A program made the translations under genes and the position numbers. The notes beneath the pieces are model-generated. The model ran no database searches and had not been told where the DNA came from. It saw only the letters and a list, made by a program, of their open reading frames with translations. Of a DNA stretch of 64,000 bases, positions 1-64,000 are shown in pieces (position 1 is the first letter of the stretch; the number at the start of each line of letters is the position of its first letter). This stretch comes from Bacillus sp. J37 (GTDB taxonomy: Bacteria > Bacillota > Bacilli > Bacillales > Bacillaceae): contig NZ_JAEK01000014.1 in the NCBI RefSeq assembly GCF_000518865.1, forward strand, positions 1-64,000, read 5' to 3'.

Positions 1-327
1 TCTGCTGACTTCTTGCGGCTAACCTTTTTCGACTGTACCCTTTGTACATCCGCAAGATCTCCCAGGGTAAGACAACCATCTTTCCTCTTTTACTCGCCTG
101 ATCTACTTTACAAAGTTACGCACATCTTTTGGACTTTAACTTGTTTGGGAGTCTTATCCCTTTGTAAAGCCTTAGTATCAGATTTCTGTTCGTCGAGCCA
201 AGATTTTATTCCACGCTTCCTCCAGCCCTTATCTCACGATAAGTACCTTGCGCTTCCTTAGTGGTTGGTCGATGTGTACCCCCACAGTGGACTTTCACCA
301 CCTAGATAGTTGCCATGCCTGGCACAC
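1..327 (-). mobile_element. Group II intron, 5' portion (domain I onward), cut by the window edge
   Basis: Read on the minus strand, the segment starts with GTGTG at 327, the canonical 5' end of group II introns, followed by a conserved-looking domain I region that includes GGTGGTGAAAGTCC at about 275-290. Near the left edge it carries GAAGTCAGCAGA, a motif I recall from just upstream of reverse transcriptase/maturase genes in Bacillus group II introns. The maturase gene would lie left of base 1. The intron is in the same orientation as ftsZ and starts right after the T-run of the ftsZ terminator, which resembles bacterial class C introns that target terminators. Class assignment is inference. 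A plus-strand reading frame across 13-261 is antisense to this RNA and is not a gene. Confidence 0.7.
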
Positions 328-328
328 C

Positions 329-358
329 AAAAAAAGAGTGCCTAAGGCACTCTTTTTT
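329..358 (-). terminator. ftsZ rho-independent terminator
   Basis: A perfect stem AAGAGTGCC/GGCACTCTT with a 3-base loop is followed on the minus strand by seven T residues. The stem begins within the ftsZ stop codon. It ends the ftsA-ftsZ transcript and abuts the group II intron. Confidence 0.9.
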
Positions 359-1508
359 ATCTGCGTTTGTTTCTATTTCTTAAAAATGTAGGTATATCTA
401 ATGCTTCTTCTGTTTGTTGTTGAACATTACCGCGACCGACTGATTCTTGAACAGGTTCCTCACGATGAGCCTCACGTTTTGGAGCTGGTTTAGACACTGT
501 ACCAGGATTACTACCAAATGAACGAGTACTTTGCGGTTTTAACGGGTTCATTTCTTGTTCAGTGAATCCAGTCGCAATAACTGTAACAATGATTTCATCT
601 TTAAGGTTTTCATTAATAACAGATCCAAAAATCATATTAACATCTTGATCTGATGCTGTAGCGACGATATCGGCAGCTTCCTGAACTTCATATAAACTTA
701 AGTTCATTCCACCAGTAATATTCATTAGTACGCCTTGCGCACCGTCAATGGATTTTTCTAATAAAGGACTTGAAATAGCTTTTTTAGCGGCTTCAGCAGC
801 ACGGTTCTCTCCAGTTGCAACACCAATACCCATTAATGCTGAGCCACGGTTTGACATAATCGTTTTCACGTCTGCAAAATCAAGATTTATTAGACCAGGT
901 GTAGCAATTAAATCTGAAATACCTTGAACACCTTGTCGCAACACATTATCTGCTTCTCTAAACGCCTCAAGCATTGGCGTATTCTTATCGACAATTTCAA
1001 GTAGTCGATCGTTAGGAATCACGATTAAAGTATCAACAGATTCCTTCATAGATGTAATTCCGCCTGCAGCCTGCATTTGACGTTTACGACCTTCAAATGT
1101 GAAAGGTCTTGTTACAACACCCACTGTTAATGCCCCAAGATCTTTTGCTATCTGAGCGATAACAGGTGCAGCACCAGTTCCTGTTCCACCACCCATACCG
1201 GCTGTAACGAATACCATATCGGCGCCTCTAAGCGCTTCTTCAATTTGCTCTCTACTTTCTTCAGCTGCTTTTTTACCAACCTCAGGATTTGCTCCTGCAC
1301 CTAATCCTCTTGTTAGTTTTGAGCCAATTTGCATCTTTATTTCAGCTTTAGATAAATTTAATGCTTGTGCATCTGTATTAACTGCAATAAATTCCACACC
1401 TTGAACTCCGTGCTCTATCATTCGATTAACAGCGTTATTACCACCGCCACCAACCCCGATGACCTTAATGGTTGCTAAGCCGTCAATATTTGTATCAAAC
1501 TCCAACAT
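357..1508 (-). CDS. ftsZ: Cell division protein FtsZ
   Basis: FtsZ is the tubulin-like GTPase that polymerises into the cytoplasmic Z-ring and recruits the divisome. The 383-residue product has the tubulin signature GGGTGTG at 106-112 and the T7 synergy loop NLDFADV at 208-214, which completes the GTPase site of the neighbouring subunit. An acidic and glutamine-rich linker (about 320-370) precedes the conserved C-terminal peptide DIPTFLRNR at 372-380, the docking site for FtsA, SepF and ZapA/EzrA-type partners. Length and ends match the Bacillus protein. The ATG has an AGGAGGAT ribosome binding site. It is the last gene of the dcw cluster, 44 bp after ftsA, and is probably co-transcribed with it. 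Confidence 0.99.
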
Positions 1509-1552
1509 GCAAAATCCTCCTAATCCATCAAATGACTTCTAATTGATGTTAA

Positions 1553-2839
1553 CTATTCAAAGAAGTAGCCAAAAAATTTCTTCACTTTGTTTACTTTTTT
1601 ATCTTCTTGTTGCTTTTGAGGTTTTATTCTCTGTTGTGGCTGTGGTTCATTTGATGCAGCAACCTCGACTGCATCAACCGTAACATTTGATCCTATTTTT
1701 CTGCCTTGAATTTTAGCATTTTTATATGCAAATTGGATTAGACCCACTCCCGTCATATATTGAGGCTCTCTAACACCAATATAATCAGGACTTGCGATTC
1801 TCACACTATTTTGAAGGACTGCTTGTCCTAGTTCTAAGACCCCTGGCATTTTTACAGTGCCGCCAGTTAATACATATCCTCCCGGTAGTTCTTGAATTCC
1901 AAGTCTACCAAGTTCATGTAAAATAAGTTCGTAGATTTCTTCCAATCTTGCTTCGATAATATCCGCAAGCTCTAATTGATTAAATGTTCTTTTTTGGTCT
2001 GATCCAATTACAGAAGCATCAAAAATTTCATCTTCCGATGCATGGTCATAAAAAGCATGTCCATACTTCACTTTAAGACGTTCAGCTTCATCAGTAGTTG
2101 TACGTAGACCTATTGAAATGTCTTTTGTGATATTTTCACCACCGACCGGAAGCACACTAGTTGCAATTAAATGATTTTGATCAAATACTGCAATAGTCGT
2201 TGAACCGCCACCAATGTCAACTAATGCGACACCCAGGTTCTTCTCATCTTTGGATAATGCAACAGAACCTGCTGCCAATGGCTGTAAACAAATATCTGTT
2301 ATTTCCAATCCGGCACGTTCTACACATCGTAATAAGTTATGTAAAATCGTTTTAGATCCAGTTATGATCGCGCCTTCCATTTCTAAACGTACACCTAGCA
2401 TACCTCTTGGATCATTTATTTCATCTAGCCCATCCACGATAAACTGCCTCGGAATCACATCAATGATTTCCCTTTCAGGTGGTATAGAGACAACCTGAGC
2501 GGCCTCTATAACTCTTCTTACATCCTCATTTGTTATCTCACGATTTTCACTGGAAACAGCAACAACTCCATGACATTCTTGGAGTTGAACATGGTTTCCT
2601 GTTACACCTACCACGACTCGCTTAAGGGAGATTCCAACCATTCTCTCGGCCTGTTCTACCGCTTTTTTAATAGAATGAACCGTTTCATCAATATCTACTA
2701 TAGATCCTTTTCTAATTCCTTCTGATTTCACATTACCTACACCAATAATGTTTAAAGTATCATTTGTCATTTCACCAATAATTACTTTAACACTGGATGT
2801 ACCGATGTCAAGACTTACAAATAATTCATTGTTGTTCAT
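1553..2839 (-). CDS. ftsA: Cell division protein FtsA
   Basis: FtsA is the actin-like ATPase that tethers FtsZ filaments to the membrane and signals to the septal synthases. The 428-residue protein starts with the actin-fold phosphate loop region SLDIGTSSVK (about 9-18). It has the second phosphate motif DIGGGSTT near 210 and the GGTVKMPG adenosine loop near 325. The C-terminal end, rich in Lys and Phe (KKFFGYFFE), fits the amphipathic membrane-targeting helix of the family, after a Gln/Lys-rich linker. The start has a GGGAGGTG ribosome binding site. A sigma-A-type promoter lies directly upstream, so ftsA-ftsZ can be expressed apart from the rest of the cluster. Confidence 0.98.
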   Translation of the reverse strand: MNNNELFVSLDIGTSSVKVIIGEMTNDTLNIIGVGNVKSEGIRKGSIVDIDETVHSIKKAVEQAERMVGISLKRVVVGVTGNHVQLQECHGVVAVSSENREITNEDVRRVIEAAQVVSIPPEREIIDVIPRQFIVDGLDEINDPRGMLGVRLEMEGAIITGSKTILHNLLRCVERAGLEITDICLQPLAAGSVALSKDEKNLGVALVDIGGGSTTIAVFDQNHLIATSVLPVGGENITKDISIGLRTTTDEAERLKVKYGHAFYDHASEDEIFDASVIGSDQKRTFNQLELADIIEARLEEIYELILHELGRLGIQELPGGYVLTGGTVKMPGVLELGQAVLQNSVRIASPDYIGVREPQYMTGVGLIQFAYKNAKIQGRKIGSNVTVDAVEVAASNEPQPQQRIKPQKQQEDKKVNKVKKFFGYFFE

Positions 2840-2872
2840 TCTAAGGCACCTCCCTATCTATCAATACTTTCT

Positions 2873-2901
2873 ATTCTATTCTTTACAGAACAACATGACA
2901 A
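2873..2901 (-). promoter_or_regulatory. Probable sigma-A promoter for ftsA-ftsZ
   Basis: On the minus strand, TTGTCA (2901-2896), a 17-bp spacer and TAGAAT (2878-2873) form a near-consensus promoter about 34 bp upstream of the ftsA ATG. B. subtilis also has promoters immediately before ftsA. I did not recognise a sigma-H site here with confidence. Confidence 0.65.
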
Positions 2902-3005
2902 TGAATCTAGCTTTACAGGTTTGTTACAAAATAATTTTTTTAAGATAAACTTGATTTTTAGCTTCACTAGTGTTTATTCGTCAAACACTTAATATTTCCT
3001 TTAAT

Positions 3006-3371
3006 TTATTCAACTTTTTTCAGCTTACCACGAGAAATTGACCATTTTGAGATCAATATCCTTCTAATTACGGCAATGTTTTGAAAAAGCCTAACACCAA
3101 ACGCAAACACAGCTACTAAATATAAGTCTACACCAATATGGACCCCGAGAAAAGCTAAACTTGCAGCCAAAATGATGTTAAAGAAAAAACCGGAAACAAA
3201 TACCATTTCGTCATAAATATCCTGCAAATGCGCTCGAATTCCACCTAATAAAGTATCAAGAGCTGCTAGTATGGCTATTGATAAATAATTTGAATATTCG
3301 GGGGGAATTCTTAACTCTGACACTAATCCTAAAAATACTCCTAATATGAGACCAAGAATTGGCAGCCACAT
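3006..3371 (-). CDS. sbp: Small basic protein Sbp (integral membrane, dcw cluster)
   Basis: This is a 121-residue membrane protein of unknown function conserved at this spot in Bacillus. It contains several hydrophobic segments and ends in a basic tail (SISRGKLKKVE). The start MWLPILG at 3371 matches the B. subtilis Sbp start and has the ribosome binding site GGGGGAG. A start at 3389 would add six residues and overlap the upstream gene. Only one base separates it from ylxX, so the two are translationally linked. Confidence 0.9.
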   Translation of the reverse strand: MWLPILGLILGVFLGLVSELRIPPEYSNYLSIAILAALDTLLGGIRAHLQDIYDEMVFVSGFFFNIILAASLAFLGVHIGVDLYLVAVFAFGVRLFQNIAVIRRILISKWSISRGKLKKVE

Positions 3372-3372
3372 A

Positions 3373-4101
3373 TTAATCTCCCCCTTCAACTATCTCTTTA
3401 GGCTTCATATTCCGAACACGAATCGAATCCTCGTATGCAGGAATGGTCAATTCATCAATTGGATCAGAGATTGTTAAACTTAAATTATCAATGGCAAAAT
3501 CTTCGTCCGTTGTTGAAGCATTCATACGGTTATAAAGCTTGTCCACATCTTCTGAGATAACTTTAATTTCTATAGGATAGGAGTGCAAACTAAAATTATC
3601 TATTTTTGTTTGTCCGTTAATATCTCTTATTACTGTTGAATTTATCAAGCGCCTGCCTTGAATGGAAATCTCTTTTGCACCATACGAATTTAATTCGTTA
3701 ATCAGTCGTTTTAGTAAATCCGGAGAAATATCTTGAATTTCTATCCCTAGAAGCTCCTCAGAAAACAACTTATCAATCGTTATAGTTATACCTGAACCTG
3801 TTACCTCCGTAAGTCCTGCCTCTTCCTTTAAAACGGCCAAAGTTTCCTTAAGGGCATTTTCAGGATCTGCACTGTCCTTGTTTTCATGAGACTCAATAAC
3901 TTCATTATATTTCCGTATTTCAGATAACAACTCTAATTGAAGCTGTTGTTCCTTTTTCAAATCCTCTCTTAATTGCCACATATCGCGTGTGTCTCTTTCA
4001 ATCGGATTTTTTATTGTTTGATATTGAATTCCAAGCATTAAACCAAAAATCATCGTTAAAATGGTAAAACTAAGCCCTTTTTTCCCATTTGTTTCCTTCA
4101 C
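3373..4101 (-). CDS. ylxX: DUF881 family protein YlxX
   Basis: This is a membrane-anchored extracytoplasmic protein of the DUF881 family, found next to divIB and ylxW in Bacillus dcw clusters. From the GTG at 4101 (ribosome binding site AGGTGG) the product is 242 residues: a short basic N-terminus, one transmembrane segment, a coiled-coil stretch (about 40-90, REDLKKEQQLQLELL) and the DUF881 core with motifs such as ITI and the INGQTKI region. A further in-frame GTG at 4140 lacks a ribosome binding site. Its biochemical role is unknown; synteny suggests a cell-envelope or division role. Confidence 0.85.
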   Translation of the reverse strand: MKETNGKKGLSFTILTMIFGLMLGIQYQTIKNPIERDTRDMWQLREDLKKEQQLQLELLSEIRKYNEVIESHENKDSADPENALKETLAVLKEEAGLTEVTGSGITITIDKLFSEELLGIEIQDISPDLLKRLINELNSYGAKEISIQGRRLINSTVIRDINGQTKIDNFSLHSYPIEIKVISEDVDKLYNRMNASTTDEDFAIDNLSLTISDPIDELTIPAYEDSIRVRNMKPKEIVEGGD

Positions 4102-4253
4102 CCTACCACCTATCAGTCTTAGAAAAACACAACTTGCCACCTGGAATAGAAGAAGTCGGTGTTTTTTCTTATACTTTTATCCTTTAATAAGTTTACACAT
4201 TTATAAAGTATAAAATAAACATTTAAGAATCTCATTACAAGACAGGACACGTA

Positions 4254-4961
4254 TTATGAAGAACTTTGATCTTGAAGTAAAGGCTCCATAATAATTTGTT
4301 CTTTTTTCTCTAAAGTAACAACAATATTTTCATATGCTAGTTGATCGACAATACCTCCATTTATATTCAATGCAGGTAATAATACATTCGGATCACCTAT
4401 AGCTGCAATAACAAAAGGTGCAGGATATTGATTTCCATCAACCGTAATGACAGGGCCATTGCAATATATATACGAATGACTTGATAATCTTTGACCGTTT
4501 ATTGAGATCGCGTCTGCTCCTGAGATGTAAAGCTCATTAATTACATTGAATATATGACTTTCATGAACAATGTAATTGTTGACATTTTCTCCTTCAGGTA
4601 CATAAGATGCATCCTCTAACGTAACCTGTACGCCCTTTCCCTCTACCGCCAAGTCTCCTACATACATTCGAAATTTCTCTACATCTTCAACAAGATTATA
4701 GTACACCTGGGTCTCATCTTTTAAAGACTCTTCAATATTTTTAACTTCATCTTGTTTTTTGTTAAGTTCTGCTTGAAGTTCCTGATTTGTTTCTTCTTTT
4801 GCGATGAGTTGTGACCTTACCTCATATTCACGATTCCATTGTTCTGTTGTAATGGATCCATCACGGCTTTTCTCTTTAGTTAGCTGATACGAATATGAAA
4901 TTAGAAAACCAAGAACAAGAAGAATGAGTGAGAAAATGACATAACTACCTCTCATTTTCAT
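4254..4961 (-). CDS. ylxW: DUF881 family protein YlxW
   Basis: This is a paralogue of the next gene, with the same layout: an N-terminal transmembrane segment (about 6-25), a coiled coil (about 45-95) and a DUF881 domain with the conserved GADAISINGQRL motif. The ATG codon used here is at 4961, 12 bp after GAGGAGG. An upstream ATG at 4973 sits directly on the ribosome binding site and is less likely. It overlaps the 3' end of divIB by 17 bp, so translation is coupled. Its function is unknown. Confidence 0.85.
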   Translation of the reverse strand: MKMRGSYVIFSLILLVLGFLISYSYQLTKEKSRDGSITTEQWNREYEVRSQLIAKEETNQELQAELNKKQDEVKNIEESLKDETQVYYNLVEDVEKFRMYVGDLAVEGKGVQVTLEDASYVPEGENVNNYIVHESHIFNVINELYISGADAISINGQRLSSHSYIYCNGPVITVDGNQYPAPFVIAAIGDPNVLLPALNINGGIVDQLAYENIVVTLEKKEQIIMEPLLQDQSSS

Positions 4962-5733
4962 TAATTGTCTCATCCTCCTCCATAGTTGTTAGTGGTGTAA
5001 AAGATTCAAAATACGTACCAACTTCAAAATGTATGATTCCTTTACTATCTTCATCTAACTGACTGACTATTTTAGAGTAAGTATTCATTTTCTTTGAAAA
5101 AGTTCGAACAGATGCCATTACTTCATATCCATCATTCATATAAAGATGAACTAGCCAAGGATCTGTTTTATCCGGAGTATGGTGAATTTCAGAAATAGAA
5201 TTAAAAATACTTGGAGATAATTTCTTTAATTCACTCATCATTTCTTTAATATGCTCTTCTTTTTTCCAACCAATTAAAACCGGAGCATCTGCTGGAATTT
5301 TTACAGTTCTCTCCTTAAGAACTTGTCCATTCTCAAGTATCGGCCTATATCCCTCTTGATCCTCAAGGTATGCCATACTTTCATACTCATTGACAACTAA
5401 TACAACTTGATTAGGGAATTTTTTCTCTATCGTGGCTTTTTTAATCTGTAAATGCTCTTCAATAGATTTTTGAATATTTTTTGAATTAATATTCCAGAAG
5501 CCTGATGAGGTTGTTATTTCACTCAAATTGATAATTTCTTTTGCATCAACATGAACATTTCCTTCTACTTTAATACTGCCTACTTTACTTAATGGAGATT
5601 GAAAATAAATAACTAGTAATATAAGCAGAAAGAAAATAGATAAGAATGAAATAAGCCTTCGGTTCGTTTTCTGTTTTCGCTGGTGCTGTAATTTCGGTAT
5701 GCGGTCTTCTAACGAAACAACTTTTTTCTCCAA
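4945..5733 (-). CDS. divIB: Cell division protein DivIB (FtsQ family)
   Basis: DivIB is a single-pass membrane protein that forms the DivIB-DivIC-FtsL subcomplex of the septal machinery. The 262-residue product has a basic cytoplasmic tail, one transmembrane segment (about 27-45), then the POTRA domain starting near SIKVEGNVHVDAKEI and a beta domain. The acidic tail (MEEDETINENER) resembles the gamma region of DivIB. The start is TTG with ribosome binding site GGGGTG. The hairpin upstream (5838-5862) separates it from murB, so it may have its own promoter, although I found no convincing one. Confidence 0.95.
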   Translation of the reverse strand: MEKKVVSLEDRIPKLQHQRKQKTNRRLISFLSIFFLLILLVIYFQSPLSKVGSIKVEGNVHVDAKEIINLSEITTSSGFWNINSKNIQKSIEEHLQIKKATIEKKFPNQVVLVVNEYESMAYLEDQEGYRPILENGQVLKERTVKIPADAPVLIGWKKEEHIKEMMSELKKLSPSIFNSISEIHHTPDKTDPWLVHLYMNDGYEVMASVRTFSKKMNTYSKIVSQLDEDSKGIIHFEVGTYFESFTPLTTMEEDETINENER

Positions 5734-5837
5734 TCCGTTTCACCCCACCCTAGATGAATGAGTCTAGGTAGATTTCTTTAAGTAAATAATTTGGCTCTTA
5801 AGTTAATGAAATTCTAATAAGCTGATCTTATAAAATA

Positions 5838-5862
5838 AACGGCATTTTAAAAATGCCGTTTA
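5838..5862 (-). terminator. Probable terminator after murB
   Basis: An 11-12 bp AT-rich stem (AAACGGCATTT/AAATGCCGTTT) with a very small loop lies 80 bp beyond the murB stop. On the minus strand it is followed by TTATTTTAT. It may act as a partial terminator or attenuator inside the dcw cluster. Confidence 0.65.
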
Positions 5863-5941
5863 TAAATCAAAAAAGATCATTTAGCCATTTTTACATTAGT
5901 CATTATAACACAATAAAAGGAAATAATGGGGAGTATTCTGA

Positions 5942-6850
5942 CTAATTACGGCCAATTATTTCTACCTCTGTTTCCATCGTTATGTCGTATTTTTCGAGGA
6001 TTGTTTTTTTAACAAATTCAATTAAATCAAGTACATCTTGAGCAGTTGCTCCGCCAGCATTTACAATAAAATTACCGTGCATTTCAGAGATTTTTGCTCC
6101 CCCCAATTGGTATCCTTTCAGCCCTGCAGCTTCAACTAATTGACCTGCATAGTTCGGCAGAGGATTGCGAAAAATACTACCTGCACAAGGATAGTTCCAC
6201 GGTTGGGTATCTCTTCTATAATCTTTATTTTTTTGCATGACAGCAACTATGTCTTCTTTTTCCCCTGTTTTCAATTGTAAAACAGCTTCAATACATATAC
6301 CTGGTCTTTTTTCCTGGAGTATTGACGTTCGATATGAAAATTCAAGTTCTTGATTTGATAACCATTGTATTGTACCATCATCAAATAAAATCCGTGCTTT
6401 TACAACAATATTGGACATGTCTGATCCGTGAGCACCTGCATTCATATACACTGCTCCACCAATGGACCCAGGTATTCCACTCGCAAACTCTAGGCCGGAA
6501 AATCCCTTTTTACTAATTATTGTTGCAAGCCTAATAACAGAACAACCTCCACCAACTGTAAGGATTCCTCCATTTAGATCAAAGTCATCCATTCCGGCTC
6601 CAAGTTTTATAACTACTCCTTCAATTCCTTTATCTGCAACAAGCAAATTAGACCCTCTTCCTATGACCGTCCACTTAACATTATTATCTTTAATGATTTC
6701 TATTGCTTTGCATAAACTATCTGTACTATTTGGTTCTATATATACATCGGCAGGACCACCGATTTTTATTGTTGTATGTTTGGCTAATGGTTCATTTTCA
6801 AGTACTTTCCCAATATTCGCTTCTGTTAACTCATTAAATAAAGTTTTCAT
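5942..6850 (-). CDS. murB: UDP-N-acetylenolpyruvoylglucosamine reductase MurB
   Basis: MurB is the cytoplasmic FAD enzyme that reduces UDP-GlcNAc-enolpyruvate to UDP-MurNAc with NADPH. At 302 residues it has the length of type II (Gram-positive) MurB. FAD-binding motifs include IGRGSNLL near 63-70 and [16 protein letters not shown] near 125-140. The substrate arginine lies in FSYRTS (R174), the proton-donor Ser in AGSIFRNP (S225), and a catalytic Glu in the conserved C-terminal end near 293-297. The start has the ribosome binding site GGGAGGT. It follows murG by 36 bp. Confidence 0.98.
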
Positions 6851-6886
6851 ACTTTACCTCCCTATTCACGTAAATCTTTGCTGCTT

Positions 6887-7978
6887 TTATTTAGATATAT
6901 CTTTTAATACATCATATAGCCTACTTGCGGCATCTGGTATACCTAAATCTTTCGATGCTTTCTTCATTTTATTGAGTTTGAGTTCGTTGAGTAAAAGATT
7001 GTCTATTTGAGAAATTAATTTTTGACCGTTAAGATCTGATTCCTTGATCAAAATAGCTGCATCATGATCACTTAACGACCTTGCATTTACTTCCTGGTGA
7101 TTAGCTGTTACATATGGACTCGGTATAAGAATACTCGGTAAGCCCAGTGCAGTAATCTCAGCAAGTGATGTTGCACCTGCTCTTGAAACAATTAAGTCAA
7201 CAGAGGCTAATACTTCAGGCATATTGTGTATAAAAGGTTTAATAATTACATGTGCTGATTGGGATAATGATTTCACTTCCTCAATCACCTTATCATAATG
7301 AACTTCCCCTGTCACATAGACTACTTGATATGGCTTTCCTTCTAAAGAAGGCATCATTTCCAATACAGCTTCATTTATGGCTTTTGCTCCACGGCTTCCC
7401 CCGAAAATGAGGACTGTTTTCTTATCTTTGTCCAATCCAAGAGATTCTCGCCCTTTCATTGCATTTTGCCCAATCACTTCTGAAGCACGTGGATTTCCAG
7501 TTAATACAACCTTATTTCCTGGAAAGTAACTTCTTGCCTCTTCAAAACAAATTGCCACCTTATCAACATACCTGGATAAAAACTTATTTGTTATCCCAGG
7601 TAAACTATTTTGTTCATGAATCACAGTTGGAATGTTTAATTTGGAAGCAGCATAAACCACAGGTCCGCAAACATATCCACCTGTTCCAATTACTACATCT
7701 GCTTTAAAATCTTTTAAATATCGTTTGCTTAATGAAGCAGCTGTAATAAAACGCGTTATTGTTTTTACATTTTCAAGAGATATCTTTCTTTTAAAACCTG
7801 AGATTTCTACCGATTTAAAAGGAATTCCCGCTCTTTTCACAATATTATGTTCCAAGCCTTTTTCCGTGCCAATATATAAAAACTCAACATCTGAGTGGTG
7901 TTTGTTTATTTCGTTAATTAACGCTAGTGCCGGATAGATATGTCCTCCAGTTCCTCCACCACTTACTACAACTCTCAT
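6887..7978 (-). CDS. murG: UDP-GlcNAc:lipid I N-acetylglucosaminyltransferase MurG
   Basis: MurG adds GlcNAc to lipid I on the inner membrane face to make lipid II. The 363-residue GT28 enzyme has the N-terminal glycine loop GGGTGGH at 7-13, a second loop [10 protein letters not shown] near 193 and the UDP-GlcNAc-binding segment [10 protein letters not shown] near 261. The ribosome binding site is GGGGGAAAG. It sits between spoVE and murB, as in B. subtilis. Confidence 0.98.
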
Positions 7979-8048
7979 TTTCTTTCCCCCATTAACTACA
8001 ATTTAAGTTTTTTATCATTTTTTAATCATACACTTTGTAAATATAATA

Positions 8049-8117
8049 AGGCTGACCATTAAGGACTGCCAGAGATTAATGAAACCTCATGATCTGTCAC
8101 TTACCTAACGTCAGCCT
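8049..8117. repeat. Long-loop inverted repeat between spoVE and murG
   Basis: Arms AGGCTGAC and GTCAGCCT (8 bp) enclose about 53 bases, which include smaller self-complementary pieces such as CATTAA/TTAATG. On the minus strand the distal arm is followed by TTATTATATTT, so this could be a branched terminator after spoVE. Arms this short can also arise by chance. Confidence 0.4.
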
Positions 8118-8167
8118 CAATACCTTTATTTTATATGATAAACAAGTTTTGATAAAACAAATTTCAC

Positions 8168-9268
8168 TTAATACTTTGAATATCTGCTTACATTTAATAA
8201 TACTCCCATTGCCATTAACATTAAAGTCAGCGAGGACCCGCCATAGCTTAAAAAAGGAAGTGTAATTCCTGTAACCGGCATTAAGCCAGTTACAACGCCT
8301 ATATTGATCATCACCTGAATAGCAACCATTGTAATAATGCCAATCGCTAAAAAGCTGCCATATAAATCTGGGGCACCGAGGGCTATTTTTACTCCCCTCC
8401 AAAGTAACAAGCCAAACAACAAAATGACTAATGACCCTCCTATAAAACCAAGTTCCTCTGCTAATATTGCAAAAATAAAGTCTGTTTGAGGTTCAGGTAA
8501 ATAGAAGAACTTTTGGCGGCTTTGTCCAAGACCTTGACCAAACAATCCTCCTGGTCCAATCGCATATAGAGATTGAATAATTTGGAATCCACTTCCCAAC
8601 GGATCTTCCCATGGGTCTAAAAATGATGTAATCCTCTTGATTCGGTATGGTGCAGATAATACGAGTCCAACAAAACCAGCAACTCCAAGAAGTCCAAGCC
8701 ATACAAAGTGAATAACTCTTGCACCGGATACGAAAATCATGACTATACAAGTACCAACCATAACTGTACCTGTTCCTAAGTCAGGCTGGAGCATGATAAT
8801 ACCAAACGCTGTAAAAACCAATCCTAACGATGGCAACAGACCTTTTTTAAAGGATGTAATTTTTTTCTGATTTTCTGATAAAAATTTAGCTAAAAATGCT
8901 ATCATGGCCAATTTCATAAACTCAGAAGGCTGTATAGAAAAAGCTCCGACTCCAATCCAGCTTCTTGAACCGTTTCTTTCCATACCAATTCCAGGGACTA
9001 ATACCGCTATTAGCAGAAAAAAACAAACAATGATGAGCATTTTTGCCCAGGTTCTCCATGTCCAATAATCGACATTCATCAAGAAAAACATAGCAATGAC
9101 GCCAACACCGGCAAATAAAAGCTGACGTTTTGCAAAGAAGAACGAATCATCGAATTTATACGTAGCCCACACAGCACTTGCACTGTATACCATTATCAGG
9201 CCAATTGTTAAGAGTAATAAGGTAAGTATAACTAAGATAAAATCTGGAGTAGACCTTTTCGCTGACAA
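8168..9268 (-). CDS. spoVE: SEDS peptidoglycan polymerase SpoVE (sporulation FtsW homologue)
   Basis: SpoVE is a SEDS-family integral membrane glycosyltransferase needed for spore cortex peptidoglycan, working with SpoVD. The TTG start at 9268 (ribosome binding site AGGGGTG, 7-base spacing) gives 366 residues, the B. subtilis length. A GTG-type upstream extension lacks support. About ten transmembrane helices are visible. Conserved features are YSASAVWA near 30, RNGSRSWI and QPSEFMK near 105-125, the extracellular loop PLGSGFQIIQS and the C-terminal PFLSYGGSS. The near identity of long stretches to B. subtilis SpoVE, and its place between murD and murG, separate it from ftsW, which is present at 46829-48052. 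Confidence 0.96.
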   Translation of the reverse strand: MSAKRSTPDFILVILTLLLLTIGLIMVYSASAVWATYKFDDSFFFAKRQLLFAGVGVIAMFFLMNVDYWTWRTWAKMLIIVCFFLLIAVLVPGIGMERNGSRSWIGVGAFSIQPSEFMKLAMIAFLAKFLSENQKKITSFKKGLLPSLGLVFTAFGIIMLQPDLGTGTVMVGTCIVMIFVSGARVIHFVWLGLLGVAGFVGLVLSAPYRIKRITSFLDPWEDPLGSGFQIIQSLYAIGPGGLFGQGLGQSRQKFFYLPEPQTDFIFAILAEELGFIGGSLVILLFGLLLWRGVKIALGAPDLYGSFLAIGIITMVAIQVMINIGVVTGLMPVTGITLPFLSYGGSSLTLMLMAMGVLLNVSRYSKY

Positions 9269-9301
9269 CGCCGAACACCCCTGTATCAGTTTATTAAGGG
9301 C

Positions 9302-9329
9302 TGTATGGCACATAGATCATGTCATATTA
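9302..9329 (-). promoter_or_regulatory. Possible sigma-E promoter for spoVE
   Basis: Minus strand TAATATG (9329-9323), a 15-bp spacer and CATACA (9307-9302) resemble the mother-cell sigma-E consensus (KMATATT / CATACANT). They lie about 35-60 bp upstream of the spoVE start. B. subtilis spoVE is also transcribed by sigma-E. The match is partial. Confidence 0.4.
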
Positions 9330-9437
9330 ATAGCTACTAAACGATAGCATTAAAAGAGAATTCAACAATAATATCTTACAATGTGTATAACAACGTTCAC
9401 ATCACAAGCATTATGGCTGATTCAATCGTACAAGCCC

Positions 9438-10793
9438 TTATTTAAGCTTATGCACGGCTTGAATAAAAATGTCTCCTCTTTCTTCAAAAGTTTTGTATTG
9501 ATCCCAGCTTGCACATGCAGGTGATAGCAATACAACATCATCATTTTCAGAAACATTAAACGCCGCAGATACAGCTTTTTCTACATTATCGACACGTTTA
9601 ATATGTTCTATTCCATTTTCTTTTGCTATTCTCTCAAGCTTTGGTGCTGTTTCGCCAAATAAAATCATCGCTTTTACATTTTTTAAGAATGGTTTTAATT
9701 CATCAAACTCATTTCCTCGATCGAGGCCGCCTGCCAGCAAAATCGTAGGTGAGGAAAAGGCTTGAAGTGCTTTACTTGTAGCAAGGATATTTGTAGCCTT
9801 TGAATCATTATAAAAGCGTCGACCTTCAACAGAATCTACGAACTGAAGACGATGTTTAACACCTTGGAATGTTGTCAGTACTTTATAAATTGCCTCATTT
9901 GAAACATCTCTTAATTTTACAGCTGTAATCGCTGCAAGAATATTTTCTAAATTATGTTCTCCAGGTAAAACGATATCTCTAATATTAATAATCCTTTCAC
10001 CCTTAAACCAAATACACTCATCTTTGATGTATACACCATTTTCTAGTACACTTGATGTTGAAAAGTAGATTTTTTGCGCCCTAGAAGTTTCCGACAATGC
10101 ATAAACCTCATTGTCATTTTTATTAATTATTGATACATCGTCATTTGTTTGATTTTCATAAATTTTACCTTTTGCATATACATATTCATCTTTCGTTCCG
10201 TGATAATCTAAGTGTGCCTCAAAAATATTCAGAATCATCGCAATTGCAGGTTTAAAATCAATTGTTCCCAATAGTTGAAATGATGATAGCTCCATCACAA
10301 TAACATTTTCTTTTGTTGCTTTTTCTGCTACTTCACAAGCGACAGTACCAATATTTCCAGCAATTAATGGTTGTTTTTCATCCACTTTAAGCATTTCATA
10401 AATAAGAGTGGTAGTTGTTGTTTTACCATTTGAACCAGTGATAGCAATAATATCTGCTTCTGATACTTTATAAGCAAGCTCCACCTCAGTTATGATCGGT
10501 AGATTTTTTTCTTTAGCACGGGCAATTAGGGGATTTGAATAAGGTATACCCGGATTTTTCACAATAATGTCAACAGGGTTCTCGTCAATTAAAGATAACG
10601 GATGGCCACCTCCAACTACTTTGATCCCCAGACTCATTAACTCTTTAACACTGGAGTCTTCCTCTGTAGCTTTTACATCGTTTACTGTAACATTTGCTCC
10701 AAGCCGATGTAATAATTTAGCGGCCGCTAAGCCGCTTTTTGCTAATCCTATAACTAATACATGTTTATGTAGATAATCTTTCACGTTTTTCAA
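9438..10793 (-). CDS. murD: UDP-MurNAc-L-alanine:D-glutamate ligase MurD
   Basis: MurD is the ATP-dependent cytoplasmic ligase that adds D-Glu to UDP-MurNAc-L-Ala. The 451-residue product has the N-terminal nucleotide-sugar fold (VIGLAKSG near 14), the Mur ligase P-loop GSNGKTTTT at 120-128, the central motif ELSSFQL and EAHLDYH, and the C-terminal NDSKATN motif. The start is TTG at 10793, directly adjacent to the mraY stop, with ribosome binding site GAGGTG inside mraY; expression is therefore coupled. Confidence 0.98.
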
Positions 10794-11768
10794 TTACAAC
10801 CACACCTCAATATAAATTCCAAGTACTGCAAATAAAAGACCAACCGTCCAGAACGTTACAACAACTCTCCACTCGGACCATCCAACTAATTCATAATGAT
10901 GATGAAGAGGACTCATTTTAAAAACTCTTTTTCCTGTCGTTTTAAATGAAATGACTTGAATAATAACAGATAATGTTTCTATTACAAAAACTCCGCCAAT
11001 TAATACAAGTAAAATTTCTAGTTTTGTTAAAATTGCAATAGTTACAATTGCTCCACCCAAAGCCAGAGATCCAGTATCTCCCATAAATACTTTTGCCGGA
11101 TGAGCGTTAAAGACTAGAAATCCTAAAACCGCTCCAACAACAGCTACTGAGAATATTGCCACATCATATTGTGACTGATTCCAAGCCAAAACAGCAAAAG
11201 CACCAAACGCAATTGCGGCTGTTCCAGATAAAAGCCCATCTAGTCCATCTGTTAAGTTAACAGCATTTGAACCGCCAACTAACATAAAAATGACTAAAAT
11301 CACATATCCCCAACCCAGATCTAATGAAACAGACGTTCCAGGAATTGAAATTTCCGTAGAAAAACCATATTGTGTGAACACTAAATAGAAAATAACTGCA
11401 ATAATCACTTGACCAAGCAACTTTTGTCTAGACGTTAATCCAAGGTTCCGCTTCATGACAACTTTTATAAAATCATCTAAAAAGCCAAGTAAACCATATC
11501 CGAACGTTACAAACAATAAAAGGTACATTTCTACACTAAGTTGAGAAAACTTACCCGTCATGACAATCGTTGTAATGATAATTGATATAATGATCATTAC
11601 ACCTCCCATGGTAGGAGTTCCCGATTTTTTTTGATGCGATTTCGGCCCTTCTTCTCTTATACTTTGACCAAATTTCAATCTTCTTAAAAACGGTATAATG
11701 ATTGGGGATAGCAATACACTTATTAGAAATCCCATAACGATAGTTATTAAAATCACCTGCTCTAACAT
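10794..11768 (-). CDS. mraY: Phospho-MurNAc-pentapeptide transferase MraY
   Basis: MraY is a polytopic membrane enzyme that transfers phospho-MurNAc-pentapeptide to undecaprenyl phosphate, forming lipid I. The 324-residue protein has about ten transmembrane helices and the catalytic aspartate motifs: FLDDFIK (cytoplasmic loop 2), NLTDGLDGL and [11 protein letters not shown], plus the HHHYE loop near the C-terminus. [10 protein letters not shown] is the usual N-terminal family motif. The ribosome binding site is GGGGAGGTG. Confidence 0.99.
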
Positions 11769-11951
11769 GAGTACACCTCCCCAGGGAAATCCGATTTATT
11801 TTCATATACAAGCGTAACTTTTACGACAATATCATATGAAGTATTTTTTTTATTATGTTTTTCTAAACGTATTTTTTTCTTCATCTTATCAACTTCTCTT
11901 TCTACTTTGTTACCTATTCTTATGAAAGGTCCTAAATTTTCACAACTAAAT

Positions 11952-13409
11952 TCATTTTTTTATTACTCTAAGGGCAATTTCTCTGTCATCAAAATCAATG
12001 GTATTTGTTCCTATTTGCTGATATGTTTCATGCCCTTTACCAGCTATGAGGATAACATCATCTTTTTTGGCTTTTGAAATAGCGTAAGATATAGCCTCTT
12101 CTCTATTAACAATTGATGTATAATGTTGTCCAACTACGCCCTCTTCCATGTCGAGCAATATACTTTTCGGATCTTCACTTCTAGGGTTATCAGAGGTGAA
12201 GATAGGTTCTTCACAATTTTCTACAGCAATCTTTGCCATTAAAGGTCTCTTTGTTTTATCTCGATCACCACCACAACCTATGATACAAAAGATCCTTCCT
12301 GCTGCAAATTGCTTAATAGTCTGCAGAACATTTTCAAGACTATCAGGAGTATGGGCATAGTCTACGATAACCGTAAAATCTTGACCACCATCAACCAATT
12401 CAAAACGTCCCCTTACACCATCCATCGATTCAATTGCTTTTACGATTGTTTCTAAATCAATTGAAGAACATAGTGTAGCAGCTACAGCAGCTAGTACATT
12501 ATAAACACTGAACTTTCCAACCATTTGAATCGTGACAAATTCGGTGCCAACGGGAGTAATAAGCTGAAATGCAGTACCCTTTGACGTCATTCTAATATCT
12601 TTAGCCATTATATCTGCATCACTGTCAATTCCATATGTAACAATCTTAGCAGTTGTCATTTTTTTAAAATCTTCTGATGCTTCTTCATCTCCATTTAATA
12701 CTGCATATTTCATACGGTCATGTTCAAATCGATTTCCTAATTGTGCAAACAAGAGGCCTTTTGCATATTTATAGGCTTCCATTGTTTTATGATAATCTAA
12801 ATGATCCTGTGTTAAATTTGTAAAAACAGCTACGTTAAAGTCACAACCATGAATTCTTCCAAGATGCAGAGCATGGGAAGACACCTCCATTACTGCATGT
12901 GTCACGTCTTCATCTTTCATTTCTCGGAATGTTTTTTGAAGGGTCAAACTCTCAGGTGTCGTGTTTTTAACCTCTTTTTGTTTGTCGCCTATTTTCATAT
13001 ACATAGTACCGATCAAGCCGGTTTTTTTATTTGCTTCATTTAAGATTCTTTCTATGATATGAGTTGTAGTTGTTTTTCCGTTTGTTCCGGTTACACCGAT
13101 AAGATGCATTGAATGTGTAGGCTGACCATAGAAGATATCAGCAAGTACCGCCATAGACCTTTTTGTATCTTTTACAATAATAACAGGAATTGAAACATCC
13201 AATTTTTTCTCTGCAAGTATAGCTGCTGCACCATTTTCAACAGCTTTATGAGCATAATCATGTCCATCTACTGTGTACCCTTTTATACAAATAAACAAGC
13301 TACCAGGCTTCACTTCTCTTGAATCCATTTCAATAGAGCCGATAGTTGGATTTGCTGTAGATATTGTTAAATCATCATGCAAATATGTAAGTAATTCATT
13401 TAACTTCAT
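11952..13409 (-). CDS. murE: UDP-MurNAc-tripeptide synthetase MurE (meso-diaminopimelate-adding)
   Basis: MurE adds the third stem-peptide residue. The motif SDNPRSEDP near 390 contains DNPR, the signature for meso-diaminopimelate rather than lysine, as expected in Bacillus. The P-loop is GTNGKTTTT at about 108-116. The ATG at 13409, behind AGGTAGG, gives 485 residues and the family start [10 protein letters not shown]; an upstream start at 13460 would add 17 residues without a good site. A 180-bp AT-rich gap separates it from mraY. Confidence 0.97.
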
Positions 13410-13605
13410 CTTTATTCCTACCTTCATCACTTGTTTCAATTTGTCTTCATAGAAAGACAATAATAAATCAATCTTTCATTAAGTATGTATTTTTTCTCCG
13501 TACTTATTTTATCTTACTTATGAGAAAGAAGCCATCATTCCTTTCATTTTCTTACGAAAAAGACAGGAAATTTATTTAACCTGTATTTTTTAACATAACA
13601 ACAAA

Positions 13606-13652
13606 AAGAAAGCGTGCCAATGCAACTTTTTTTGCAAAGGGCAAGCTTTCTT
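13606..13652 (-). terminator. Terminator after spoVD
   Basis: An extended hairpin with arms AAGAAAGCNTGCC/GGCANGCTTTCTT (one mismatch) and an inner TGCAA/TTGCA stem begins a few bases after the spoVD stop. It is followed on the minus strand by TTTTTGTTGTT. It would separate pbpB-spoVD transcripts from murE. Confidence 0.85.
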
Positions 13653-13655
13653 CAT

Positions 13656-15602
13656 TCATTCATTTTGTTTTGATTTCGGTTCGTTTTCCTCACCTAAATA
13701 TACTCGTAGTGTAGATCCTTCCTTTACTTTAACACCTTCATTCGGGGATTGTTGCACAACAACATCTCCTTCACCTGACACATCTAGATTTAAATTCACA
13801 AATTGTTCAGCCAGCTCTTTTTTTGATAACCCTATAATATTCGGTACTTCGACAAGTTTTGTGTCTAGCCAATTATACTCTTTTTCAATTTGACCTTTTC
13901 TAGGCTTGACCCCAATTTCAGGTAATACATCTCTCATAATATTACCAACGATAGGCGCAGCTACTGTCCCACCGAATTGAACAGTATCCTTAGGATTATC
14001 AACAGCCACATACACAACAATCTGAGGATCATCTGCAGGTGCAAATCCAATAAACGAAACGATATGGTTATTTTCCATGTAACGACCATCTTTTACTTTT
14101 TGAGCTGTACCGGTCTTACCACCAACACGGTATCCATCTACAAATGCATTTCGTCCAGAACCAAGCGCCACTACACTTTCAAGAGCATATCGAATCTCCT
14201 TTGAAGTCGCTTCTGAAATAACTTTTCTTTTTGCCTCAGGTGTATTTCTGCTAATTACTTCGTTTGTGATAGGGTCAACCCATTCTTTGGCAATATAAGG
14301 AGTATAGAGAACACCTCCATTTATCGCAGCTGAAACAGCTGCAACTTGTTGAATTGGGGTAACTGATACACCTTGCCCAAATGCGGTAGTTGCCAGTTCA
14401 ACCGGACCCACCTGTTCGGGCTTAAACATAATACCGGTTCCTTCCCCCTGAAGATCAATACCTGTTTTTTCCCCAAACCCAAAGTCTTTAATATATTTAA
14501 ATAATGTTTCTTCGCCAAGTCTTTGCCCTAACTCAACAAAGCCCGGGTTACAGGAATTTTGGACAACTTCCAAGAACGTTTGATGGCCATGGCCTCCTCT
14601 CTTCCAACATCGAAGCCTCGCACCATCCACTTCTACAGATCCCGAATCATTGAATTCATCTTTCTTTAAATCCACTTTCCCTTCCTCAAGAGCTGCTGCT
14701 AATGTAATAATTTTAAAGGTAGAACCCGGCTCATACGTACTCCAAACCGGCAGATTTCGATTGTAAATCATAGGATCAACTTTTTTAAAATTAGAAGGGG
14801 CAAAATCAGGTCTACTTGACATCGCCAATATTTCACCATTATTAGGATTCATAGCGATGGCTATTATTCCATCCGGATTATAGGTAGCCTGGGCATTATC
14901 CAGTTCTCTCTCCACAATTGTTTGGACCCTTGAATCGATGGTTAATTTCAAATTGTCCCCATCAACAGGTGCTGTATAATCATCAGCTTCATCTGGCATC
15001 CTTTTTCCTTTTGCATCAGAATAAAATTTCACGTATCCTTTTTGCCCTTTTAACTGCTCGTCATAGTATGCTTCAAGACCTAATAAACCCTGGTTGTCTA
15101 TACCTGCAAATCCTAACACATGGGACAGGTAGCTTCCAAAAGGATAATACCGTACAGAATCTTCGGCAATATAGACGCCTTTAATATTTAAATCTCGTAC
15201 TTCATTTGCTTTCTCATGTGATATTTTTCTTCCTTCAGGATTGATCTTCTCAATTGAAACCTTCTTCGTAATATGACTATACGCTTTTTCCTCAGACATA
15301 TTTAATACTGCTGCTAATTGCTTTGCTGCATCTGCCGGATCCTCAATTTGCCTTGGTACAACATATATCGTTGGTGCACTCATATTTGTAGCGAGTTTTA
15401 CACCATTACGATCCAGAATTTCTCCGCGCTCAGGCTCAAAAGGTATATTTCTACTCCATAAATCTTTAGCACCTGAGGTCAGTGTATTCCCAAGAAAAAA
15501 TTGAACATATCCTAGACGTATATCAATCACTAAGAAAATGAGAAAACCGAAAAGCAACGTCAAAGCAAGACGTTTTCGAACGGTTACATTTGATACCCGC
15601 AT
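13656..15602 (-). CDS. spoVD: Sporulation-specific penicillin-binding protein SpoVD
   Basis: SpoVD is a class B PBP transpeptidase needed for spore cortex synthesis, the partner of SpoVE. The 648-residue product has a short cytoplasmic tail, one transmembrane helix (about 11-30), a PBP dimer domain and a transpeptidase domain. The active-site Ser is in STFK at 294-297, with SCN near 350 and KTGTAQ near 500. One C-terminal PASTA domain starts about VEVPNIIG. The single PASTA domain separates it from PBP2B, which has two. B. subtilis SpoVD is of similar length. It is the first gene after pbpB. Confidence 0.97.
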   Translation of the reverse strand: MRVSNVTVRKRLALTLLFGFLIFLVIDIRLGYVQFFLGNTLTSGAKDLWSRNIPFEPERGEILDRNGVKLATNMSAPTIYVVPRQIEDPADAAKQLAAVLNMSEEKAYSHITKKVSIEKINPEGRKISHEKANEVRDLNIKGVYIAEDSVRYYPFGSYLSHVLGFAGIDNQGLLGLEAYYDEQLKGQKGYVKFYSDAKGKRMPDEADDYTAPVDGDNLKLTIDSRVQTIVERELDNAQATYNPDGIIAIAMNPNNGEILAMSSRPDFAPSNFKKVDPMIYNRNLPVWSTYEPGSTFKIITLAAALEEGKVDLKKDEFNDSGSVEVDGARLRCWKRGGHGHQTFLEVVQNSCNPGFVELGQRLGEETLFKYIKDFGFGEKTGIDLQGEGTGIMFKPEQVGPVELATTAFGQGVSVTPIQQVAAVSAAINGGVLYTPYIAKEWVDPITNEVISRNTPEAKRKVISEATSKEIRYALESVVALGSGRNAFVDGYRVGGKTGTAQKVKDGRYMENNHIVSFIGFAPADDPQIVVYVAVDNPKDTVQFGGTVAAPIVGNIMRDVLPEIGVKPRKGQIEKEYNWLDTKLVEVPNIIGLSKKELAEQFVNLNLDVSGEGDVVVQQSPNEGVKVKEGSTLRVYLGEENEPKSKQNE

Positions 15603-15733
15603 ATCCTTTTATTCCCCCTTGTCTAGGCTCGTTCAAATATATATGCTTGTACAAGATGAGGTAGAACAGAAAACGAGTACTATAACCACTTTCAGCTATG
15701 ACACTATACTTTTCATTTTACATATCACAAAAA

Positions 15734-15808
15734 AGAACAGGGCATTATTGATATACTTAAATAGAGATTTAACATCATCTATTCCGATAACAAATTTAGC
15801 CCTGTTCT
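15734..15808 (-). terminator. Long-loop inverted repeat, probable terminator after pbpB
   Basis: Perfect 10-bp arms AGAACAGGGC and GCCCTGTTCT enclose 55 bases, which contain an inner AATAGA/TCTATT stem. The distal arm on the minus strand is followed by TTTTTTGTG. It begins 10 bp beyond the pbpB stop, as a branched intrinsic terminator would. Confidence 0.6.
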
Positions 15809-15818
15809 GCTTATTTAC

Positions 15819-18008
15819 TTAATCTGTTGCTTCATTATTTTTTTCAGTTTTAACCTCTGAAGAACTTAGCGTAATCGTAAGAACGTCTCCCTTCTTCAAA
15901 ACGGTACCCTTCTTAACACTTTGTTTTGTTACGTATCCGGACCCTTCAGTTTTTATTGATAAACCTAATAGATTTCCAAGCTTCATTACATCTCGTTTTG
16001 ACCAGCCATTTAAATCAGGTATTTTCACATTTTCTGAGGTTTGGATGAGTATTTTTTCATTTGACATCATCGCAGTACCGGCAGTTGGGTATTGAGAGAT
16101 TACTTTTTTTCCACTGCCAAGTATTACTGGTTCCATGCCTAACTCTTTTAACTGATTCACCGCATCTGTCGGACCTAAATCAACAGTGTCAAGAAGTTCA
16201 ATTCCGTCTGAAGTCGTTTGTGGCTGATTATTCGTGTCCACTTCTTCAGTTGGCTCTATTTGCAAATATTGCAAGCTATTTTTCATCACAGTATTAAAGA
16301 TCATCGAGACTGGTACTGAGCCAGCCTTCCCTTTTAAATCAGGCTGTTGGACTGCAACATAGACTACAAGCTCAGGATCTTCCTTAGGAGCCATACCTAA
16401 AAAAGAAAAAATATAATTATCATGACCTGTCATATAGCCTTTTCCATTTGGGTTTGGAATTTGGGCAGTTCCGGTTTTTCCTGCTACTTCATATCCATCA
16501 ATTCTATATGGTTTACCAGTACCACCTTCTGAGCTTACAACGGTTTCTAAAATATCGAGTGTTTCTTTTGCTGTTTTTTCCGAGATCGGCTGAGAAACAA
16601 CTTTCGGACTGTTTTCTTTTACAATCTCATCTGTGTCTTGGTCAACAATTTTTTCAATGACATAAGGCTTCATCATTTTCCCATTATTTCCAATAGCAGT
16701 TGCCGCTTGAACTAATTGAATCGGTGTAAAAGCAGACGCTTGTCCAAATGCCGTAGATACTTTATCAATTTCATAATTGAAGTTCATTTTACTCTCAGCT
16801 TCGTTTGGTAAATCAATCCCAGTTTTCTTAGTGAAACCGAATTTATCTAAGTATTGATAGAACCTATCTGTTCCTAATGCGTCTTTAGCTAAAATTGAGA
16901 ACCCGACATTAGAGGACTTTTGGACACCCTCGTTAAATGTTATAACACCCCATCCTCCACGTTTATGGTCTCGAACAACGGAAGGACCAACAGAATATGA
17001 ACCTGATTGGAAAGTTGCATTTCCATTATAGACCCCTTCTTCAATCGCAGATGCTAGTGTAAATATTTTCATGGTTGATCCGGGTTCAAAAGGATAGGAA
17101 ATAACGTCATTATAATATGAGGTGATATTTCTTCTATTAGGATCAAAGCTTGGGCGCTGGGCCATAGCTAAAATCTTTCCTGTCTTTGGATCTGCTACGA
17201 CTGCGATTATTTTTTCTGGTGAATATTCCTCCACTACTTGATTCATAGAGTCTTCGAGAAATGTTTGTATTTTTTGATCGATCGTTAAATAGACATTATT
17301 GCCATTCTTTGGGGCAACAATTTCATCATCACTATTAGGAAGTTTCCAATTATATTGATCTTTTTCGAATTTTATATAGCCATCTTCCTCATGAAGATAT
17401 TTTTCCAACGTTTTTTCAAGCCCCATCATACCAACGGTTTCTCCTGTATCTTCCTGGTTTTGAGCATATCCAATTAAATGAGAAGCAAACAAACCATTTG
17501 GGTAAAAACGTTGTGTATCCCTATTAAACGTAATTCCAGGGAGCTCTAATTCTTCAATTTTCTCCTTTAGTGTGTGACTAATATCTCGTCCTGCTGAACC
17601 AAATTCCACCTGATATAAGTCTTTTGAAAGAATTTCTTCAACTTCATTTACTTCCAGATCAATCAATGGTGCAATTTTTTCAGCCGTTTCTTGAACATCA
17701 ACTACATGTTGAGGATTATCGGGATCAGTCGTTATTTTATCATCTAATATAGCAACAAGTTTATAAGATGATTTATCTTCAGCGATTACTTCTCCTTTTC
17801 GGTCAAGAATCGACCCTCTTTTAGCTTCAATAGTCCTTTGGCTTTCATATAACTCTTCTGCTTTTGCAGCGAGAGCTTGTCCATGAACCGAACCAGTCGA
17901 TTGAATATAAAAGAAACGAATAAAAATAGTAAAAAACAGCACTCCAAATATTAACGCCAAAAAAGCGGCGCCTCTATTCATGTTCTTATTTTTTTGAGTC
18001 AATTTCAT
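15819..18008 (-). CDS. pbpB: Penicillin-binding protein 2B (septal transpeptidase)
   Basis: PBP2B is the essential class B PBP that crosslinks septal peptidoglycan with FtsW. The ATG at 18008, behind AGGAGGT, gives 729 residues; an upstream in-frame start at 18095 adds 29 residues without a ribosome binding site. The layout is a basic tail, a transmembrane helix (about 13-33), a dimerisation domain, and a transpeptidase domain with STMK at 311-314, SSN near 366 and KTGTAQ near 510. Two PASTA domains lie at the C-terminus, followed by an acidic/Ser tail. It is in the operon mraZ-rsmH-ftsL-pbpB. Confidence 0.98.
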   Translation of the reverse strand: MKLTQKNKNMNRGAAFLALIFGVLFFTIFIRFFYIQSTGSVHGQALAAKAEELYESQRTIEAKRGSILDRKGEVIAEDKSSYKLVAILDDKITTDPDNPQHVVDVQETAEKIAPLIDLEVNEVEEILSKDLYQVEFGSAGRDISHTLKEKIEELELPGITFNRDTQRFYPNGLFASHLIGYAQNQEDTGETVGMMGLEKTLEKYLHEEDGYIKFEKDQYNWKLPNSDDEIVAPKNGNNVYLTIDQKIQTFLEDSMNQVVEEYSPEKIIAVVADPKTGKILAMAQRPSFDPNRRNITSYYNDVISYPFEPGSTMKIFTLASAIEEGVYNGNATFQSGSYSVGPSVVRDHKRGGWGVITFNEGVQKSSNVGFSILAKDALGTDRFYQYLDKFGFTKKTGIDLPNEAESKMNFNYEIDKVSTAFGQASAFTPIQLVQAATAIGNNGKMMKPYVIEKIVDQDTDEIVKENSPKVVSQPISEKTAKETLDILETVVSSEGGTGKPYRIDGYEVAGKTGTAQIPNPNGKGYMTGHDNYIFSFLGMAPKEDPELVVYVAVQQPDLKGKAGSVPVSMIFNTVMKNSLQYLQIEPTEEVDTNNQPQTTSDGIELLDTVDLGPTDAVNQLKELGMEPVILGSGKKVISQYPTAGTAMMSNEKILIQTSENVKIPDLNGWSKRDVMKLGNLLGLSIKTEGSGYVTKQSVKKGTVLKKGDVLTITLSSSEVKTEKNNEATD

Positions 18009-18116
18009 ACTAAACCTCCTACGGTGTATCATACCACCTAATACGACAATTGAATAGGATAAGAAGGAAGAGGATGACTCAATATTCCGGGTCATCCTCT
18101 TCTTGTATTTTCACTA

Positions 18117-18479
18117 TTAATTTTGTACACTTTTGACGTTATTTTGATCTAATGTAAGCCCTAGCTCTTTTGCCTTTTCCCATATACGATCATATGTACT
18201 TAATTCCTCTACCTGAACATGGAGGTCACTGTTTAACTTTGTTTGTTTTTCAATCTGAGCTTCAATCTCTTGAATTTCAATGTTCGATTGGTAAACAGAA
18301 TAAGAATTCGTCACAATCGCAATAGCTCCGATAACAAATAAAGAAACAAATACTAAAATGAGAAATTTCTCTCCTGGTGTAATTGAGGCTCTTCTCTTAA
18401 TAATAATTGGTTCTTGTTTCGGCATGTGCTGGATCTGTTCTTGTCGTTGTTGTTCTAATTTCATTGCTAAATTACTCAT
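18117..18479 (-). CDS. ftsL: Cell division protein FtsL
   Basis: FtsL is a small bitopic divisome protein that pairs with DivIC and DivIB and activates PBP2B-FtsW. The ATG at 18479 gives 120 residues beginning MSNLA, as in B. subtilis, with AGGAGGT as ribosome binding site. A start at 18506 would lie in front of that site. It has a basic cytoplasmic region (KRRASITPGEK), one transmembrane segment (about 45-65) and an extracytoplasmic leucine-zipper-like coiled coil. Confidence 0.96.
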   Translation of the reverse strand: MSNLAMKLEQQRQEQIQHMPKQEPIIIKRRASITPGEKFLILVFVSLFVIGAIAIVTNSYSVYQSNIEIQEIEAQIEKQTKLNSDLHVQVEELSTYDRIWEKAKELGLTLDQNNVKSVQN

Positions 18480-18517
18480 TTTATTGCAACCTCCTTTATT
18501 TTTCAAATAATCTCTAC

Positions 18518-19450
18518 TTATATTTTTTCAGCAATACGTAACTTAGCTGATCTTGCTCGATTATTTTCTTCAAGTTCCTGTTCACTTGGCAAAATAGGCT
18601 TTCTAGTAATAACCTTCACTTTAGGCTCATATCCTTCAGGAATAAAAGGCATATTCCTTGGGAGTTCGGGCGGTGTAGCAGCTTCTTTAAATGCAGTTTT
18701 ACAAATGCGATCTTCTAGGGAATGGAATGTAATCACACTGACTCTCCCTTGTGGCTTTAACAACTCAATTGATTGAGCAATTGCCTCTTCAAACACTTTT
18801 AATTCGTCATTAACGGCAATTCTTATCGCTTGAAATATCCTTTTAGCAGGATGTCCACCTTTTCTTCTGGCAGGTGCCGGAATTGCATCTTTTATTATTT
18901 CAACTAATTCGCCGGTAGTACGAATTGGCTGTAGCTCTCTGTGAGATTCAATCTTCCTTGCAATCTGTTTTGAGAACTTTTCTTCACCGTATCGAAAAAA
19001 GATTTTAACTAACTGCTCATAAGACCAAGTATTAACAACGTCATATCCTGAAATATCTGATTGCTGATCCATTCTCATATCCAATGGCGCATCATGATGA
19101 TAGCTAAACCCACGTTCAGGGGTATCCAGTTGTGGTGATGAAACACCTAAATCAAATAAGATTCCGTCTACCTTCTCTACTTCTAATTCAGCTAATTTTT
19201 CAGCCAAATATCGAAAATTACTTTTAATAAACGTTACTTGTCCTTCATACGAAGCTAGTTTTTCTTTTGCATTATTCAGTGCTACATCATCTTGGTCAAA
19301 TGCATATAAATGACCTTTTTTTGATAGCTTTGACAGAAGATAGCTGCTATGGCCTGCTCCACCTAGTGTGCAATCAACATAAATCCCGTCTTCTTTAATA
19401 TTTAAGCCATCCACAGTTTCCTTTAATAACACAGTAGTATGTTTAAACAT
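18518..19450 (-). CDS. rsmH: 16S rRNA m4C1402 methyltransferase RsmH (MraW)
   Basis: RsmH N4-methylates C1402 in the 16S rRNA P-site using S-adenosylmethionine. The 310-residue product begins [11 protein letters not shown] and has the AdoMet motif [11 protein letters not shown] near 30, the [12 protein letters not shown] motif near 103 and the ITFHSLEDR motif near 245. Start ATG 19450 has GAGGTGG eight bases upstream; an earlier GTG lies within that site. Gene order and spacing fit the mra operon. Confidence 0.98.
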
Positions 19451-19577
19451 AAGTTGTACCACCTCTTCAAATCAGTTTCCTACTTTAGATACCAAAACAT
19501 TGGAAAGATATCTCTATCCCCAATTTTTTGTCTATCCTTAGCTTGTCCATTTTCGTTTGTTTTCTGCAAAGTGAAGA

Positions 19578-20009
19578 TTAGAGATCGAAATCAATCATAT
19601 TTTCCGCAATTTCCTCAAAAGAATCTTCCTGTTCAGCAACATAACTTTCCCAAATGGACTTACTCCATAGCTCAATCCGATTTGAAACGCCTATGACAAC
19701 ACATTCTTTCTCTAGTTTTGCGTATTGAAGTAATGGTGTGGCAATGTTAACACGACCTTGTTTGTCAATCTCACATTCAGTCGCACCTGAAAAGAAAAAT
19801 CGAGTAAATGCACGAGCATCTTTTTTCGTTAGAGGGAGTGCTTTTAGCTTTTCTTCAATTATGTTCCATTCACTCATTGGATAAACAAATAAACATTGAT
19901 CAAGACCTCTTGTAACAACGAATGTTTCCCCAAGGCCTTCCCTAAACTTTGAAGGGACGATCATTCTGCCTTTTATATCAATGGTGTGATGGTATTCTCC
20001 CATAAACAT
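19578..20009 (-). CDS. mraZ: Transcriptional regulator MraZ
   Basis: MraZ is a ring-forming DNA-binding protein with two AbrB-like halves that regulates its own operon. From the ATG at 20009 it is 143 residues, beginning [11 protein letters not shown], the B. subtilis length and start. The two DXXXR signatures are DIKGR and DKQGR. An upstream GTG at 20024 is possible but would lie in the operator. It is the first gene of the dcw cluster. The repeats in front of it (20021-20068) are the likely binding site. Confidence 0.97.
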
Positions 20010-20020
20010 GCTCGATGTCC

Positions 20021-20068
20021 CCACTTTCTCTCCCTAACTCACCACTTCCCCCCACTTATCTCCACTTC
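20021..20068 (-). promoter_or_regulatory. Probable MraZ operator (AAGTGG repeats at 10-bp period)
   Basis: On the minus strand AAGTGG occurs at 20068-20063, 20058-20053 and 20048-20043, exactly one helical turn apart, and again at 20026-20021. This matches the (AAAGTG[T/G]NNN)x3 MraZ box described for mollicutes and the role of MraZ as autorepressor. A TAGAAT -10-like hexamer at 20076-20071 lies immediately upstream, so bound MraZ would cover the start site. No good -35 is visible. Confidence 0.75.
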
Positions 20069-20090
20069 TATTCTACATTTCTTTTCACAA

Positions 20091-20114
20091 AAAAAAAACC
20101 CTGTAATCACAGGA
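20091..20114 (-). terminator. Terminator after bshC
   Basis: CCTGT/ACAGG stem with a GATT loop is followed on the minus strand by nine T residues, 19 bp after the bshC stop. It insulates mraZ from bshC readthrough. Confidence 0.85.
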
Positions 20115-20132
20115 TTTCCAAAAAACTTTTAT

Positions 20133-21761
20133 TTAAATTTTGACAATTTTATGTTTTCCATTAAAAGAATATGACAAGTTTAGCAGTTCTCCTACAAATT
20201 CCGGGCCGAACTTATTTAAATAGTAATAAATATTCCATATTCTTTCTTGCGGATGCAAACTTGGTAATAACTCTAATTCAATGGATTGAAATTTTGAAAG
20301 CATCACATCATGTTTTTGTCTTTTTCTTTTATCAACTGTTTTTGAAAAGAATTCAAGATGATCCTGAATAAATTCACCATTCTTTTTCAGCACAGGTTTT
20401 AAGCTTGGATCGATTTCAAGTGCTGCTTCAACTAATGATGAATGAATCTCTGCTATATTTAATTTCGCTTTTTCAATAAGCGGATTCATATCGATTGGTG
20501 TTTCCTTTTGAAGAAATCGCTCTATTGCACTCTCGACTCCCTCATACAATACTTCCTCAATCCTAATCCCTGTTTCTTCGATATTTCTTTCTATTGCTCT
20601 TTCAAGAAATGTCATTTGTATTCTGGGCAATACAGGAGGCATTTTCATTTCAAACAACGAAAACACTTTTTTTAATTCTGCCCAATATGTTACTTCACCG
20701 GGCCCGGCAATAAACGCCAATGTTGGAAATAAATATTCTTGCATCAACGGTCTTGTGACGACATTATTACTAAACTTCTCTGGAGAAGTTTCAATTAAAT
20801 CAATTAATTCAGCCTTCGAATACGTTAAACCAATCTCGGATATATGGTAGGCATCATTTCCCCGTCTCTCAAATAAAAATCGTTCACCATTATGATGAAA
20901 AAAGAAATTTGCACTTTGATTACCCATTTCAATAATGGGGTTATATTGATGTTCACGCATTTTTGTCTGCTGTGATTGTACCGCATGATAAATTTCCTCA
21001 TTACGATCAACGATTGCTCGAAAACAGGATTTCTCCAATAACTTTAAATCTGGATCCCCTGAATTAATGAGAACGAGTCCGGTATCACCGAAGAGCTTTA
21101 ATATGAGCTTTTCAAAAAATTCAACATATGTCTTTGACCTTTCCACACACTCTTTCATAGTACCGATTAACTGATTTGAATAATCTGTTTCTCCGAATGC
21201 TTCAAATACCTCTTCAACCCACTCAATTGTTTTTTGTTTATCTAAAGGTTGTTCAGAAACAGATTGTTTTTTCAAAGGATTCTCATTAATGGCTAATTTC
21301 TTGGCCATTTTATTTTTCTTAATAAAAATATGATTAATTTCTGCAAAATCATGATCTTCACCAGCTACCCAAAATACTGGAATAACAGGAACACCTAATT
21401 TCTGTTCTTGTTCTTTTGCAAGTTTTATAATCGTTATAATTTTATGTATTGTATATAAAGGACCTGTTAATAATCCCGCTTGTTGACCGCCAATGACAAC
21501 TAAACTGCTTGGATCTTCTAACCTATTTATATTCTCTAATGTTTTCTCATTATGGTCTAAACATCGATTTGTATATTCTCTTAAATAAGTCGATATTTCC
21601 CTACGCTGGAAGGAGCGTTTTTTCAAATCCTCAGCCCTGCTTTGAAAAACATCAGGCGAGTAAACATGATAATCGAAAAATAGTCCGTGATTTATAGTTT
21701 GATCTTGTATGTCATTGACTAATTGGTTCGATGAGCGTAGGGAGAGTTCAACAATCTCCAT
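20133..21761 (-). CDS. bshC: Bacillithiol biosynthesis cysteine-adding enzyme BshC
   Basis: BshC performs the last step of bacillithiol synthesis, adding cysteine to GlcN-malate. The 542-residue protein has the family motif GGQQAGLLTGP near 92-102 and the FWVAGEDHDFAEIN motif near 130-145, followed by a long coiled-coil insertion. Length matches BshC (about 540). B. subtilis yllA is in the same place, just before mraZ. The ribosome binding site is AAAGGAAG. Confidence 0.96.
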   Translation of the reverse strand: MEIVELSLRSSNQLVNDIQDQTINHGLFFDYHVYSPDVFQSRAEDLKKRSFQRREISTYLREYTNRCLDHNEKTLENINRLEDPSSLVVIGGQQAGLLTGPLYTIHKIITIIKLAKEQEQKLGVPVIPVFWVAGEDHDFAEINHIFIKKNKMAKKLAINENPLKKQSVSEQPLDKQKTIEWVEEVFEAFGETDYSNQLIGTMKECVERSKTYVEFFEKLILKLFGDTGLVLINSGDPDLKLLEKSCFRAIVDRNEEIYHAVQSQQTKMREHQYNPIIEMGNQSANFFFHHNGERFLFERRGNDAYHISEIGLTYSKAELIDLIETSPEKFSNNVVTRPLMQEYLFPTLAFIAGPGEVTYWAELKKVFSLFEMKMPPVLPRIQMTFLERAIERNIEETGIRIEEVLYEGVESAIERFLQKETPIDMNPLIEKAKLNIAEIHSSLVEAALEIDPSLKPVLKKNGEFIQDHLEFFSKTVDKRKRQKHDVMLSKFQSIELELLPSLHPQERIWNIYYYLNKFGPEFVGELLNLSYSFNGKHKIVKI

Positions 21762-21820
21762 ATAAAACTTCCTTTCTCGATTAAAATCTTATGCTGGCTC
21801 TTTTTGAGCAATTTTATTCC

Positions 21821-22216
21821 CTATAAAGGAAATATGTTTTTTATAACTCCAGATGTAAAGCCAAGTACCGTTAAAATAATGTAACCTGCAACAAATAGTA
21901 AAAACGCAGATCTCCATGTATTTCTTGCTACCCTCTTTATAGAAGGGTTCTTACATTTAGTCTTTTCAACATAATAGAAGAACAAGATTAAACAACAAAT
22001 ACCAAGTATAATAAATAGTAAAAATGATTTCTCAAAAATAGCAATGAAATGAAAATGCACTGAAACAATAAAAAAAATAGTTGAAAGATCAATTGTTAGA
22101 AGAATCGACTTTCTTGGATTATCTATAAAAATGCGTATGATTATATACAGCAAAAATAGACTGATTATTGGCAGTGTAATTAATATTGAAATAATCCAGT
22201 TTATGAAACCACCCAT
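21821..22216 (-). CDS. DUF3397 family membrane protein
   Basis: A 131-residue protein with four predicted transmembrane helices (about 5-28, 40-60, 64-82 and 105-125) and a short cytoplasmic loop with the WRSAFLLF motif seen in DUF3397 proteins. It lies 12 bp after panE and is probably co-transcribed with it. DUF3397 proteins are found near bshC in many Bacillaceae; their function is unknown. The family assignment rests on motif and position only. Confidence 0.7.
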   Translation of the reverse strand: MGGFINWIISILITLPIISLFLLYIIIRIFIDNPRKSILLTIDLSTIFFIVSVHFHFIAIFEKSFLLFIILGICCLILFFYYVEKTKCKNPSIKRVARNTWRSAFLLFVAGYIILTVLGFTSGVIKNIFPL

Positions 22217-22228
22217 ATGTCCACCTCT

Positions 22229-23107
22229 CTACCTGACTTCGATCCCTTTAATGGCAGTGAAAAGAAATGATACATGAGGGATGCTTTTTCCGTTTGCATT
22301 TAATATCAAATATCCTAAAATTGAATCAATTTCAGTTTTGCGTTGGTGAAGAATATCTCGAAGCATAGATGATTCATTCTCAGAAGTTTTCTCACAAACC
22401 TCACACACATAGTCCCACAGTTTATCTTTATCTTCCATTTCAAGAATTGATATGACTTCCTCAAAAAGCTCATAAAATAATTTTTTATAATATTTATTGG
22501 TCATTAATTCTCCATTTTTCACTCGTAACAATGCTGTTAACGGATTTATAGTAGCATTGACAATTAATTTTTCCTTTAACATCTTTTCCCATTCCGGCAA
22601 AAATACAATCGGAAAATGATCTATCTGTTCGTTCCTCAATATGGACAGGTCATGAATTGGCTCAGCTTGATCTTGATATAGTGCAAGCTTTGTTAAACCT
22701 TCTCCTGTATGGTGGACAATATGTTCGTTAACCTTTAATGCTCCGTGCTCAACTATTCCTACAATAACATGATGATGTAATAAAGAAGCTAATTGACTTA
22801 CATGTCCCATTCCATTTTGTAGAAACACAATTGTTCTAGAGCTAAGCTTTTTTAGAAGATCTATTACTGTTTCTAAATTGTATTGCTTTACAGTTATGAT
22901 TAATATGGACTCCCTATAACTTGTTTCCGATGTGGCACATACATTTGCAGTATGATAAGAACTCCCTTTAACCATCTGAATTCCTAAGTTATTAATCTGA
23001 TCAGCCTGTTCTTGCCGGCTCGTATAAAGTGTAACTTTATGCCTTTTCGAAAGATAATACGCATAAAGAAGACCTAAAGAACCTGCACCAATTACACCAA
23101 TTTCCAT
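22229..23107 (-). CDS. panE: 2-dehydropantoate 2-reductase (PanE/YlbQ type)
   Basis: This NADPH-dependent enzyme makes pantoate for coenzyme A synthesis. The 292-residue product has the Rossmann motif GAGSLG near 7-12, the KQYNL segment with the conserved Lys near 70, the QNGMGH motif near 97 and the N-INPLTALL substrate region near 175-185. ATG 23107 is used because TAGGTG lies upstream; the GTG three codons earlier is inside that site. Position next to bshC matches B. subtilis ylbQ. Paralogues of this family exist, so physiological substrate is inferred. Confidence 0.85.
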   Translation of the reverse strand: MEIGVIGAGSLGLLYAYYLSKRHKVTLYTSRQEQADQINNLGIQMVKGSSYHTANVCATSETSYRESILIITVKQYNLETVIDLLKKLSSRTIVFLQNGMGHVSQLASLLHHHVIVGIVEHGALKVNEHIVHHTGEGLTKLALYQDQAEPIHDLSILRNEQIDHFPIVFLPEWEKMLKEKLIVNATINPLTALLRVKNGELMTNKYYKKLFYELFEEVISILEMEDKDKLWDYVCEVCEKTSENESSMLRDILHQRKTEIDSILGYLILNANGKSIPHVSFLFTAIKGIEVR

Positions 23108-23299
23108 AAAATTCACCTACTTATTTAATACAATAAACACCCTTCCATTATACGTAATGATCGTTTTTTACATTAACCAGCACCATCATATCAAAAAAAA
23201 CAACACTTATACTAGAATTTTGCCTATATTATCCTGATGAATCATAAATGTGAATATGAAAGCGTTAAAACTTTTTCATATCACGGACTTTGCTCTGCA

Positions 23300-23308
23300 T
23301 GATATAAT
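23300..23308 (+). promoter_or_regulatory. Extended -10 promoter for ylbP
   Basis: TGATATAAT provides the TGN extension and a perfect TATAAT about 70 bp upstream of the ylbP ATG. The -35 region is poor, as is usual for extended -10 promoters. Confidence 0.55.
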
Positions 23309-23376
23309 AGTATTACCTATTCATTTCATCTATTTTACATGACTTTTCTAGATGATCGCATCAAGGGGGAAAAAAT

Positions 23377-23841
23377 ATGTTAAAAGTTGAAAGATTATTA
23401 GTCAATTATAAAACTTTAGAGGAGTTTAAAAAGTTTAAAGAATATGGAATTCAAGAACTATCAATGCTAGAGGATCTTCAATCCAACATAATTGAAGATG
23501 ACAGCAACTCTCCATTTTATGGAGTTTACTTCGGAGATAAGCTTGTGGCCAGGATGAGTCTTTATCAAGTTGACAAAAAATTCGATCAATACTTCCAACC
23601 TCAGCAAGATTACTTAGAATTATGGAAACTTGAGGTACTTCCTAATTACCAAGGTAAAGGTTACGGAAAAGCACTTGTTGAATATGCTAAATCTTTTCAA
23701 CTCCCCATTAAAACGAACCCCAGAGTAAAATCAAGTGGATTTTGGTCAAAGATGGGTTTTGAGCCTGTTAAATATGATATGGATCGGGATAAAGGAGAAA
23801 ACCCTTTAGTATGGTATCCAGTTGGAACTACTCAGCAATAA
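23377..23841 (+). CDS. ylbP: GNAT-family N-acetyltransferase YlbP
   Basis: A 154-residue GCN5-related acetyltransferase. The acetyl-CoA binding region is LEVLPNYQGKGYGKALVEYA near 88-107, containing the Q/RxxGxG/A motif (QGKGYG). The C-terminal KSSGFWSKMGFEPV is the usual beta6-beta7 region. The GGGGGAAAA ribosome binding site fits the ATG at 23377. It is divergent from panE and convergent with rsfA. B. subtilis ylbP is at the same place; its substrate is unknown. Confidence 0.9.
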   Translation: MLKVERLLVNYKTLEEFKKFKEYGIQELSMLEDLQSNIIEDDSNSPFYGVYFGDKLVARMSLYQVDKKFDQYFQPQQDYLELWKLEVLPNYQGKGYGKALVEYAKSFQLPIKTNPRVKSSGFWSKMGFEPVKYDMDRDKGENPLVWYPVGTTQQ

Positions 23842-23849
23842 GAAAAAAT

Positions 23850-23881
23850 ACAGCACGGAAGAAGCATAGTCCCCGTGCTGT
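23850..23881. terminator. Bidirectional terminator between ylbP and rsfA
   Basis: ACAGCACGG/CCGTGCTGT stem with a 14-base loop; followed by TTGTGTTTCTCTTTT on the plus strand and by TATTTTTTCT on the minus strand. It lies between convergent genes. Confidence 0.85.
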
Positions 23882-23893
23882 TGTGTTTCTCTT

Positions 23894-24520
23894 TTATTTT
23901 TCTACCCTCTCAAGGTTACCGTTTTTGTCCATTTGAAATTTAACCTTTCTGCTCCTTTCATCTTCTTGTAGAATCACCATTTTTCTAGCTCTATCCATTA
24001 TTTCAATTAATGCTCGATAATCCTCTTCAACTATTTGAATATGATTTATAAGTGATTGTTTTTCCTGTTGAAGCTCAGCTATTCTTCTTTCCAAACTTTG
24101 GATTTTCATTTTCAAAAGACTATTCTCCTCTTGTACAACCTGAAGAGATGGAGCCTCTTCATATTGTTGAAGAAAGGAAATAAGCTCTTTTATTGTATTT
24201 TTTGATTGAGAATTAGCCTGTATTGCAGGAGCTTCTCCGGCTACTTCATCATGAGATTCAGTAAGCTCTTCTGTATCTTGTGAATTATGTGTTCTTAGTT
24301 CTTTTCTTTGTTTTTTTGCAACTTCAATTCCTGTTTTATATTGCTTTCGAACATATGAATTCCATCTAAACCCACAAGCTGCAGGTGTTCTGGATAGTTT
24401 ACGTCCAACTTCCTCAAAAGCTGCAAGTTGGGTAGCTCCTTCTCGAATATGTCTCAACACAACTTCAGCTAACAATAAATCTTCATCATGTGTCCACGCA
24501 TCTTGACGAGTAGTTGTCAT
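23894..24520 (-). CDS. rsfA: RsfA-family transcriptional regulator (YlbO)
   Basis: RsfA is a forespore-specific regulator of sigma-F-dependent genes in B. subtilis. The 208-residue product has the N-terminal Myb/SANT-like domain (about 1-55) with the signature DAWTHDEDLLLAEVVLRH and the GFRWNSYVRKQY motif. A long coiled coil spans about 115-175 (SLLKMKIQSLERRIAELQQ). ATG 24520 has GGAGGGA six bases upstream; an earlier ATG lies in front of that site. Position matches ylbO. Paralogues exist in Bacillus, so the symbol relies on synteny. Confidence 0.88.
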   Translation of the reverse strand: MTTTRQDAWTHDEDLLLAEVVLRHIREGATQLAAFEEVGRKLSRTPAACGFRWNSYVRKQYKTGIEVAKKQRKELRTHNSQDTEELTESHDEVAGEAPAIQANSQSKNTIKELISFLQQYEEAPSLQVVQEENSLLKMKIQSLERRIAELQQEKQSLINHIQIVEEDYRALIEIMDRARKMVILQEDERSRKVKFQMDKNGNLERVEK

Positions 24521-24725
24521 GATATCTCCCTCCATAAATTACTTTTTTCTATACATATGCAGCTAATAGATTAAGTAGACTAAATTACACTCTATTATGT
24601 ATGAAAAAAGAGGGGGACAAATCTACCCTTTTATATTTAAAGAATCAAAATCAAAATGGTAGAATATTACTGTTGGTTATTTAATTACAACATTTATTCT
24701 AGAACTCGTTGAATTTAATATATAA

Positions 24726-24758
24726 AAAAGCGTAAGAATCAAAGATTCTTACGCTTTT
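24726..24758. terminator. Terminator after rpmF
   Basis: A 15-bp perfect stem AAAAGCGTAAGAATC/GATTCTTACGCTTTT with an AAA loop lies 18 bp past the rpmF stop, flanked by A and T runs. Confidence 0.9.
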
Positions 24759-24775
24759 AAGCTGTTACAAATGTA

Positions 24776-24949
24776 TTATTTGCTAACAACGTCTTTTCCT
24801 TTGTATGTTCCACATGCTTTACATACACGGTGAGCAAGTTTGCTTTCACCGCAGTTTGGGCATTCTACCATACCAGGTACTTGTAGTTTAAAATGTGTAC
24901 GACGTAGTCGTTTTCTCGTTTTAGAAGTTCTTCTAAAAGGTACAGCCAT
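24776..24949 (-). CDS. rpmF: 50S ribosomal protein L32
   Basis: The 57-residue large-subunit protein starts [10 protein letters not shown] and is very basic at its N-terminus. Cysteines 30, 33, 43 and 46 form the zinc-ribbon (C+ form), so zinc binding is expected. AAGGAGGTGGG precedes the ATG at 24949. It follows ylbN, and the pair form the conserved DUF177-rpmF operon. Confidence 0.98.
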
Positions 24950-25034
24950 TATTCCCACCTCCTTAAAGAGCATTGCGCATAAAGAAACCGATTAGAACCG
25001 GTTCAATTGCAGTTGTTAAGCTATAAAAAAATAA

Positions 25035-25553
25035 TTAGCTTTCTTCATTTTCGAAGAAATTTGCCAGTCCTGCCAACCTGGGATCGATCTTATTATTTTG
25101 ATCTTCTTCAGAAATAACTTCCCAGTCTTTACCGGCTTGAGGAGCAGCACCTTCTTCATTTGTTACATCATCACAGAACACTTGCATTGGAATTTCAACC
25201 ACTATGATTTCTTTAATGATGGGGATTAGATCAATCACGTCACCCTCTGGAAGATAAAAATTCTCTTCCGTTTCATAGTCTGATGGTTTTAATAAGAAAG
25301 TTTCCGTTGTATCAATTGAAAATGGATACGGAACATCCACTAAAGTTCGAGAACAAGGTAAAACCATTGAACCTGAAATTGATAAGTGGAATGTAGCTTT
25401 GGTCGAACTAATATCAGCTCTTCCTTTAACATTTACTAACGAAATGTCTCGAATATCCGAATGAGTTCTAACCAAATCACTTAGATCAATTTCTTCATCA
25501 ATCTTTAACCCCTTGCTTTGCAATTGATGTAGTTGACTAATTGTCCATTTCAA
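25035..25553 (-). CDS. ylbN: DUF177 family protein YlbN (rRNA accumulation protein YceD family)
   Basis: A 172-residue protein upstream of rpmF, as in most bacteria. The family (YceD/DUF177) is linked to 23S rRNA accumulation. Motifs seen are the central LPCSRTL segment near 86 and the acidic C-terminus ending DPRLAGLANFFE. The start is TTG at 25553 with GAGGTG eight bases upstream. Role assignment rests on the family. Confidence 0.92.
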   Translation of the reverse strand: MKWTISQLHQLQSKGLKIDEEIDLSDLVRTHSDIRDISLVNVKGRADISSTKATFHLSISGSMVLPCSRTLVDVPYPFSIDTTETFLLKPSDYETEENFYLPEGDVIDLIPIIKEIIVVEIPMQVFCDDVTNEEGAAPQAGKDWEVISEEDQNNKIDPRLAGLANFFENEES

Positions 25554-25823
25554 TACATATCACCTCAAGGCAACAAAGGTAATTATAGCCTTCGCAATTA
25601 TATTTGTCAATATTTTTTCTTTACAGTGTAAGTATACATGATAATCTATTTTTTTCAAAATATAATTAGTACATTCATTGATGGTTTGGTATATTTAATT
25701 CATTTCTCTTTATTATTTTTTATTTTTCAGAAAAACTTTCGAACAAGATAAGATATAATGATAAGAAATTGGTTATTGTGTAGAATTAACTATTTTGAAT
25801 TTATCATAAAATGTGGTGAGAAT

Positions 25824-27041
25824 ATGAGTGTTTTAGGAATTGTAGTTGAGTATAACCCATTTCATAATGGACATTTATTTCATTTAAATGAATCTAAAAA
25901 AACGACGAATGCTGATATTGTTATAGCGGTTATGAGTGGATATTTTTTGCAACGCGGCGAACCAGCAATTGTCTCAAAATGGACGAGAACTGAGATGGCA
26001 CTTGCCAGCGGTGTTGACTTAGTGGTTGAATTACCTTATGCGTTTGCCACCCAAAAGGCTGAAACATTTGCTAATGGTGCTGTTTCAATTCTTGATGCCC
26101 TATACTGTGATTTCCTTTGTTTTGGGAGTGAAACAGGAAAAATTGAGCCTTTTTTAGCTACAAAAGAGATGTTATCAAAAGCGGAAAAAAGTTACGATGA
26201 ACTTATTCAACACTTTATTAAAACTGGTATTAGCTATCCGAAAGCACTAACACTAGCTTTCCAAAATCTTCAGTCAGGGGAACATCATTCATCTAATATA
26301 GATCTTTCGTTACCTAATAATATTTTAGGTTATCATTATGTTAAAGCTATACATGATCAGAAATCATCAATGAAACCAACAACAATAAAGCGTACGTCTG
26401 CCGGATACCATGATCTTCATTTCCATTCACCAACAATAGCTAGTGCAACTAGTATACGAAAAGCAATTTTTTCAGATAACCGAGAAATTGGCGCATATGT
26501 TCCTAATCAAACATTAAACCTTTTAAACGATTATGAAAGACAACATCAAATTCTTCATCAATGGGAGTGTTACTTCCACTTTTTAAAATATCGTATAATG
26601 ACAATGAGCTTAGATGAGATAAACGCAATCTATGAAGTTGAGGAAGGACTTGAAAATAGGTTGAAACAACAAATTCAAAAAGCTACAAGCTTTGAAGAAT
26701 TTATGGGAAGAATAAAAACAAAGAGGTATACCTGGACAAGGCTCCAAAGATTATGTACACATATTTTAACTAACACGACTAAAAATCAAATAAAAAGTCA
26801 AAACCTTCAAAGATCTCCTTATATAAGATTATTGGGAATGTCATCTAATGGCAGAGAATATTTAAGCACAAATAAAAAAAAGATGAAGTTACCAGTTATC
26901 TCAAAACTTTCAACGTTTAAACATCCCATATTGGATCTTGATGTAAATGCTGCGAATACATATTATATGATTATGCCTGAGCCTTTGCGGTCCGGACTTC
27001 TCCAAAAAGAGTTTGCCACACCTCCTATTCGGATTGAATAA
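25824..27041 (+). CDS. tmcAL: tRNA(Met) cytidine acetate ligase TmcAL (YlbM)
   Basis: TmcAL uses acetate and ATP to form N4-acetylcytidine at the wobble position of elongator tRNA-Met. The 405-residue product begins MSVLGIVVEYNPFHNGH, containing the nucleotidyltransferase HxGH-type motif (HNGH), then MSGYFLQRGEPAI and SATSIRKA near 210. ATG 25824 has GGTGAG upstream; the longer frame from 25758 begins inside the promoter region. A TATAAT at 25754-25759 is the likely -10. It is divergent from ylbN. Confidence 0.95.
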   Translation: MSVLGIVVEYNPFHNGHLFHLNESKKTTNADIVIAVMSGYFLQRGEPAIVSKWTRTEMALASGVDLVVELPYAFATQKAETFANGAVSILDALYCDFLCFGSETGKIEPFLATKEMLSKAEKSYDELIQHFIKTGISYPKALTLAFQNLQSGEHHSSNIDLSLPNNILGYHYVKAIHDQKSSMKPTTIKRTSAGYHDLHFHSPTIASATSIRKAIFSDNREIGAYVPNQTLNLLNDYERQHQILHQWECYFHFLKYRIMTMSLDEINAIYEVEEGLENRLKQQIQKATSFEEFMGRIKTKRYTWTRLQRLCTHILTNTTKNQIKSQNLQRSPYIRLLGMSSNGREYLSTNKKKMKLPVISKLSTFKHPILDLDVNAANTYYMIMPEPLRSGLLQKEFATPPIRIE

Positions 27042-27043
27042 AT

Positions 27044-27071
27044 TTAAGAGAAAGGAATCCCTTTCTCTTAA
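27044..27071. terminator. Bidirectional terminator between tmcAL and ylbL
   Basis: TTAAGAGAAAGG/CCTTTCTCTTAA (12 bp) stem with a 4-base loop, located between two convergent genes. Confidence 0.75.
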
Positions 27072-27089
27072 CGATCATTTTGTATTTAA

Positions 27090-28118
27090 TTATGCATTTT
27101 TTTGCTCCAAATTATTTAGGTATTCAATAGCTTCATCAAACGTATCCACAGGGATTATTTCCATGTCAGTCCCAATCTTTTTCCCTGTTTCAAGAGCCTC
27201 GTTGTAATTTGATGCTTGATCCCCCTTTTCATTTGGGGCAAAGAAAATGTCAATTCCTTCTTTATCAGCAGCAACAATTTTCTGTGATATCCCACCAATT
27301 GGACCAACTATCCCTTCAGCATTTATCGTACCGGTACCAGCAATTTGATAACCTTTTGTTAAGTCACCTTCAGTTAACTGATTGTAAATTTCAAGTGACA
27401 TCATGAGTCCTGCTGATGGACCGCCTATTTCCTCCGTCTGAAGCTCAATTTTTGGTTCTACATCCATTTGTCGATCTGTCACCAGTGATATTCCCAACCC
27501 TATTTTATCTGGTTGATTCGGGAATGCTGCCAATGTTATTTTAGCTTCGTCCCGTTTTCCATCTCGCTCAAAAGTTATGATTACTTCTTCTCCCTCTTTC
27601 TTTTTCGCTACATATTCAATAAATTCTTCAGCAGTTTGAAATTCTAATGAATCTACTTTATAAATTCGGTCTCCCACCTCTAAATTTGATGCAGCAGGCA
27701 TATTTTTTATTACCCCATCTACATATATACCCTGGAATGTATATTTTACTTTTTTATTTGCTTTTTCATACGCAACAGATATAGCTGCTTCTTGAGACAC
27801 TTCCATCATATGTAATTGTCTATTCATGTAATCTTTATCTGACTCGTCTTCCCTCTTTATGTCTTCTAAAGGGTGAATATAGTAAAATTCGTTTACCTTT
27901 GCCCACACGTATGTTAAAGGATTCGCACGACCAAAACGAACTGTTGTTAAGGAAAAGCTGCCTTTTTCATCATCAAAACCATTTTCAACCTTGATTATTG
28001 GCTCTAGCTCAGATGCCATACCAGGTTGGGTAATGTAAAAAGGAAGTTTTATGAAAGACATAATTAGCAAAATAATTGCTAATACCAAACCTGAACGCAA
28101 AATTGTACTACTCTTCAT
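27090..28118 (-). CDS. ylbL: Membrane-anchored PDZ-Lon protease YlbL
   Basis: YlbL degrades the SOS division inhibitor YneA during recovery from DNA damage in B. subtilis. The 342-residue protein has one N-terminal transmembrane helix (about 9-28), a PDZ domain (about 125-205) and a C-terminal S16 Lon-like domain. The catalytic dyad is visible as Ser235 in GGPSAGLM and Lys280 in GGISQK. ATG 28118 follows AAGGAGA by 10 bases and overlaps the end of ylbK by 11 bp. The first ORF start at 28145 has no ribosome binding site. Confidence 0.94.
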   Translation of the reverse strand: MKSSTILRSGLVLAIILLIMSFIKLPFYITQPGMASELEPIIKVENGFDDEKGSFSLTTVRFGRANPLTYVWAKVNEFYYIHPLEDIKREDESDKDYMNRQLHMMEVSQEAAISVAYEKANKKVKYTFQGIYVDGVIKNMPAASNLEVGDRIYKVDSLEFQTAEEFIEYVAKKKEGEEVIITFERDGKRDEAKITLAAFPNQPDKIGLGISLVTDRQMDVEPKIELQTEEIGGPSAGLMMSLEIYNQLTEGDLTKGYQIAGTGTINAEGIVGPIGGISQKIVAADKEGIDIFFAPNEKGDQASNYNEALETGKKIGTDMEIIPVDTFDEAIEYLNNLEQKNA

Positions 28119-28908
28119 CAGAGTGATTCTCCTTCCACTTCTCAATTAAATCTTTTATTTTAGGAATATGCTGTTTAGCTTCCAATTCTCCTATCTCAAT
28201 GATTTCCTTAATGTTAGTAAATGCTCGTGAGCTGTACTGTTCAACATGTGGTCTAATCATTACATCAGAAGCAATTTCTCTATGATGTACTAGTTCATCC
28301 TGCATAATATCCAGACTTTGGAGAATTACATCAAATATTGAGGTGATATCTTCATTTTTTTTCACATGTGATACATCAACTGCTATCACAATATCAGCAC
28401 CCATAGATTTCACAACCGACACAGGCACCCTGTCTACTACTCCACCATCCACCAATAGTTTACCATCTATTTTCTCAGGAACAAAGATCCCTGGAATAGC
28501 AATACTAGCACGAACTGCTTCTGCAACAGGGCCACTATTAAATATAACCTTTTTTCCATCATATAAATCTGTGGCCACAACGGCAACTGGTATATCTAAT
28601 TCCTCAAATTTTTTTTGGTGAGTAAATATTCGAATAAGTTCTTTCACTCTGTTTCCAGAAATAAAGCCCATCTTTGGAACAGTGTAATCCAGATAATATC
28701 TTCGCTTAAATGCTAGAGCAAATTGATATAATCTTTCCAAACTAATTCCAGCAGCATAGAAACTTCCGACTAATGCTCCCATACTACTTCCCGCAATAAG
28801 GTTAATGGGTATTCCTTCTTCTTTTAAAACCTTTAATACACCTAAGTGTGCGAAGCCTCTTGCTCCACCTGATCCAAGCGCTAGTCCTATTTTAGGATCT
28901 CGTTCCAA
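28108..28908 (-). CDS. ylbK: Patatin-like phospholipase YlbK
   Basis: A predicted serine lipid hydrolase of the patatin/NTE family. The oxyanion-hole motif GSGGARG lies at about 11-17, the nucleophile elbow GSSMG at about 41-45 and the Asp of DGGV near 163. TTG at 28908 is chosen because GGAGGGA lies six bases upstream, giving 266 residues close to B. subtilis YlbK; a longer frame to 28995 has no ribosome binding site. It overlaps ylbL. Substrate unknown. Confidence 0.9.
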   Translation of the reverse strand: MERDPKIGLALGSGGARGFAHLGVLKVLKEEGIPINLIAGSSMGALVGSFYAAGISLERLYQFALAFKRRYYLDYTVPKMGFISGNRVKELIRIFTHQKKFEELDIPVAVVATDLYDGKKVIFNSGPVAEAVRASIAIPGIFVPEKIDGKLLVDGGVVDRVPVSVVKSMGADIVIAVDVSHVKKNEDITSIFDVILQSLDIMQDELVHHREIASDVMIRPHVEQYSSRAFTNIKEIIEIGELEAKQHIPKIKDLIEKWKENHSDEE

Positions 28909-29148
28909 GGAGAATCCCTCCTTACTTTTTCTATGTTTATCAAGAAATGATTGTACATTAAAACCTGAACGTTCTGTTAGGACTATATTATTCAAGCATG
29001 ATCAAACTAATGTATAAACTGGTGTAACATTCTTGTGGTCTAAAATCTGCACCTATTCACGTATATTAAATTAATGAGAACTGTACAAGTACTTGAACTT
29101 TTAATACTAAGGACTTGTTGCTTAATAGATACTAGGGGGCGTCATATT

Positions 29149-30372
29149 TTGAGTTTTACTTCAAAACTAAAGACAATGTTCATCGCCATTTTTATTAGTG
29201 GTTTAACGATTGCAATTATTCTCAATCCTAAGGAATCACTTGATGCTTCTATAAGAGGATTAACCATATGGTGGGAAGTTGTCTTTCCATCATTACTTCC
29301 CTTTTTTATTGTATCAGAACTTCTTATCGGGTTTGGGGTTGTAAGATTTATCGGAGTTCTATTAGAACCATTTATGAGACCTGTATTCCGGGTTCCAGGG
29401 GTTGGTGGATTTGTATGGGCAATGGGAATGGCCTCCGGTAATCCTGCCGGTGCCAAGCTTACAGCAAGAATGAGACAAGAAAAACAACTTACAAAAATTC
29501 AAGCCGAGCGATTAGTTTCTTTTACAAGCTCCTCAAATCCTTTATTTATCTTTGGTGCTGTGGCAGTAGGCTTCTTTGATAAACCGTCTCTTGGTGTTTT
29601 ATTAGCAGCTGCACACTATCTAGGAAATCTTTGTGTCGGCCTTACGATGAGGTTTTACGGTAAATCTGATGATACAATTAGAAACGGTAAGAAGAGGCTT
29701 TTCCCCTCTCCTTCACTAGCATTTAAGGAGCTTCATTCAACAAGGATCACCGAAACCCGGCCTCTAGGAAAAATGCTTGGAGATGCTGTTATTTCCTCCA
29801 TACAAACCTTATTAATGATTGGTGGTTTTATTATCCTTTTTTCAGTATTTAATAAAATCTTAGCCATCATTCATGTAACACAGCTTATCGGTGTTGTTTT
29901 TTCTGGCGCCTTATCACTTTTTCATATTGCTTCAGATCTTAGTGTTCCTTTAATTACTGGCATTTTTGAAATTACACTGGGTAATCAACTTGTAAGTGAG
30001 ACAAACGCTAGTTTGCTTGAAAAAGTGATGATTGCAAGTTTTATCTTAGCCTTTGGAGGATTATCTATTCAAGCCCAAGTTGCAAGCATTTTAGCTGATA
30101 CTGATATTCTGTTTAAACCCTTTTTTATAGCAAGAATTTTGCAAGGTATTTATTCTTCTATAATCGCTTTTCTTCTTTTTAGACCAATATATCTCAATCT
30201 GGAATCATTTAACACTAGCGAATTACCCGTTATGTTAATGAAACATGGACCAGGCTTGGCTAAAGATTATTGGGAATTGATAGTACAAAGTGGTCCGCTT
30301 ATAACAATTATTTCGTTACTTTTCTATATTTTTCTATATGGTAAAAGAAATGTCTTTACGAAAACGAGTTAA
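29149..30372 (+). CDS. ylbJ: Sporulation integral membrane protein YlbJ
   Basis: YlbJ is a polytopic protein of the nucleoside-recognition (Gate) family made in the mother cell under sigma-E and needed for spore cortex formation. The TTG at 29149, behind AGGGGGC, gives 407 residues; an ATG at 29074 lacks a ribosome binding site. About eight hydrophobic segments and the GMASGNPAGAKL motif near 105 and SFTSSSNPLFIFG near 140 are visible. It faces coaD and is divergent from ylbK. Confidence 0.92.
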   Translation: MSFTSKLKTMFIAIFISGLTIAIILNPKESLDASIRGLTIWWEVVFPSLLPFFIVSELLIGFGVVRFIGVLLEPFMRPVFRVPGVGGFVWAMGMASGNPAGAKLTARMRQEKQLTKIQAERLVSFTSSSNPLFIFGAVAVGFFDKPSLGVLLAAAHYLGNLCVGLTMRFYGKSDDTIRNGKKRLFPSPSLAFKELHSTRITETRPLGKMLGDAVISSIQTLLMIGGFIILFSVFNKILAIIHVTQLIGVVFSGALSLFHIASDLSVPLITGIFEITLGNQLVSETNASLLEKVMIASFILAFGGLSIQAQVASILADTDILFKPFFIARILQGIYSSIIAFLLFRPIYLNLESFNTSELPVMLMKHGPGLAKDYWELIVQSGPLITIISLLFYIFLYGKRNVFTKTS

Positions 30373-30381
30373 TTGTACAGC

Positions 30382-30405
30382 AAAAGGTGAGGGGGACCTC
30401 ACCTT

Positions 30406-30407
<2 letters not shown>
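30382..30407. terminator. Bidirectional terminator between ylbJ and coaD
   Basis: AAAAGGTGAGG/CCTCACCTTTT stem with a 4-base loop. Its right end overlaps the coaD stop codon. Confidence 0.85.
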
Positions 30408-31459
<1,052 letters not shown>

Positions 31460-31745
31460 CTGTTTCACCACTACTTCTAAATTTTTACTTTTTCTTATAT
31501 GTAATATGCATCAAAAAACTTGATTTCCTGCTTCCTATTGCGCAGATATGTTCCTTTATACAATTGTTCTACCGATCGTATAATGTGGATTGAAATTAAT
31601 TAATCTAAAGAATCCACTTTTCAAGTTTCACTTTATCCTACCACAGCCATTCTATACGATACAATCATTTCCTTTCTAGACGTACTTAGTCAATAAGACT
31701 ATATATACCTTTGTATCTACAAAGAATTTTTTTTGAAATTATTAT

Positions 31746-31773
31746 GTATACAGATAGATGAAATGGTGATAAT
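31746..31773 (+). promoter_or_regulatory. Sigma-F-like promoter for the csfG-type RNA
   Basis: GTATA at 31746-31750, a 14-bp spacer and GGTGATAAT at 31765-31773 match the forespore sigma-F pattern (GYATA / GGNNANANT). The expected start site is near 31780, the base of the first hairpin of the RNA. Confidence 0.6.
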
Positions 31774-31779
31774 GAGTAG

Positions 31780-31932
31780 TAACAACATCGATTCGTTGAT
31801 GTTGTTGCCAACCGCGGAGAAGACTTACGTTTCCCCATAAGTCTTTCCTCCGGTTTCTCCTCTCCCTTTGCCTTCAGCCTTTAGGAAAAGGTATTGAAGG
31901 ACCCTGCAGGATTTATCTGTAGGGTTTTTTTT
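31780..31932 (+). ncRNA. csfG: CsfG / ylbH-leader type structured small RNA
   Basis: About 150 nt with four hairpins. First, AACAACATC pairs with GATGTTGTT across a TTCG tetraloop. Second, AAGACTTA/TAAGTCTT is extended by ACCG-GGAG/CTCCGGT. Third, CCTTCA/TGAAGG. Fourth, a terminator ACCCTGCAG/CTGTAGGGT followed by eight T residues (31901-31932). A pyrimidine-rich stretch with CTTTCCTCC and TCTCCTCTCC resembles the 16S anti-Shine-Dalgarno. B. subtilis CsfG, a sigma-F/G-dependent RNA, and the Rfam ylbH element map between ylbG and ylbH (rsmD), the same place. No reading frame is evident. Identity is inferred from position, promoter and structure. Confidence 0.75.
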
Positions 31933-32080
31933 GTACTGTTTAGCGATTCAAAATCTTAACAGATATAAATATTAGAATAGGTACATAAATTAGAATCCCA
32001 CCCTCTTAACTTTTTAGTTGGTTCATGCTATAGTGATATTCGGTAAAATGTACGGATAAAATACCTATAGGGGGATAAAT

Positions 32081-32470
32081 ATGATTCAACGATTCATTGA
32101 ACTTGGTGAAGGATATTCAGATATTTATGAATTAATAGAAACTTCCAAGGCTAATCAACATAGAGTAACACAGCTAATAGCATTACATACGCAACGTAAC
32201 ACAAAAGAAGTTACTTCACTTGTTGTTATAATGAAGCCAACAGATCCCGGAAATTTTCAAGCTATTTATATTTGTCGTGAAGGAATTTCTAATCCAAATT
32301 TTATTACAAACAAACGTTATGAGTTATTTAAAGAGCTTTCTGAATTATTACATAAACAAATTATTGAAATTGAAGTAAAACCTTCATCAATGTTTAACGA
32401 AATAGACTTATATTACCAATATTTAATTGGTATTCTCCGTTTAAATCACTTATTACCACCATTACAGTGA
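32081..32470 (+). CDS. Conserved hypothetical protein (DUF7147-like)
   Basis: A 129-residue soluble protein with ribosome binding site AGGGGGA. The sequence starts MIQRFIELGEGYSDIYEL and has a mixed alpha/beta pattern with the segment SLVVIMKPTDPGNFQAIYIC. I recall near-identical small Bacillus proteins annotated as DUF7147 (earlier, wrongly, as methylthioribose kinase). Function is unknown. It lies between the csfG-type RNA and ylbG, convergent with ylbG. Confidence 0.8.
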   Translation: MIQRFIELGEGYSDIYELIETSKANQHRVTQLIALHTQRNTKEVTSLVVIMKPTDPGNFQAIYICREGISNPNFITNKRYELFKELSELLHKQIIEIEVKPSSMFNEIDLYYQYLIGILRLNHLLPPLQ

Positions 32471-32492
32471 ACACATAAAAGAGCTATAAAGA

Positions 32493-32535
32493 AAAAAGAA
32501 TGTTTGAAGGTGATTACCCCCAAGCATTCTTTTTT
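32493..32535. terminator. Bidirectional terminator before ylbG end
   Basis: AAAAAGAATG-TTTG/CAAG-CATTCTTTTT stem with a 14-base loop between convergent genes; ends in TTTTTTG on the plus strand and TTTTTTC on the minus strand. Confidence 0.8.
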
Positions 32536-32538
32536 GTT

Positions 32539-32817
32539 TTATAGCCCTATCTTATAATCGTATTCTTTCGCTTTATCAACCTTTGATTCAAATTCGAGCT
32601 TTAGAAATGGTTTATATGAAGGTTCAACATGTTTAACAAACGAGTACGATGACAACCTTTGAGTCGTTTGCTCCACCACATCCATATTGCAATAAAGCAC
32701 AACATATTTTAATCGCTTTGAAACATAGTGTACATTACCAAACTTCCTAAGCATTTTTAATTGCTTTAATGTATGAAGCCAAACAACAATACCTTGACGC
32801 TTTTCAAACATACTCAT
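32539..32817 (-). CDS. ylbG: DUF2129 family protein YlbG
   Basis: A 92-residue basic protein with the DUF2129 signature: [19 protein letters not shown] near 7-25, [14 protein letters not shown] near 29-42 and a C-terminal end [14 protein letters not shown]0298/DUF2129 proteins lie next to ylbF in Bacillus. GGGAGA is the ribosome binding site. Function is unknown. Confidence 0.93.
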
Positions 32818-32929
32818 TCTCCCTTAATATCTAAACAGAATGTATAAAAAATTTTAATCATTAAAAGTCTAGCAAAAATTTCAACTTCAAACAATATTTT
32901 GACAAAATTAATTAGAAAAGCACGACTTA

Positions 32930-32946
32930 CCGCCAAAAATTGGCGG
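32930..32946 (-). repeat. GC-rich hairpin between ylbF and ylbG
   Basis: CCGCCAA/TTGGCGG with a 3-base loop in otherwise AT-rich DNA. There is no T-run right after it on the minus strand (TAAGTCGTGCTTTTC), so it is a poor terminator and could be an attenuating or mRNA-stabilising stem. Confidence 0.5.
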
Positions 32947-33004
32947 AAATCGATGCCTTTTCTTATACATTAAGCCTTAAGTAAATAATACGAGTTGACT
33001 CATT

Positions 33005-33448
33005 CTATGAAACTTTACAGCCGCAGCTTCCTCCGGTACCACAGCCTCCACCACAGCTCGATTCGAAAAATGGATTCCCGGTAGGAACTTTTATATGAAC
33101 AGAAACAGCTTGACCTAATTGAACACTGATTTCATCTAGCAGGGACTGAACTTCGTTTTCCGCTTTTTTAAAATTTGCCACATGATCATTTAAATCCACG
33201 GTTCTTTTAACATCCCGCAACTCTTTTGTAATTTTCCGATAATCTGGATGATATTTACCGAAGCGTTGAACATCTTCATATAAATCCTTAATTTTCGTAA
33301 ATTCACTAATTAGTTGCTGTGCTTCTGTATCATTTTTTAATATATGATAACAACGGCGATACTCTTTTACAATTTCTGATTGAAGTATCCAGTTCGCAAG
33401 TTGTTCTGCTTGATCTATTATCTTTGTGCTTTCAAGTGTAGCAAACAT
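33005..33448 (-). CDS. ylbF: RicF / YlbF, subunit of the RicA-RicF-RicT complex
   Basis: In B. subtilis YlbF (RicF) works with YmcA and YaaT in an iron-sulfur complex that binds RNase Y and promotes mRNA maturation, competence, biofilm formation and sporulation. The 147-residue product has the helical Com_YlbF domain (about 5-110) and a C-terminal cysteine cluster Cys132, Cys136, Cys142, Cys144 that would supply [4Fe-4S] ligands. It is upstream of ylbG. The start follows an AGGTGC-type site. Confidence 0.94.
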   Translation of the reverse strand: MFATLESTKIIDQAEQLANWILQSEIVKEYRRCYHILKNDTEAQQLISEFTKIKDLYEDVQRFGKYHPDYRKITKELRDVKRTVDLNDHVANFKKAENEVQSLLDEISVQLGQAVSVHIKVPTGNPFFESSCGGGCGTGGSCGCKVS

Positions 33449-33527
33449 AGAGTTTAAGCACCTCCATTATTCATTTTAACACGAATAACAGAAAATGAAA
33501 AATAATAGCGTTATTACATTATCAGGC

Positions 33528-33959
33528 TTATTTAATGTTAACGTTCCAAGATTTTTTCAATTGATAATCCGACGAATCATTATGAACAACCTCTATCATA
33601 AGATGATGTTTCCCCTTCTCTAATCCCTTTATAATAAAGGCAGCTGTAGAGATTTCATCGACTCTTTTTCCGTCGACATACACTTGTATATGGCCTTCTC
33701 CATTCACATTCGCCCCACCTTTTTCCTTAAAAGTAAAGGATGGGATATAACACTCCACATAAATATTTTGACCTCGTACATGGTGATTAACAACTATGTC
33801 TATAGGCTGTTTTAGACTAGAAACTTCAATTGCAGATTCTGATGCTTCCACAATATCAAGCGGCACAACGCTCATGCTTCCTTCCGGTCTGGGCTTATCC
33901 TCAACACACCCTGATAAAATACATAATAAACATGCAAAAATTAAAACAAAACGATTCAT
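33528..33959 (-). CDS. Small lipoprotein of unknown function
   Basis: A 143-residue protein with a signal peptide and lipobox LSGC (Cys about 19), so it should be anchored on the outer membrane face. The rest looks all-beta (VDGKRVDEIST, KGKHHLMIEVVHND), reminiscent of an Ig-like or cupredoxin-associated fold. ATG 33959 is nine bases after AAGGAGG; an ATG two codons earlier is too close. It lies between ylbE and ylbF, where I do not recall a lipoprotein in B. subtilis. Confidence 0.7.
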   Translation of the reverse strand: MNRFVLIFACLLCILSGCVEDKPRPEGSMSVVPLDIVEASESAIEVSSLKQPIDIVVNHHVRGQNIYVECYIPSFTFKEKGGANVNGEGHIQVYVDGKRVDEISTAAFIIKGLEKGKHHLMIEVVHNDSSDYQLKKSWNVNIK

Positions 33960-34057
33960 GATCATAAGCCTCCTTTATTTTTATTGTTTACAGAGACTTA
34001 GAAAAACATGAATCGTTTTAGAGAACTTATTGTGGATAACAATACTCAACCAAGTTT

Positions 34058-34297
34058 TTAATCTTGCTGTTTCATAGATTGAAACATCGCGATCATCATA
34101 GATGCCATCTGGACTGAGTTAGAAAATTGTTGAACTTTGTGTGGAATTGTTTTTTGATAATAATTCATCAAATTTAGCTCCATTGAATCAAGATCACTGG
34201 GATTTCTGGAAAGTTTTCGATACCAATACGGTTGTTCTCTTATAAATCTTACACGTTCTTCATTTGCCCGAATGTATTCTTGAACATCCTTTCTCAT
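34058..34297 (-). CDS. ylbE: YlbE-like protein
   Basis: A 79-residue helical protein. MRKDVQEYIRANEERVRFIREQP and the PYWYRKLSRNP motif (about 23-33) are typical of the YlbE family. It lies 32 bp after ylbD. Function unknown; the B. subtilis homologue is in the same neighbourhood. Confidence 0.9.
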   Translation of the reverse strand: MRKDVQEYIRANEERVRFIREQPYWYRKLSRNPSDLDSMELNLMNYYQKTIPHKVQQFSNSVQMASMMIAMFQSMKQQD

Positions 34298-34329
34298 CGC
34301 TTTCCCCTACCTTATCAATACTTGCTTTT

Positions 34330-34728
34330 TTAATCCTTTCTAAATGAAAAAGGATGTTGACTTGAGGCAGAAGAGTTCTGGCCGGATCCTTTAGAACCAA
34401 ATTGATCAAACAATCCTTGTAATGTCGATATCGTACTACTCATGTTGGTTAGATGATGATTAACAGTATTCATATCCATTTTCTTTACCGCAGTGAATAA
34501 TTGATTCATGAAATCTGCTTTACTTGTTTCATCTTTTTCTTTTGTTTCATTAGATTGTTCGTCTTTATATTGTTGCCATATCATATCGTTTTCTCCAAGT
34601 AGATACCAATCTTCAAATACTTCTTGCCAGTCTTTATTCCCTTTTCGAACTTCTTGAATAAGTTTTGGATGCTTTTTCACAAAATCTTTAAACTGTTGAA
34701 CGGATGGATGTTTTTTTTTCGATGTCAT
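34330..34728 (-). CDS. ylbD: YlbD-family putative spore coat protein
   Basis: A 132-residue protein with an N-terminal segment typical of YlbD (HPSVQQFKDFVKKHPKL near 7-23, then WQEVFEDWYLLGE near 33-45). A Ser/Gly/Gln-rich C-terminus resembles coat proteins. The family name YlbD_coat reflects detection in spore coat preparations. It is the first gene of ylbD-ylbE and starts behind GAGGTGAGG. Confidence 0.88.
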   Translation of the reverse strand: MTSKKKHPSVQQFKDFVKKHPKLIQEVRKGNKDWQEVFEDWYLLGENDMIWQQYKDEQSNETKEKDETSKADFMNQLFTAVKKMDMNTVNHHLTNMSSTISTLQGLFDQFGSKGSGQNSSASSQHPFSFRKD

Positions 34729-34885
34729 TTCCTCACCTCATTGATACATTTGCCTATAATATCTTATTTTCAAATCAGCAAAACTGTTCGCCCAATATTA
34801 TTAAGTATTAATAAAATAATGAAGAATTGAAAATCAAATGAAATATTTGGTAAAATAACACTAACCAAAAGGAGAGGGTAAAAAG

Positions 34886-35374
34886 ATGAAAAAAGAGAAT
34901 CTGTTGCAATTAACTAAAGAAGTAATTGATCAAGCAAATGAAGAAGATCAATATGTTATTGAACTTTTATTAAAAGGATTAAAAAAGAAACAATATCATG
35001 AACAAGGATCCTACATAGGTGCTCTCCTTCACGCCACATCTGAATATAAAGATGAGCAATTTTACATAAACATACCCAATACACCTATTATACAAAACTC
35101 ATTAAATATTGTTCATGGAGGGATTACAGCTACTCTGCTTGACTCCGCAATGGGCGGACTCGTACATCATATTCTTCCACCTGATAAGGCGGCAGTTACG
35201 ACCGAAATAAAAATAAACTATGTTGCACCAGGTGTTGGAAAAGAGTTATCTTGCACCTCACGTGTGATTCACAAAGGAAATAAAACAGTTGTCACAGAAG
35301 GACAGGTATTCCGAGAAGATGGAACTTTAATTGCTCATAGTACCGCTAGCTTCTTTATAATAAACAGGCAATAA
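34886..35374 (+). CDS. PaaI-family hotdog-fold thioesterase
   Basis: A 162-residue acyl-CoA thioesterase-like protein. The hotdog signature NIVHGGITATLLDSAMG at about 74-90 contains the catalytic HGG and the acidic residue in LLDSAMG. TTEIKINYVAPG follows near 109-120. Ribosome binding site GGAGAGG. It is divergent from ylbD and convergent with ylbC. Substrate cannot be told from sequence. I do not recall it at this point in B. subtilis, so it may be a local insertion. Confidence 0.85.
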   Translation: MKKENLLQLTKEVIDQANEEDQYVIELLLKGLKKKQYHEQGSYIGALLHATSEYKDEQFYINIPNTPIIQNSLNIVHGGITATLLDSAMGGLVHHILPPDKAAVTTEIKINYVAPGVGKELSCTSRVIHKGNKTVVTEGQVFREDGTLIAHSTASFFIINRQ

Positions 35375-35396
35375 TCGTGTGCTTATCAAAAAGATA

Positions 35397-35439
35397 AGGT
35401 GTCAAACCCTTCCCTTTAATGGGTTTTGGTTTGACACCT
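35397..35439. terminator. Terminator-like inverted repeat between thioesterase gene and ylbC
   Basis: AGGTGTCAAACC/GGTTTGACACCT (12 bp) with an inner AAACCC/GGGTTT stem. It lies between convergent genes; T-runs are weak on both sides. Confidence 0.65.
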
Positions 35440-35454
35440 CCTTAAAATGCTTAC

Positions 35455-36537
35455 TTAATTTGAATTCCAGGTTGTTATAAAATTTTGTGTGTAGTATAAA
35501 CCATCTACACCGACCCCTAGATGAGTAAAATCTTCATTCAATAATGTATCACGATGTCCCTTGCTATTTAACCACCCTTCACTAGCTGCAATACCATCAA
35601 CATACTGCGCAGCAATGTTTTCTCCAGCCATTTGATATTTTATCTCTTGCTTTGACAATCTATTGACAAGACTTCCCTCAGTAGGCGATTCGTGTGCAAA
35701 ATAATTATTTTCTTTCATGTCCCTGCTGTGCAAAAATGCAACTTCTGAAGTAGCTTGATCCCATTTTACTCTTTCTAAACCATGTCTTTTACGAAGCATA
35801 TTCGTAATAGATAGAATTTGTTGTTCCGCACCATCTTCTATTCTCTTCCACTTTTCATCCGGTATTTCTTGGGGCTTAATTAACTCCCCACGATAAGTCA
35901 CTTCATAAGATCTCTGTTTTATAAACGTTTCAGCGTCTAGCAATCGAATACTTGATAATATCCCATCAAACTTATCAATGTATAATTGAACATAGATATC
36001 TCCGATCTTTATTGTCGGTCTGGTATTCATATCCTCTTCTGAAAATTCAAATCGATAGGAGTTTCCTTCAAACTCTAATGACAGACTAGATGAAACAGGT
36101 TGAATTTTAAACACTTCCTGTACAGATTGTCCAATTTGAAAAGGTTTCACATTTACCTCGCTTCCAATTGCATAAACTGTAACAACTCTTTGATTTAATA
36201 TTCCTATTTGGATATATTCGTTTTCAGATATATTGTAAATCCACCAATCATAATCATAGGCAGAAGGATCAATCCTATCAGGTTCACCAAGAAGTGCTGT
36301 AATTTCCTCCGAAGATTTTTCCATTAAAGACAAAACACCTTCATTTGGTACAGTTTCCTTCCCCCCATCCGAATGCTCCTCTTCCGAGTTTGTTAATTCT
36401 TCATTTGAGATTTGCACATTTTCTTCTTCATGTTGTTCATTCGGAGTATATTGACCGTAATATATAAATAGAGTATAACTAATAAAAATAATAACAAAAA
36501 TGATAATAGTCCTACTAATAACACGCAGCTTGCCCAC
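35455..36537 (-). CDS. ylbC: CAP-domain protein YlbC
   Basis: A 360-residue membrane-anchored or secreted protein: an N-terminal hydrophobic segment (about 8-27), an acidic linker, a CAP-associated N-terminal domain (about 80-220) and a C-terminal CAP/SCP domain with LHSRDMKENNYFAHESP near 265 and the GENIAAQY motif near 305. The CAP His/Glu residues are present. YlbC-type proteins are expressed in sporulation or envelope contexts; function is not established. Start is uncertain: GTG 36537 touches the ribosome binding site GGGAGGT, and CTG 36528 would be better spaced. Confidence 0.88.
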   Translation of the reverse strand: MGKLRVISRTIIIFVIIFISYTLFIYYGQYTPNEQHEEENVQISNEELTNSEEEHSDGGKETVPNEGVLSLMEKSSEEITALLGEPDRIDPSAYDYDWWIYNISENEYIQIGILNQRVVTVYAIGSEVNVKPFQIGQSVQEVFKIQPVSSSLSLEFEGNSYRFEFSEEDMNTRPTIKIGDIYVQLYIDKFDGILSSIRLLDAETFIKQRSYEVTYRGELIKPQEIPDEKWKRIEDGAEQQILSITNMLRKRHGLERVKWDQATSEVAFLHSRDMKENNYFAHESPTEGSLVNRLSKQEIKYQMAGENIAAQYVDGIAASEGWLNSKGHRDTLLNEDFTHLGVGVDGLYYTQNFITTWNSN

Positions 36538-36824
36538 CTCCCTAAAATTCCCTTCTGTTTTTCTATCATTATATGTGACCTTAAACTAGATATTCTGGTT
36601 ATACATTCCAACATCATGATCATAATTAAGCTTAACTAATCTCTTTCTTTCATTATTACCACGACATTTAAATCTAAAACATGAACAAAAGTCTTCCGAA
36701 TGTTGCCTTACTTCCTAATCTTTTTACTTTTATTGTACCAAAATAATGAGTGAATGGTGATTAAAAAGCATTGTTATAAACCATAATTAAACTGAGATTC
36801 ATTAATAACTTTCTATAAGATGCA

Positions 36825-36954
36825 ATTTTTAGGCCTACTCTGTTTTTCTATGTTCTTTTAGTTCTCCACTTCTACAACTGTCAGTAATGGTCTGGTAAGG
36901 TCAACTAACTATTATTGGGAGGAAAACATTTCCCAATAATAGAAGTTTCACTTT
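36825..36954. repeat. 130-bp direct repeat, copy A
   Basis: This segment recurs at 36995-37124 with 126 of 130 bases identical, offset 170 bp. It holds a perfect 12-bp inverted repeat CTATTATTGGGA/TCCCAATAATAG at 36909-36920 and 36931-36942 around a 10-base loop, and the motif ACTGTCAGTAATGG. No reading frame, T-run or known element explains it. Confidence 0.9.
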
Positions 36955-36994
36955 GCCACACCAATAACTGGCAGTAATATTTAGCTTTATTGTC

Positions 36995-37124
36995 ATTTTT
37001 AGGACTACTCTGTTTTTCTATGTTCTTTTAGTTCTCCACTTCTACTACTGCCAGTAATGGTCTGATAAGGTCAACTAACTATTATTGGGAGGAAAACATT
37101 TCCCAATAATAGAAGTTTCACTTT
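36995..37124. repeat. 130-bp direct repeat, copy B
   Basis: Second copy, with the same hairpin at 37079-37090 and 37101-37112. It ends about 20 bp before the -10 element of ylbA. The 40-bp spacer between copies has a related ACTGGCAGTAAT. The rest of the 650-bp ylbC-ylbA gap (36540-36820) shows nothing I recognise. Confidence 0.9.
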
Positions 37125-37145
37125 AACTTTTACATGTATTTAAGC

Positions 37146-37151
37146 TATAAT
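37146..37151 (+). promoter_or_regulatory. Probable -10 element of the ylbA promoter
   Basis: Perfect TATAAT 35 bp before the ylbA ATG; the best -35 (TTTAAC, 18-bp spacing) is weak and overlaps the end of repeat copy B. Confidence 0.45.
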
Positions 37152-37185
37152 AAATTACGTGAAAAGGCTTTAGGAGGGAATTTAG

Positions 37186-37545
37186 ATGAGAATGGAAGAT
37201 ACAGGTATAGAGGGTATTAAGATAGACTTATCACGATTAGATGAACTTATGGATAATATTGGATTAGTTCGTGCGGGGCAATGGGACTATGAGCGAGTTA
37301 CATATGACCGTAAGATTGAAACAAAAGGTGATGTTTTTTACCTCCGTGTTCAGGCATATGCTGTTGAAGGAGATATTGGCGGAAGACATGCTGTTGTAAA
37401 ATTAATGACACCACTATTAGGCAAACATTATTATCCACACGGTGTTGAATATGGCGAGGGTGAAGATTTCCCTGCAGCGGTTGTAAACACTTCCAAGAAC
37501 TTACTTTCACAAGTTGCAGAAGAACTAAAAAAAGTTCAATCATAA
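37186..37545 (+). CDS. ylbA: YugN-like family protein (YlbA position)
   Basis: A 119-residue protein of the YugN-like family, recognisable from LVRAGQWDYERVTYDRKIE near 27-45 and the VKLMTPLLGKHYYPHGVEY region near 75-95. Ribosome binding site TAGGAGGG. Function unknown. The symbol rests on synteny with B. subtilis, where ylbA is beside ylbB/ylbC. Confidence 0.8.
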   Translation: MRMEDTGIEGIKIDLSRLDELMDNIGLVRAGQWDYERVTYDRKIETKGDVFYLRVQAYAVEGDIGGRHAVVKLMTPLLGKHYYPHGVEYGEGEDFPAAVVNTSKNLLSQVAEELKKVQS

Positions 37546-37576
37546 TATTAGCAATATAATTCAATATGACAAAATA

Positions 37577-37606
37577 AAAAAGAAGGACTAGTCCCTTCTT
37601 TTTTAT
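37577..37606 (+). terminator. Terminator after ylbA
   Basis: AAAAAGAAGG/CCTTCTTTTT-type stem followed by TTTTATTTTTTG, 32 bp past the stop. Confidence 0.85.
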
Positions 37607-37710
37607 TTTTTGTTTATCATGTAATTTTCATAAAATATAATGCTATCTATTGAATGATATAGCTATCACCTAATAGGAATTTTACCAAGACATAAGCTGG
37701 CTATTCCTTT

Positions 37711-38223
37711 TTATTCCTCCTCTTTTTGAATTTCCCAAGTAAAGAATTCGCCATCTTTTTTTGTACAGATTAAACCTAATTTATCAAATAGTTGTATTGA
37801 TTCCTTGTCCTGTACTTCACACTCCATTACAACCTTTTTCACACCCATCTGGTAAGTTAACCAGTCAATAAATGCATCAATTGCCTCATATGCTATTGAT
37901 CCATCTGTTGTAGCTTCTTCAATATGATAAGTTAATCTTACATTTTGTTCTTGAACCGGTTTTCCTTGCAAAACGATATCTCCAATTATTTTTTTCTCTT
38001 CATATAATATAATCATCCATACACCACAGTCTAAATCCTTATCGTCTTTTTCTAAACTTTCGATATAGTATGGCAAGAAACCACGCACATAAGCAGACGG
38101 CCAGCTAGCGGGAATTTCTATGGGAGAACGTTTATCAAGTTCCTTACGATGGAAAACTAATGATTTGGCAATATCAAGTGAACAGGGTATAATCATTAAC
38201 CGATTTGTTAAGATTTCAATCAA
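37711..38223 (-). CDS. GNAT-family N-acetyltransferase
   Basis: A 170-residue acetyltransferase of the RimJ/RimL-like type. The N-terminus LIEILTNRLMIIPCSLD matches the typical family start (TxRLxxRP). The conserved middle is GDIVLQGKPVQEQNVRLTYHIEE. The end has FDKLGLICTKKDGEFFTWE. TTG 38223 is chosen because GGGGAGAGG lies a few bases upstream; an ATG at 38280 would add 19 poorly conserved residues. Substrate unknown. Confidence 0.8.
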   Translation of the reverse strand: MIEILTNRLMIIPCSLDIAKSLVFHRKELDKRSPIEIPASWPSAYVRGFLPYYIESLEKDDKDLDCGVWMIILYEEKKIIGDIVLQGKPVQEQNVRLTYHIEEATTDGSIAYEAIDAFIDWLTYQMGVKKVVMECEVQDKESIQLFDKLGLICTKKDGEFFTWEIQKEEE

Positions 38224-38376
38224 TCCATCCTCTCCCCTCTTTGTATTTTCAGCATACTTGGCAGTAACTATATAACCCATACATATTCATCATTCAATAT
38301 ACAAATGAGGAATTTCACCTTTAGGTAAACTAAATATATTCAAAAAGAAAAAATCCTAAGGATATCTGTTAGAGGC

Positions 38377-38415
38377 AAAAAAAAATGGTTTAGAATATTT
38401 TATTCTAAACCACCT
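38377..38415 (-). terminator. Terminator after the DUF420 gene
   Basis: GGTTTAGAAT/ATTCTAAACC (10 bp) with a 5-base loop, then A and nine T residues on the minus strand; 12 bp after the stop. Confidence 0.92.
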
Positions 38416-38426
38416 TGAAAATATGT

Positions 38427-38894
38427 TTAAAATCCTAATATTGCTTTAATAACTGATGTTGTTTCTCCACCATGATAAAAAACATACAATAGTAAATACA
38501 CAGCAACACCTGTTATGGCAGTGAAAAACCATACAATACTCGTTATTGGACCAAGCTTACGATGCTTTTGGTAATTTTTTTTGTAACCTGTAATTAAAGA
38601 TATAATACCCAATACAGCACCGACAGTCGCTAATGTAATATGAAAAACAAGAAAAACTGTATAGTAGATTTTGATTTCATCAGGACCCCCAAATGCTGTG
38701 TTACCAATAAAAATGGTTCTTGAGGCATAGATAATAAAGAAAACTATTGCTGCAATTGCAGCTCCAAACATGACTCTCATATGTGCCTCAATATTACGCT
38801 GCTTTATTAAATACCATCCAATTGCAACCAATATTGCACTAAGAACGATAAACGAAGTACTTATAGTAGGTAAAATAGGTAAAGATGTATTCAT
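38427..38894 (-). CDS. DUF420 membrane protein (YozB/CtaM family)
   Basis: A 155-residue protein with four or five transmembrane helices and histidines in two of them (HMRVMFG near 38, FHITLATVGAV near 85). The DUF420 family includes Staphylococcus CtaM, required for cytochrome aa3-type oxidase activity. Its position at the end of the cta cluster supports a role in oxidase assembly. Confidence 0.85.
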   Translation of the reverse strand: MNTSLPILPTISTSFIVLSAILVAIGWYLIKQRNIEAHMRVMFGAAIAAIVFFIIYASRTIFIGNTAFGGPDEIKIYYTVFLVFHITLATVGAVLGIISLITGYKKNYQKHRKLGPITSIVWFFTAITGVAVYLLLYVFYHGGETTSVIKAILGF

Positions 38895-38983
38895 ACATGA
38901 AATCCTTTCTTTTTAGTACAGCTTTTAATAGGTATATCATATGTAAAGACTAACGAACATTTAGTCAGCCTCTTAACATAACT

Positions 38984-39886
38984 TTATTTAATCGGATCAG
39001 GTGAAAAATTCTTATTTAAATCAATTTCATCTTTTTCTCTTTCTCTACGAGCCCATTGGAAGAAGATATATGCAAGAATGGATCCATATACAATTTCCTG
39101 GATAATTTTCATAAGGACACCACCCAGTTGTTGATCTTCAACAATCGGTAATGTGTTAAACATTTCCGGACCTGTTAAATTCAAACCTGACAGCATATCA
39201 GAGGGTACACATAACTGCAATGCATTCAACCATGCTTGAGGTTCGGAATAAGTTAAATAAAGAGGGTCACTTGCAAAAATAATAAGAGCACAAGCGGGTG
39301 TTAATAACACACCGTCAGCGAAAATATAGCCAACTTTTTTTATCCCTGATAGTGACTTCCAATCTGGTAATGTAGTAAGTAGTGGCCACCACATACACAA
39401 TGCTCCAAAAAATATAAGCGTTGTCATGACTGAATGATAAATAGGGTCAGTTTTTACAAAGTCAAAGACTAATGGAACATGATAAAGAGAAAAAATTCCA
39501 TTAAAGAAGATAAGTGCTACAATTGGATTAGTAAATAGTTTTATAATAGGCTTTACAACTGGTCGGTACAATATGGATTTCCATAACCAATCAGGGATTC
39601 CTAAAATAAGTAACGGTGGTACAACCAAATATAAAACAGCCATCTGTGTCATATGTGCACTAAACATAATATGTCCCAAAAGATCAACGGGACTACCTTT
39701 ACTAATATAAAGAAAAAGTATTGCTACAACAAACAGCAACTGTTGCTTGAGAGGAACAGTTGAGCTTTCTTTAAATTTTGTTTTCCAAGGCCCTGTAATC
39801 ATAAAATAAAACGCAGTGATCAATAAGATCACAACAATAAAATATGGACTCCATAAAGCACGAAATCCAAATATATCAAAGCTCAT
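38984..39886 (-). CDS. ctaG: Cytochrome c oxidase assembly factor CtaG
   Basis: A 300-residue polytopic membrane protein of the caa3_CtaG family with about seven transmembrane helices and a His-rich pattern ([11 protein letters not shown] near 72-82, YHVPLVFD near 115, the MWWPLL motif near 165). In B. subtilis CtaG is needed to form active caa3 oxidase. It is separated from ctaF by a strong terminator, so it may depend on readthrough or another promoter. Confidence 0.95.
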
Positions 39887-39990
39887 TAAAATCAGCTCCT
39901 TAAGCTAGTCCTTCAAAGATATTATACACTTCCATATATTTTGTAGCAATGAACGTTCTATGACAAATCTCAGTCATAAATAATGCACTA

Positions 39991-40028
39991 AAAAGAGCAA
40001 TTGGCATCCGTTTGCCAATTGCTCTTTT
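39991..40028 (-). terminator. Terminator after ctaF
   Basis: A 16-bp stem AAAAGAGCAATTGGCA/TGCCAATTGCTCTTTT with a small loop, starting 8 bp past the ctaF stop; ends in a T-run on the minus strand. Confidence 0.9.
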
Positions 40029-40035
40029 AAAATAA

Positions 40036-40368
40036 TTACCACCAAATAATAGTAACAAACGTTAGTACTGTTAAGGCAGCTACTCCTACTCCTGAGAATA
40101 AGAACAGTGCTGGAGTCTCATGACCTTTATGACTCATATGCATGAAATAATAAAGTTGAAATATTACCTGTATCACAGCAAGAGTAATGATGAACGGAAC
40201 CTTAAACCATTCCCCAATTCCATCATATCCAACAGCGATAAAAGCAACGATTGTTAAGAAGATCATCATACCAAAAGTAACCACTTGGTGTTTCATATCT
40301 TCTGCATTTTTCTTACGTCGATAGGCTAAGTCTACTTTTGGGTTTGCTGAATTGTGATTATTTGCCAT
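40036..40368 (-). CDS. ctaF: Cytochrome c oxidase subunit IVB (CtaF)
   Basis: A 110-residue subunit of the caa3 oxidase with a basic N-terminus and three transmembrane helices (about 30-48, 56-76, 84-106). The conserved VIFQLYYFMHMSHK motif is typical of small subunit IV of quinol and cytochrome c oxidases. It lies four bases after ctaE. Confidence 0.96.
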   Translation of the reverse strand: MANNHNSANPKVDLAYRRKKNAEDMKHQVVTFGMMIFLTIVAFIAVGYDGIGEWFKVPFIITLAVIQVIFQLYYFMHMSHKGHETPALFLFSGVGVAALTVLTFVTIIWW

Positions 40369-40372
40369 CAGT

Positions 40373-40999
40373 TTATCCCACCATTCCCATTAAGTATACA
40401 ACTGTAAAGATAAACACCCATACTACGTCGATAAAGTGCCAATATAAACTTGCTACGTAATATTTAGGTGCATTGTATAAGCTTAGTCCACGTTTTGCGT
40501 TTCGTACAATTAGTGTAGTGATCCAAAGTAGTCCGAATGCAACGTGAAGTCCATGTGTACCAACTAATGTATAGAAGGACGAACCAAGTGCACTGTCAGT
40601 AATTGTAAAGTGAAACTCATGAACATAGTGATTGAACTCATAAATCTCCAATATTAGGAAGGCTAATCCTAAAAGTACAGTTATGATCAACCACAATTGC
40701 ATTTTTCCAAAATTAAAGTTTTTCATGTGATACATAGCGTAAACACTTGTTAAACTAGATGTTAAAAGTAGCATAGTTGCTGCAAACACTAGTGGTATCT
40801 CAAAAAGTTCTTGTGTTGTTGCTCCTCCTGCGTTTGATTCCCTTAAAGCTAAGAAAGTTGCAAAAAGAGTTGCAAACAACACAGTTTCTCCACCTAGAAA
40901 TAACCAAAAGCCAATAAATTTATTTTTTCCTTCGAGGGTAGCTTTTTCAGGCGCAGCCGGATAGTTTTCAGCTGTTAATTTCTCTTCAACAGATGCCAT
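40373..40999 (-). CDS. ctaE: Cytochrome c oxidase subunit III (CtaE)
   Basis: A 208-residue integral membrane subunit with five transmembrane helices. It has the SYFFxx-like segments FWLFLGGETVLFATLF near 30-45, GTHGLHVAFGLLW near 148-160 and YWHFIDVVWVFIF near 184-196. The start codon overlaps the ctaD stop by one base (TAATG), so translation is coupled. Confidence 0.97.
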   Translation of the reverse strand: MASVEEKLTAENYPAAPEKATLEGKNKFIGFWLFLGGETVLFATLFATFLALRESNAGGATTQELFEIPLVFAATMLLLTSSLTSVYAMYHMKNFNFGKMQLWLIITVLLGLAFLILEIYEFNHYVHEFHFTITDSALGSSFYTLVGTHGLHVAFGLLWITTLIVRNAKRGLSLYNAPKYYVASLYWHFIDVVWVFIFTVVYLMGMVG

Positions 41000-42864
41000 T
41001 ATGCTTTCCCCCCTTTATCTTCATTAAGTAAATCTTCTTTATGGATGTGATACCCATGATCATCAATTACAGAACGTAAGAACATACATCCAAACGTAAT
41101 TAGGAAACCTACAATAATTGCAGGGAGTCCCCATCCGTAATCTTCACGGTACATTAATCCAAAGGATACGATGAATAAACCAAATGACATAATAAACGGT
41201 AAGATTGAACCATTAGGCATATGAATGTCACCAAGTGGTTCTGCCGGTGTCATTTCTTTATTTCCCTCCATCTTTTCAATCCATAATGGATCTAATCCAC
41301 GGACAAGTGGAGTTTGTTTAAAGTTATATTCAGGTGGCGGTGAAGAAATTGCCCACTCTAGAGTTCGGCCGTCTCCCCAAGGATCTCTTCCAACCTTTTT
41401 ACCTTTGACAGCTGTAATAACAATGTTAATTAGTAATAGAATTGTTGCTGCCGCCATTAAGAAAGCACCTATTGTACTGATAAAGTTCCCCATATCTAAA
41501 CCTTGACCTGGCAGGAAAGTAAATACACGACGAGGCATACCCATTAGTCCAAGGAAATGTTGAATAAAGAATGTTAAATGGAAACCTGTAAAGAATAGCA
41601 CAAAGATGACCATATTTAACTTTTCATTTAACATCTTTCCAAACATTGTTGGCCACCAGTAAATAGCACCAGCGAATAATGAGAATACTACCCCACCTAC
41701 AATTACATAGTGGAAGTGAGCTACTACGAAGTAACTATCGTGATATTGATAGTCTGCTGCAGCTGCTGCAAGCATTACCCCTGTAACCCCACCCATTACA
41801 AATGTAGGTATAAATGCTACTGACCATACCATAGGAGAAGTAAATCGAATTGATCCACCCCAAATTGTGAATAACCAGTTGAAAATTTTTATACCTGTAG
41901 GAACGGCTATAGCCATAGTTGCTACTGCAAAAATAGCGTTAGCAATTGGTCCTAATCCAGTTGTAAACATGTGGTGAGCCCAAACCATGAAACCTAGGAA
42001 TCCAATTAATACAGTTGCAAATACCATTGATGAATATCCAAACAAGCGTTTTCTAGCAAATACCGGAAGAATATCTGAAAAGATACCGAATGCAGGTAAA
42101 ACTAAGATATATACTTCAGGGTGTCCGAAAATCCAGAAGATATGTTCGAATATAACTGTATTACCACCTAATGCAGGATCAAAAAATGCTGTACCAAATA
42201 ATCGATCAAACATTAAGAATGCTAATCCTACTGTTAATGCAGGGAAAGCAAATAAAATAAGTGCAGATGCAACAAATGTAGTCCAAGTAAATAATGGCAT
42301 ACGCATATATGTCATTCCAGGTGCTCGCATATTGATAATTGTAACAAGGAAGTTAATCCCTGCAATCAATGTACCTAAACCTGAAACCTGCAGACCTAAC
42401 AGGTAAAAATCAACACCATGCCCAGGGGAATCTAATGCAAGTGAAGCATAAGAAGTCCAACCTGCATCAGGAGCTCCATCTAAAAACCAGCTTAAGTTTA
42501 AGAAAACCCCTCCGAAGAAGAATAGCCAAAAACCTAAAGAGTTTAAGAATGGAAACGCAACATCACGAGCTCCAATTTGTAATGGTACAACCGCATTCAT
42601 TAATGCGAATAGTAAAGGCATTGCAGCTAAAAATATCATTGTTGTTCCGTGCATTGTTAATATCTCGTTATATAAACCCGCACTAACAAAATCATTATTC
42701 GGAACAGCTAGCTGAATGCGGATCAGCATTGCTTCTAATCCACCAACAAGGAAGAAGAAGCCACCGGATATCAGGTAAAGGATGGCGATTTTCTTATGGT
42801 CTACTGTTGTTAAGTAGTCCCAAATCGTCGCACCGACCCCTTTTTTCTGAGTTAACGTGCTCAC
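40999..42864 (-). CDS. ctaD: Cytochrome c oxidase subunit I (CtaD)
   Basis: The catalytic subunit carrying heme a and the heme a3-CuB centre. The 621-residue product has the low-spin heme His in MHGTTM near 71, the CuB-binding His in WIFGHPEVYILVLP near 245-257 with the covalently linked Tyr, the HH pair in WAHHMFTTG near 295 and the two heme ligands in YFVVAHFHYVIVGG near 380-394. About 14 transmembrane helices, the number expected for Bacillus caa3-type subunit I with its C-terminal extension. Ribosome binding site GGGAGGT. Confidence 0.99.
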   Translation of the reverse strand: MSTLTQKKGVGATIWDYLTTVDHKKIAILYLISGGFFFLVGGLEAMLIRIQLAVPNNDFVSAGLYNEILTMHGTTMIFLAAMPLLFALMNAVVPLQIGARDVAFPFLNSLGFWLFFFGGVFLNLSWFLDGAPDAGWTSYASLALDSPGHGVDFYLLGLQVSGLGTLIAGINFLVTIINMRAPGMTYMRMPLFTWTTFVASALILFAFPALTVGLAFLMFDRLFGTAFFDPALGGNTVIFEHIFWIFGHPEVYILVLPAFGIFSDILPVFARKRLFGYSSMVFATVLIGFLGFMVWAHHMFTTGLGPIANAIFAVATMAIAVPTGIKIFNWLFTIWGGSIRFTSPMVWSVAFIPTFVMGGVTGVMLAAAAADYQYHDSYFVVAHFHYVIVGGVVFSLFAGAIYWWPTMFGKMLNEKLNMVIFVLFFTGFHLTFFIQHFLGLMGMPRRVFTFLPGQGLDMGNFISTIGAFLMAAATILLLINIVITAVKGKKVGRDPWGDGRTLEWAISSPPPEYNFKQTPLVRGLDPLWIEKMEGNKEMTPAEPLGDIHMPNGSILPFIMSFGLFIVSFGLMYREDYGWGLPAIIVGFLITFGCMFLRSVIDDHGYHIHKEDLLNEDKGGKA

Positions 42865-42896
42865 AGTGTTACCTCCCTTTTCATTTTGCTCAATAA

Positions 42897-43982
42897 TTAA
42901 TTACTAGAGACTTTTAATCCCATTAAGTATTCAGTAAGAGCATCAAGCTCTTGATCCGTTAATTCATCATATGTTCCTGTCATTTTATTAGCAGGCTTAT
43001 ATGTCTCAGGATCTTCTAACCATTTTCGAACATTTTCTTCATTATGTTCTAGCACACCTGCTACACGGGCGCGTTCTCCAAACGTAGCTAAGTTAGGAGC
43101 AGTTCTTGCTGCAGCTGGTCTTTCATCTGTTGGAGAAACAGCATGACATGCGATACAACCTTTTTCCTCAAATAGTTGCTCACCTTGAACGGCTAAATCT
43201 GTTGAAGCAACTGCTTTTGCATTTTCCATATCAGAGATCCATTGGTCAAACTCATCTCTTGAAACAGCTTTCACTTTAAAATCCATTAGTCCGTGTGAAG
43301 GGCCACATAGCTCAGCACATTTACCGTAGAAATACTCTCCAGCTTGGTCAGCTCTTTCTGAGTCAAATGTCAACCACATTTTGTTTACATTGTCTACGTT
43401 AGTATCCATTTTCCCACCTGCAGACGGAATCCAAAATGAATGCTTTACATCTGATGCAATCAAATTAAAGTAAACTTTCTCATCAGTTGGAACAATCAAA
43501 TCTTGACTTGTAATTACTCCGTAGTCCGGATATTCAAATTCCCACCAATAAAGATTTGCACGAACGTTAACTACGATCGCTTCTTCAGGCTTACGGTTCT
43601 CATCATCAATTGCATCTACTTCTGCAAGTTTAAATGTTGCAGAAACAACTGGAACAGACAAGACAAGCAGTAAAAGAATAGGAATAACAGTCCAAATGAT
43701 TTCTAGCTTATGATTCCCTTCAACTTGTACAGGAATGTTGTTCTCTTCCCCTTTACGTCTACGGAATCTAACGACAACGTAAATGAAGATTACTGTTACG
43801 ACTGCAATGACAACAACCATAATAAGTGTACTTAACACCATCAGGTCATACTGCATATCCGCTACTTCACCAGCAGGCTTAAGTGTGGAAAGAAACGGTT
43901 CACCACAGCCGGCCAAGACAAGCGTCAATAATGCAAATAGTGATAATAGACGCCACTTTGTCAGCCATTTTCTCATAGCCAA
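42897..43982 (-). CDS. ctaC: Cytochrome c oxidase subunit II with fused cytochrome c domain (CtaC)
   Basis: A lipoprotein (Cys26 in LAGCGEP) with two transmembrane helices and an outer CuA domain. CuA ligands visible are His181 (KHSFW), Cys222 and Cys226 (CAELC), His230 and Met233. A C-terminal cytochrome c domain has the heme motif CIACH at 276-280 and a distal Met in ANKMTG near 335. The fusion defines the caa3 type. The start is TTG at 43982 behind GAGGGGT. It is upstream of ctaD by 32 bp. Confidence 0.98.
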   Translation of the reverse strand: MAMRKWLTKWRLLSLFALLTLVLAGCGEPFLSTLKPAGEVADMQYDLMVLSTLIMVVVIAVVTVIFIYVVVRFRRRKGEENNIPVQVEGNHKLEIIWTVIPILLLLVLSVPVVSATFKLAEVDAIDDENRKPEEAIVVNVRANLYWWEFEYPDYGVITSQDLIVPTDEKVYFNLIASDVKHSFWIPSAGGKMDTNVDNVNKMWLTFDSERADQAGEYFYGKCAELCGPSHGLMDFKVKAVSRDEFDQWISDMENAKAVASTDLAVQGEQLFEEKGCIACHAVSPTDERPAAARTAPNLATFGERARVAGVLEHNEENVRKWLEDPETYKPANKMTGTYDELTDQELDALTEYLMGLKVSSN

Positions 43983-44075
43983 ATCAAACCCCTCTTTCAG
44001 TAATTTAAAATTCCTATCACTTTAAAATACAGGAACTTTTTATAAGTAAATTCTTATTAAGAAAGAATTTATAAA

Positions 44076-45005
44076 TTAAACAATGGTAAAAAGCACCATT
44101 GATACAAACAAGATTGTTAAGTAATTAATAGAGTAAACAAACATTTTTGTCGCCCATTTTAATTCCAGGTCTTTGTTATTAAACCCTTTTATTCCAAGTA
44201 TAATCCAGCCTAAATTCAACAAAGTAGCTAGAATTAAAAATCCAATTCCAAGTTCATATAAATAGAACGGTAAAGGTAGAAGACATGCAATCCATACCAT
44301 GATTTGACGTTTTGTAATAGCAAATCCATGAATAACAGGAAGCATAGGAATGTTTGCAGCACGGTACTCGTCAGTCCTCCTCATAGCTAAAGCTAAAAAA
44401 TGAGGCGGCTGCCATATGAACATAATTAAAAACAGCACCCATGCCATAACACTTAGATTTGAATCAATTGCCGCCCATCCAATTAAAGGTGGTACAGCAC
44501 CTGATATACTACCTATTACTGTATTAATTGTATAAAGACGTTTTGACCACATTGTATAAAGGAATACGTAGGTGACAACCCCAACCATTGAAATGATAGT
44601 AGCGGTTATAGTTGTCATAAGCATAAAAGCAAATCCTACTGTTAATAGAAAAATCCCTACCCATAACGCATAGAAAGGATTCATTTTTCCTGTGACAGTT
44701 GGTCTTTCTTTCGTTCTCTCCATCAAATAATCAATATCCCGGTCATAGTAATTGTTAATTGCACATGATCCTGCAATAACTAGCGATGAACCGATTAAAG
44801 TAAATAAGACAACATCTATATTGGCTAAAAATCCTTTATCACTAAAATAAAGAGCTAGCCAGATACCAGTAAACGTAGTGATAGCATTGGAATTTACAAT
44901 CCCTACTTTTATTAGTGCAAGGAAATCTTTCCACAAGGTTGTTTCTTGTATATCATTTGAATGGTGCGTAACAGTTGCATCATTCAATGCTTTCGTTTCG
45001 GCCAA
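44076..45005 (-). CDS. ctaB: Protoheme IX farnesyltransferase (heme O synthase CtaB)
   Basis: CtaB converts heme B to heme O. The 309-residue UbiA-family protein has about nine transmembrane helices and the prenyl-diphosphate site [18 protein letters not shown] near 85-102, plus a second motif [11 protein letters not shown] near 232. The start follows AAGGAGGTATA. It is divergent from ctaA. No strong terminator separates it from ctaC, 93 bp away, although an AT-rich stem lies at 44044-44070. Confidence 0.97.
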
Positions 45006-45220
45006 CTATATACCTCCTTCCCCCTTCATTACAATAGGAATTCGTATATTCCTCTGTAAATTACTTTCCTCTTTTGATTTAGAGTAATTCTGATCATTAG
45101 ATTCTAGAAAGCACTATATGAAGGCGGTTCCAACATATAAATTTTCTACATCTTATGATACTAAAAAAATGATAATTTAAAAACGGTCTACTTGATATTA
45201 AAACATAATTCTTCCATCAA

Positions 45221-45524
45221 TTGTGAATTATTTATGAAGTATTTTTGTCGAAATTGTGAAAGGGCATTTCACACGAAAGAAATTGCTATACGCTTAGGTT
45301 ACCCTATTTTTCATAATTTCTTAATCGTTTCTTTTTTAAACAAAGTGTTTATGTATAAAATCGAACACATATCTAGTTCTAGCAAAATCCTTCTGATTAT
45401 TCAACCCTTTCTATCCAAATAAGAAAAATTTTTTGTAAATTTTCATTATGTTTTACATTTCATGTTACTTACGTAATCAAAAGGAGTAAAGCGCTTCACA
45501 AAAATATCTAATAACTTTGTGAAC
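45221..45524. promoter_or_regulatory. Cluster of ResD-like boxes between ctaB and ctaA
   Basis: Near matches to the ResD site TTTGTGAAT occur at 45221-45229 (ATTGTGAAT), 45253-45261 (ATTGTGAAA), 45502-45494 on the minus strand (TTTGTGAAG) and 45516-45524 (TTTGTGAAC). The last two form an inverted pair just upstream of the ctaA -35. In B. subtilis ResD activates ctaA. The rest of this 600-bp gap has no convincing gene; an open frame at 45192-45422 lacks a ribosome binding site. Confidence 0.55.
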
Positions 45525-45539
45525 TTTTCCTTCATTTTA

Positions 45540-45568
45540 TTGTCTTTTTCTCCTACATTGTGTACTAT
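45540..45568 (+). promoter_or_regulatory. Sigma-A promoter for ctaA
   Basis: TTGTCT (45540-45545), a 17-bp spacer and TACTAT (45563-45568), about 50 bp before the ctaA start. ResD-like boxes lie 15-45 bp upstream. Confidence 0.6.
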
Positions 45569-45619
45569 ACGATGAGTATTTACTATTATTTATACCAATT
45601 ATATAAGTAGGTGAACATT

Positions 45620-46558
45620 TTGCAACGTGCTCTTAAATGGTTCTCAATTTTCACAACCATTATTATGTTATTCGTGTTAATTGGTGGAGCCCTTGTGACA
45701 AAAACTGAGTCAGGTGCAGGATGTGGAGATTCTTGGCCATTATGTCATGGTGAGCTTGTTCCGAGCCAAATTACTTTTGAACTTGTAGTAGAATTAAGTC
45801 ATCGACTTGTTAGTGGACTTGCTGGAATAGCTGTTCTCATACTTTCAATCTGGTCATGGAGAAAAATAGGTCATATAAGAGAAACGAAATTTTTAGCTGT
45901 TCTTTCTATGTTTTTCTTAATACTACAAGCTTTGATTGGAGCAGCGGCTGTTAAATGGGGGCAATCTGACGCTGTACTTGCTCTCCATTTCGGAATTTCA
46001 CTTATATCCTTTGCATCAGTGTTGCTTTTGACATTATTAATTTTTGAAGTGGATAAAAAATTTGATTCGAAAGCGCTTATAATTGACAAAACAATGAAAT
46101 TCCATATGGTCGGTATTATAGTCTATTCGTATATCGTTGTATATACGGGTGCCTATGTGAGGCATAAAGGAGCAAGTCTCGCATGTCCTAAATGGCCAGT
46201 ATGTAGTAATAGAGCTAACGGTCTCCCTACTACATTACACGAATGGATCCAAATGGGACACCGAATGGCAGCAGCTATTATTTTTATTTGGATCACCTAT
46301 ACAGCTTGGCGAGCTCTTAAATACCATAGAAATCAAAAGGTCATCTATTGGGGTTGGATAATTGCGTTTATATTAGTTTCAATGCAAGTAACCTCAGGTG
46401 CATTGGTTGTCCTTACCGGATTAAACTTATATGTATCTTTAGCACATGCCCTTATTATTTCGTGTTTATTTGGACTACTTAGTTACTTCCTGTTACTAGT
46501 GAGCAGGAGTAATATTAATGCTGAAATAAGCTCTACAAATGATCAACACTTTTCATAA
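45620..46558 (+). CDS. ctaA: Heme A synthase CtaA
   Basis: CtaA oxidises the C8 methyl of heme O to make heme A for the caa3 oxidase. From TTG 45620 (AGGTG six bases upstream) the product is 312 residues with eight transmembrane helices in two halves. Heme-ligand histidines lie in ELSHRLVSG near 58, ALHFGISL near 122, QMGHRMAA near 215 and LAHALII near 277. The extracytoplasmic cysteine pair is in [11 protein letters not shown] and a second pair in [13 protein letters not shown] at 45611 is an alternative start. Confidence 0.95.
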
Positions 46559-46580
46559 TAAAATATGGGATACATAAAAG

Positions 46581-46640
46581 ACAAAAATGGACATAAAAAG
46601 AATCACACTGGTGATTATGTACATTTTTGTTTTTTATTTT
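46581..46640 (+). terminator. Terminator after ctaA
   Basis: An interrupted stem with ACAAAAATG/CATTTTTGT outer arms and an inner AATCAC/GTGATT stem, then TTTTTTATTTTTA on the plus strand. Confidence 0.8.
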
Positions 46641-46792
46641 TATCATCGTATCAAAATAACCTACTTTCTAGCATTACCCTTCATAGGAAAATGGTAAACA
46701 CCTCGTGCCCCTCATTCCTACCTAATTCTCCTGTGTAGAATTTTTCTAACTAAATGTCCTATTATTGTTCAAATTTATATAATAGAACAAAA

Positions 46793-46820
46793 ATAAAAAG
46801 ACTAACTAAAAAGTTAGCCT
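46793..46820 (-). terminator. Terminator after ftsW
   Basis: GGCTAAC/GTTAGTC (one G-T pair) with a 6-base loop followed by TTTTTATTTTTG on the minus strand, 8 bp past the ftsW stop. Confidence 0.75.
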
Positions 46821-46828
46821 TAAACAGG

Positions 46829-48052
46829 TTAGAAGCTTTTAAATACCGATTTTTCTCTTGGTTGGACTGCCTTGATATTAGGTACATCTGTTTGTTCGGA
46901 TCGAGTAGGCTTTTTATACATTTCTCTGTAATTCGTAAACATTGAGACATTTACTAAAAGCCCCATGGAAATTAGCAATAACAATATTGAAGATCCTCCA
47001 TAACTAATAAAAGGTAAAGGCACCCCCGTTATTGGAATAAGCCCTGTTAAACCACCTAAATTTATCATGGTTTGTATAGCAATCATGCTTGAGATCCCTA
47101 CAGCTAAAAGTGTACCGAAAGGATCCTGACATTTACGGGCTACAGCAAACCCTTTTAATACAACAAATGCCAACAGAATTAATACAAAGAGCACACCTAA
47201 AATCCCAAGTTCTTCAGCAATAATTGCCATAATAAAGTCTGTATGAGATTCAGGCAAATAACCATACTTTTGAACACTTTGTCCTAAACCAAGACCTTTA
47301 AGTCCACCAGATCCAATTGCATAGAAAGAATTCACTAATTGATAACCTGCTCCCCCTTCGTTCCCGAATGGATCAGAAACACCTGTAAAACGACTAAGCT
47401 GTTCATCACTGAAAAATCCTTTTATAAAAATATATGGAGTCATTAACAATGCAAATAAAAGTAAAAAAGAAATAAGTTTTAACATACTTTTAACTGCCAT
47501 ACCAGATGAAACTATCATACAGACGGCTATCATTCCAATGATAAATGCAGTACCAAAATCAGGTTGAATGACAACAAAAAAGCATATTAAACCTGTAAAA
47601 ATAAGGGGTGGTAAAACACCTCGACCAAATTCATCAATATATGTCTGCTTTTTATCATACACTGCAGCTAAATAAATAATAACACTTAATTTAACAAATT
47701 CACCTGGCTGTAGACTCATTCCGCCTACTTTAATCCAACTTTGTGCATTACCGGCAACATGTCCGATAAAAAACAAAGAAATTAAAAGACCAATTGAACC
47801 AAATACAACAAATTTTAAGACTCGGCCGTCTAAAAATGCTCTATATGGAAGGATCATCATGACCAAAAAAGCTAATCCTCCTGCAATTAGTGCAAGCTTT
47901 TGCCTTTCGAAAAAATGATCTGGTTCAAATCCATAACGGGCAACTGCTGTTATCATACTTGAACTGTAAACCATCACAAGCCCGAATGAGCATAGTAATA
48001 TAACAGCTAATATTAATGAATAATCATATGATTTTATTATTTTTTTCACCAT
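46829..48052 (-). CDS. ftsW: SEDS peptidoglycan polymerase FtsW
   Basis: FtsW is the division-specific SEDS glycosyltransferase that works with PBP2B. ATG 48052 (AAGGAAGAG upstream) gives 407 residues and about ten transmembrane helices. Signature segments are VMVYSSSMI near 28, AGNAQSWIKVGGMSLQPGEFVKLS near 100-125, the QPDFGTA loop near 165 and the C-terminal PFISYGGSSI near 362. It is distinct from SpoVE in this window and stands at the ylaO position of B. subtilis. Its tail is long and basic. Confidence 0.95.
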   Translation of the reverse strand: MVKKIIKSYDYSLILAVILLCSFGLVMVYSSSMITAVARYGFEPDHFFERQKLALIAGGLAFLVMMILPYRAFLDGRVLKFVVFGSIGLLISLFFIGHVAGNAQSWIKVGGMSLQPGEFVKLSVIIYLAAVYDKKQTYIDEFGRGVLPPLIFTGLICFFVVIQPDFGTAFIIGMIAVCMIVSSGMAVKSMLKLISFLLLFALLMTPYIFIKGFFSDEQLSRFTGVSDPFGNEGGAGYQLVNSFYAIGSGGLKGLGLGQSVQKYGYLPESHTDFIMAIIAEELGILGVLFVLILLAFVVLKGFAVARKCQDPFGTLLAVGISSMIAIQTMINLGGLTGLIPITGVPLPFISYGGSSILLLLISMGLLVNVSMFTNYREMYKKPTRSEQTDVPNIKAVQPREKSVFKSF

Positions 48053-48164
48053 ATTTATCTCTTCCTTACTTAGAAACATGAAGTCAATCTAATTGATTTC
48101 ATTTTACTATAACTTCGACTGAAAATGAGTAAAAACCTTTAAAAACATTACTTTATTCATATTT

Positions 48165-48290
48165 CCTCATGAAGTGGGACTTCCAACAGTGAGGGTTTTC
48201 TCCATCCCCATTGTTGGTTAGCTAGACTTATCAGAACTTTACGTGCAGTTACTCCCTACTTATCTTCCTTGCTTATTGCCTGTTAAGGTG
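48165..48290. repeat. Structured intergenic element, possibly a repeat remnant
   Basis: Between ylaN and ftsW, CCAACAGTG and CATTGTTGG-type arms (48187-48232) form a GC-richer hairpin with inner AGGG/CCCC pairing. It is followed by a stretch that looks conserved (GCAGTTACTCCC, CTTGCTTATTGCCTGTTAAGG). It resembles sequences I have seen repeated in Bacillus genomes near transposase-like genes, but no transposase is present. Nature uncertain. Confidence 0.4.
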
Positions 48291-48301
48291 TGTTAGTGAT
48301 T

Positions 48302-48338
48302 AAAAAAACCCAAACTAATAAAATTAGCTTGAGTTTTT
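48302..48338 (-). terminator. Terminator after ylaN
   Basis: Imperfect stem AAACTCAAGCTAAT / ATTAGTTTGGGTTT followed by seven T residues on the minus strand, 6 bp past the ylaN stop. Confidence 0.75.
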
Positions 48339-48343
48339 AGTCA

Positions 48344-48625
48344 TTATTTTGTTGTAAATGCATCATGTAATGCAGACAACTCACGCTCCAATGTATCGAG
48401 CAGTTCTTTACCCTCATGTTCCTCTACAAGGCCAAGTCTTACAGCAAAGTCTATTTCTCTAGATAAACCAAACATTTGTGTATCTAAAACCTCTTCATAA
48501 AGTGGACATTGAGGCATTGTTAAATTATCCATTTGAACCTTGATCAGTCTCATGATCTTATCAGCATCTGCCTTAAGTACCGCAAGTGCTTTATCTCGAT
48601 GATTAACAGCAATCTCAGACGCCAA
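48344..48625 (-). CDS. ylaN: YlaN, iron-responsive Fur-interacting protein family
   Basis: A 93-residue helical protein essential under iron limitation in B. subtilis. Recent work describes YlaN as binding Fe(II) and acting with Fur. The sequence [30 protein letters not shown] and the C-terminal [12 protein letters not shown] match the family. The start is TTG at 48625 with GGAGGG six bases upstream. Function is taken from the family. Confidence 0.92.
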
Positions 48626-48834
48626 TTTAATCCCTCCGTTTCCGAGCGATTACCCTATTATATATTTTAATATTAAGCCCATTAAGAGAAAAAAGCAAGG
48701 ACAAACCGCCTAAAGAAAAAGTTTTGCTCAAAAATAAAAAAGATATTAAGTAATTGTGTTCAAATATCCCAATATATGTGACAAAATTTACATAAAAGCT
48801 TATACTTATTTTGATGAAAAGGGGTGTAAGTTGA

Positions 48835-49332
48835 ATGAATTCAATAATTTTACTAAAAGGCAAGGTGGATTATCAAATCACTTTAGATCCTGGTGTTTGG
48901 ATATTTGATGATAGAAAAATTGATCTAACAACTTATTTTCAACAAGAGCAAGTTGAAAAAGATGAACTGGAAGAATATACAAAGGCTGTTTCTAAACATT
49001 GGGAAAGGGAAATTAGAGAAGGTGCTGTTTTTCCTCCAACACTTAAAACTGAACAAAAATACGAAAAAATAAAAGTTTTAACTGGTACTTTTGGAATACC
49101 GTTTAAGCCTTTCCTTTTGAATGCTGAAGTTCACGATGATGCTACAGAGGTAAAATTAATAACAGAAGATCAAGAAATTACAGTACCTCTTTCAGAAGCT
49201 CTTCAATTTATTTTTGGATTTAGCAAAGAAGGTAAACCATTAACAAATGATGGACCAGTCCATGTCTATTTTGGAGATGGGTCAAATTTAAAAAATCCGA
49301 TTAAAAACGTAAAAGAAATTTTAATCCAATAG
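48835..49332 (+). CDS. ylaL: Conserved protein YlaL
   Basis: A 165-residue soluble protein with the segments VDYQITLDPGVWIFDDRKIDL near 11-31, KHWEREIREGAVFPPTL near 54-70 and the C-terminal VYFGDGSNLKNPIKNV. It matches B. subtilis YlaL in length and place. No enzymatic motif is visible. GGGGTG lies eight bases before the ATG. It is divergent from ylaN. Confidence 0.85.
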   Translation: MNSIILLKGKVDYQITLDPGVWIFDDRKIDLTTYFQQEQVEKDELEEYTKAVSKHWEREIREGAVFPPTLKTEQKYEKIKVLTGTFGIPFKPFLLNAEVHDDATEVKLITEDQEITVPLSEALQFIFGFSKEGKPLTNDGPVHVYFGDGSNLKNPIKNVKEILIQ

Positions 49333-49341
49333 CATCCATCG

Positions 49342-49376
49342 GAAAATGAGCCAACTATGGTAGTTAGCTCATTTTC
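49342..49376. terminator. Bidirectional terminator between ylaL and ylaK
   Basis: GAAAATGAGC-AACTA/TAGTT-GCTCATTTTC stem (one mismatch) with a 3-base loop; followed by TTTTCTTTT on the plus strand. Confidence 0.8.
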
Positions 49377-49410
49377 TTTTCTTTTATTCTTTTACTAGAA
49401 AAGATAGCCA

Positions 49411-50739
49411 TCAGAGCAAATCTGCTGCTAATTGAGCTAACCCTGAGCGCTCACCCTTCACTAATTTTACATGTCCTGCAATTGGTTGATCTTTGAATTT
49501 TTCCACCACATAGGTTAGCCCATTGTTATATTCGTCTAAATACGGATGGTCTATTTGCTCCGGATCTCCCATTAAAACAATTTTACTACGTTCCCCTACC
49601 CGAGTTAAGATTGTCTTCACTTCGTGTTTTGTTAAATTTTGAGCTTCATCAATAATTATGATTTGGTCAGGAATACTTCTTCCCCTTATATAGGTTAATG
49701 CCTCTACTTCGATAGACCCCATACCTGCCAAAATGGCATCTAGTTCACCCGGTTTTTTCGTATTAAAAAGATATTCTAAATTATCAAATATAGGTTGCAT
49801 CCAAGGCCTGAGCTTTTCCTCTTTTTCTCCGGGAAGAAAACCTATATCTTTGCCGACTGGAACAATAGGCCGGGCAACAAGCAACTTTTTATATGTGCCT
49901 AAATCTTCTGTTTGCATAAGTCCGGCCGCTAAAGCAAGCAATGTTTTCCCGGTACCGGCTTTTCCAATTAAAGTGACTAAAGGCAAGTCCGTTCTTAGCA
50001 AAAGTTCCAATGCCATTGTTTGCTGAACATTCCTGGGTCTTATCCCCCAAATATGATCATGGTCAAAAACCAGACGCTGAATTTTTTTCCCTGTATGATC
50101 TACCTTTCCAATTGCTGATGAAGATCCACCTAAAGCATCTTTCATAATGACAAACTGATTGGGATAGAAAGGATGATTTGTAATTTCAGATAAAATTAAT
50201 TCATTTTTTTCGTAAAATCGATTTAAATTTTCCCCACTTATATATAAGTCAAGAAAACCTGAATAAATATGATCAATCTCAACCACTCGATCACTTAGAA
50301 AATCCTCGGCTATTAATCCAATAGCATCCGCTTTGACTCGTACCAGCGTATCTTTACTAACTAAAATGACTGTTCGTCCATCTTCCTTCGTTTGCTCCTC
50401 TAACGACAAGTTCTTTGCTACAGCTAAAATTCGGTTATCATTCGTTTTCTCAACAAAAATCTCTTGCAACTGATGAAATGACCGATGGTTAAGTTCTATT
50501 CTTAATGAGCCACCATTCGTCAATGGGATCTTTTCATGTAATTTCCCTGTTTCTCTAAGTTGATCAATCAGTTTTGAAACTTGTCTAGCGTTTCTTCCAA
50601 TTTCATCCATATAGCGTTTTTTTGAATCCACCTCTTCCAAAACGACTGCTGGAATAACAACCTCATTTTCCTCAAATGAAAAAATGGAATTCGGATCTTG
50701 CAATAATACATTTGTGTCTAGAACATAAATCTTCCTCAA
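49411..50739 (-). CDS. ylaK: PIN-PhoH fusion protein YlaK
   Basis: A 442-residue protein with an N-terminal PIN nuclease domain (Asp8 in YVLDTNVLL, about 1-150) and a C-terminal PhoH-type P-loop ATPase domain with Walker A GKAGTGKT at 259-266 and Walker B IIIIDEAQN near 358. PIN-PhoH (PhoH2) proteins act as RNA helicase/ribonucleases in some bacteria. The start is TTG with GGAGG seven bases upstream. Function in Bacillus is not settled. Confidence 0.93.
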   Translation of the reverse strand: MRKIYVLDTNVLLQDPNSIFSFEENEVVIPAVVLEEVDSKKRYMDEIGRNARQVSKLIDQLRETGKLHEKIPLTNGGSLRIELNHRSFHQLQEIFVEKTNDNRILAVAKNLSLEEQTKEDGRTVILVSKDTLVRVKADAIGLIAEDFLSDRVVEIDHIYSGFLDLYISGENLNRFYEKNELILSEITNHPFYPNQFVIMKDALGGSSSAIGKVDHTGKKIQRLVFDHDHIWGIRPRNVQQTMALELLLRTDLPLVTLIGKAGTGKTLLALAAGLMQTEDLGTYKKLLVARPIVPVGKDIGFLPGEKEEKLRPWMQPIFDNLEYLFNTKKPGELDAILAGMGSIEVEALTYIRGRSIPDQIIIIDEAQNLTKHEVKTILTRVGERSKIVLMGDPEQIDHPYLDEYNNGLTYVVEKFKDQPIAGHVKLVKGERSGLAQLAADLL

Positions 50740-50882
50740 ACCTCCGCCTCCTACTCCGTTGCTATTTTTTTATGGAGTGAAACAATTAGGGTGAAAAAAG
50801 TCAAGCTGTGAATGAAGCGTTGCTAAAATATATGAAAGAATGAATAAAGATAGAAGGTTTATTAGACAATAAAAATTAAAAA

Positions 50883-50958
50883 GCAGGAAAAAACCTCTTT
50901 CAGCACTTTCATATTGTTCATTCTAGAAACAAAAGTGTTATTTCAAAAAGATTCCTGC
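50883..50958. repeat. Long-loop inverted repeat upstream of ylaJ
   Basis: GCAGGAA/TTCCTGC arms enclose 62 bases with an inner CACTTT/AAAGTG stem. It lies in the divergent ylaK-ylaJ gap, so it is not a gene-end terminator. Seven-base arms may be chance. Confidence 0.35.
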
Positions 50959-51015
50959 AAGACTTAACACCATATTCTACTATTTAGTTCTTCATTAGAA
51001 TAAAGGAGAGATGAC

Positions 51016-51618
51016 ATGAAATTTTTACTTACGATATTGTTAATTTTAACCCTGGCCGGATGTACAGCTAATCAAGGTGCTCCAAAAACAGATCAGGAAA
51101 AAGATAATGGCAGCGAACCGATTAACGTTAAAAACAGTGTAGAAGAACATGTAGATCGTAAGTCCGGGCAGGAAATTTCAAAACATCTTGTTGACCTTGC
51201 AAATGAAATTCCTGAAGTAAATGATGCGACTGCTGTAGTTCTGGGACCATATGCCGTAGTAGGCATAGATGTTAATTCCAAACTGGATCGTAATAAAGTG
51301 GAGACAATTAAATATACAGTTGCAGAGAGTCTTATGCATGATCCATATGGCGCTAGAGCAATTGTTATCGCTGATGCTGATACAAACGTTAGATTACGTG
51401 AAATGGCCAACGATATACAAGAAGGGCGGCCGATTGTTGGAATACTTGATGAATTAGCCGCTATTGTCGGCAGAATCGTACCGGAAATACCAAGTGAGAT
51501 TCTTGATAATCAACAAAAACAACCTACCAACCAAAATAATGATCAGTTAAATGAAGAAGAACAACAAAAATTGGAAAAAGAACAACAAGATCAATCCAAC
51601 AATCACCTAAATAAGTAA
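51016..51618 (+). CDS. ylaJ: YhcN/YlaJ-family sporulation lipoprotein
   Basis: A 200-residue lipoprotein with signal peptide and lipobox LAGC (Cys about 16). The YhcN/YlaJ domain (about 45-155) contains VVLGPYAVVGIDVNSKLDR and the RVPEIPSEI-like end. The C-terminal 40 residues are Gln/Asn/Glu-rich and low-complexity. Members are made in the forespore or found in spores and influence germination. Ribosome binding site AAGGAGAG. Confidence 0.9.
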   Translation: MKFLLTILLILTLAGCTANQGAPKTDQEKDNGSEPINVKNSVEEHVDRKSGQEISKHLVDLANEIPEVNDATAVVLGPYAVVGIDVNSKLDRNKVETIKYTVAESLMHDPYGARAIVIADADTNVRLREMANDIQEGRPIVGILDELAAIVGRIVPEIPSEILDNQQKQPTNQNNDQLNEEEQQKLEKEQQDQSNNHLNK

Positions 51619-51626
51619 ACGATAAA

Positions 51627-51710
51627 AAAGACTGCCTATTCGCTATCCTAAGACCTTTTATCATCCATTGGTAAAGTGATCTCTTGATGGTGAATCATAT
51701 GGCAGTCTTT
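51627..51710. terminator. Long-loop inverted repeat between convergent ylaJ and the PNPOx gene
   Basis: AAAGACTGCC/GGCAGTCTTT (10 bp) arms enclose 64 bases. The plus-strand end is followed by GTTTTATATA and the minus-strand end by TTTATCG. A bidirectional terminator is likely. Confidence 0.6.
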
Positions 51711-51713
51711 GTT

Positions 51714-52172
51714 TTATATATAATTCTTCAATGCATCTAATACTTGTTTATCAAGTTTTGCAGCTGCTTTTTCATCATATGTTTTTTCATATTGGGGTAC
51801 GGTCGAAATTTTCGAACCATAGAACATAACATCTCTTACTTCTACAATAGATAGTTCTACCAATACTAGTTTTAATGGAACATTCTTTAATTTTTCATTA
51901 TTTAGATGTGCATTTCCATTAATGGAGTATGTTGATTCGTTAGCAATTAAAGTTAAAACAACAGCAGGATGTTTCTTTATATTCTCAACAATTCTTGACT
52001 TTTGATCTATCGCAATTAATATACGATTTTGATCTGGTGCAAATACCCATGATATTGCACTTACATTTGGTGAGCCTGTTTCATGATCGATTGTAGATAT
52101 TGTTACAAAACGTTCATTTTGTAACTCCTGAAATAATGGATCGATGAGTGCTGTTTCTACTCTATTTGCCAT
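51714..52172 (-). CDS. Pyridoxamine 5'-phosphate oxidase-like (split beta-barrel) protein
   Basis: A 152-residue protein with the FMN-binding split-barrel pattern: FVTISTIDHETGSPNVSAISWVFA near 22-45, then ILIAIDQKSRIVENIKKHPAVVLTL near 51-75. ATG 52172 follows AAGGAAGGG; the longer frame to 52292 has no ribosome binding site. Whether it binds FMN, heme or F420 cannot be told. I do not recall it in the B. subtilis ylaI-ylaJ interval. Confidence 0.82.
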   Translation of the reverse strand: MANRVETALIDPLFQELQNERFVTISTIDHETGSPNVSAISWVFAPDQNRILIAIDQKSRIVENIKKHPAVVLTLIANESTYSINGNAHLNNEKLKNVPLKLVLVELSIVEVRDVMFYGSKISTVPQYEKTYDEKAAAKLDKQVLDALKNYI

Positions 52173-52266
52173 TTCAACCCTTCCTTTCCACTTTATACAA
52201 ATATCATACCTGTTTTTTTCACTTTTTCCAACAAAATATATACAGCTAAATCTTTTCATCTTTCTA

Positions 52267-52275
52267 TGGTATAAT
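52267..52275 (+). promoter_or_regulatory. Extended -10 promoter for ylaI
   Basis: TGGTATAAT, a TGN-extended perfect -10, about 90 bp before the ylaI ATG; -35 weak. Confidence 0.55.
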
Positions 52276-52364
52276 AATTTTTGTCTAACCAACCAACAAA
52301 AAGGATTCCCTTATCTACATTCATACGGAAACAAACAAGGCAGATTATCTAATAGAGGTGTTTT

Positions 52365-52565
52365 ATGAAAGTGAAATGTGTTATATGTGACCTTGTAGAA
52401 TCAATAGTAGATGAAACTTTAGTCGCAAAAAGATTAAGAAATCGCCCCATTCATACATATATGTGTACTGCATGCCAAGATCGAATTACAGAGAAAACAA
52501 AAGCCAGAGTGGCAACGGGGAAGTTTCGCTTTTACCGTGATAAAAAGAATGACGACAATTGGTAA
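52365..52565 (+). CDS. ylaI: DUF2197 zinc-ribbon protein YlaI
   Basis: A 66-residue protein with two CxxC pairs (CVIC at 5-8, CTAC near 34-37), indicating a zinc ribbon, and a basic C-terminus (RVATGKFRFYRDKK). Ribosome binding site GAGGTG. It matches B. subtilis YlaI in length and place. Function unknown. Confidence 0.92.
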   Translation: MKVKCVICDLVESIVDETLVAKRLRNRPIHTYMCTACQDRITEKTKARVATGKFRFYRDKKNDDNW

Positions 52566-52620
52566 GAATTCAATTTGAATTCTTTGAGGATTCATACGGG
52601 TTGCTTTACTCAGTTATCTA

Positions 52621-52674
52621 TTAAAAAGAGTAAGACCAGGTTTTGATTGAAAAACCTGGTCTTACTCTTTTTAA
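52621..52674. terminator. Strong bidirectional terminator between ylaI and ylaH
   Basis: A perfect 24-bp inverted repeat (from TTAAAAAGAGTAAGACC) around a short loop; flanking A and T runs serve both convergent genes. Confidence 0.93.
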
Positions 52675-52676
52675 AA

Positions 52677-52994
52677 TTAACGAACATCTTCTGTCTCTTG
52701 ATTTTTAGATTGATGAAGACGGATCTTGTAGATAATTAGGATTAGAGCTGCTACTACCAATCCTTCTGCAACAGGTAAAAAGATTCCTAAAAATGTCAGT
52801 ACTGTACAGCCAAGCGCTAAGAATGTATATATAACAGCTGACTTTAATATCGGTAATTTTTTAGCAAATCCCAGCTTATAAACTAAAATTGATAGAAACA
52901 AAATTGTCAAGTACAACATCCACATTCCTACCTCTGGATGATCAATTACACGATATAAGCTTGGAAAAAAAGACAATCTTTCTGAAACATCCAT
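52677..52994 (-). CDS. ylaH: YlaH-like membrane protein
   Basis: A 105-residue protein with three transmembrane helices (about 25-42, 50-68, 73-92) and the N-terminal [21 protein letters not shown] 52994, with AAAGGAGGAC upstream, gives the same length as B. subtilis YlaH; the longer frame is not needed. Function unknown. Confidence 0.92.
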
Positions 52995-53180
52995 CACCTT
53001 GTCCTCCTTTAAAATAAAAGTGTAAGGCACTAAGTATTCGGCGATACGCATTAGGCGAATAGGAATAGAAGGTGTACCTAGCTTCAATTCCTATATGACT
53101 AGACTCCAGAGCAGATATTGCCTGGAGCCAGACACCAAAACTACGTACAAAATTTCATACATTATTACACCTTAAAGAAA

Positions 53181-53225
53181 TAGGCTGATTCAAAACCAAA
53201 GAATCCTCCAGTAGAATCAGCCTAA
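53181..53225 (-). terminator. Probable terminator after typA
   Basis: TAGGCTGATTC/GAATCAGCCTA (11 bp) with a 22-base loop, 14 bp past the typA stop; followed by TTTCTTT on the minus strand. Confidence 0.7.
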
Positions 53226-53238
53226 TTACTTCTAATTA

Positions 53239-55080
53239 TTAAATCCCAGCTAATTTCTTTTTCTTAGCTGCTTTTTCACGTTCATTTTTATCAAGAATTT
53301 TCTTTCTTAATCGAATGGATTCCGGAGTTAGTTCACAATATTCATCATCATTTAAATACTCTAATGCTTCTTCCAATGACATAATACGTGGTTTTTTCAT
53401 CGTACTCGTTTGATCTTTTGTGGCAGAACGGATATTTGTCTGTTGTTTCATTTTACAAATATTAACGACTAGATCATTTTCACGAGTATGTTCTCCCACG
53501 ATCATTCCCTCGTATACATCAACACCAGCTTCAACAAAAATGATTCCTCGGTCTTCAACACCTTGGATACCGTATGTTGTTGATTTTCCATTTTCCATTG
53601 AAACAAGTACACCTTGGCGACGACCGCCAACTTTACCTGGTTGCATAGGTTGGTAGCTATCAAAAGTGTGGTTGATAATACCAAAACCACGAGTTAAAGA
53701 CATAAACTCTGTAGAATAACCAATTAAGCCACGTGCAGGAACATTAAAGATTAAACGAACTTGACCATTACCGTTATTGATCATATCAATCATTTCACCT
53801 TTACGTGCTCCAATCGATTCCATCACACCACCTGTGTGTTCTTCAGGGACATCAATTTGTACTCGCTCAACAGGTTCACATCTTACACCGTCGATTTCCT
53901 TAACGATAACTTCCGGCTTCGATACCTGTAATTCGTAGCCCTCTCGGCGCATATTTTCAATTAAAATTGAAAGATGTAGCTCCCCACGGCCTGAAACAAC
54001 CCAAGCATCTGGAGAATCAGTTGGATCAACTCGTAAACTTACATCAGTTTGAAGCTGAGATAATAAACGTTCCTCTATTTTACGAGCAGTAACAAACTTA
54101 CCCTCACGACCAGCAAATGGACTGTTGTTAACAGCAAATGTCATTTGTAAAGTTGGTTCATCAATACGTAAAATCGGAAGAGCTTCTTGATGTTCAACCG
54201 GACAAACTGTTTCACCGACATTAATATCTTCCATACCAGATACAGCTACCAGATCTCCTGCAATAGCTTGTTCAACTTCAACACGCTTTAATCCTTGGAA
54301 ACCGAATATTTTTGAAACACGGAAGTTTTTGATTGATCCATCAACTTTCATAAGTGATACTTGTTGTCCTACTTTCATTGTTCCACGGAACACACGGCCA
54401 ATTCCAATACGACCTACATAATCATTGTAGTCCAGTAAAGCTACTTGGAATTGAAGAGGCTCCTCTTGGTTGTCTATAGGTGCAGGAATGTGATCAACAA
54501 TAGCATCGAATAAAGAAGCCATATTTTCCTCTTGATCAGCCGGATCCGGGCTTGTGCTAGCTGTACCATTTATTGCAGAAGCAAACACTACCGGGAATTC
54601 TAATTGTTCTTCATTCGCATCAAGTTCAATAAATAAATCCAACACTTCATCAACTACTTCTGATGGACGAGCAAAGTCACGGTCAATCTTATTGACTACA
54701 ACAATTGGTGTTAAATTTTGTTCCAATGCTTTCTTCAATACGAATCTTGTTTGTGGCATACAGCCTTCATATGCATCAACAACAAGCAAAACACCATCAA
54801 CCATTTTCATGATACGTTCTACTTCTCCACCGAAGTCAGCGTGTCCAGGAGTATCCATGATATTGATACGTGTGTCTTTATAATTAATTGCAGTATTTTT
54901 TGCTAAGATTGTAATTCCACGTTCTCTCTCAATATCATTTGAGTCCATTGCACGCTCAGCAACTTGTTCATTTGTACGAAAAGTACCAGATTGATGTAAC
55001 AATTGGTCAACCAAAGTTGTTTTCCCATGGTCAACGTGGGCAATAATAGCAATGTTGCGAATATCATTTCGAAGTTTCAC
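53239..55080 (-). CDS. typA: Ribosome-associated translational GTPase TypA/BipA
   Basis: A 613-residue EF-G-like GTPase that binds the ribosome and supports 50S assembly and stress or low-temperature growth. G1 is AHVDHGKTT at 14-22, G2 contains RGITI, G3 is DTPGHADFGGE near 76, and G4 is NKID near 129. Domains II, III, V and the BipA-specific C-terminal domain follow (GRQGVLVSMENG, SLEEALEYLNDDE). The start is GTG behind GGAGAT. Corresponds to B. subtilis ylaG. Confidence 0.98.
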   Translation of the reverse strand: MKLRNDIRNIAIIAHVDHGKTTLVDQLLHQSGTFRTNEQVAERAMDSNDIERERGITILAKNTAINYKDTRINIMDTPGHADFGGEVERIMKMVDGVLLVVDAYEGCMPQTRFVLKKALEQNLTPIVVVNKIDRDFARPSEVVDEVLDLFIELDANEEQLEFPVVFASAINGTASTSPDPADQEENMASLFDAIVDHIPAPIDNQEEPLQFQVALLDYNDYVGRIGIGRVFRGTMKVGQQVSLMKVDGSIKNFRVSKIFGFQGLKRVEVEQAIAGDLVAVSGMEDINVGETVCPVEHQEALPILRIDEPTLQMTFAVNNSPFAGREGKFVTARKIEERLLSQLQTDVSLRVDPTDSPDAWVVSGRGELHLSILIENMRREGYELQVSKPEVIVKEIDGVRCEPVERVQIDVPEEHTGGVMESIGARKGEMIDMINNGNGQVRLIFNVPARGLIGYSTEFMSLTRGFGIINHTFDSYQPMQPGKVGGRRQGVLVSMENGKSTTYGIQGVEDRGIIFVEAGVDVYEGMIVGEHTRENDLVVNICKMKQQTNIRSATKDQTSTMKKPRIMSLEEALEYLNDDEYCELTPESIRLRKKILDKNEREKAAKKKKLAGI

Positions 55081-55184
55081 TATTTCATCTCCTAAAAATG
55101 TATAATAACAAGAAAAAGCAACCTAAAGGCTATTCTTGCTGTATTCTGAGGTAATATATTCATTATTTCAAAATCACCTTCGAT

Positions 55185-55193
55185 ATTATACCA
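55185..55193 (-). promoter_or_regulatory. Extended -10 promoter for typA
   Basis: Minus-strand TGGTATAAT, about 105 bp upstream of the typA start; -35 poor. Confidence 0.55.
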
Positions 55194-55280
55194 TAAACAA
55201 TCTAGAAAAGCTGAAAGTTTTTAAGTAAACTGTAGAAAGATGTAAAAATATCTGTTTTAAGGTTGGGAGCTGTCTGTATA

Positions 55281-55466
55281 ATGAAACCAGGAAAATGGAT
55301 TTTTCTCGTATTAGCTATTTTAGCAGCTGTATGTATGGCTGGTATTGGAATTGCCATTGGCGAACGAAGCATCGCTGGGATCCTTTTAGCCATTATCGGG
55401 TTAATCGGTATAATGGCTACGGGTTTTATTTTCAAAAGAAAAATGCGCGAAAAAGGTTTAATTTAA
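55281..55466 (+). CDS. ylaF: DUF5325 small membrane protein YlaF
   Basis: A 61-residue protein with two hydrophobic helices (about 6-25 and 30-50) and a basic tail (FKRKMREKG). The GIAIGERS motif lies between the helices. ATG 55281 follows GGGAG by 11 bases; a TTG at 55263 is an alternative start. Divergent from typA as in B. subtilis. Function unknown. Confidence 0.8.
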   Translation: MKPGKWIFLVLAILAAVCMAGIGIAIGERSIAGILLAIIGLIGIMATGFIFKRKMREKGLI

Positions 55467-55505
55467 ACAAAAAGAAGGGATCAATTAGATTCCTTCTTTT
55501 TGTTT
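55465..55505. terminator. Bidirectional terminator between ylaF and GNAT gene
   Basis: AAACAAAAAGAAGG/CCTTCTTTTTGTTT (14 bp) with a 13-base loop. It overlaps the stop codons of both flanking genes. Confidence 0.85.
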
Positions 55506-55971
55506 ATAGAGGTAAAACTAATATCATGTACTCCTTTTTTGTTCCTTCATTTTTCTCAACTTTTAATTGTTCGAATCCACATTTCCCCAAAAATTGTATC
55601 CAAGGATCCCGCTGAATTGGACAACCCGCAAACAATACTCTATAATCCTTTTTTAATAATTCTTCCTTATACCGAGCTATTATCATCTTTCCAAAACCTT
55701 TGTGATGTTTTGAAGGATGAATTAAGATGGTTCCAATCCAAGGCTTTTCATTCGACGGTGACCACTCAACCATGAAGCTGACACCTACATTTTTGTCAGA
55801 CTCATCAGACCAGATTCTCCACTGTCCTTTATACATAGAGTATGAAAGTAAATAAGTCTCCAGCTCGACACTCATACATTCCTCTTCCTGCCACTCCGGA
55901 CTAGCATCGATTAATTCCTGAAAAAATGGGAGGTCTTTTGACTGAAGTTCCCGTGCCTTAATTTTCGTCAC
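55504..55971 (-). CDS. GNAT-family N-acetyltransferase
   Basis: A 155-residue acetyltransferase: N-terminal ARELQSKDLPFFQELID, acetyl-CoA motif HPSKHHKGFGKMIIARYK near 87-104 (HKGFGK is the Q/RxxGxG/A variant), and the terminal FLGKCGFEQL. The start is GTG at 55971, overlapping the yktC stop (GTGA), so it is translated with yktC. Substrate unknown. Confidence 0.85.
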   Translation of the reverse strand: MTKIKARELQSKDLPFFQELIDASPEWQEEECMSVELETYLLSYSMYKGQWRIWSDESDKNVGVSFMVEWSPSNEKPWIGTILIHPSKHHKGFGKMIIARYKEELLKKDYRVLFAGCPIQRDPWIQFLGKCGFEQLKVEKNEGTKKEYMILVLPL

Positions 55972-56759
55972 TTATTTAAATATTCCTCAATAATATGTTG
56001 GTGCAAATGCTTTTCACCGATAAAGAAGCTGTTTTTGGAGATTAGGTCTAGCGGCTCTCCATCTAGTGTAGACACACTACCACCTACTTCTTCAATTAAG
56101 ATAATGCCCGCTGCGAAATCCCATGGAGCCAATCTCATTGTTATGTAAGCATCTAATCTCCCTGCTGCAACATATGCACATTCAATTGCAGCGGAACCAT
56201 AGGAACGTGTTCCCCGTACCTTTTTTACAATTGGGATAATAACATTATGATCAAATCGTTTATTTTCAGTTACCCAAACCGGATTTATACTTATAACAGC
56301 TTCCTCAATTTTAACTTGATCAAGCTTAGGCAGCGGCACTTCATTCATATATGCTCCATTACCCTTAAATGCATGATAAAGCTCTTCATGAACAACATCA
56401 TAAATTAGTCCTATGTATCCCACACCATCACCATAAATGCCAATTGATATTGCAAAATTACGCTGTTGGTGAACAAAATTCATCGTTCCATCAATTGGAT
56501 CTATAATCCATATAACTCCATTCAGATCCGTAACCTCATCACCATAGCCTTCTTCTCCAAGAATCCGATGATCGGGGTATGTTTCTTGTATTTTGCCGAT
56601 AAGAAATTGCTCTACTTCCTTATCCATATTTGTCACCAGATCATTGGGATTTGATTTATATTGAATAGAAAGTGTTGATTCAAATGATGATCTAATGATC
56701 TCTCCGGCTTCTTTTATCCATTTTTTTGCGTGTTGATCAATTTCATGCCAATTCGTCAT
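55968..56759 (-). CDS. yktC: Inositol monophosphatase family protein YktC
   Basis: A 263-residue Mg-dependent phosphatase of the IMPase/SuhB family. Metal-binding motifs are GEEGYG near 68, WIIDPIDGTMNFVH near 83-96 and APWDFAAGIILIEE near 207-220. Ribosome binding site AGAGGTAG. Substrate could be inositol phosphate, PAP or FBP-type; B. subtilis YktC has inositol monophosphatase activity. It precedes a GNAT gene with overlap. Confidence 0.92.
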   Translation of the reverse strand: MTNWHEIDQHAKKWIKEAGEIIRSSFESTLSIQYKSNPNDLVTNMDKEVEQFLIGKIQETYPDHRILGEEGYGDEVTDLNGVIWIIDPIDGTMNFVHQQRNFAISIGIYGDGVGYIGLIYDVVHEELYHAFKGNGAYMNEVPLPKLDQVKIEEAVISINPVWVTENKRFDHNVIIPIVKKVRGTRSYGSAAIECAYVAAGRLDAYITMRLAPWDFAAGIILIEEVGGSVSTLDGEPLDLISKNSFFIGEKHLHQHIIEEYLNK

Positions 56760-56855
56760 TTTGCTACCTCTTTTCTATGTATCAATCCTACTTACTATTT
56801 TTAGGATACTGTAATGAATTAACTGAAATCAAGTAAGAGTACCTTTGTCGCGCAG

Positions 56856-56886
56856 ATAAAAACGAACCTATTCGCGAGGTTCGTTT
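56856..56886 (-). terminator. Terminator after ykzI
   Basis: AAACGAACCT/AGGTTCGTTT (10 bp) with a 7-base loop and TTTTTATC on the minus strand, 20 bp past the ykzI stop. A GCAGATAAA direct repeat flanks the stem. Confidence 0.85.
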
Positions 56887-56906
56887 GCAGATAAACTTAT
56901 CTCCAT

Positions 56907-57095
56907 CTAGGCCTGGAGCTTCATCCACTCTTTTCTTAACTTCTCTAATTTTTGTTTACACTCTATTTTTTTCTTTTGATCTTTATTTTGCATTGCCTCA
57001 TAAAGGGTGGCTAATTCGTAATCAAGTTCGAGTCTTAACACCCCAATACGATTATTCATCATTTTCTGACCACTCGTCTTTACAATTTGTTTCAT
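56907..57095 (-). CDS. ykzI: Small coiled-coil protein YkzI
   Basis: A 62-residue charged, helical protein (GVLRLELDYELATLYEAMQN then KKKIECKQKLEKLRKEW). ATG 57095 follows AAAGGGGCGG. B. subtilis ykzI encodes a small protein at the same place between yktB and yktC; the symbol rests on that synteny. Function unknown. Confidence 0.75.
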   Translation of the reverse strand: MKQIVKTSGQKMMNNRIGVLRLELDYELATLYEAMQNKDQKKKIECKQKLEKLRKEWMKLQA

Positions 57096-57325
57096 TTTTA
57101 CCGCCCCTTTCATTCTCTTGATTTTATAAGTAATAACTAAGCGATTTCAAAGAGTCAATTTAGGTTTTTAATAGTTTTTTTATATAATATGTGTTTATAA
57201 AAAAAGTTGGAACTGCTTAGACGAAATTGTGTATATACCTAGTAAATACCACCTAATTGAATGTTCAAAACGTCGTTTACGATTCATAAATAGATGTTAT
57301 TAACAAAAGATATGAACACAATTCA

Positions 57326-57354
57326 TTGTGAAAAAGCCATTCATTGTTTATAAT
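57326..57354 (+). promoter_or_regulatory. Sigma-A promoter for yktB with overlapping palindrome
   Basis: TTGTGA (57326-57331), a 17-bp spacer and TATAAT (57349-57354), 50 bp before the yktB ATG. A palindrome CACAAT-TC-ATTGTG at 57318-57331 covers the -35 and might be an operator. The remainder of the 57096-57403 gap shows nothing I recognise. Confidence 0.65.
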
Positions 57355-57403
57355 TAATAATTATTATAAAAAGAGAATTTATCTAACGAGGAGGACGCAA
57401 AAG

Positions 57404-58024
57404 ATGAGAAAATTTAATGGTTTTACTTATGAGGATTTTAATTCATTTACTATAGATGGTCTTGAAAACAGAATGGACGCTATTCGTGAGAGAATACAAC
57501 CAAAATTTAAAGAACTTGGACAAGCCTTAACAGATGATCTTTCCGCCAGCCTGCAGACTGAAATGTTTTTGCATATTGCCAAGCATGCAAGGAGATCAGT
57601 TAATCCACCCAAAGACACCTGGTTAGCGATTGCCGGAAATAAACGGGGATATAAACAACATCCTCACTTTCAAGTTGGTTTATTTGATGACCATTTATTT
57701 ATTTGGTTGGCCTTTATTTATGAGTTACCGAATAAAGATGGAATTGCTAAAACATTTTTAACGCATATCAATGAATTCAATAAGTTTTCTTCAAAGGATT
57801 ATGTCATTTCTCTCGATCATACAAAAAAAGATGCTAAGTCATTTGAAGAAATTGACTTAAACCGTTCTTTGGAACGTTTTAGAGATGTTAAGAAAGCAGA
57901 ATTTCTTATTGGCCGCCACTTTCGAGCAGATGATCCAGTGGTTCAAAACGGTGAAAAATTATATGAAATCATCAGGAAAACCTTTGAAGAGTTAACACCA
58001 TTATATAGACTTTCATTTAAGTAA
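57404..58024 (+). CDS. yktB: DUF1054 (UPF0637) protein YktB
   Basis: A 206-residue soluble protein with the family features FNGFTYEDFNSFTIDGLENRM near 4-24, FLHIAKHARRSVNPPKDTW near 55-73 and HFQVGLFDDHLFIW near 90-103. ATG 57404, behind GAGGAGG, is preferred to an ORF start at 57344. The crystal-characterised UPF0637 fold has no assigned activity. Corresponds to B. subtilis yktB. Confidence 0.94.
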   Translation: MRKFNGFTYEDFNSFTIDGLENRMDAIRERIQPKFKELGQALTDDLSASLQTEMFLHIAKHARRSVNPPKDTWLAIAGNKRGYKQHPHFQVGLFDDHLFIWLAFIYELPNKDGIAKTFLTHINEFNKFSSKDYVISLDHTKKDAKSFEEIDLNRSLERFRDVKKAEFLIGRHFRADDPVVQNGEKLYEIIRKTFEELTPLYRLSFK

Positions 58025-58081
58025 TTATTATGGTTAGATAAAAAGCAGATTTTAATGAACAATGTGATATTTTATAGAACT

Positions 58082-58118
58082 AAAAAGTCTGATCCGAAAT
58101 AACGGATCAGACCTTTTT
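58082..58118. terminator. Bidirectional terminator between yktB and yktA
   Basis: A 15-bp stem with AAAAAGTCTGATCCG/CGGATCAGAC-TTTTT arms and a 6-base loop between convergent genes. Confidence 0.9.
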
Positions 58119-58123
58119 AAGTG

Positions 58124-58393
58124 TTATGACATTCTAATTGTATGTTCATTGCTATCTTTTGCCTTTTTCATTACCTTGTATGACGAGTATCCGCTGACTT
58201 CTTCAAACTCGTTGCAAATTGTTTTTTCTTCCGCTTTACTTGGAACAATTTCTTTAAACCTTCTATAAACAGTAAGTAACTCGTTACGTACAATCCCTTT
58301 TTCATGCGCCTTTTCAATGCATTCAAAAAACTTTACCACATCCACTATTTCATCTGTACTCCAATCAAGGGAGATAGGATATTGATAATCCAT
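58124..58393 (-). CDS. yktA: UPF0223 family protein YktA
   Basis: An 89-residue helical protein with the family motif [19 protein letters not shown] near 5-23 and [22 protein letters not shown] near 44-65. Length and place match B. subtilis YktA. A member of this family has been structurally characterised but no function is assigned. Ribosome binding site GAGGTTAT. Confidence 0.93.
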
Positions 58394-58667
58394 TACATAA
58401 CCTCTTTCATATGTTTTCTAACCAAATAATGTTCCACGATGTTATGCATACTGTTAATTCCTTCACATAACTCTTGAACAGGTAGGCTATTTTACTTACC
58501 ATATAACTTGTCCTGCCATTAAGAAACCCACCACAATCTTACCATTATTTATATATTTTATGGCAAATTCACTTATATAATTTTCTTTTTACCATTTTGT
58601 AGGAAATAGTATCTATTTTAAATTATTTTTTATACTTTTGATCATTTTAGACTTAGTATAAAAAATG

Positions 58668-58696
58668 TTGACTGAGCTAATTGATAACGATATAAT
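58668..58696 (+). promoter_or_regulatory. Sigma-A promoter for speA
   Basis: TTGACT (58668-58673), a 17-bp spacer and TATAAT (58691-58696), nearly consensus. The leader to the speA start is about 170 nt; I saw no riboswitch-like fold in it. The rest of the 58394-58870 gap is featureless AT-rich DNA. Confidence 0.75.
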
Positions 58697-58870
58697 TCAT
58701 TTGTTTTATGTTAAATAAATAGTCAGATTTCGACACAAACTCTACATAATAGAAAATGTAACCGAAACTGAAATAATTCGTTTAGCAGCATAATATACAA
58801 AAATAAAATTTCATCATGTCCTATACGTGATAAACATTTAAAATAAAAAAGAAATGAAGGTGGAAATACG

Positions 58871-60346
58871 TTGTCACAATTTGAAACACCATTGTTTACA
58901 GGTTTAATAGAACACGCAAAAAAGAATCCAATTCAATTCCACATACCAGGCCATAAAAAAGGTGCAGGTATTGACCCTGAATTTAGAGCTTTCATTGGTG
59001 ATAATGCACTATCTATTGATTTGATCAATATTGGACCATTAGATGATTTACACGCACCTAAAGGTATAATAAAAAAAGCTCAGGACTTAGCGGCAGACGC
59101 ATTCGGAGCCGACCATACATTTTTCTCTGTACAAGGAACAAGCGGAGCTATTATGACTATGGTCATGGCTGTATGTGGCCCAGGAGATAAAATTATTGTT
59201 CCTAGAAATGTACATAAATCTGTTATGTCGGCTATTGTCTTCTCCGGCGCTACACCAATTTTTATACATCCGGAAATTGATAAAAGATTAGGAATCTCAC
59301 ATGGCATCACGACAGATGCAGTTGAAAAGGCACTTGAGCAACATCCTGATGCAAAAGGGGTATTAGTTATTAATCCAACATATTTTGGTATTTCCGCAGA
59401 TTTACAGAAAATCGTTGAGATTGCTCATTCATACTCTGTACCTGTATTAGTAGATGAAGCACATGGTGTACACATTCATTTTCATGAAGACCTGCCTTTG
59501 AGCGCTATGCAGGCTGGAGCAGATATGGCCGCAACAAGCGTTCATAAGCTTGGTGGTTCCATGACTCAGAGCTCGGTTTTAAACGTAAGAGAAGGGCTTG
59601 TATCACCTCAGCGTGTGCAATCAATTTTAAGTATGATGACAACAACCTCAACTTCCTATTTATTATTAGCTTCACTTGATGTAGCAAGGAAAAGATTGGC
59701 AACAGAAGGTCATGAATTAATTCAAAAAACAATTGAATTAGCTAATTACACAAGAGATCAATTAAATGAAATACCAAACATATCTTGTATAGGAAAAGAA
59801 ATTATCGGGACAAAAGCTACCTTTGATTATGACCCTACCAAATTAATTATTCCTATTTATGAGCTCGGAATTACAGGCTATGATGTTGAAAAATGGTTGC
59901 GGGAAAATTATCATATCGAAGTGGAATTATCTGATTTATATAATATTCTTTGTATTATTACACCGGGTGACACGAAAGAGGATGTAGATATGTTAATTAG
60001 CGCATTAAAAGAATTATCACATCAAATTCAAGTAACCCAAGACCCGTTGAAATCTAAGGAACGAATCTTTTTACCGGATATACCAGTTCTTGCATTAACC
60101 CCTCGTGATGCATTTTATGCTGAAACAGAAATAATTCCCTTTAACGAATCTGCCGGAAGAATTATTGCTGAGTTTATTATGGTTTACCCACCCGGTATCC
60201 CAATCTTTATTCCCGGTGAAATCATTACAGAAGAGAATTTAACATACATTAAGAAAAACTTAGAAGTGGGTTTACCTGTACAAGGACCGGAAGACCCGAC
60301 TTTAGATAATTTAAGAGTCATTAAAGAACATCGTGCTATCAGGTAA
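58871..60346 (+). CDS. speA: Biosynthetic arginine decarboxylase SpeA (aspartate aminotransferase fold)
   Basis: SpeA decarboxylates arginine to agmatine at the start of polyamine synthesis in Bacillus. The 491-residue product is an Orn/Lys/Arg decarboxylase with an N-terminal FHIPGHKKG motif near 23-31, PLP-contacting SVQGTSGAIM near 86-95, the cofactor-binding D195 and H198 in DEAHGVH, and the Schiff-base Lys226 in SVHKLGGS. The C-terminal domain contains YPPGIPI near 438. The start is TTG with AAGGTGGAAA upstream. Paralogues such as YaaO share the fold; position beside SR1 and pdhD indicates SpeA. Confidence 0.95.
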   Translation: MSQFETPLFTGLIEHAKKNPIQFHIPGHKKGAGIDPEFRAFIGDNALSIDLINIGPLDDLHAPKGIIKKAQDLAADAFGADHTFFSVQGTSGAIMTMVMAVCGPGDKIIVPRNVHKSVMSAIVFSGATPIFIHPEIDKRLGISHGITTDAVEKALEQHPDAKGVLVINPTYFGISADLQKIVEIAHSYSVPVLVDEAHGVHIHFHEDLPLSAMQAGADMAATSVHKLGGSMTQSSVLNVREGLVSPQRVQSILSMMTTTSTSYLLLASLDVARKRLATEGHELIQKTIELANYTRDQLNEIPNISCIGKEIIGTKATFDYDPTKLIIPIYELGITGYDVEKWLRENYHIEVELSDLYNILCIITPGDTKEDVDMLISALKELSHQIQVTQDPLKSKERIFLPDIPVLALTPRDAFYAETEIIPFNESAGRIIAEFIMVYPPGIPIFIPGEIITEENLTYIKKNLEVGLPVQGPEDPTLDNLRVIKEHRAIR

Positions 60347-60359
60347 ATGATGAAAAACA

Positions 60360-60436
60360 AGGACAGACTCCCAAGAGAATATAAAGCCCTTTTCTTCTAA
60401 AAGAACTATATATATTCATACTTTGGAGACTGTCCT
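60360..60436. terminator. Shared long-loop terminator of speA and SR1
   Basis: AGGACAGNCTCC/GGAGNCTGTCCT arms (12 bp, one mismatch) around 53 bases, with an inner GAATATA/TATATTC stem. On the minus strand it is followed by TTGTTTTTC, and on the plus strand by ATTATTTACTTTA. It serves convergent transcripts. Confidence 0.65.
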
Positions 60437-60472
60437 ATTATTTACTTTACTATATATTTATGTGGAACCTGT

Positions 60473-60613
60473 CTAATTGATCTTTACTTTTACAACTTTT
60501 TGGTTTTGGTTACAACAATCCTGATGACTACATTTCCCATACAAAGTTGTCACTTTCTCCCCTTCAATATGACCAATTGTAGAGTTGCAGTGCTGACATA
60601 CGATTGTTCCCAT
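60473..60613 (-). CDS. sr1P: GapA-binding peptide SR1P (46 residues)
   Basis: Too short for a standard gene caller. The translated peptide starts MGTIVCQHCNSTIGHIEGEK and continues VTTLYGKCSHQDCC, with a basic tail. It matches the SR1P pattern MGTIVCQ-x-C, EDEKVTxLYGxC. Cysteines at 6, 9, 28, 33 and 34 suggest zinc binding. AAAGGGG lies seven bases before the ATG. In B. subtilis SR1P binds GapA and promotes its interaction with RNase J1. The tail (NQNQKVVKVKIN) is longer than in B. subtilis. Confidence 0.88.
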   Translation of the reverse strand: MGTIVCQHCNSTIGHIEGEKVTTLYGKCSHQDCCNQNQKVVKVKIN

Positions 60614-60663
60614 CTCCATACCCCTTTTCAATCAATTTTTCACTCTCAAAACCTCTAATTCTA

Positions 60664-60706
60664 TGAAAGCGCATAACATTTCTTATATTCATAATATTAT
60701 AACACA
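60664..60706 (-). promoter_or_regulatory. Possible CcpN and CcpA sites at the SR1 promoter
   Basis: Minus strand TGTGTTATAAT at 60706-60696 matches the CcpN consensus TRTGHYATAYW at 10 of 11 positions and lies between the -35 and -10. On the plus strand, TGAAAGCGCATAAC at 60664-60677 resembles a cre site just downstream of the start. B. subtilis SR1 is repressed by CcpN and also affected by CcpA. Confidence 0.5.
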
Positions 60707-60719
60707 TTTAATTCGTCAA
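60691..60719 (-). promoter_or_regulatory. Sigma-A promoter of SR1
   Basis: Minus strand TTGACG (60719-60714), a 17-bp spacer and TATTAT (60696-60691). The expected start is near 60684. Confidence 0.65.
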
Positions 60720-60921
60720 TACCCATTTGTATAACATAATTAATTAATTGATCATAATAATTCAAATAAATCACATTATTTTGGTGGTATGAGAACAAAT
60801 AAAAAAATAGATAATAGCCATTAAATACCCTTTTATACGATCGATATAAGTTAGACATGTTCTTTATGAACACTACAAATTTCCATATCATAATTCCTCT
60901 ATTATCTCAAATGTGTCATAC

Positions 60922-61173
60922 TCATACAAGAACAAAGAGCAATAGCACTTTGTATGAGATAACATATGTTATAAGTGATGAAATAGAAAAAATAATTGCA
61001 GATTTTCTTTTTTCCATCATTGTAAGAGCAATCAAATAGGAGAGATAGAAAAACATCAGCAGCAAAATGGACTTAGCTAAAAAGCTGTCTTTATTAGATA
61101 ACCATTCAATTACACTGTATCCACTCCATAATATTATATGTATACAGGATAGTACGCCTAAAGTAAATTTCAT
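60922..61173 (-). CDS. Small membrane protein of unknown function
   Basis: An 83-residue protein with three hydrophobic segments (about 3-20, 32-50, 57-80) and a short Lys-rich loop (MEKRKS). ATG 61173 has GAGGTGGAG upstream, which supports a real gene. I do not recognise a family. It lies upstream of SR1 in the same direction and divergent from a lipoprotein gene. Confidence 0.6.
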   Translation of the reverse strand: MKFTLGVLSCIHIILWSGYSVIEWLSNKDSFLAKSILLLMFFYLSYLIALTMMEKRKSAIIFSISSLITYVISYKVLLLFVLV

Positions 61174-61445
61174 TTCACTCCACCTCTTCAATATGTATGA
61201 AAACGGACTACAATATAGAATCCCCTACAATAAATTAGCTTATTGAATTGGAAATTTTAAGTATTTGTATAGGTAAAACGTAATATTTTTCATTTATGTA
61301 ACAAATAGATGACAAGAGAAGGTTAAACAAATATATATGATAAAATAGTTATAATTTAGTCTTATTGTACGTATCTAGTTAAATATAACCTTGCTGTACA
61401 TACTATTTTGGAACTATTTAAATTATTTAGAAGAGGTGGACATGG

Positions 61446-61820
61446 ATGAAAAGATCAATACTTATTATTTTCATTATTCCAGTCGTTGTTCTTTCCTCCT
61501 GCAAAAACATTATAAATTCAGATGTGCCCACAGATTTCACTCTTAATAGAGATAAACAAATCGTGTTTTTTTCTGATGATAAAAATATTGATAGAGAAGC
61601 GATTTACTATGATGCATTATTAGTCATTAAAGAAGACTTTCCAGAAGAGTTTGAGAATATGAGAGTGATTTCTGAAAATATGGATAAACATTTATATGAG
61701 GTCGATACATACCCTTCCCTTTTAGTTGTATCAAAAAAGGAAATTCTTGTACAAATTGAAGGAACAGTTTTATCAAAAGAAGAAATTTTAGAGCCAGTTT
61801 CTAATGCATTATTAGAGTGA
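61446..61820 (+). CDS. Small lipoprotein, thioredoxin-like pattern without cysteines
   Basis: A 124-residue protein with a signal peptide and lipobox LSSC (Cys about 19). The mature part has QIVFFSDDKN, then LYEVDTYPSLLVVSKKEILVQIEGTV, which looks like the cis-Pro half of a thioredoxin fold (YPSLLVV) but the CxxC site is missing. Ribosome binding site GAGGTGG. Such small lipoproteins occur near pdhD in some Bacillus; function is unknown. Confidence 0.75.
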   Translation: MKRSILIIFIIPVVVLSSCKNIINSDVPTDFTLNRDKQIVFFSDDKNIDREAIYYDALLVIKEDFPEEFENMRVISENMDKHLYEVDTYPSLLVVSKKEILVQIEGTVLSKEEILEPVSNALLE

Positions 61821-61846
61821 AAAAGGGGGACTCATGTCCCTCTTTT
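61821..61846 (+). terminator. Terminator after the small lipoprotein gene
   Basis: AAAAGGG-GGAC/GTCC-CTCTTTT stem with a TCAT loop, directly after the stop codon. Confidence 0.7.
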
Positions 61847-61880
61847 GGTATGTGTAACTCCTTTTTAAAAATCGAACAAT

Positions 61881-61915
61881 AAAAAGATGCTAACTTCAAA
61901 GTTAGCATCTTTTTA
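61881..61915 (-). terminator. Terminator after pdhD
   Basis: AAAAAGATGCTAAC/GTTAGCATCTTTTT (14 bp) with a short loop, 5 bp past the pdhD stop, ending the pdh operon transcript. Confidence 0.93.
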
Positions 61916-61919
61916 TTGA

Positions 61920-63329
61920 TTATTTTACAATATGGATTGGACTACCAATTGCAACTTCAGCAGCTTCCATTGTAATTTCACCTAATGTAGGGTGAGCGTG
62001 AATTGTCATAGCGATATCTTCAGCTGTCATTCCAGCTTCAATCGCTAAACCAAGTTCTGAGATCATATCAGACGCACTTGGCCCAGCAATTTGTGCACCA
62101 ATAACTAATCCATCTTCTTTACGAGTAACAAGCTTTAAGAAACCATCAGTGTCATTTAATGATAATGCACGACCATTAGCGGCAAATGGGAACTTAGCAG
62201 CATTTACCTCAATTCCATCTGCTTTAGCATCTGCTTCTGTATAGCCAACAGATGCAAGCTCAGGCTCAGAGAAGACAACAGCCGGAATACCAAGATAGTC
62301 GATTTCAGCTTTTTCTCCTGCAATCGCTTCTGCAGCAATTTTACCTTCATAAGAAGCTTTATGTGCTAATTGAGGACCTTCAACAATATCACCAATTGCA
62401 TAAATATTAGAGATATTAGTGCGGCATTGCTTATCAATTTTGATAATTCCTCTATCAGTCATTTCCACTCCAACTTGCTCTAAACCAAGTTCATCAGTGT
62501 TTGGACGACGTCCAACAGAAACTAATAAATAATCAGCTTCAATTGTTTTTTCTTCGCCATTCACTTCAAATGTAACTTTTACGCCATTTTCGTTTTCTTC
62601 AACACTTTTCGCTGAAGCTTTTGTGTGAATTTCAGCACCTTTTTTCTTAAGGTTACGTTTTACAATAGCGCTCATTTGTTTTTCAAAACCTGCTAGGATT
62701 TCATCAGCAGCTTCAATGAACGTAACTTCTGTTCCAAAGTTAGCATATGCAGAACCAAGTTCGATTCCGATTACACCGCCACCGATGACAACTAGCTTAT
62801 TAGGAATTTCTTGAAGGTTTAATGCCCCTGTTGAATTGATTACTCGCTTCGTGTATTTGAAAGTTGGAATCTCAACTGGGCGAGAACCTGTTGCAATGAT
62901 ACAATTTTTAAATTTGTATGTTTGTGAAGATGTTTCGTCCATCACTTTAACTGTTTCATTATCAACGAAGTACGCTTCACCAGAAACGACATCAACTTTA
63001 TTACCCTTAAGTAATCCGGCTACACCGCCAGTTAATTTTTTTACAACACCTTGCTTGAATTCTTGAACTTTAGAAAAATCAACTGTTACATTATCAGCTT
63101 TAATACCCATTTCTTCAGAGTGTTTAGCTGTTTCATAACGATGACCGGCAGCGATCAACGCTTTTGAAGGAATACAACCTACATTTAAGCATACTCCTCC
63201 AAGTGTTGCTTTTTCTACTACTGTTACCTTTTGCCCTAATTGAGCAGCACGGATCGCTGCAACGTATCCGCCTGGGCCTGCTCCAATGACAAGAGTATCT
63301 GTTTCAATCGGGAAATCTCCAACTACCAT
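61920..63329 (-). CDS. pdhD: Dihydrolipoyl dehydrogenase PdhD (E3)
   Basis: E3 reoxidises lipoamide in the pyruvate and 2-oxoglutarate dehydrogenase complexes with FAD and NAD. The 469-residue product has the FAD motif [10 protein letters not shown] near 16-25, the redox disulfide [15 protein letters not shown] near 44-58, the NAD motif [17 protein letters not shown] near 183-199, and the active-site HAHPTLGE near 445-452. It lies three bases after pdhC. Confidence 0.99.
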
Positions 63330-63332
63330 CGA

Positions 63333-64000
63333 TTACGCCTCCATTAAGATTAATTGTGGATCGTTTAGTAAACGCTTGATGTGGTTAAGAGCATTTTGAG
63401 CTGTAGCACCATCGATCATTCTGTGGTCGAAGCTTAAAGATAAAGCTAGAACCGGAGCTACAACAATCTCTCCATCACGAACAATTGGTTTATCAGCAAT
63501 ACGACCAATACCTAAGATTGCAACCTCAGGATGGTTAATAACAGGTGTAAACCATTGTCCACCAGCCGAACCAATGTTTGTAATTGTGCATGAAGCACCT
63601 TTCATTTCATTTGGTGCAAGCTTACCTTCACGTGCTTTTGTAGCTAGTCCATTAATTTCATCTGAAATTTCAAAAACAGATTTACGTTCTGCATTTTTAA
63701 CAACCGGTACAAGGAGACCTTTTTCAGTGTCAGCAGCAATACCAATGTTGTAATAGTGTTTTTGAACAACTTCTTCTGTTTTATCGTCAAGAGTTGTATT
63801 AAGAACCGGATACTTTTTAAGTGCTGAAGTTAGAGCTTTCACTACGTACGGTAAATATGTTAACTTAATTCCTTGCTCTGCTGCAACATTTTTGAATTGC
63901 TTTCTGTGAGCAACTAAGTTTGTTACATCCACTTCATCCATAAGCGTAACGTGTGGAGCTGTGTGTTTAGAGTTTACCATCGCTTTTGCAATTGCTTTAC
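63333..64000 (-). CDS. pdhC: Dihydrolipoyl acetyltransferase PdhC (E2), 3' part only
   Basis: The frame runs off the right edge of the window; the visible 222 codons are the C-terminal catalytic domain of E2. The catalytic motif is [13 protein letters not shown], containing His and Asp of the acyltransferase, and [13 protein letters not shown] precedes it. The internal ATG at 63980 is not the true start because the frame continues upstream with conserved KAIAKAM. The lipoyl and subunit-binding domains lie outside the window. Confidence 0.98.

Follow-up and report, generated by a model that had tools for sequence, protein, structure and literature searches.

CsfG (S547) of B. subtilis, described in 2011, is an RNA encoded beside rsmD (ylbH) on the opposite strand, with a sigma-F/sigma-G promoter, CU-rich stretches and an intrinsic terminator. 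In the available text of the papers that treat it, CsfG is under sigma-F and sigma-G control or sporulation-specific and has three C-rich regions, which lie in single-stranded parts (PMC8216469; PMC4409812), no target or role was known for it as of 2021 (PMC8216469), and the available parts of papers up to 2022 likewise report no known target. RoxS/RsaE and FsrA also possess C-rich regions able to pair with ribosome binding sites, and for CsfG, RoxS and FsrA such pairing has already been proposed in print (available text of PMC4409812 and PMC8216469); unlike CsfG, RoxS/RsaE and FsrA are controlled by ResDE and Fur and have known targets. Bvs196 (S357) resembles CsfG in being forespore-specific, under sigma-F and sigma-G, and conserved in Bacillus, whereas its length of 294 nt and its position between hinT and ecsA mark it as a different RNA (available text of PMC9147052).

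Northern blots of the RNA upstream of ylbH show the opposite strand only, and that RNA corresponds to the CsfG of Marchais et al. 2011 (available text of PMC3574147). The ylbH leader itself is recorded as not detected by dRNA-seq in B. amyloliquefaciens (available text of PMC4634765).

A csfG gene beside rsmD

Within the window, by which we mean the whole 64,000-nt stretch of DNA analysed here, an intergenic element beside rsmD is transcribed away from that gene and agrees with B. subtilis CsfG in its position opposite rsmD, its sigma-F/sigma-G type promoter, its CU-rich stretches and its intrinsic terminator. Its neighbours are rsmD and coaD (minus strand), a DUF7147 gene (plus strand) and genes of the DUF2129 and YlbF families, ylbG and ylbF (minus strand), the names rsmD, coaD and ylbG being assigned from family and gene order. 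The arrangement differs from that of B. subtilis in that the DUF7147 gene intervenes between csfG and ylbG. The features are:

31746..31773, plus strand: sigma-F/sigma-G type promoter, GTATA (31746-31750), a 14-nt spacer and GGTGATAAT (31765-31773); from sequence and upstream conservation
31779..31932, plus strand: csfG RNA, its start placed about 6 nt past the −10 element and its end at the terminator T-run; from the fold (z −6.7) and RF00516 on the opposite strand
31779..31808, plus strand: hairpin P1 with a TTCG loop, outside the Rfam model; from the predicted fold and two-sided changes
31810..31855, plus strand: hairpin P2, its 3′ arm bearing UUCCUCCGG and its loop side UUCCCC; from the predicted fold
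31854..31864, plus strand: invariant tract UUUCUCCUCUC, of which only the first two bases are paired; identical in 86 of 86 loci
31871..31900, plus strand: hairpin P3; from the predicted fold and two-sided changes
31901..31932, plus strand: intrinsic terminator, hairpin P4 (31901-31925) and T-run TTTTTTTT (31925-31932); from the predicted fold and conserved terminators
30884..31471, minus strand: rsmD (ylbH), divergent neighbour; Pfam PF03602, E 3.2e-58

A sequence-only reading had placed a CsfG-type RNA at 31746..31932, comprising a sigma-F-like promoter, four stable hairpins with TTCG capping one of them, a strong terminator and no ORF, and each of these points was borne out. The promoter is close to the sigma-F consensus, for which a spacer of about 15 is typical. 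From 31779 the plus strand is predicted to form four hairpins at −58.9 kcal/mol, a fold equalled by 0 of 200 shuffles, and the T-run follows the fourth hairpin. No plus-strand ORF of at least 30 aa was found wholly inside the transcript; a 35-aa ORF on the same strand begins at 31733, ahead of the promoter. A generic scan of the window for sigma-70 promoters and terminators listed neither the csfG promoter nor its terminator.

Homology to the CsfG family is provided by RF00516 (ylbH leader), which the Rfam scan places on the complementary minus strand at 31812-31934 with 100.1 bits, in agreement with the earlier remark that the ylbH-leader annotation lies on the opposite strand; the core could be aligned with 85 other loci. 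Rfam reported no RoxS- or FsrA-type family, either over the window with its gathering threshold or within 31600-32100 with E allowed up to 1; the two other Rfam matches in that interval, Spot_42 (E 0.19) and anti-hemB (E 0.029), fell well short of their cut-offs. It is nearly certain that the locus is csfG. That it specifies a CsfG-type sporulation RNA from the plus strand, as the sequence-only reading had it, is well supported by its promoter and terminator, by the inverted copies and the association with sigma-G described below, and by the published B. subtilis northern blots (available text of PMC3574147); this identity was already known.

An invariant CU-rich core

The comparison covered 86 loci from 86 genomes, anchored on the core, 64 of them from the class and 22 from the phylum-wide draw. 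L001-L056 were the top-scoring loci of the class and phylum draws, and L057-L086 came from 30 weaker genomes picked by hand. The tract UUUCUCCUCUC was identical in all 86 loci, which span many families, an invariance that is partly selected because every locus was found by RF00516, whose model covers the core. Each base of UUCCUCCGG, which precedes it, was kept in 80 to 86 of the 86 loci. Deviations from the core were an extra T in L100-L102, GGTCTCTCCCCTCCC in L142, and changes in two matches among the phylum draw's 20 weakest.

Little besides the core and a terminator hairpin could be aligned in the 22 other-class loci, where P1 and P2 are altered or lost and the typical arrangement is UUCCCCAUAAGCUCUUCCUCCGGUUUCUCCUCUCCC shortly ahead of a terminator-like hairpin. 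The P2 helix changes or disappears in distant loci while its 3′ arm persists; the P2 arm reads UAAGUCUUUCC in the window, compared with UAAGUUCUUCC in most of 31 aligned relatives. Conservation of the core thus outlasts the core's own helix, which points to contact with another molecule, and we infer from the sequences that function may reside in the CU core, with the hairpins serving as a scaffold. The sharper question becomes which partner holds UUUCUCCUCUC constant in Bacillaceae and other classes alike, given that the hairpins around it vary.

Of the C-rich stretches in the window's RNA, the predicted fold puts UUCCCC at the P2 loop, leaves UUUCUCCUCUCCC mostly unpaired and has UUCCUCC paired. 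Exposure had been claimed for two tracts; it holds for TCTCCTCTCC (31856-31865), which is unpaired, and fails for CTTTCCTCC (31843-31851), which is paired in the 3′ arm of P2. The invariant UUUCUCCUCUC differs from a plain anti-Shine-Dalgarno sequence.

Candidate partners of the core

The best explanation of the whole, to which we assign a probability of roughly 0.6, is a csfG gene whose trans-acting CU-rich stretch pairs with GA-rich sites in mRNAs. According to this model, CsfG would act in trans, with UUCCCC in the P2 loop, the UUCCUCC arm and the unpaired UUUCUCCUCUCCC pairing with GA-rich sequences, probably ribosome binding sites; pairing would engage a set of forespore mRNAs and reduce their translation in the manner of RoxS at ppnKB. 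By analogy with RoxS and FsrA, pairing with GA-rich ribosome binding sites is the most likely mechanism, with a chance that is about even. Retention of the core while the surrounding P2 helix changes is expected for a contact in trans, and RoxS offers a published parallel, obstructing a ribosome binding site by means of a C-rich region (available text of PMC4409812); against this, the eleven-base tract is kept phylum-wide, a constancy greater than a shifting set of mRNA targets seems to call for.

In this genome 13 copies of the 9-nt complement GGAGAGGAG were counted, one of them csfG itself, compared with 10 of the reversed control. Four of the 12 sites besides csfG precede the start codon of an ORF of at least 100 aa, glnA being one of them (the names glnA, purF-like and flgK-like reflect our own reading of the protein sequences). 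The pattern GGAGAGGAGN{3,11}ATG was searched in 61 genomes, and 123 sites were taken from the matches listed; 21 sites of G104, one of G350, two of G688 and three duplicates were left out, and 120 sites were retrieved. An ORF of at least 40 aa lay within the stretch at 100 of these 120 sites, and the proteins formed seven pairs, counted among the matches listed and without a control pattern: three of the same gene in the same genus, two of a gene shared between families (purF- and flgK-like) and two of apparently related but distinct proteins. Among the matches listed, no gene was common to more than two genomes over the 100 ORF-linked sites. These pattern searches for targets of the C-rich tract, a kind of check that had been suggested, yielded no conserved mRNA target, and with one of the tracts predicted to be paired, the proposed pairing of these tracts with ribosome binding sites was not corroborated.

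Alternatively, the CU tract may bind one invariant partner, for example a forespore RNA-binding protein that CsfG would hold or recruit instead of pairing with mRNAs, although we consider this rather unlikely. Such a partner would fit the identity of UUUCUCCUCUC across many families, the failure to find a conserved mRNA complement, and the survival of little but the core and terminator hairpin in the other-class loci. However, strong conservation is also typical of ordinary sRNA seeds, and the deviating loci listed above show that the core is not absolutely fixed. In B. subtilis CsfG is enriched with Hfq, but deletion of hfq lowered CsfG only modestly (available text of PMC3574147). A further proposal, quite unlikely in our judgement, makes CsfG an ancestral element of the phylum's forespore programme, namely a minimal RNA consisting of a single, nearly invariant CU-rich motif of 30-odd nt plus a terminator, which would be kept or lost with sigma-G and whose motif would contact one invariant partner, either a protein or a structured RNA, in place of mRNA targets that change.

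Pairing of CsfG with 16S rRNA, in which CUUCCUCCGGUUU would complement AAACCGGAGGAAG ahead of GGUGGGGAUGACG, is very improbable. The CsfG of the window matches the 16S rRNA of a same-order genome by exact complementarity over 12 nt, a borderline result in that 12 of 1000 dinucleotide shuffles attain 12 nt, and the pairing would be possible in G137 (with G-U pairs, by our own reading) and in G606. However, in G475, the sole genome in which both partners are changed, CsfG reads CUUCCUUCAAUUU and 16S rRNA AACACGGAGGAAG, so that the changes are uncompensated; G003 and G328 combine CUUCGUCCGG in CsfG with an unchanged 16S rRNA, giving one mismatch; and the paired stretch takes in hardly any of the invariant tract. 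A 16S match was obtained for 6 of the 24 genomes in this test.

Promoters, terminators and inverted copies distinguish the strands

RF00516 and the window's csfG are the same DNA, yet Rfam models the other strand, omits hairpin P1 and files the element as a cis-acting leader of rsmD. What such a leader would have in its favour is the minus strand of the Rfam match and a position next to rsmD that 85 of 86 loci keep, along with the folding properties considered below. The signals for transcription lie on the csfG side. Of the 86 loci, 81 have GTATA in the 110 nt preceding the core, where 14.0 would be expected, and 10 have it on the other strand beyond the terminator. The full motif GTATA-N14-18-NA[ACT]A[AC]T was present in 51 of 86 loci on the csfG side against 0.8 expected, and in 0 of 86 on the minus-strand side; both expectations come from shuffling single bases. 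A simple rule called a plus-strand terminator in 68 of 86 loci and a minus-strand one in a single locus.

Orientation provides a second line of evidence. rsmD was divergent in 82 of the 86 loci (61 of 64 in the class, 21 of 22 in the phylum draw) and was not found in one, while csfG was inverted in three (L010-L012, from G052, G180 and G199). These are all three genomes of genus g3 in the class draw, a genus of the window's own family, and in them csfG, promoter and terminator included, runs in the rsmD direction. Bacillus sp. PAMC26568 (L330), a named record, likewise has an inverted csfG with promoter and terminator beside rsmD. Because the inversion puts the Rfam strand antisense to the rsmD direction, the element cannot be an rsmD leader in such genomes. 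In the literature covered, mostly without subscription papers, no report was found of an inverted csfG or of a csfG-less family with diverged sigma-G, which is no proof of novelty.

The fold alone cannot tell the strand, since the minus strand also folds far beyond chance (z −5.81; 0 of 200 shuffles). Taken over its full length, the element was more stable on the plus strand in 35 of the 86 loci; among the 64 class loci, that strand was the more stable for P1 in 48, for P3/P4 in 46 and for P2 in 6. The better folding of P2 on the minus strand would suit an rsmD leader; we read it as a pyrimidine arm held fixed by a demand other than pairing. Examining covariation on both strands, as had been suggested, gave a divided answer. 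In a wobble test on the ungapped stems of class loci, the ratio of G-T to A-C was 53:14 for P1 and 96:33 for the 3′ hairpins, favouring plus, and 12:60 for P2, favouring minus, the P2 bulges being beyond the test's scope. The corresponding ratios in phylum loci were 7:6, 10:17 and 2:12, which are undecided or favour minus. A bulge-tolerant count of G-U versus A-C cells (41 vs 4 for P1, 21 vs 3 for P2) leans towards plus because the structures were predicted for that strand. With RNAalifold on gap-stripped alignments, the minus strand had the lower energy in A2 (−34.21 vs −28.44) and A3 (−1.95 vs −0.87) and the plus strand in A1 (−6.7 vs −0.65). Two-sided changes were observed at 3 of 5 predicted pairs of P1 in an alignment of 58 loci, and at 8 of 9 pairs of P3 and 5 of 8 of P4 in 31 loci.

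A cis-acting rsmD leader on the minus strand is hardly credible and was rejected, given that the element is inverted in three genomes, that promoter and terminator are conserved on the csfG strand, that the presence of the element tracks sigma-G, and that the published northern blots carry no leader-strand signal (available text of PMC3574147).

Co-occurrence with sigma-G in the class

RF00516 matched 229 of 398 class-draw genomes at E 1e-3. Strong sigma-G (TIGR02850, best E below 1e-130) was present in 242 of the 398, by a threshold chosen once the values were known; the cut-off built into the tool yields 237. csfG was found in 229 of these 242 genomes versus 0 of the 156 others (Fisher p 4e-96, a value that does not count independent events because the genomes are related). 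Among the 156, 132 gave weak TIGR02850 matches (about 1e-35 to 1e-43), which by our reading are other sigma factors, and 24, all of family f18, gave intermediate ones (1e-97 to 1e-120).

Searches with R1, a core model built from sequence only, covered 56 genomes, made up of the 13 csfG-less genomes with strong sigma-G, the 24 of family f18 and 19 without sigma-G. R1 matched nine of the 13 (E 5.6e-6 to 0.017), with a divergent rsmD adjoining, and a tenth, G014, carries by eye a diverged csfG-like copy beside rsmD. In G076, G168 and G397, all with strong sigma-G, no csfG was found by RF00516 or R1. The 43 control genomes gave R1 matches up to E 0.0099 (G088), and neither rsmD nor coaD lay in any of the loci retrieved for them; because R1 gives chance matches too, four of the recovered genomes (E 0.0017 to 0.017) rest on rsmD adjacency.

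None of the 24 genomes of family f18, with their intermediate sigma-G, had a csfG match, and no CTCCTCTC was found in the 520 nt upstream of rsmD in nine of nine such genomes examined (L131-L134, L136, L137, L139-L141). Family f18 is a possible sporulating lineage without CsfG and, with its diverged sigma-G and no csfG found, provides a natural control. Within family f19, genus g61 has four genomes (G045, G266, G311, G355) with neither strong sigma-G nor csfG. Outside genus g61, family f19 has both in the class draw.

Occurrence across the phylum

RF00516 matched 113 of the 299 phylum-draw genomes at E 1e-3. The class itself accounts for few of these, 105 of the 113 coming from outside it; the Rfam cut-off of 50 bits passes 9 of the 299 and, outside the class, 1 of the 105. 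To judge from the 42 of 105 examined, the weaker out-of-class matches look real: rsmD adjoins in 38 of the 42 and is divergent in 21 of the 22 best loci, and among the 20 weakest phylum matches 17 have a divergent rsmD, 18 an exact TTTCTCCTCTC and 8 GTATA upstream. Strand, 5′ end and cut-off of the RF00516 entry are indicated as needing correction, the strand having already been corrected in print.

A 20-nt core pattern was found in at least 118 stretches of named records, and the matches listed include Alicyclobacillus, Brevibacillus, Thermoactinomycetaceae, Fuchsiella and several Clostridia MAGs. rsmD was divergent in 71 of the 80 named-record matches listed, inverted in one and not found in four, with too little upstream sequence in a further four; GTATA lay upstream in 58 of 77 of those listed. 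By these sequence comparisons, csfG tracks spore formation widely across the phylum.

Two contigs filed outside Bacillota, from an Acetobacteraceae MAG (L386) and a Desulfovibrio MAG (L387), carry csfG beside rsmD; they are probably misbinned Bacillota contigs. Elsewhere in the window, a group II intron RNA (RF02001, 130.6 bits) lies at 72-243 on the minus strand, and a gate-domain membrane protein (PF07670) is encoded near csfG at 29074-30372 on the plus strand, which we take to be probably the sporulation protein YlbJ.
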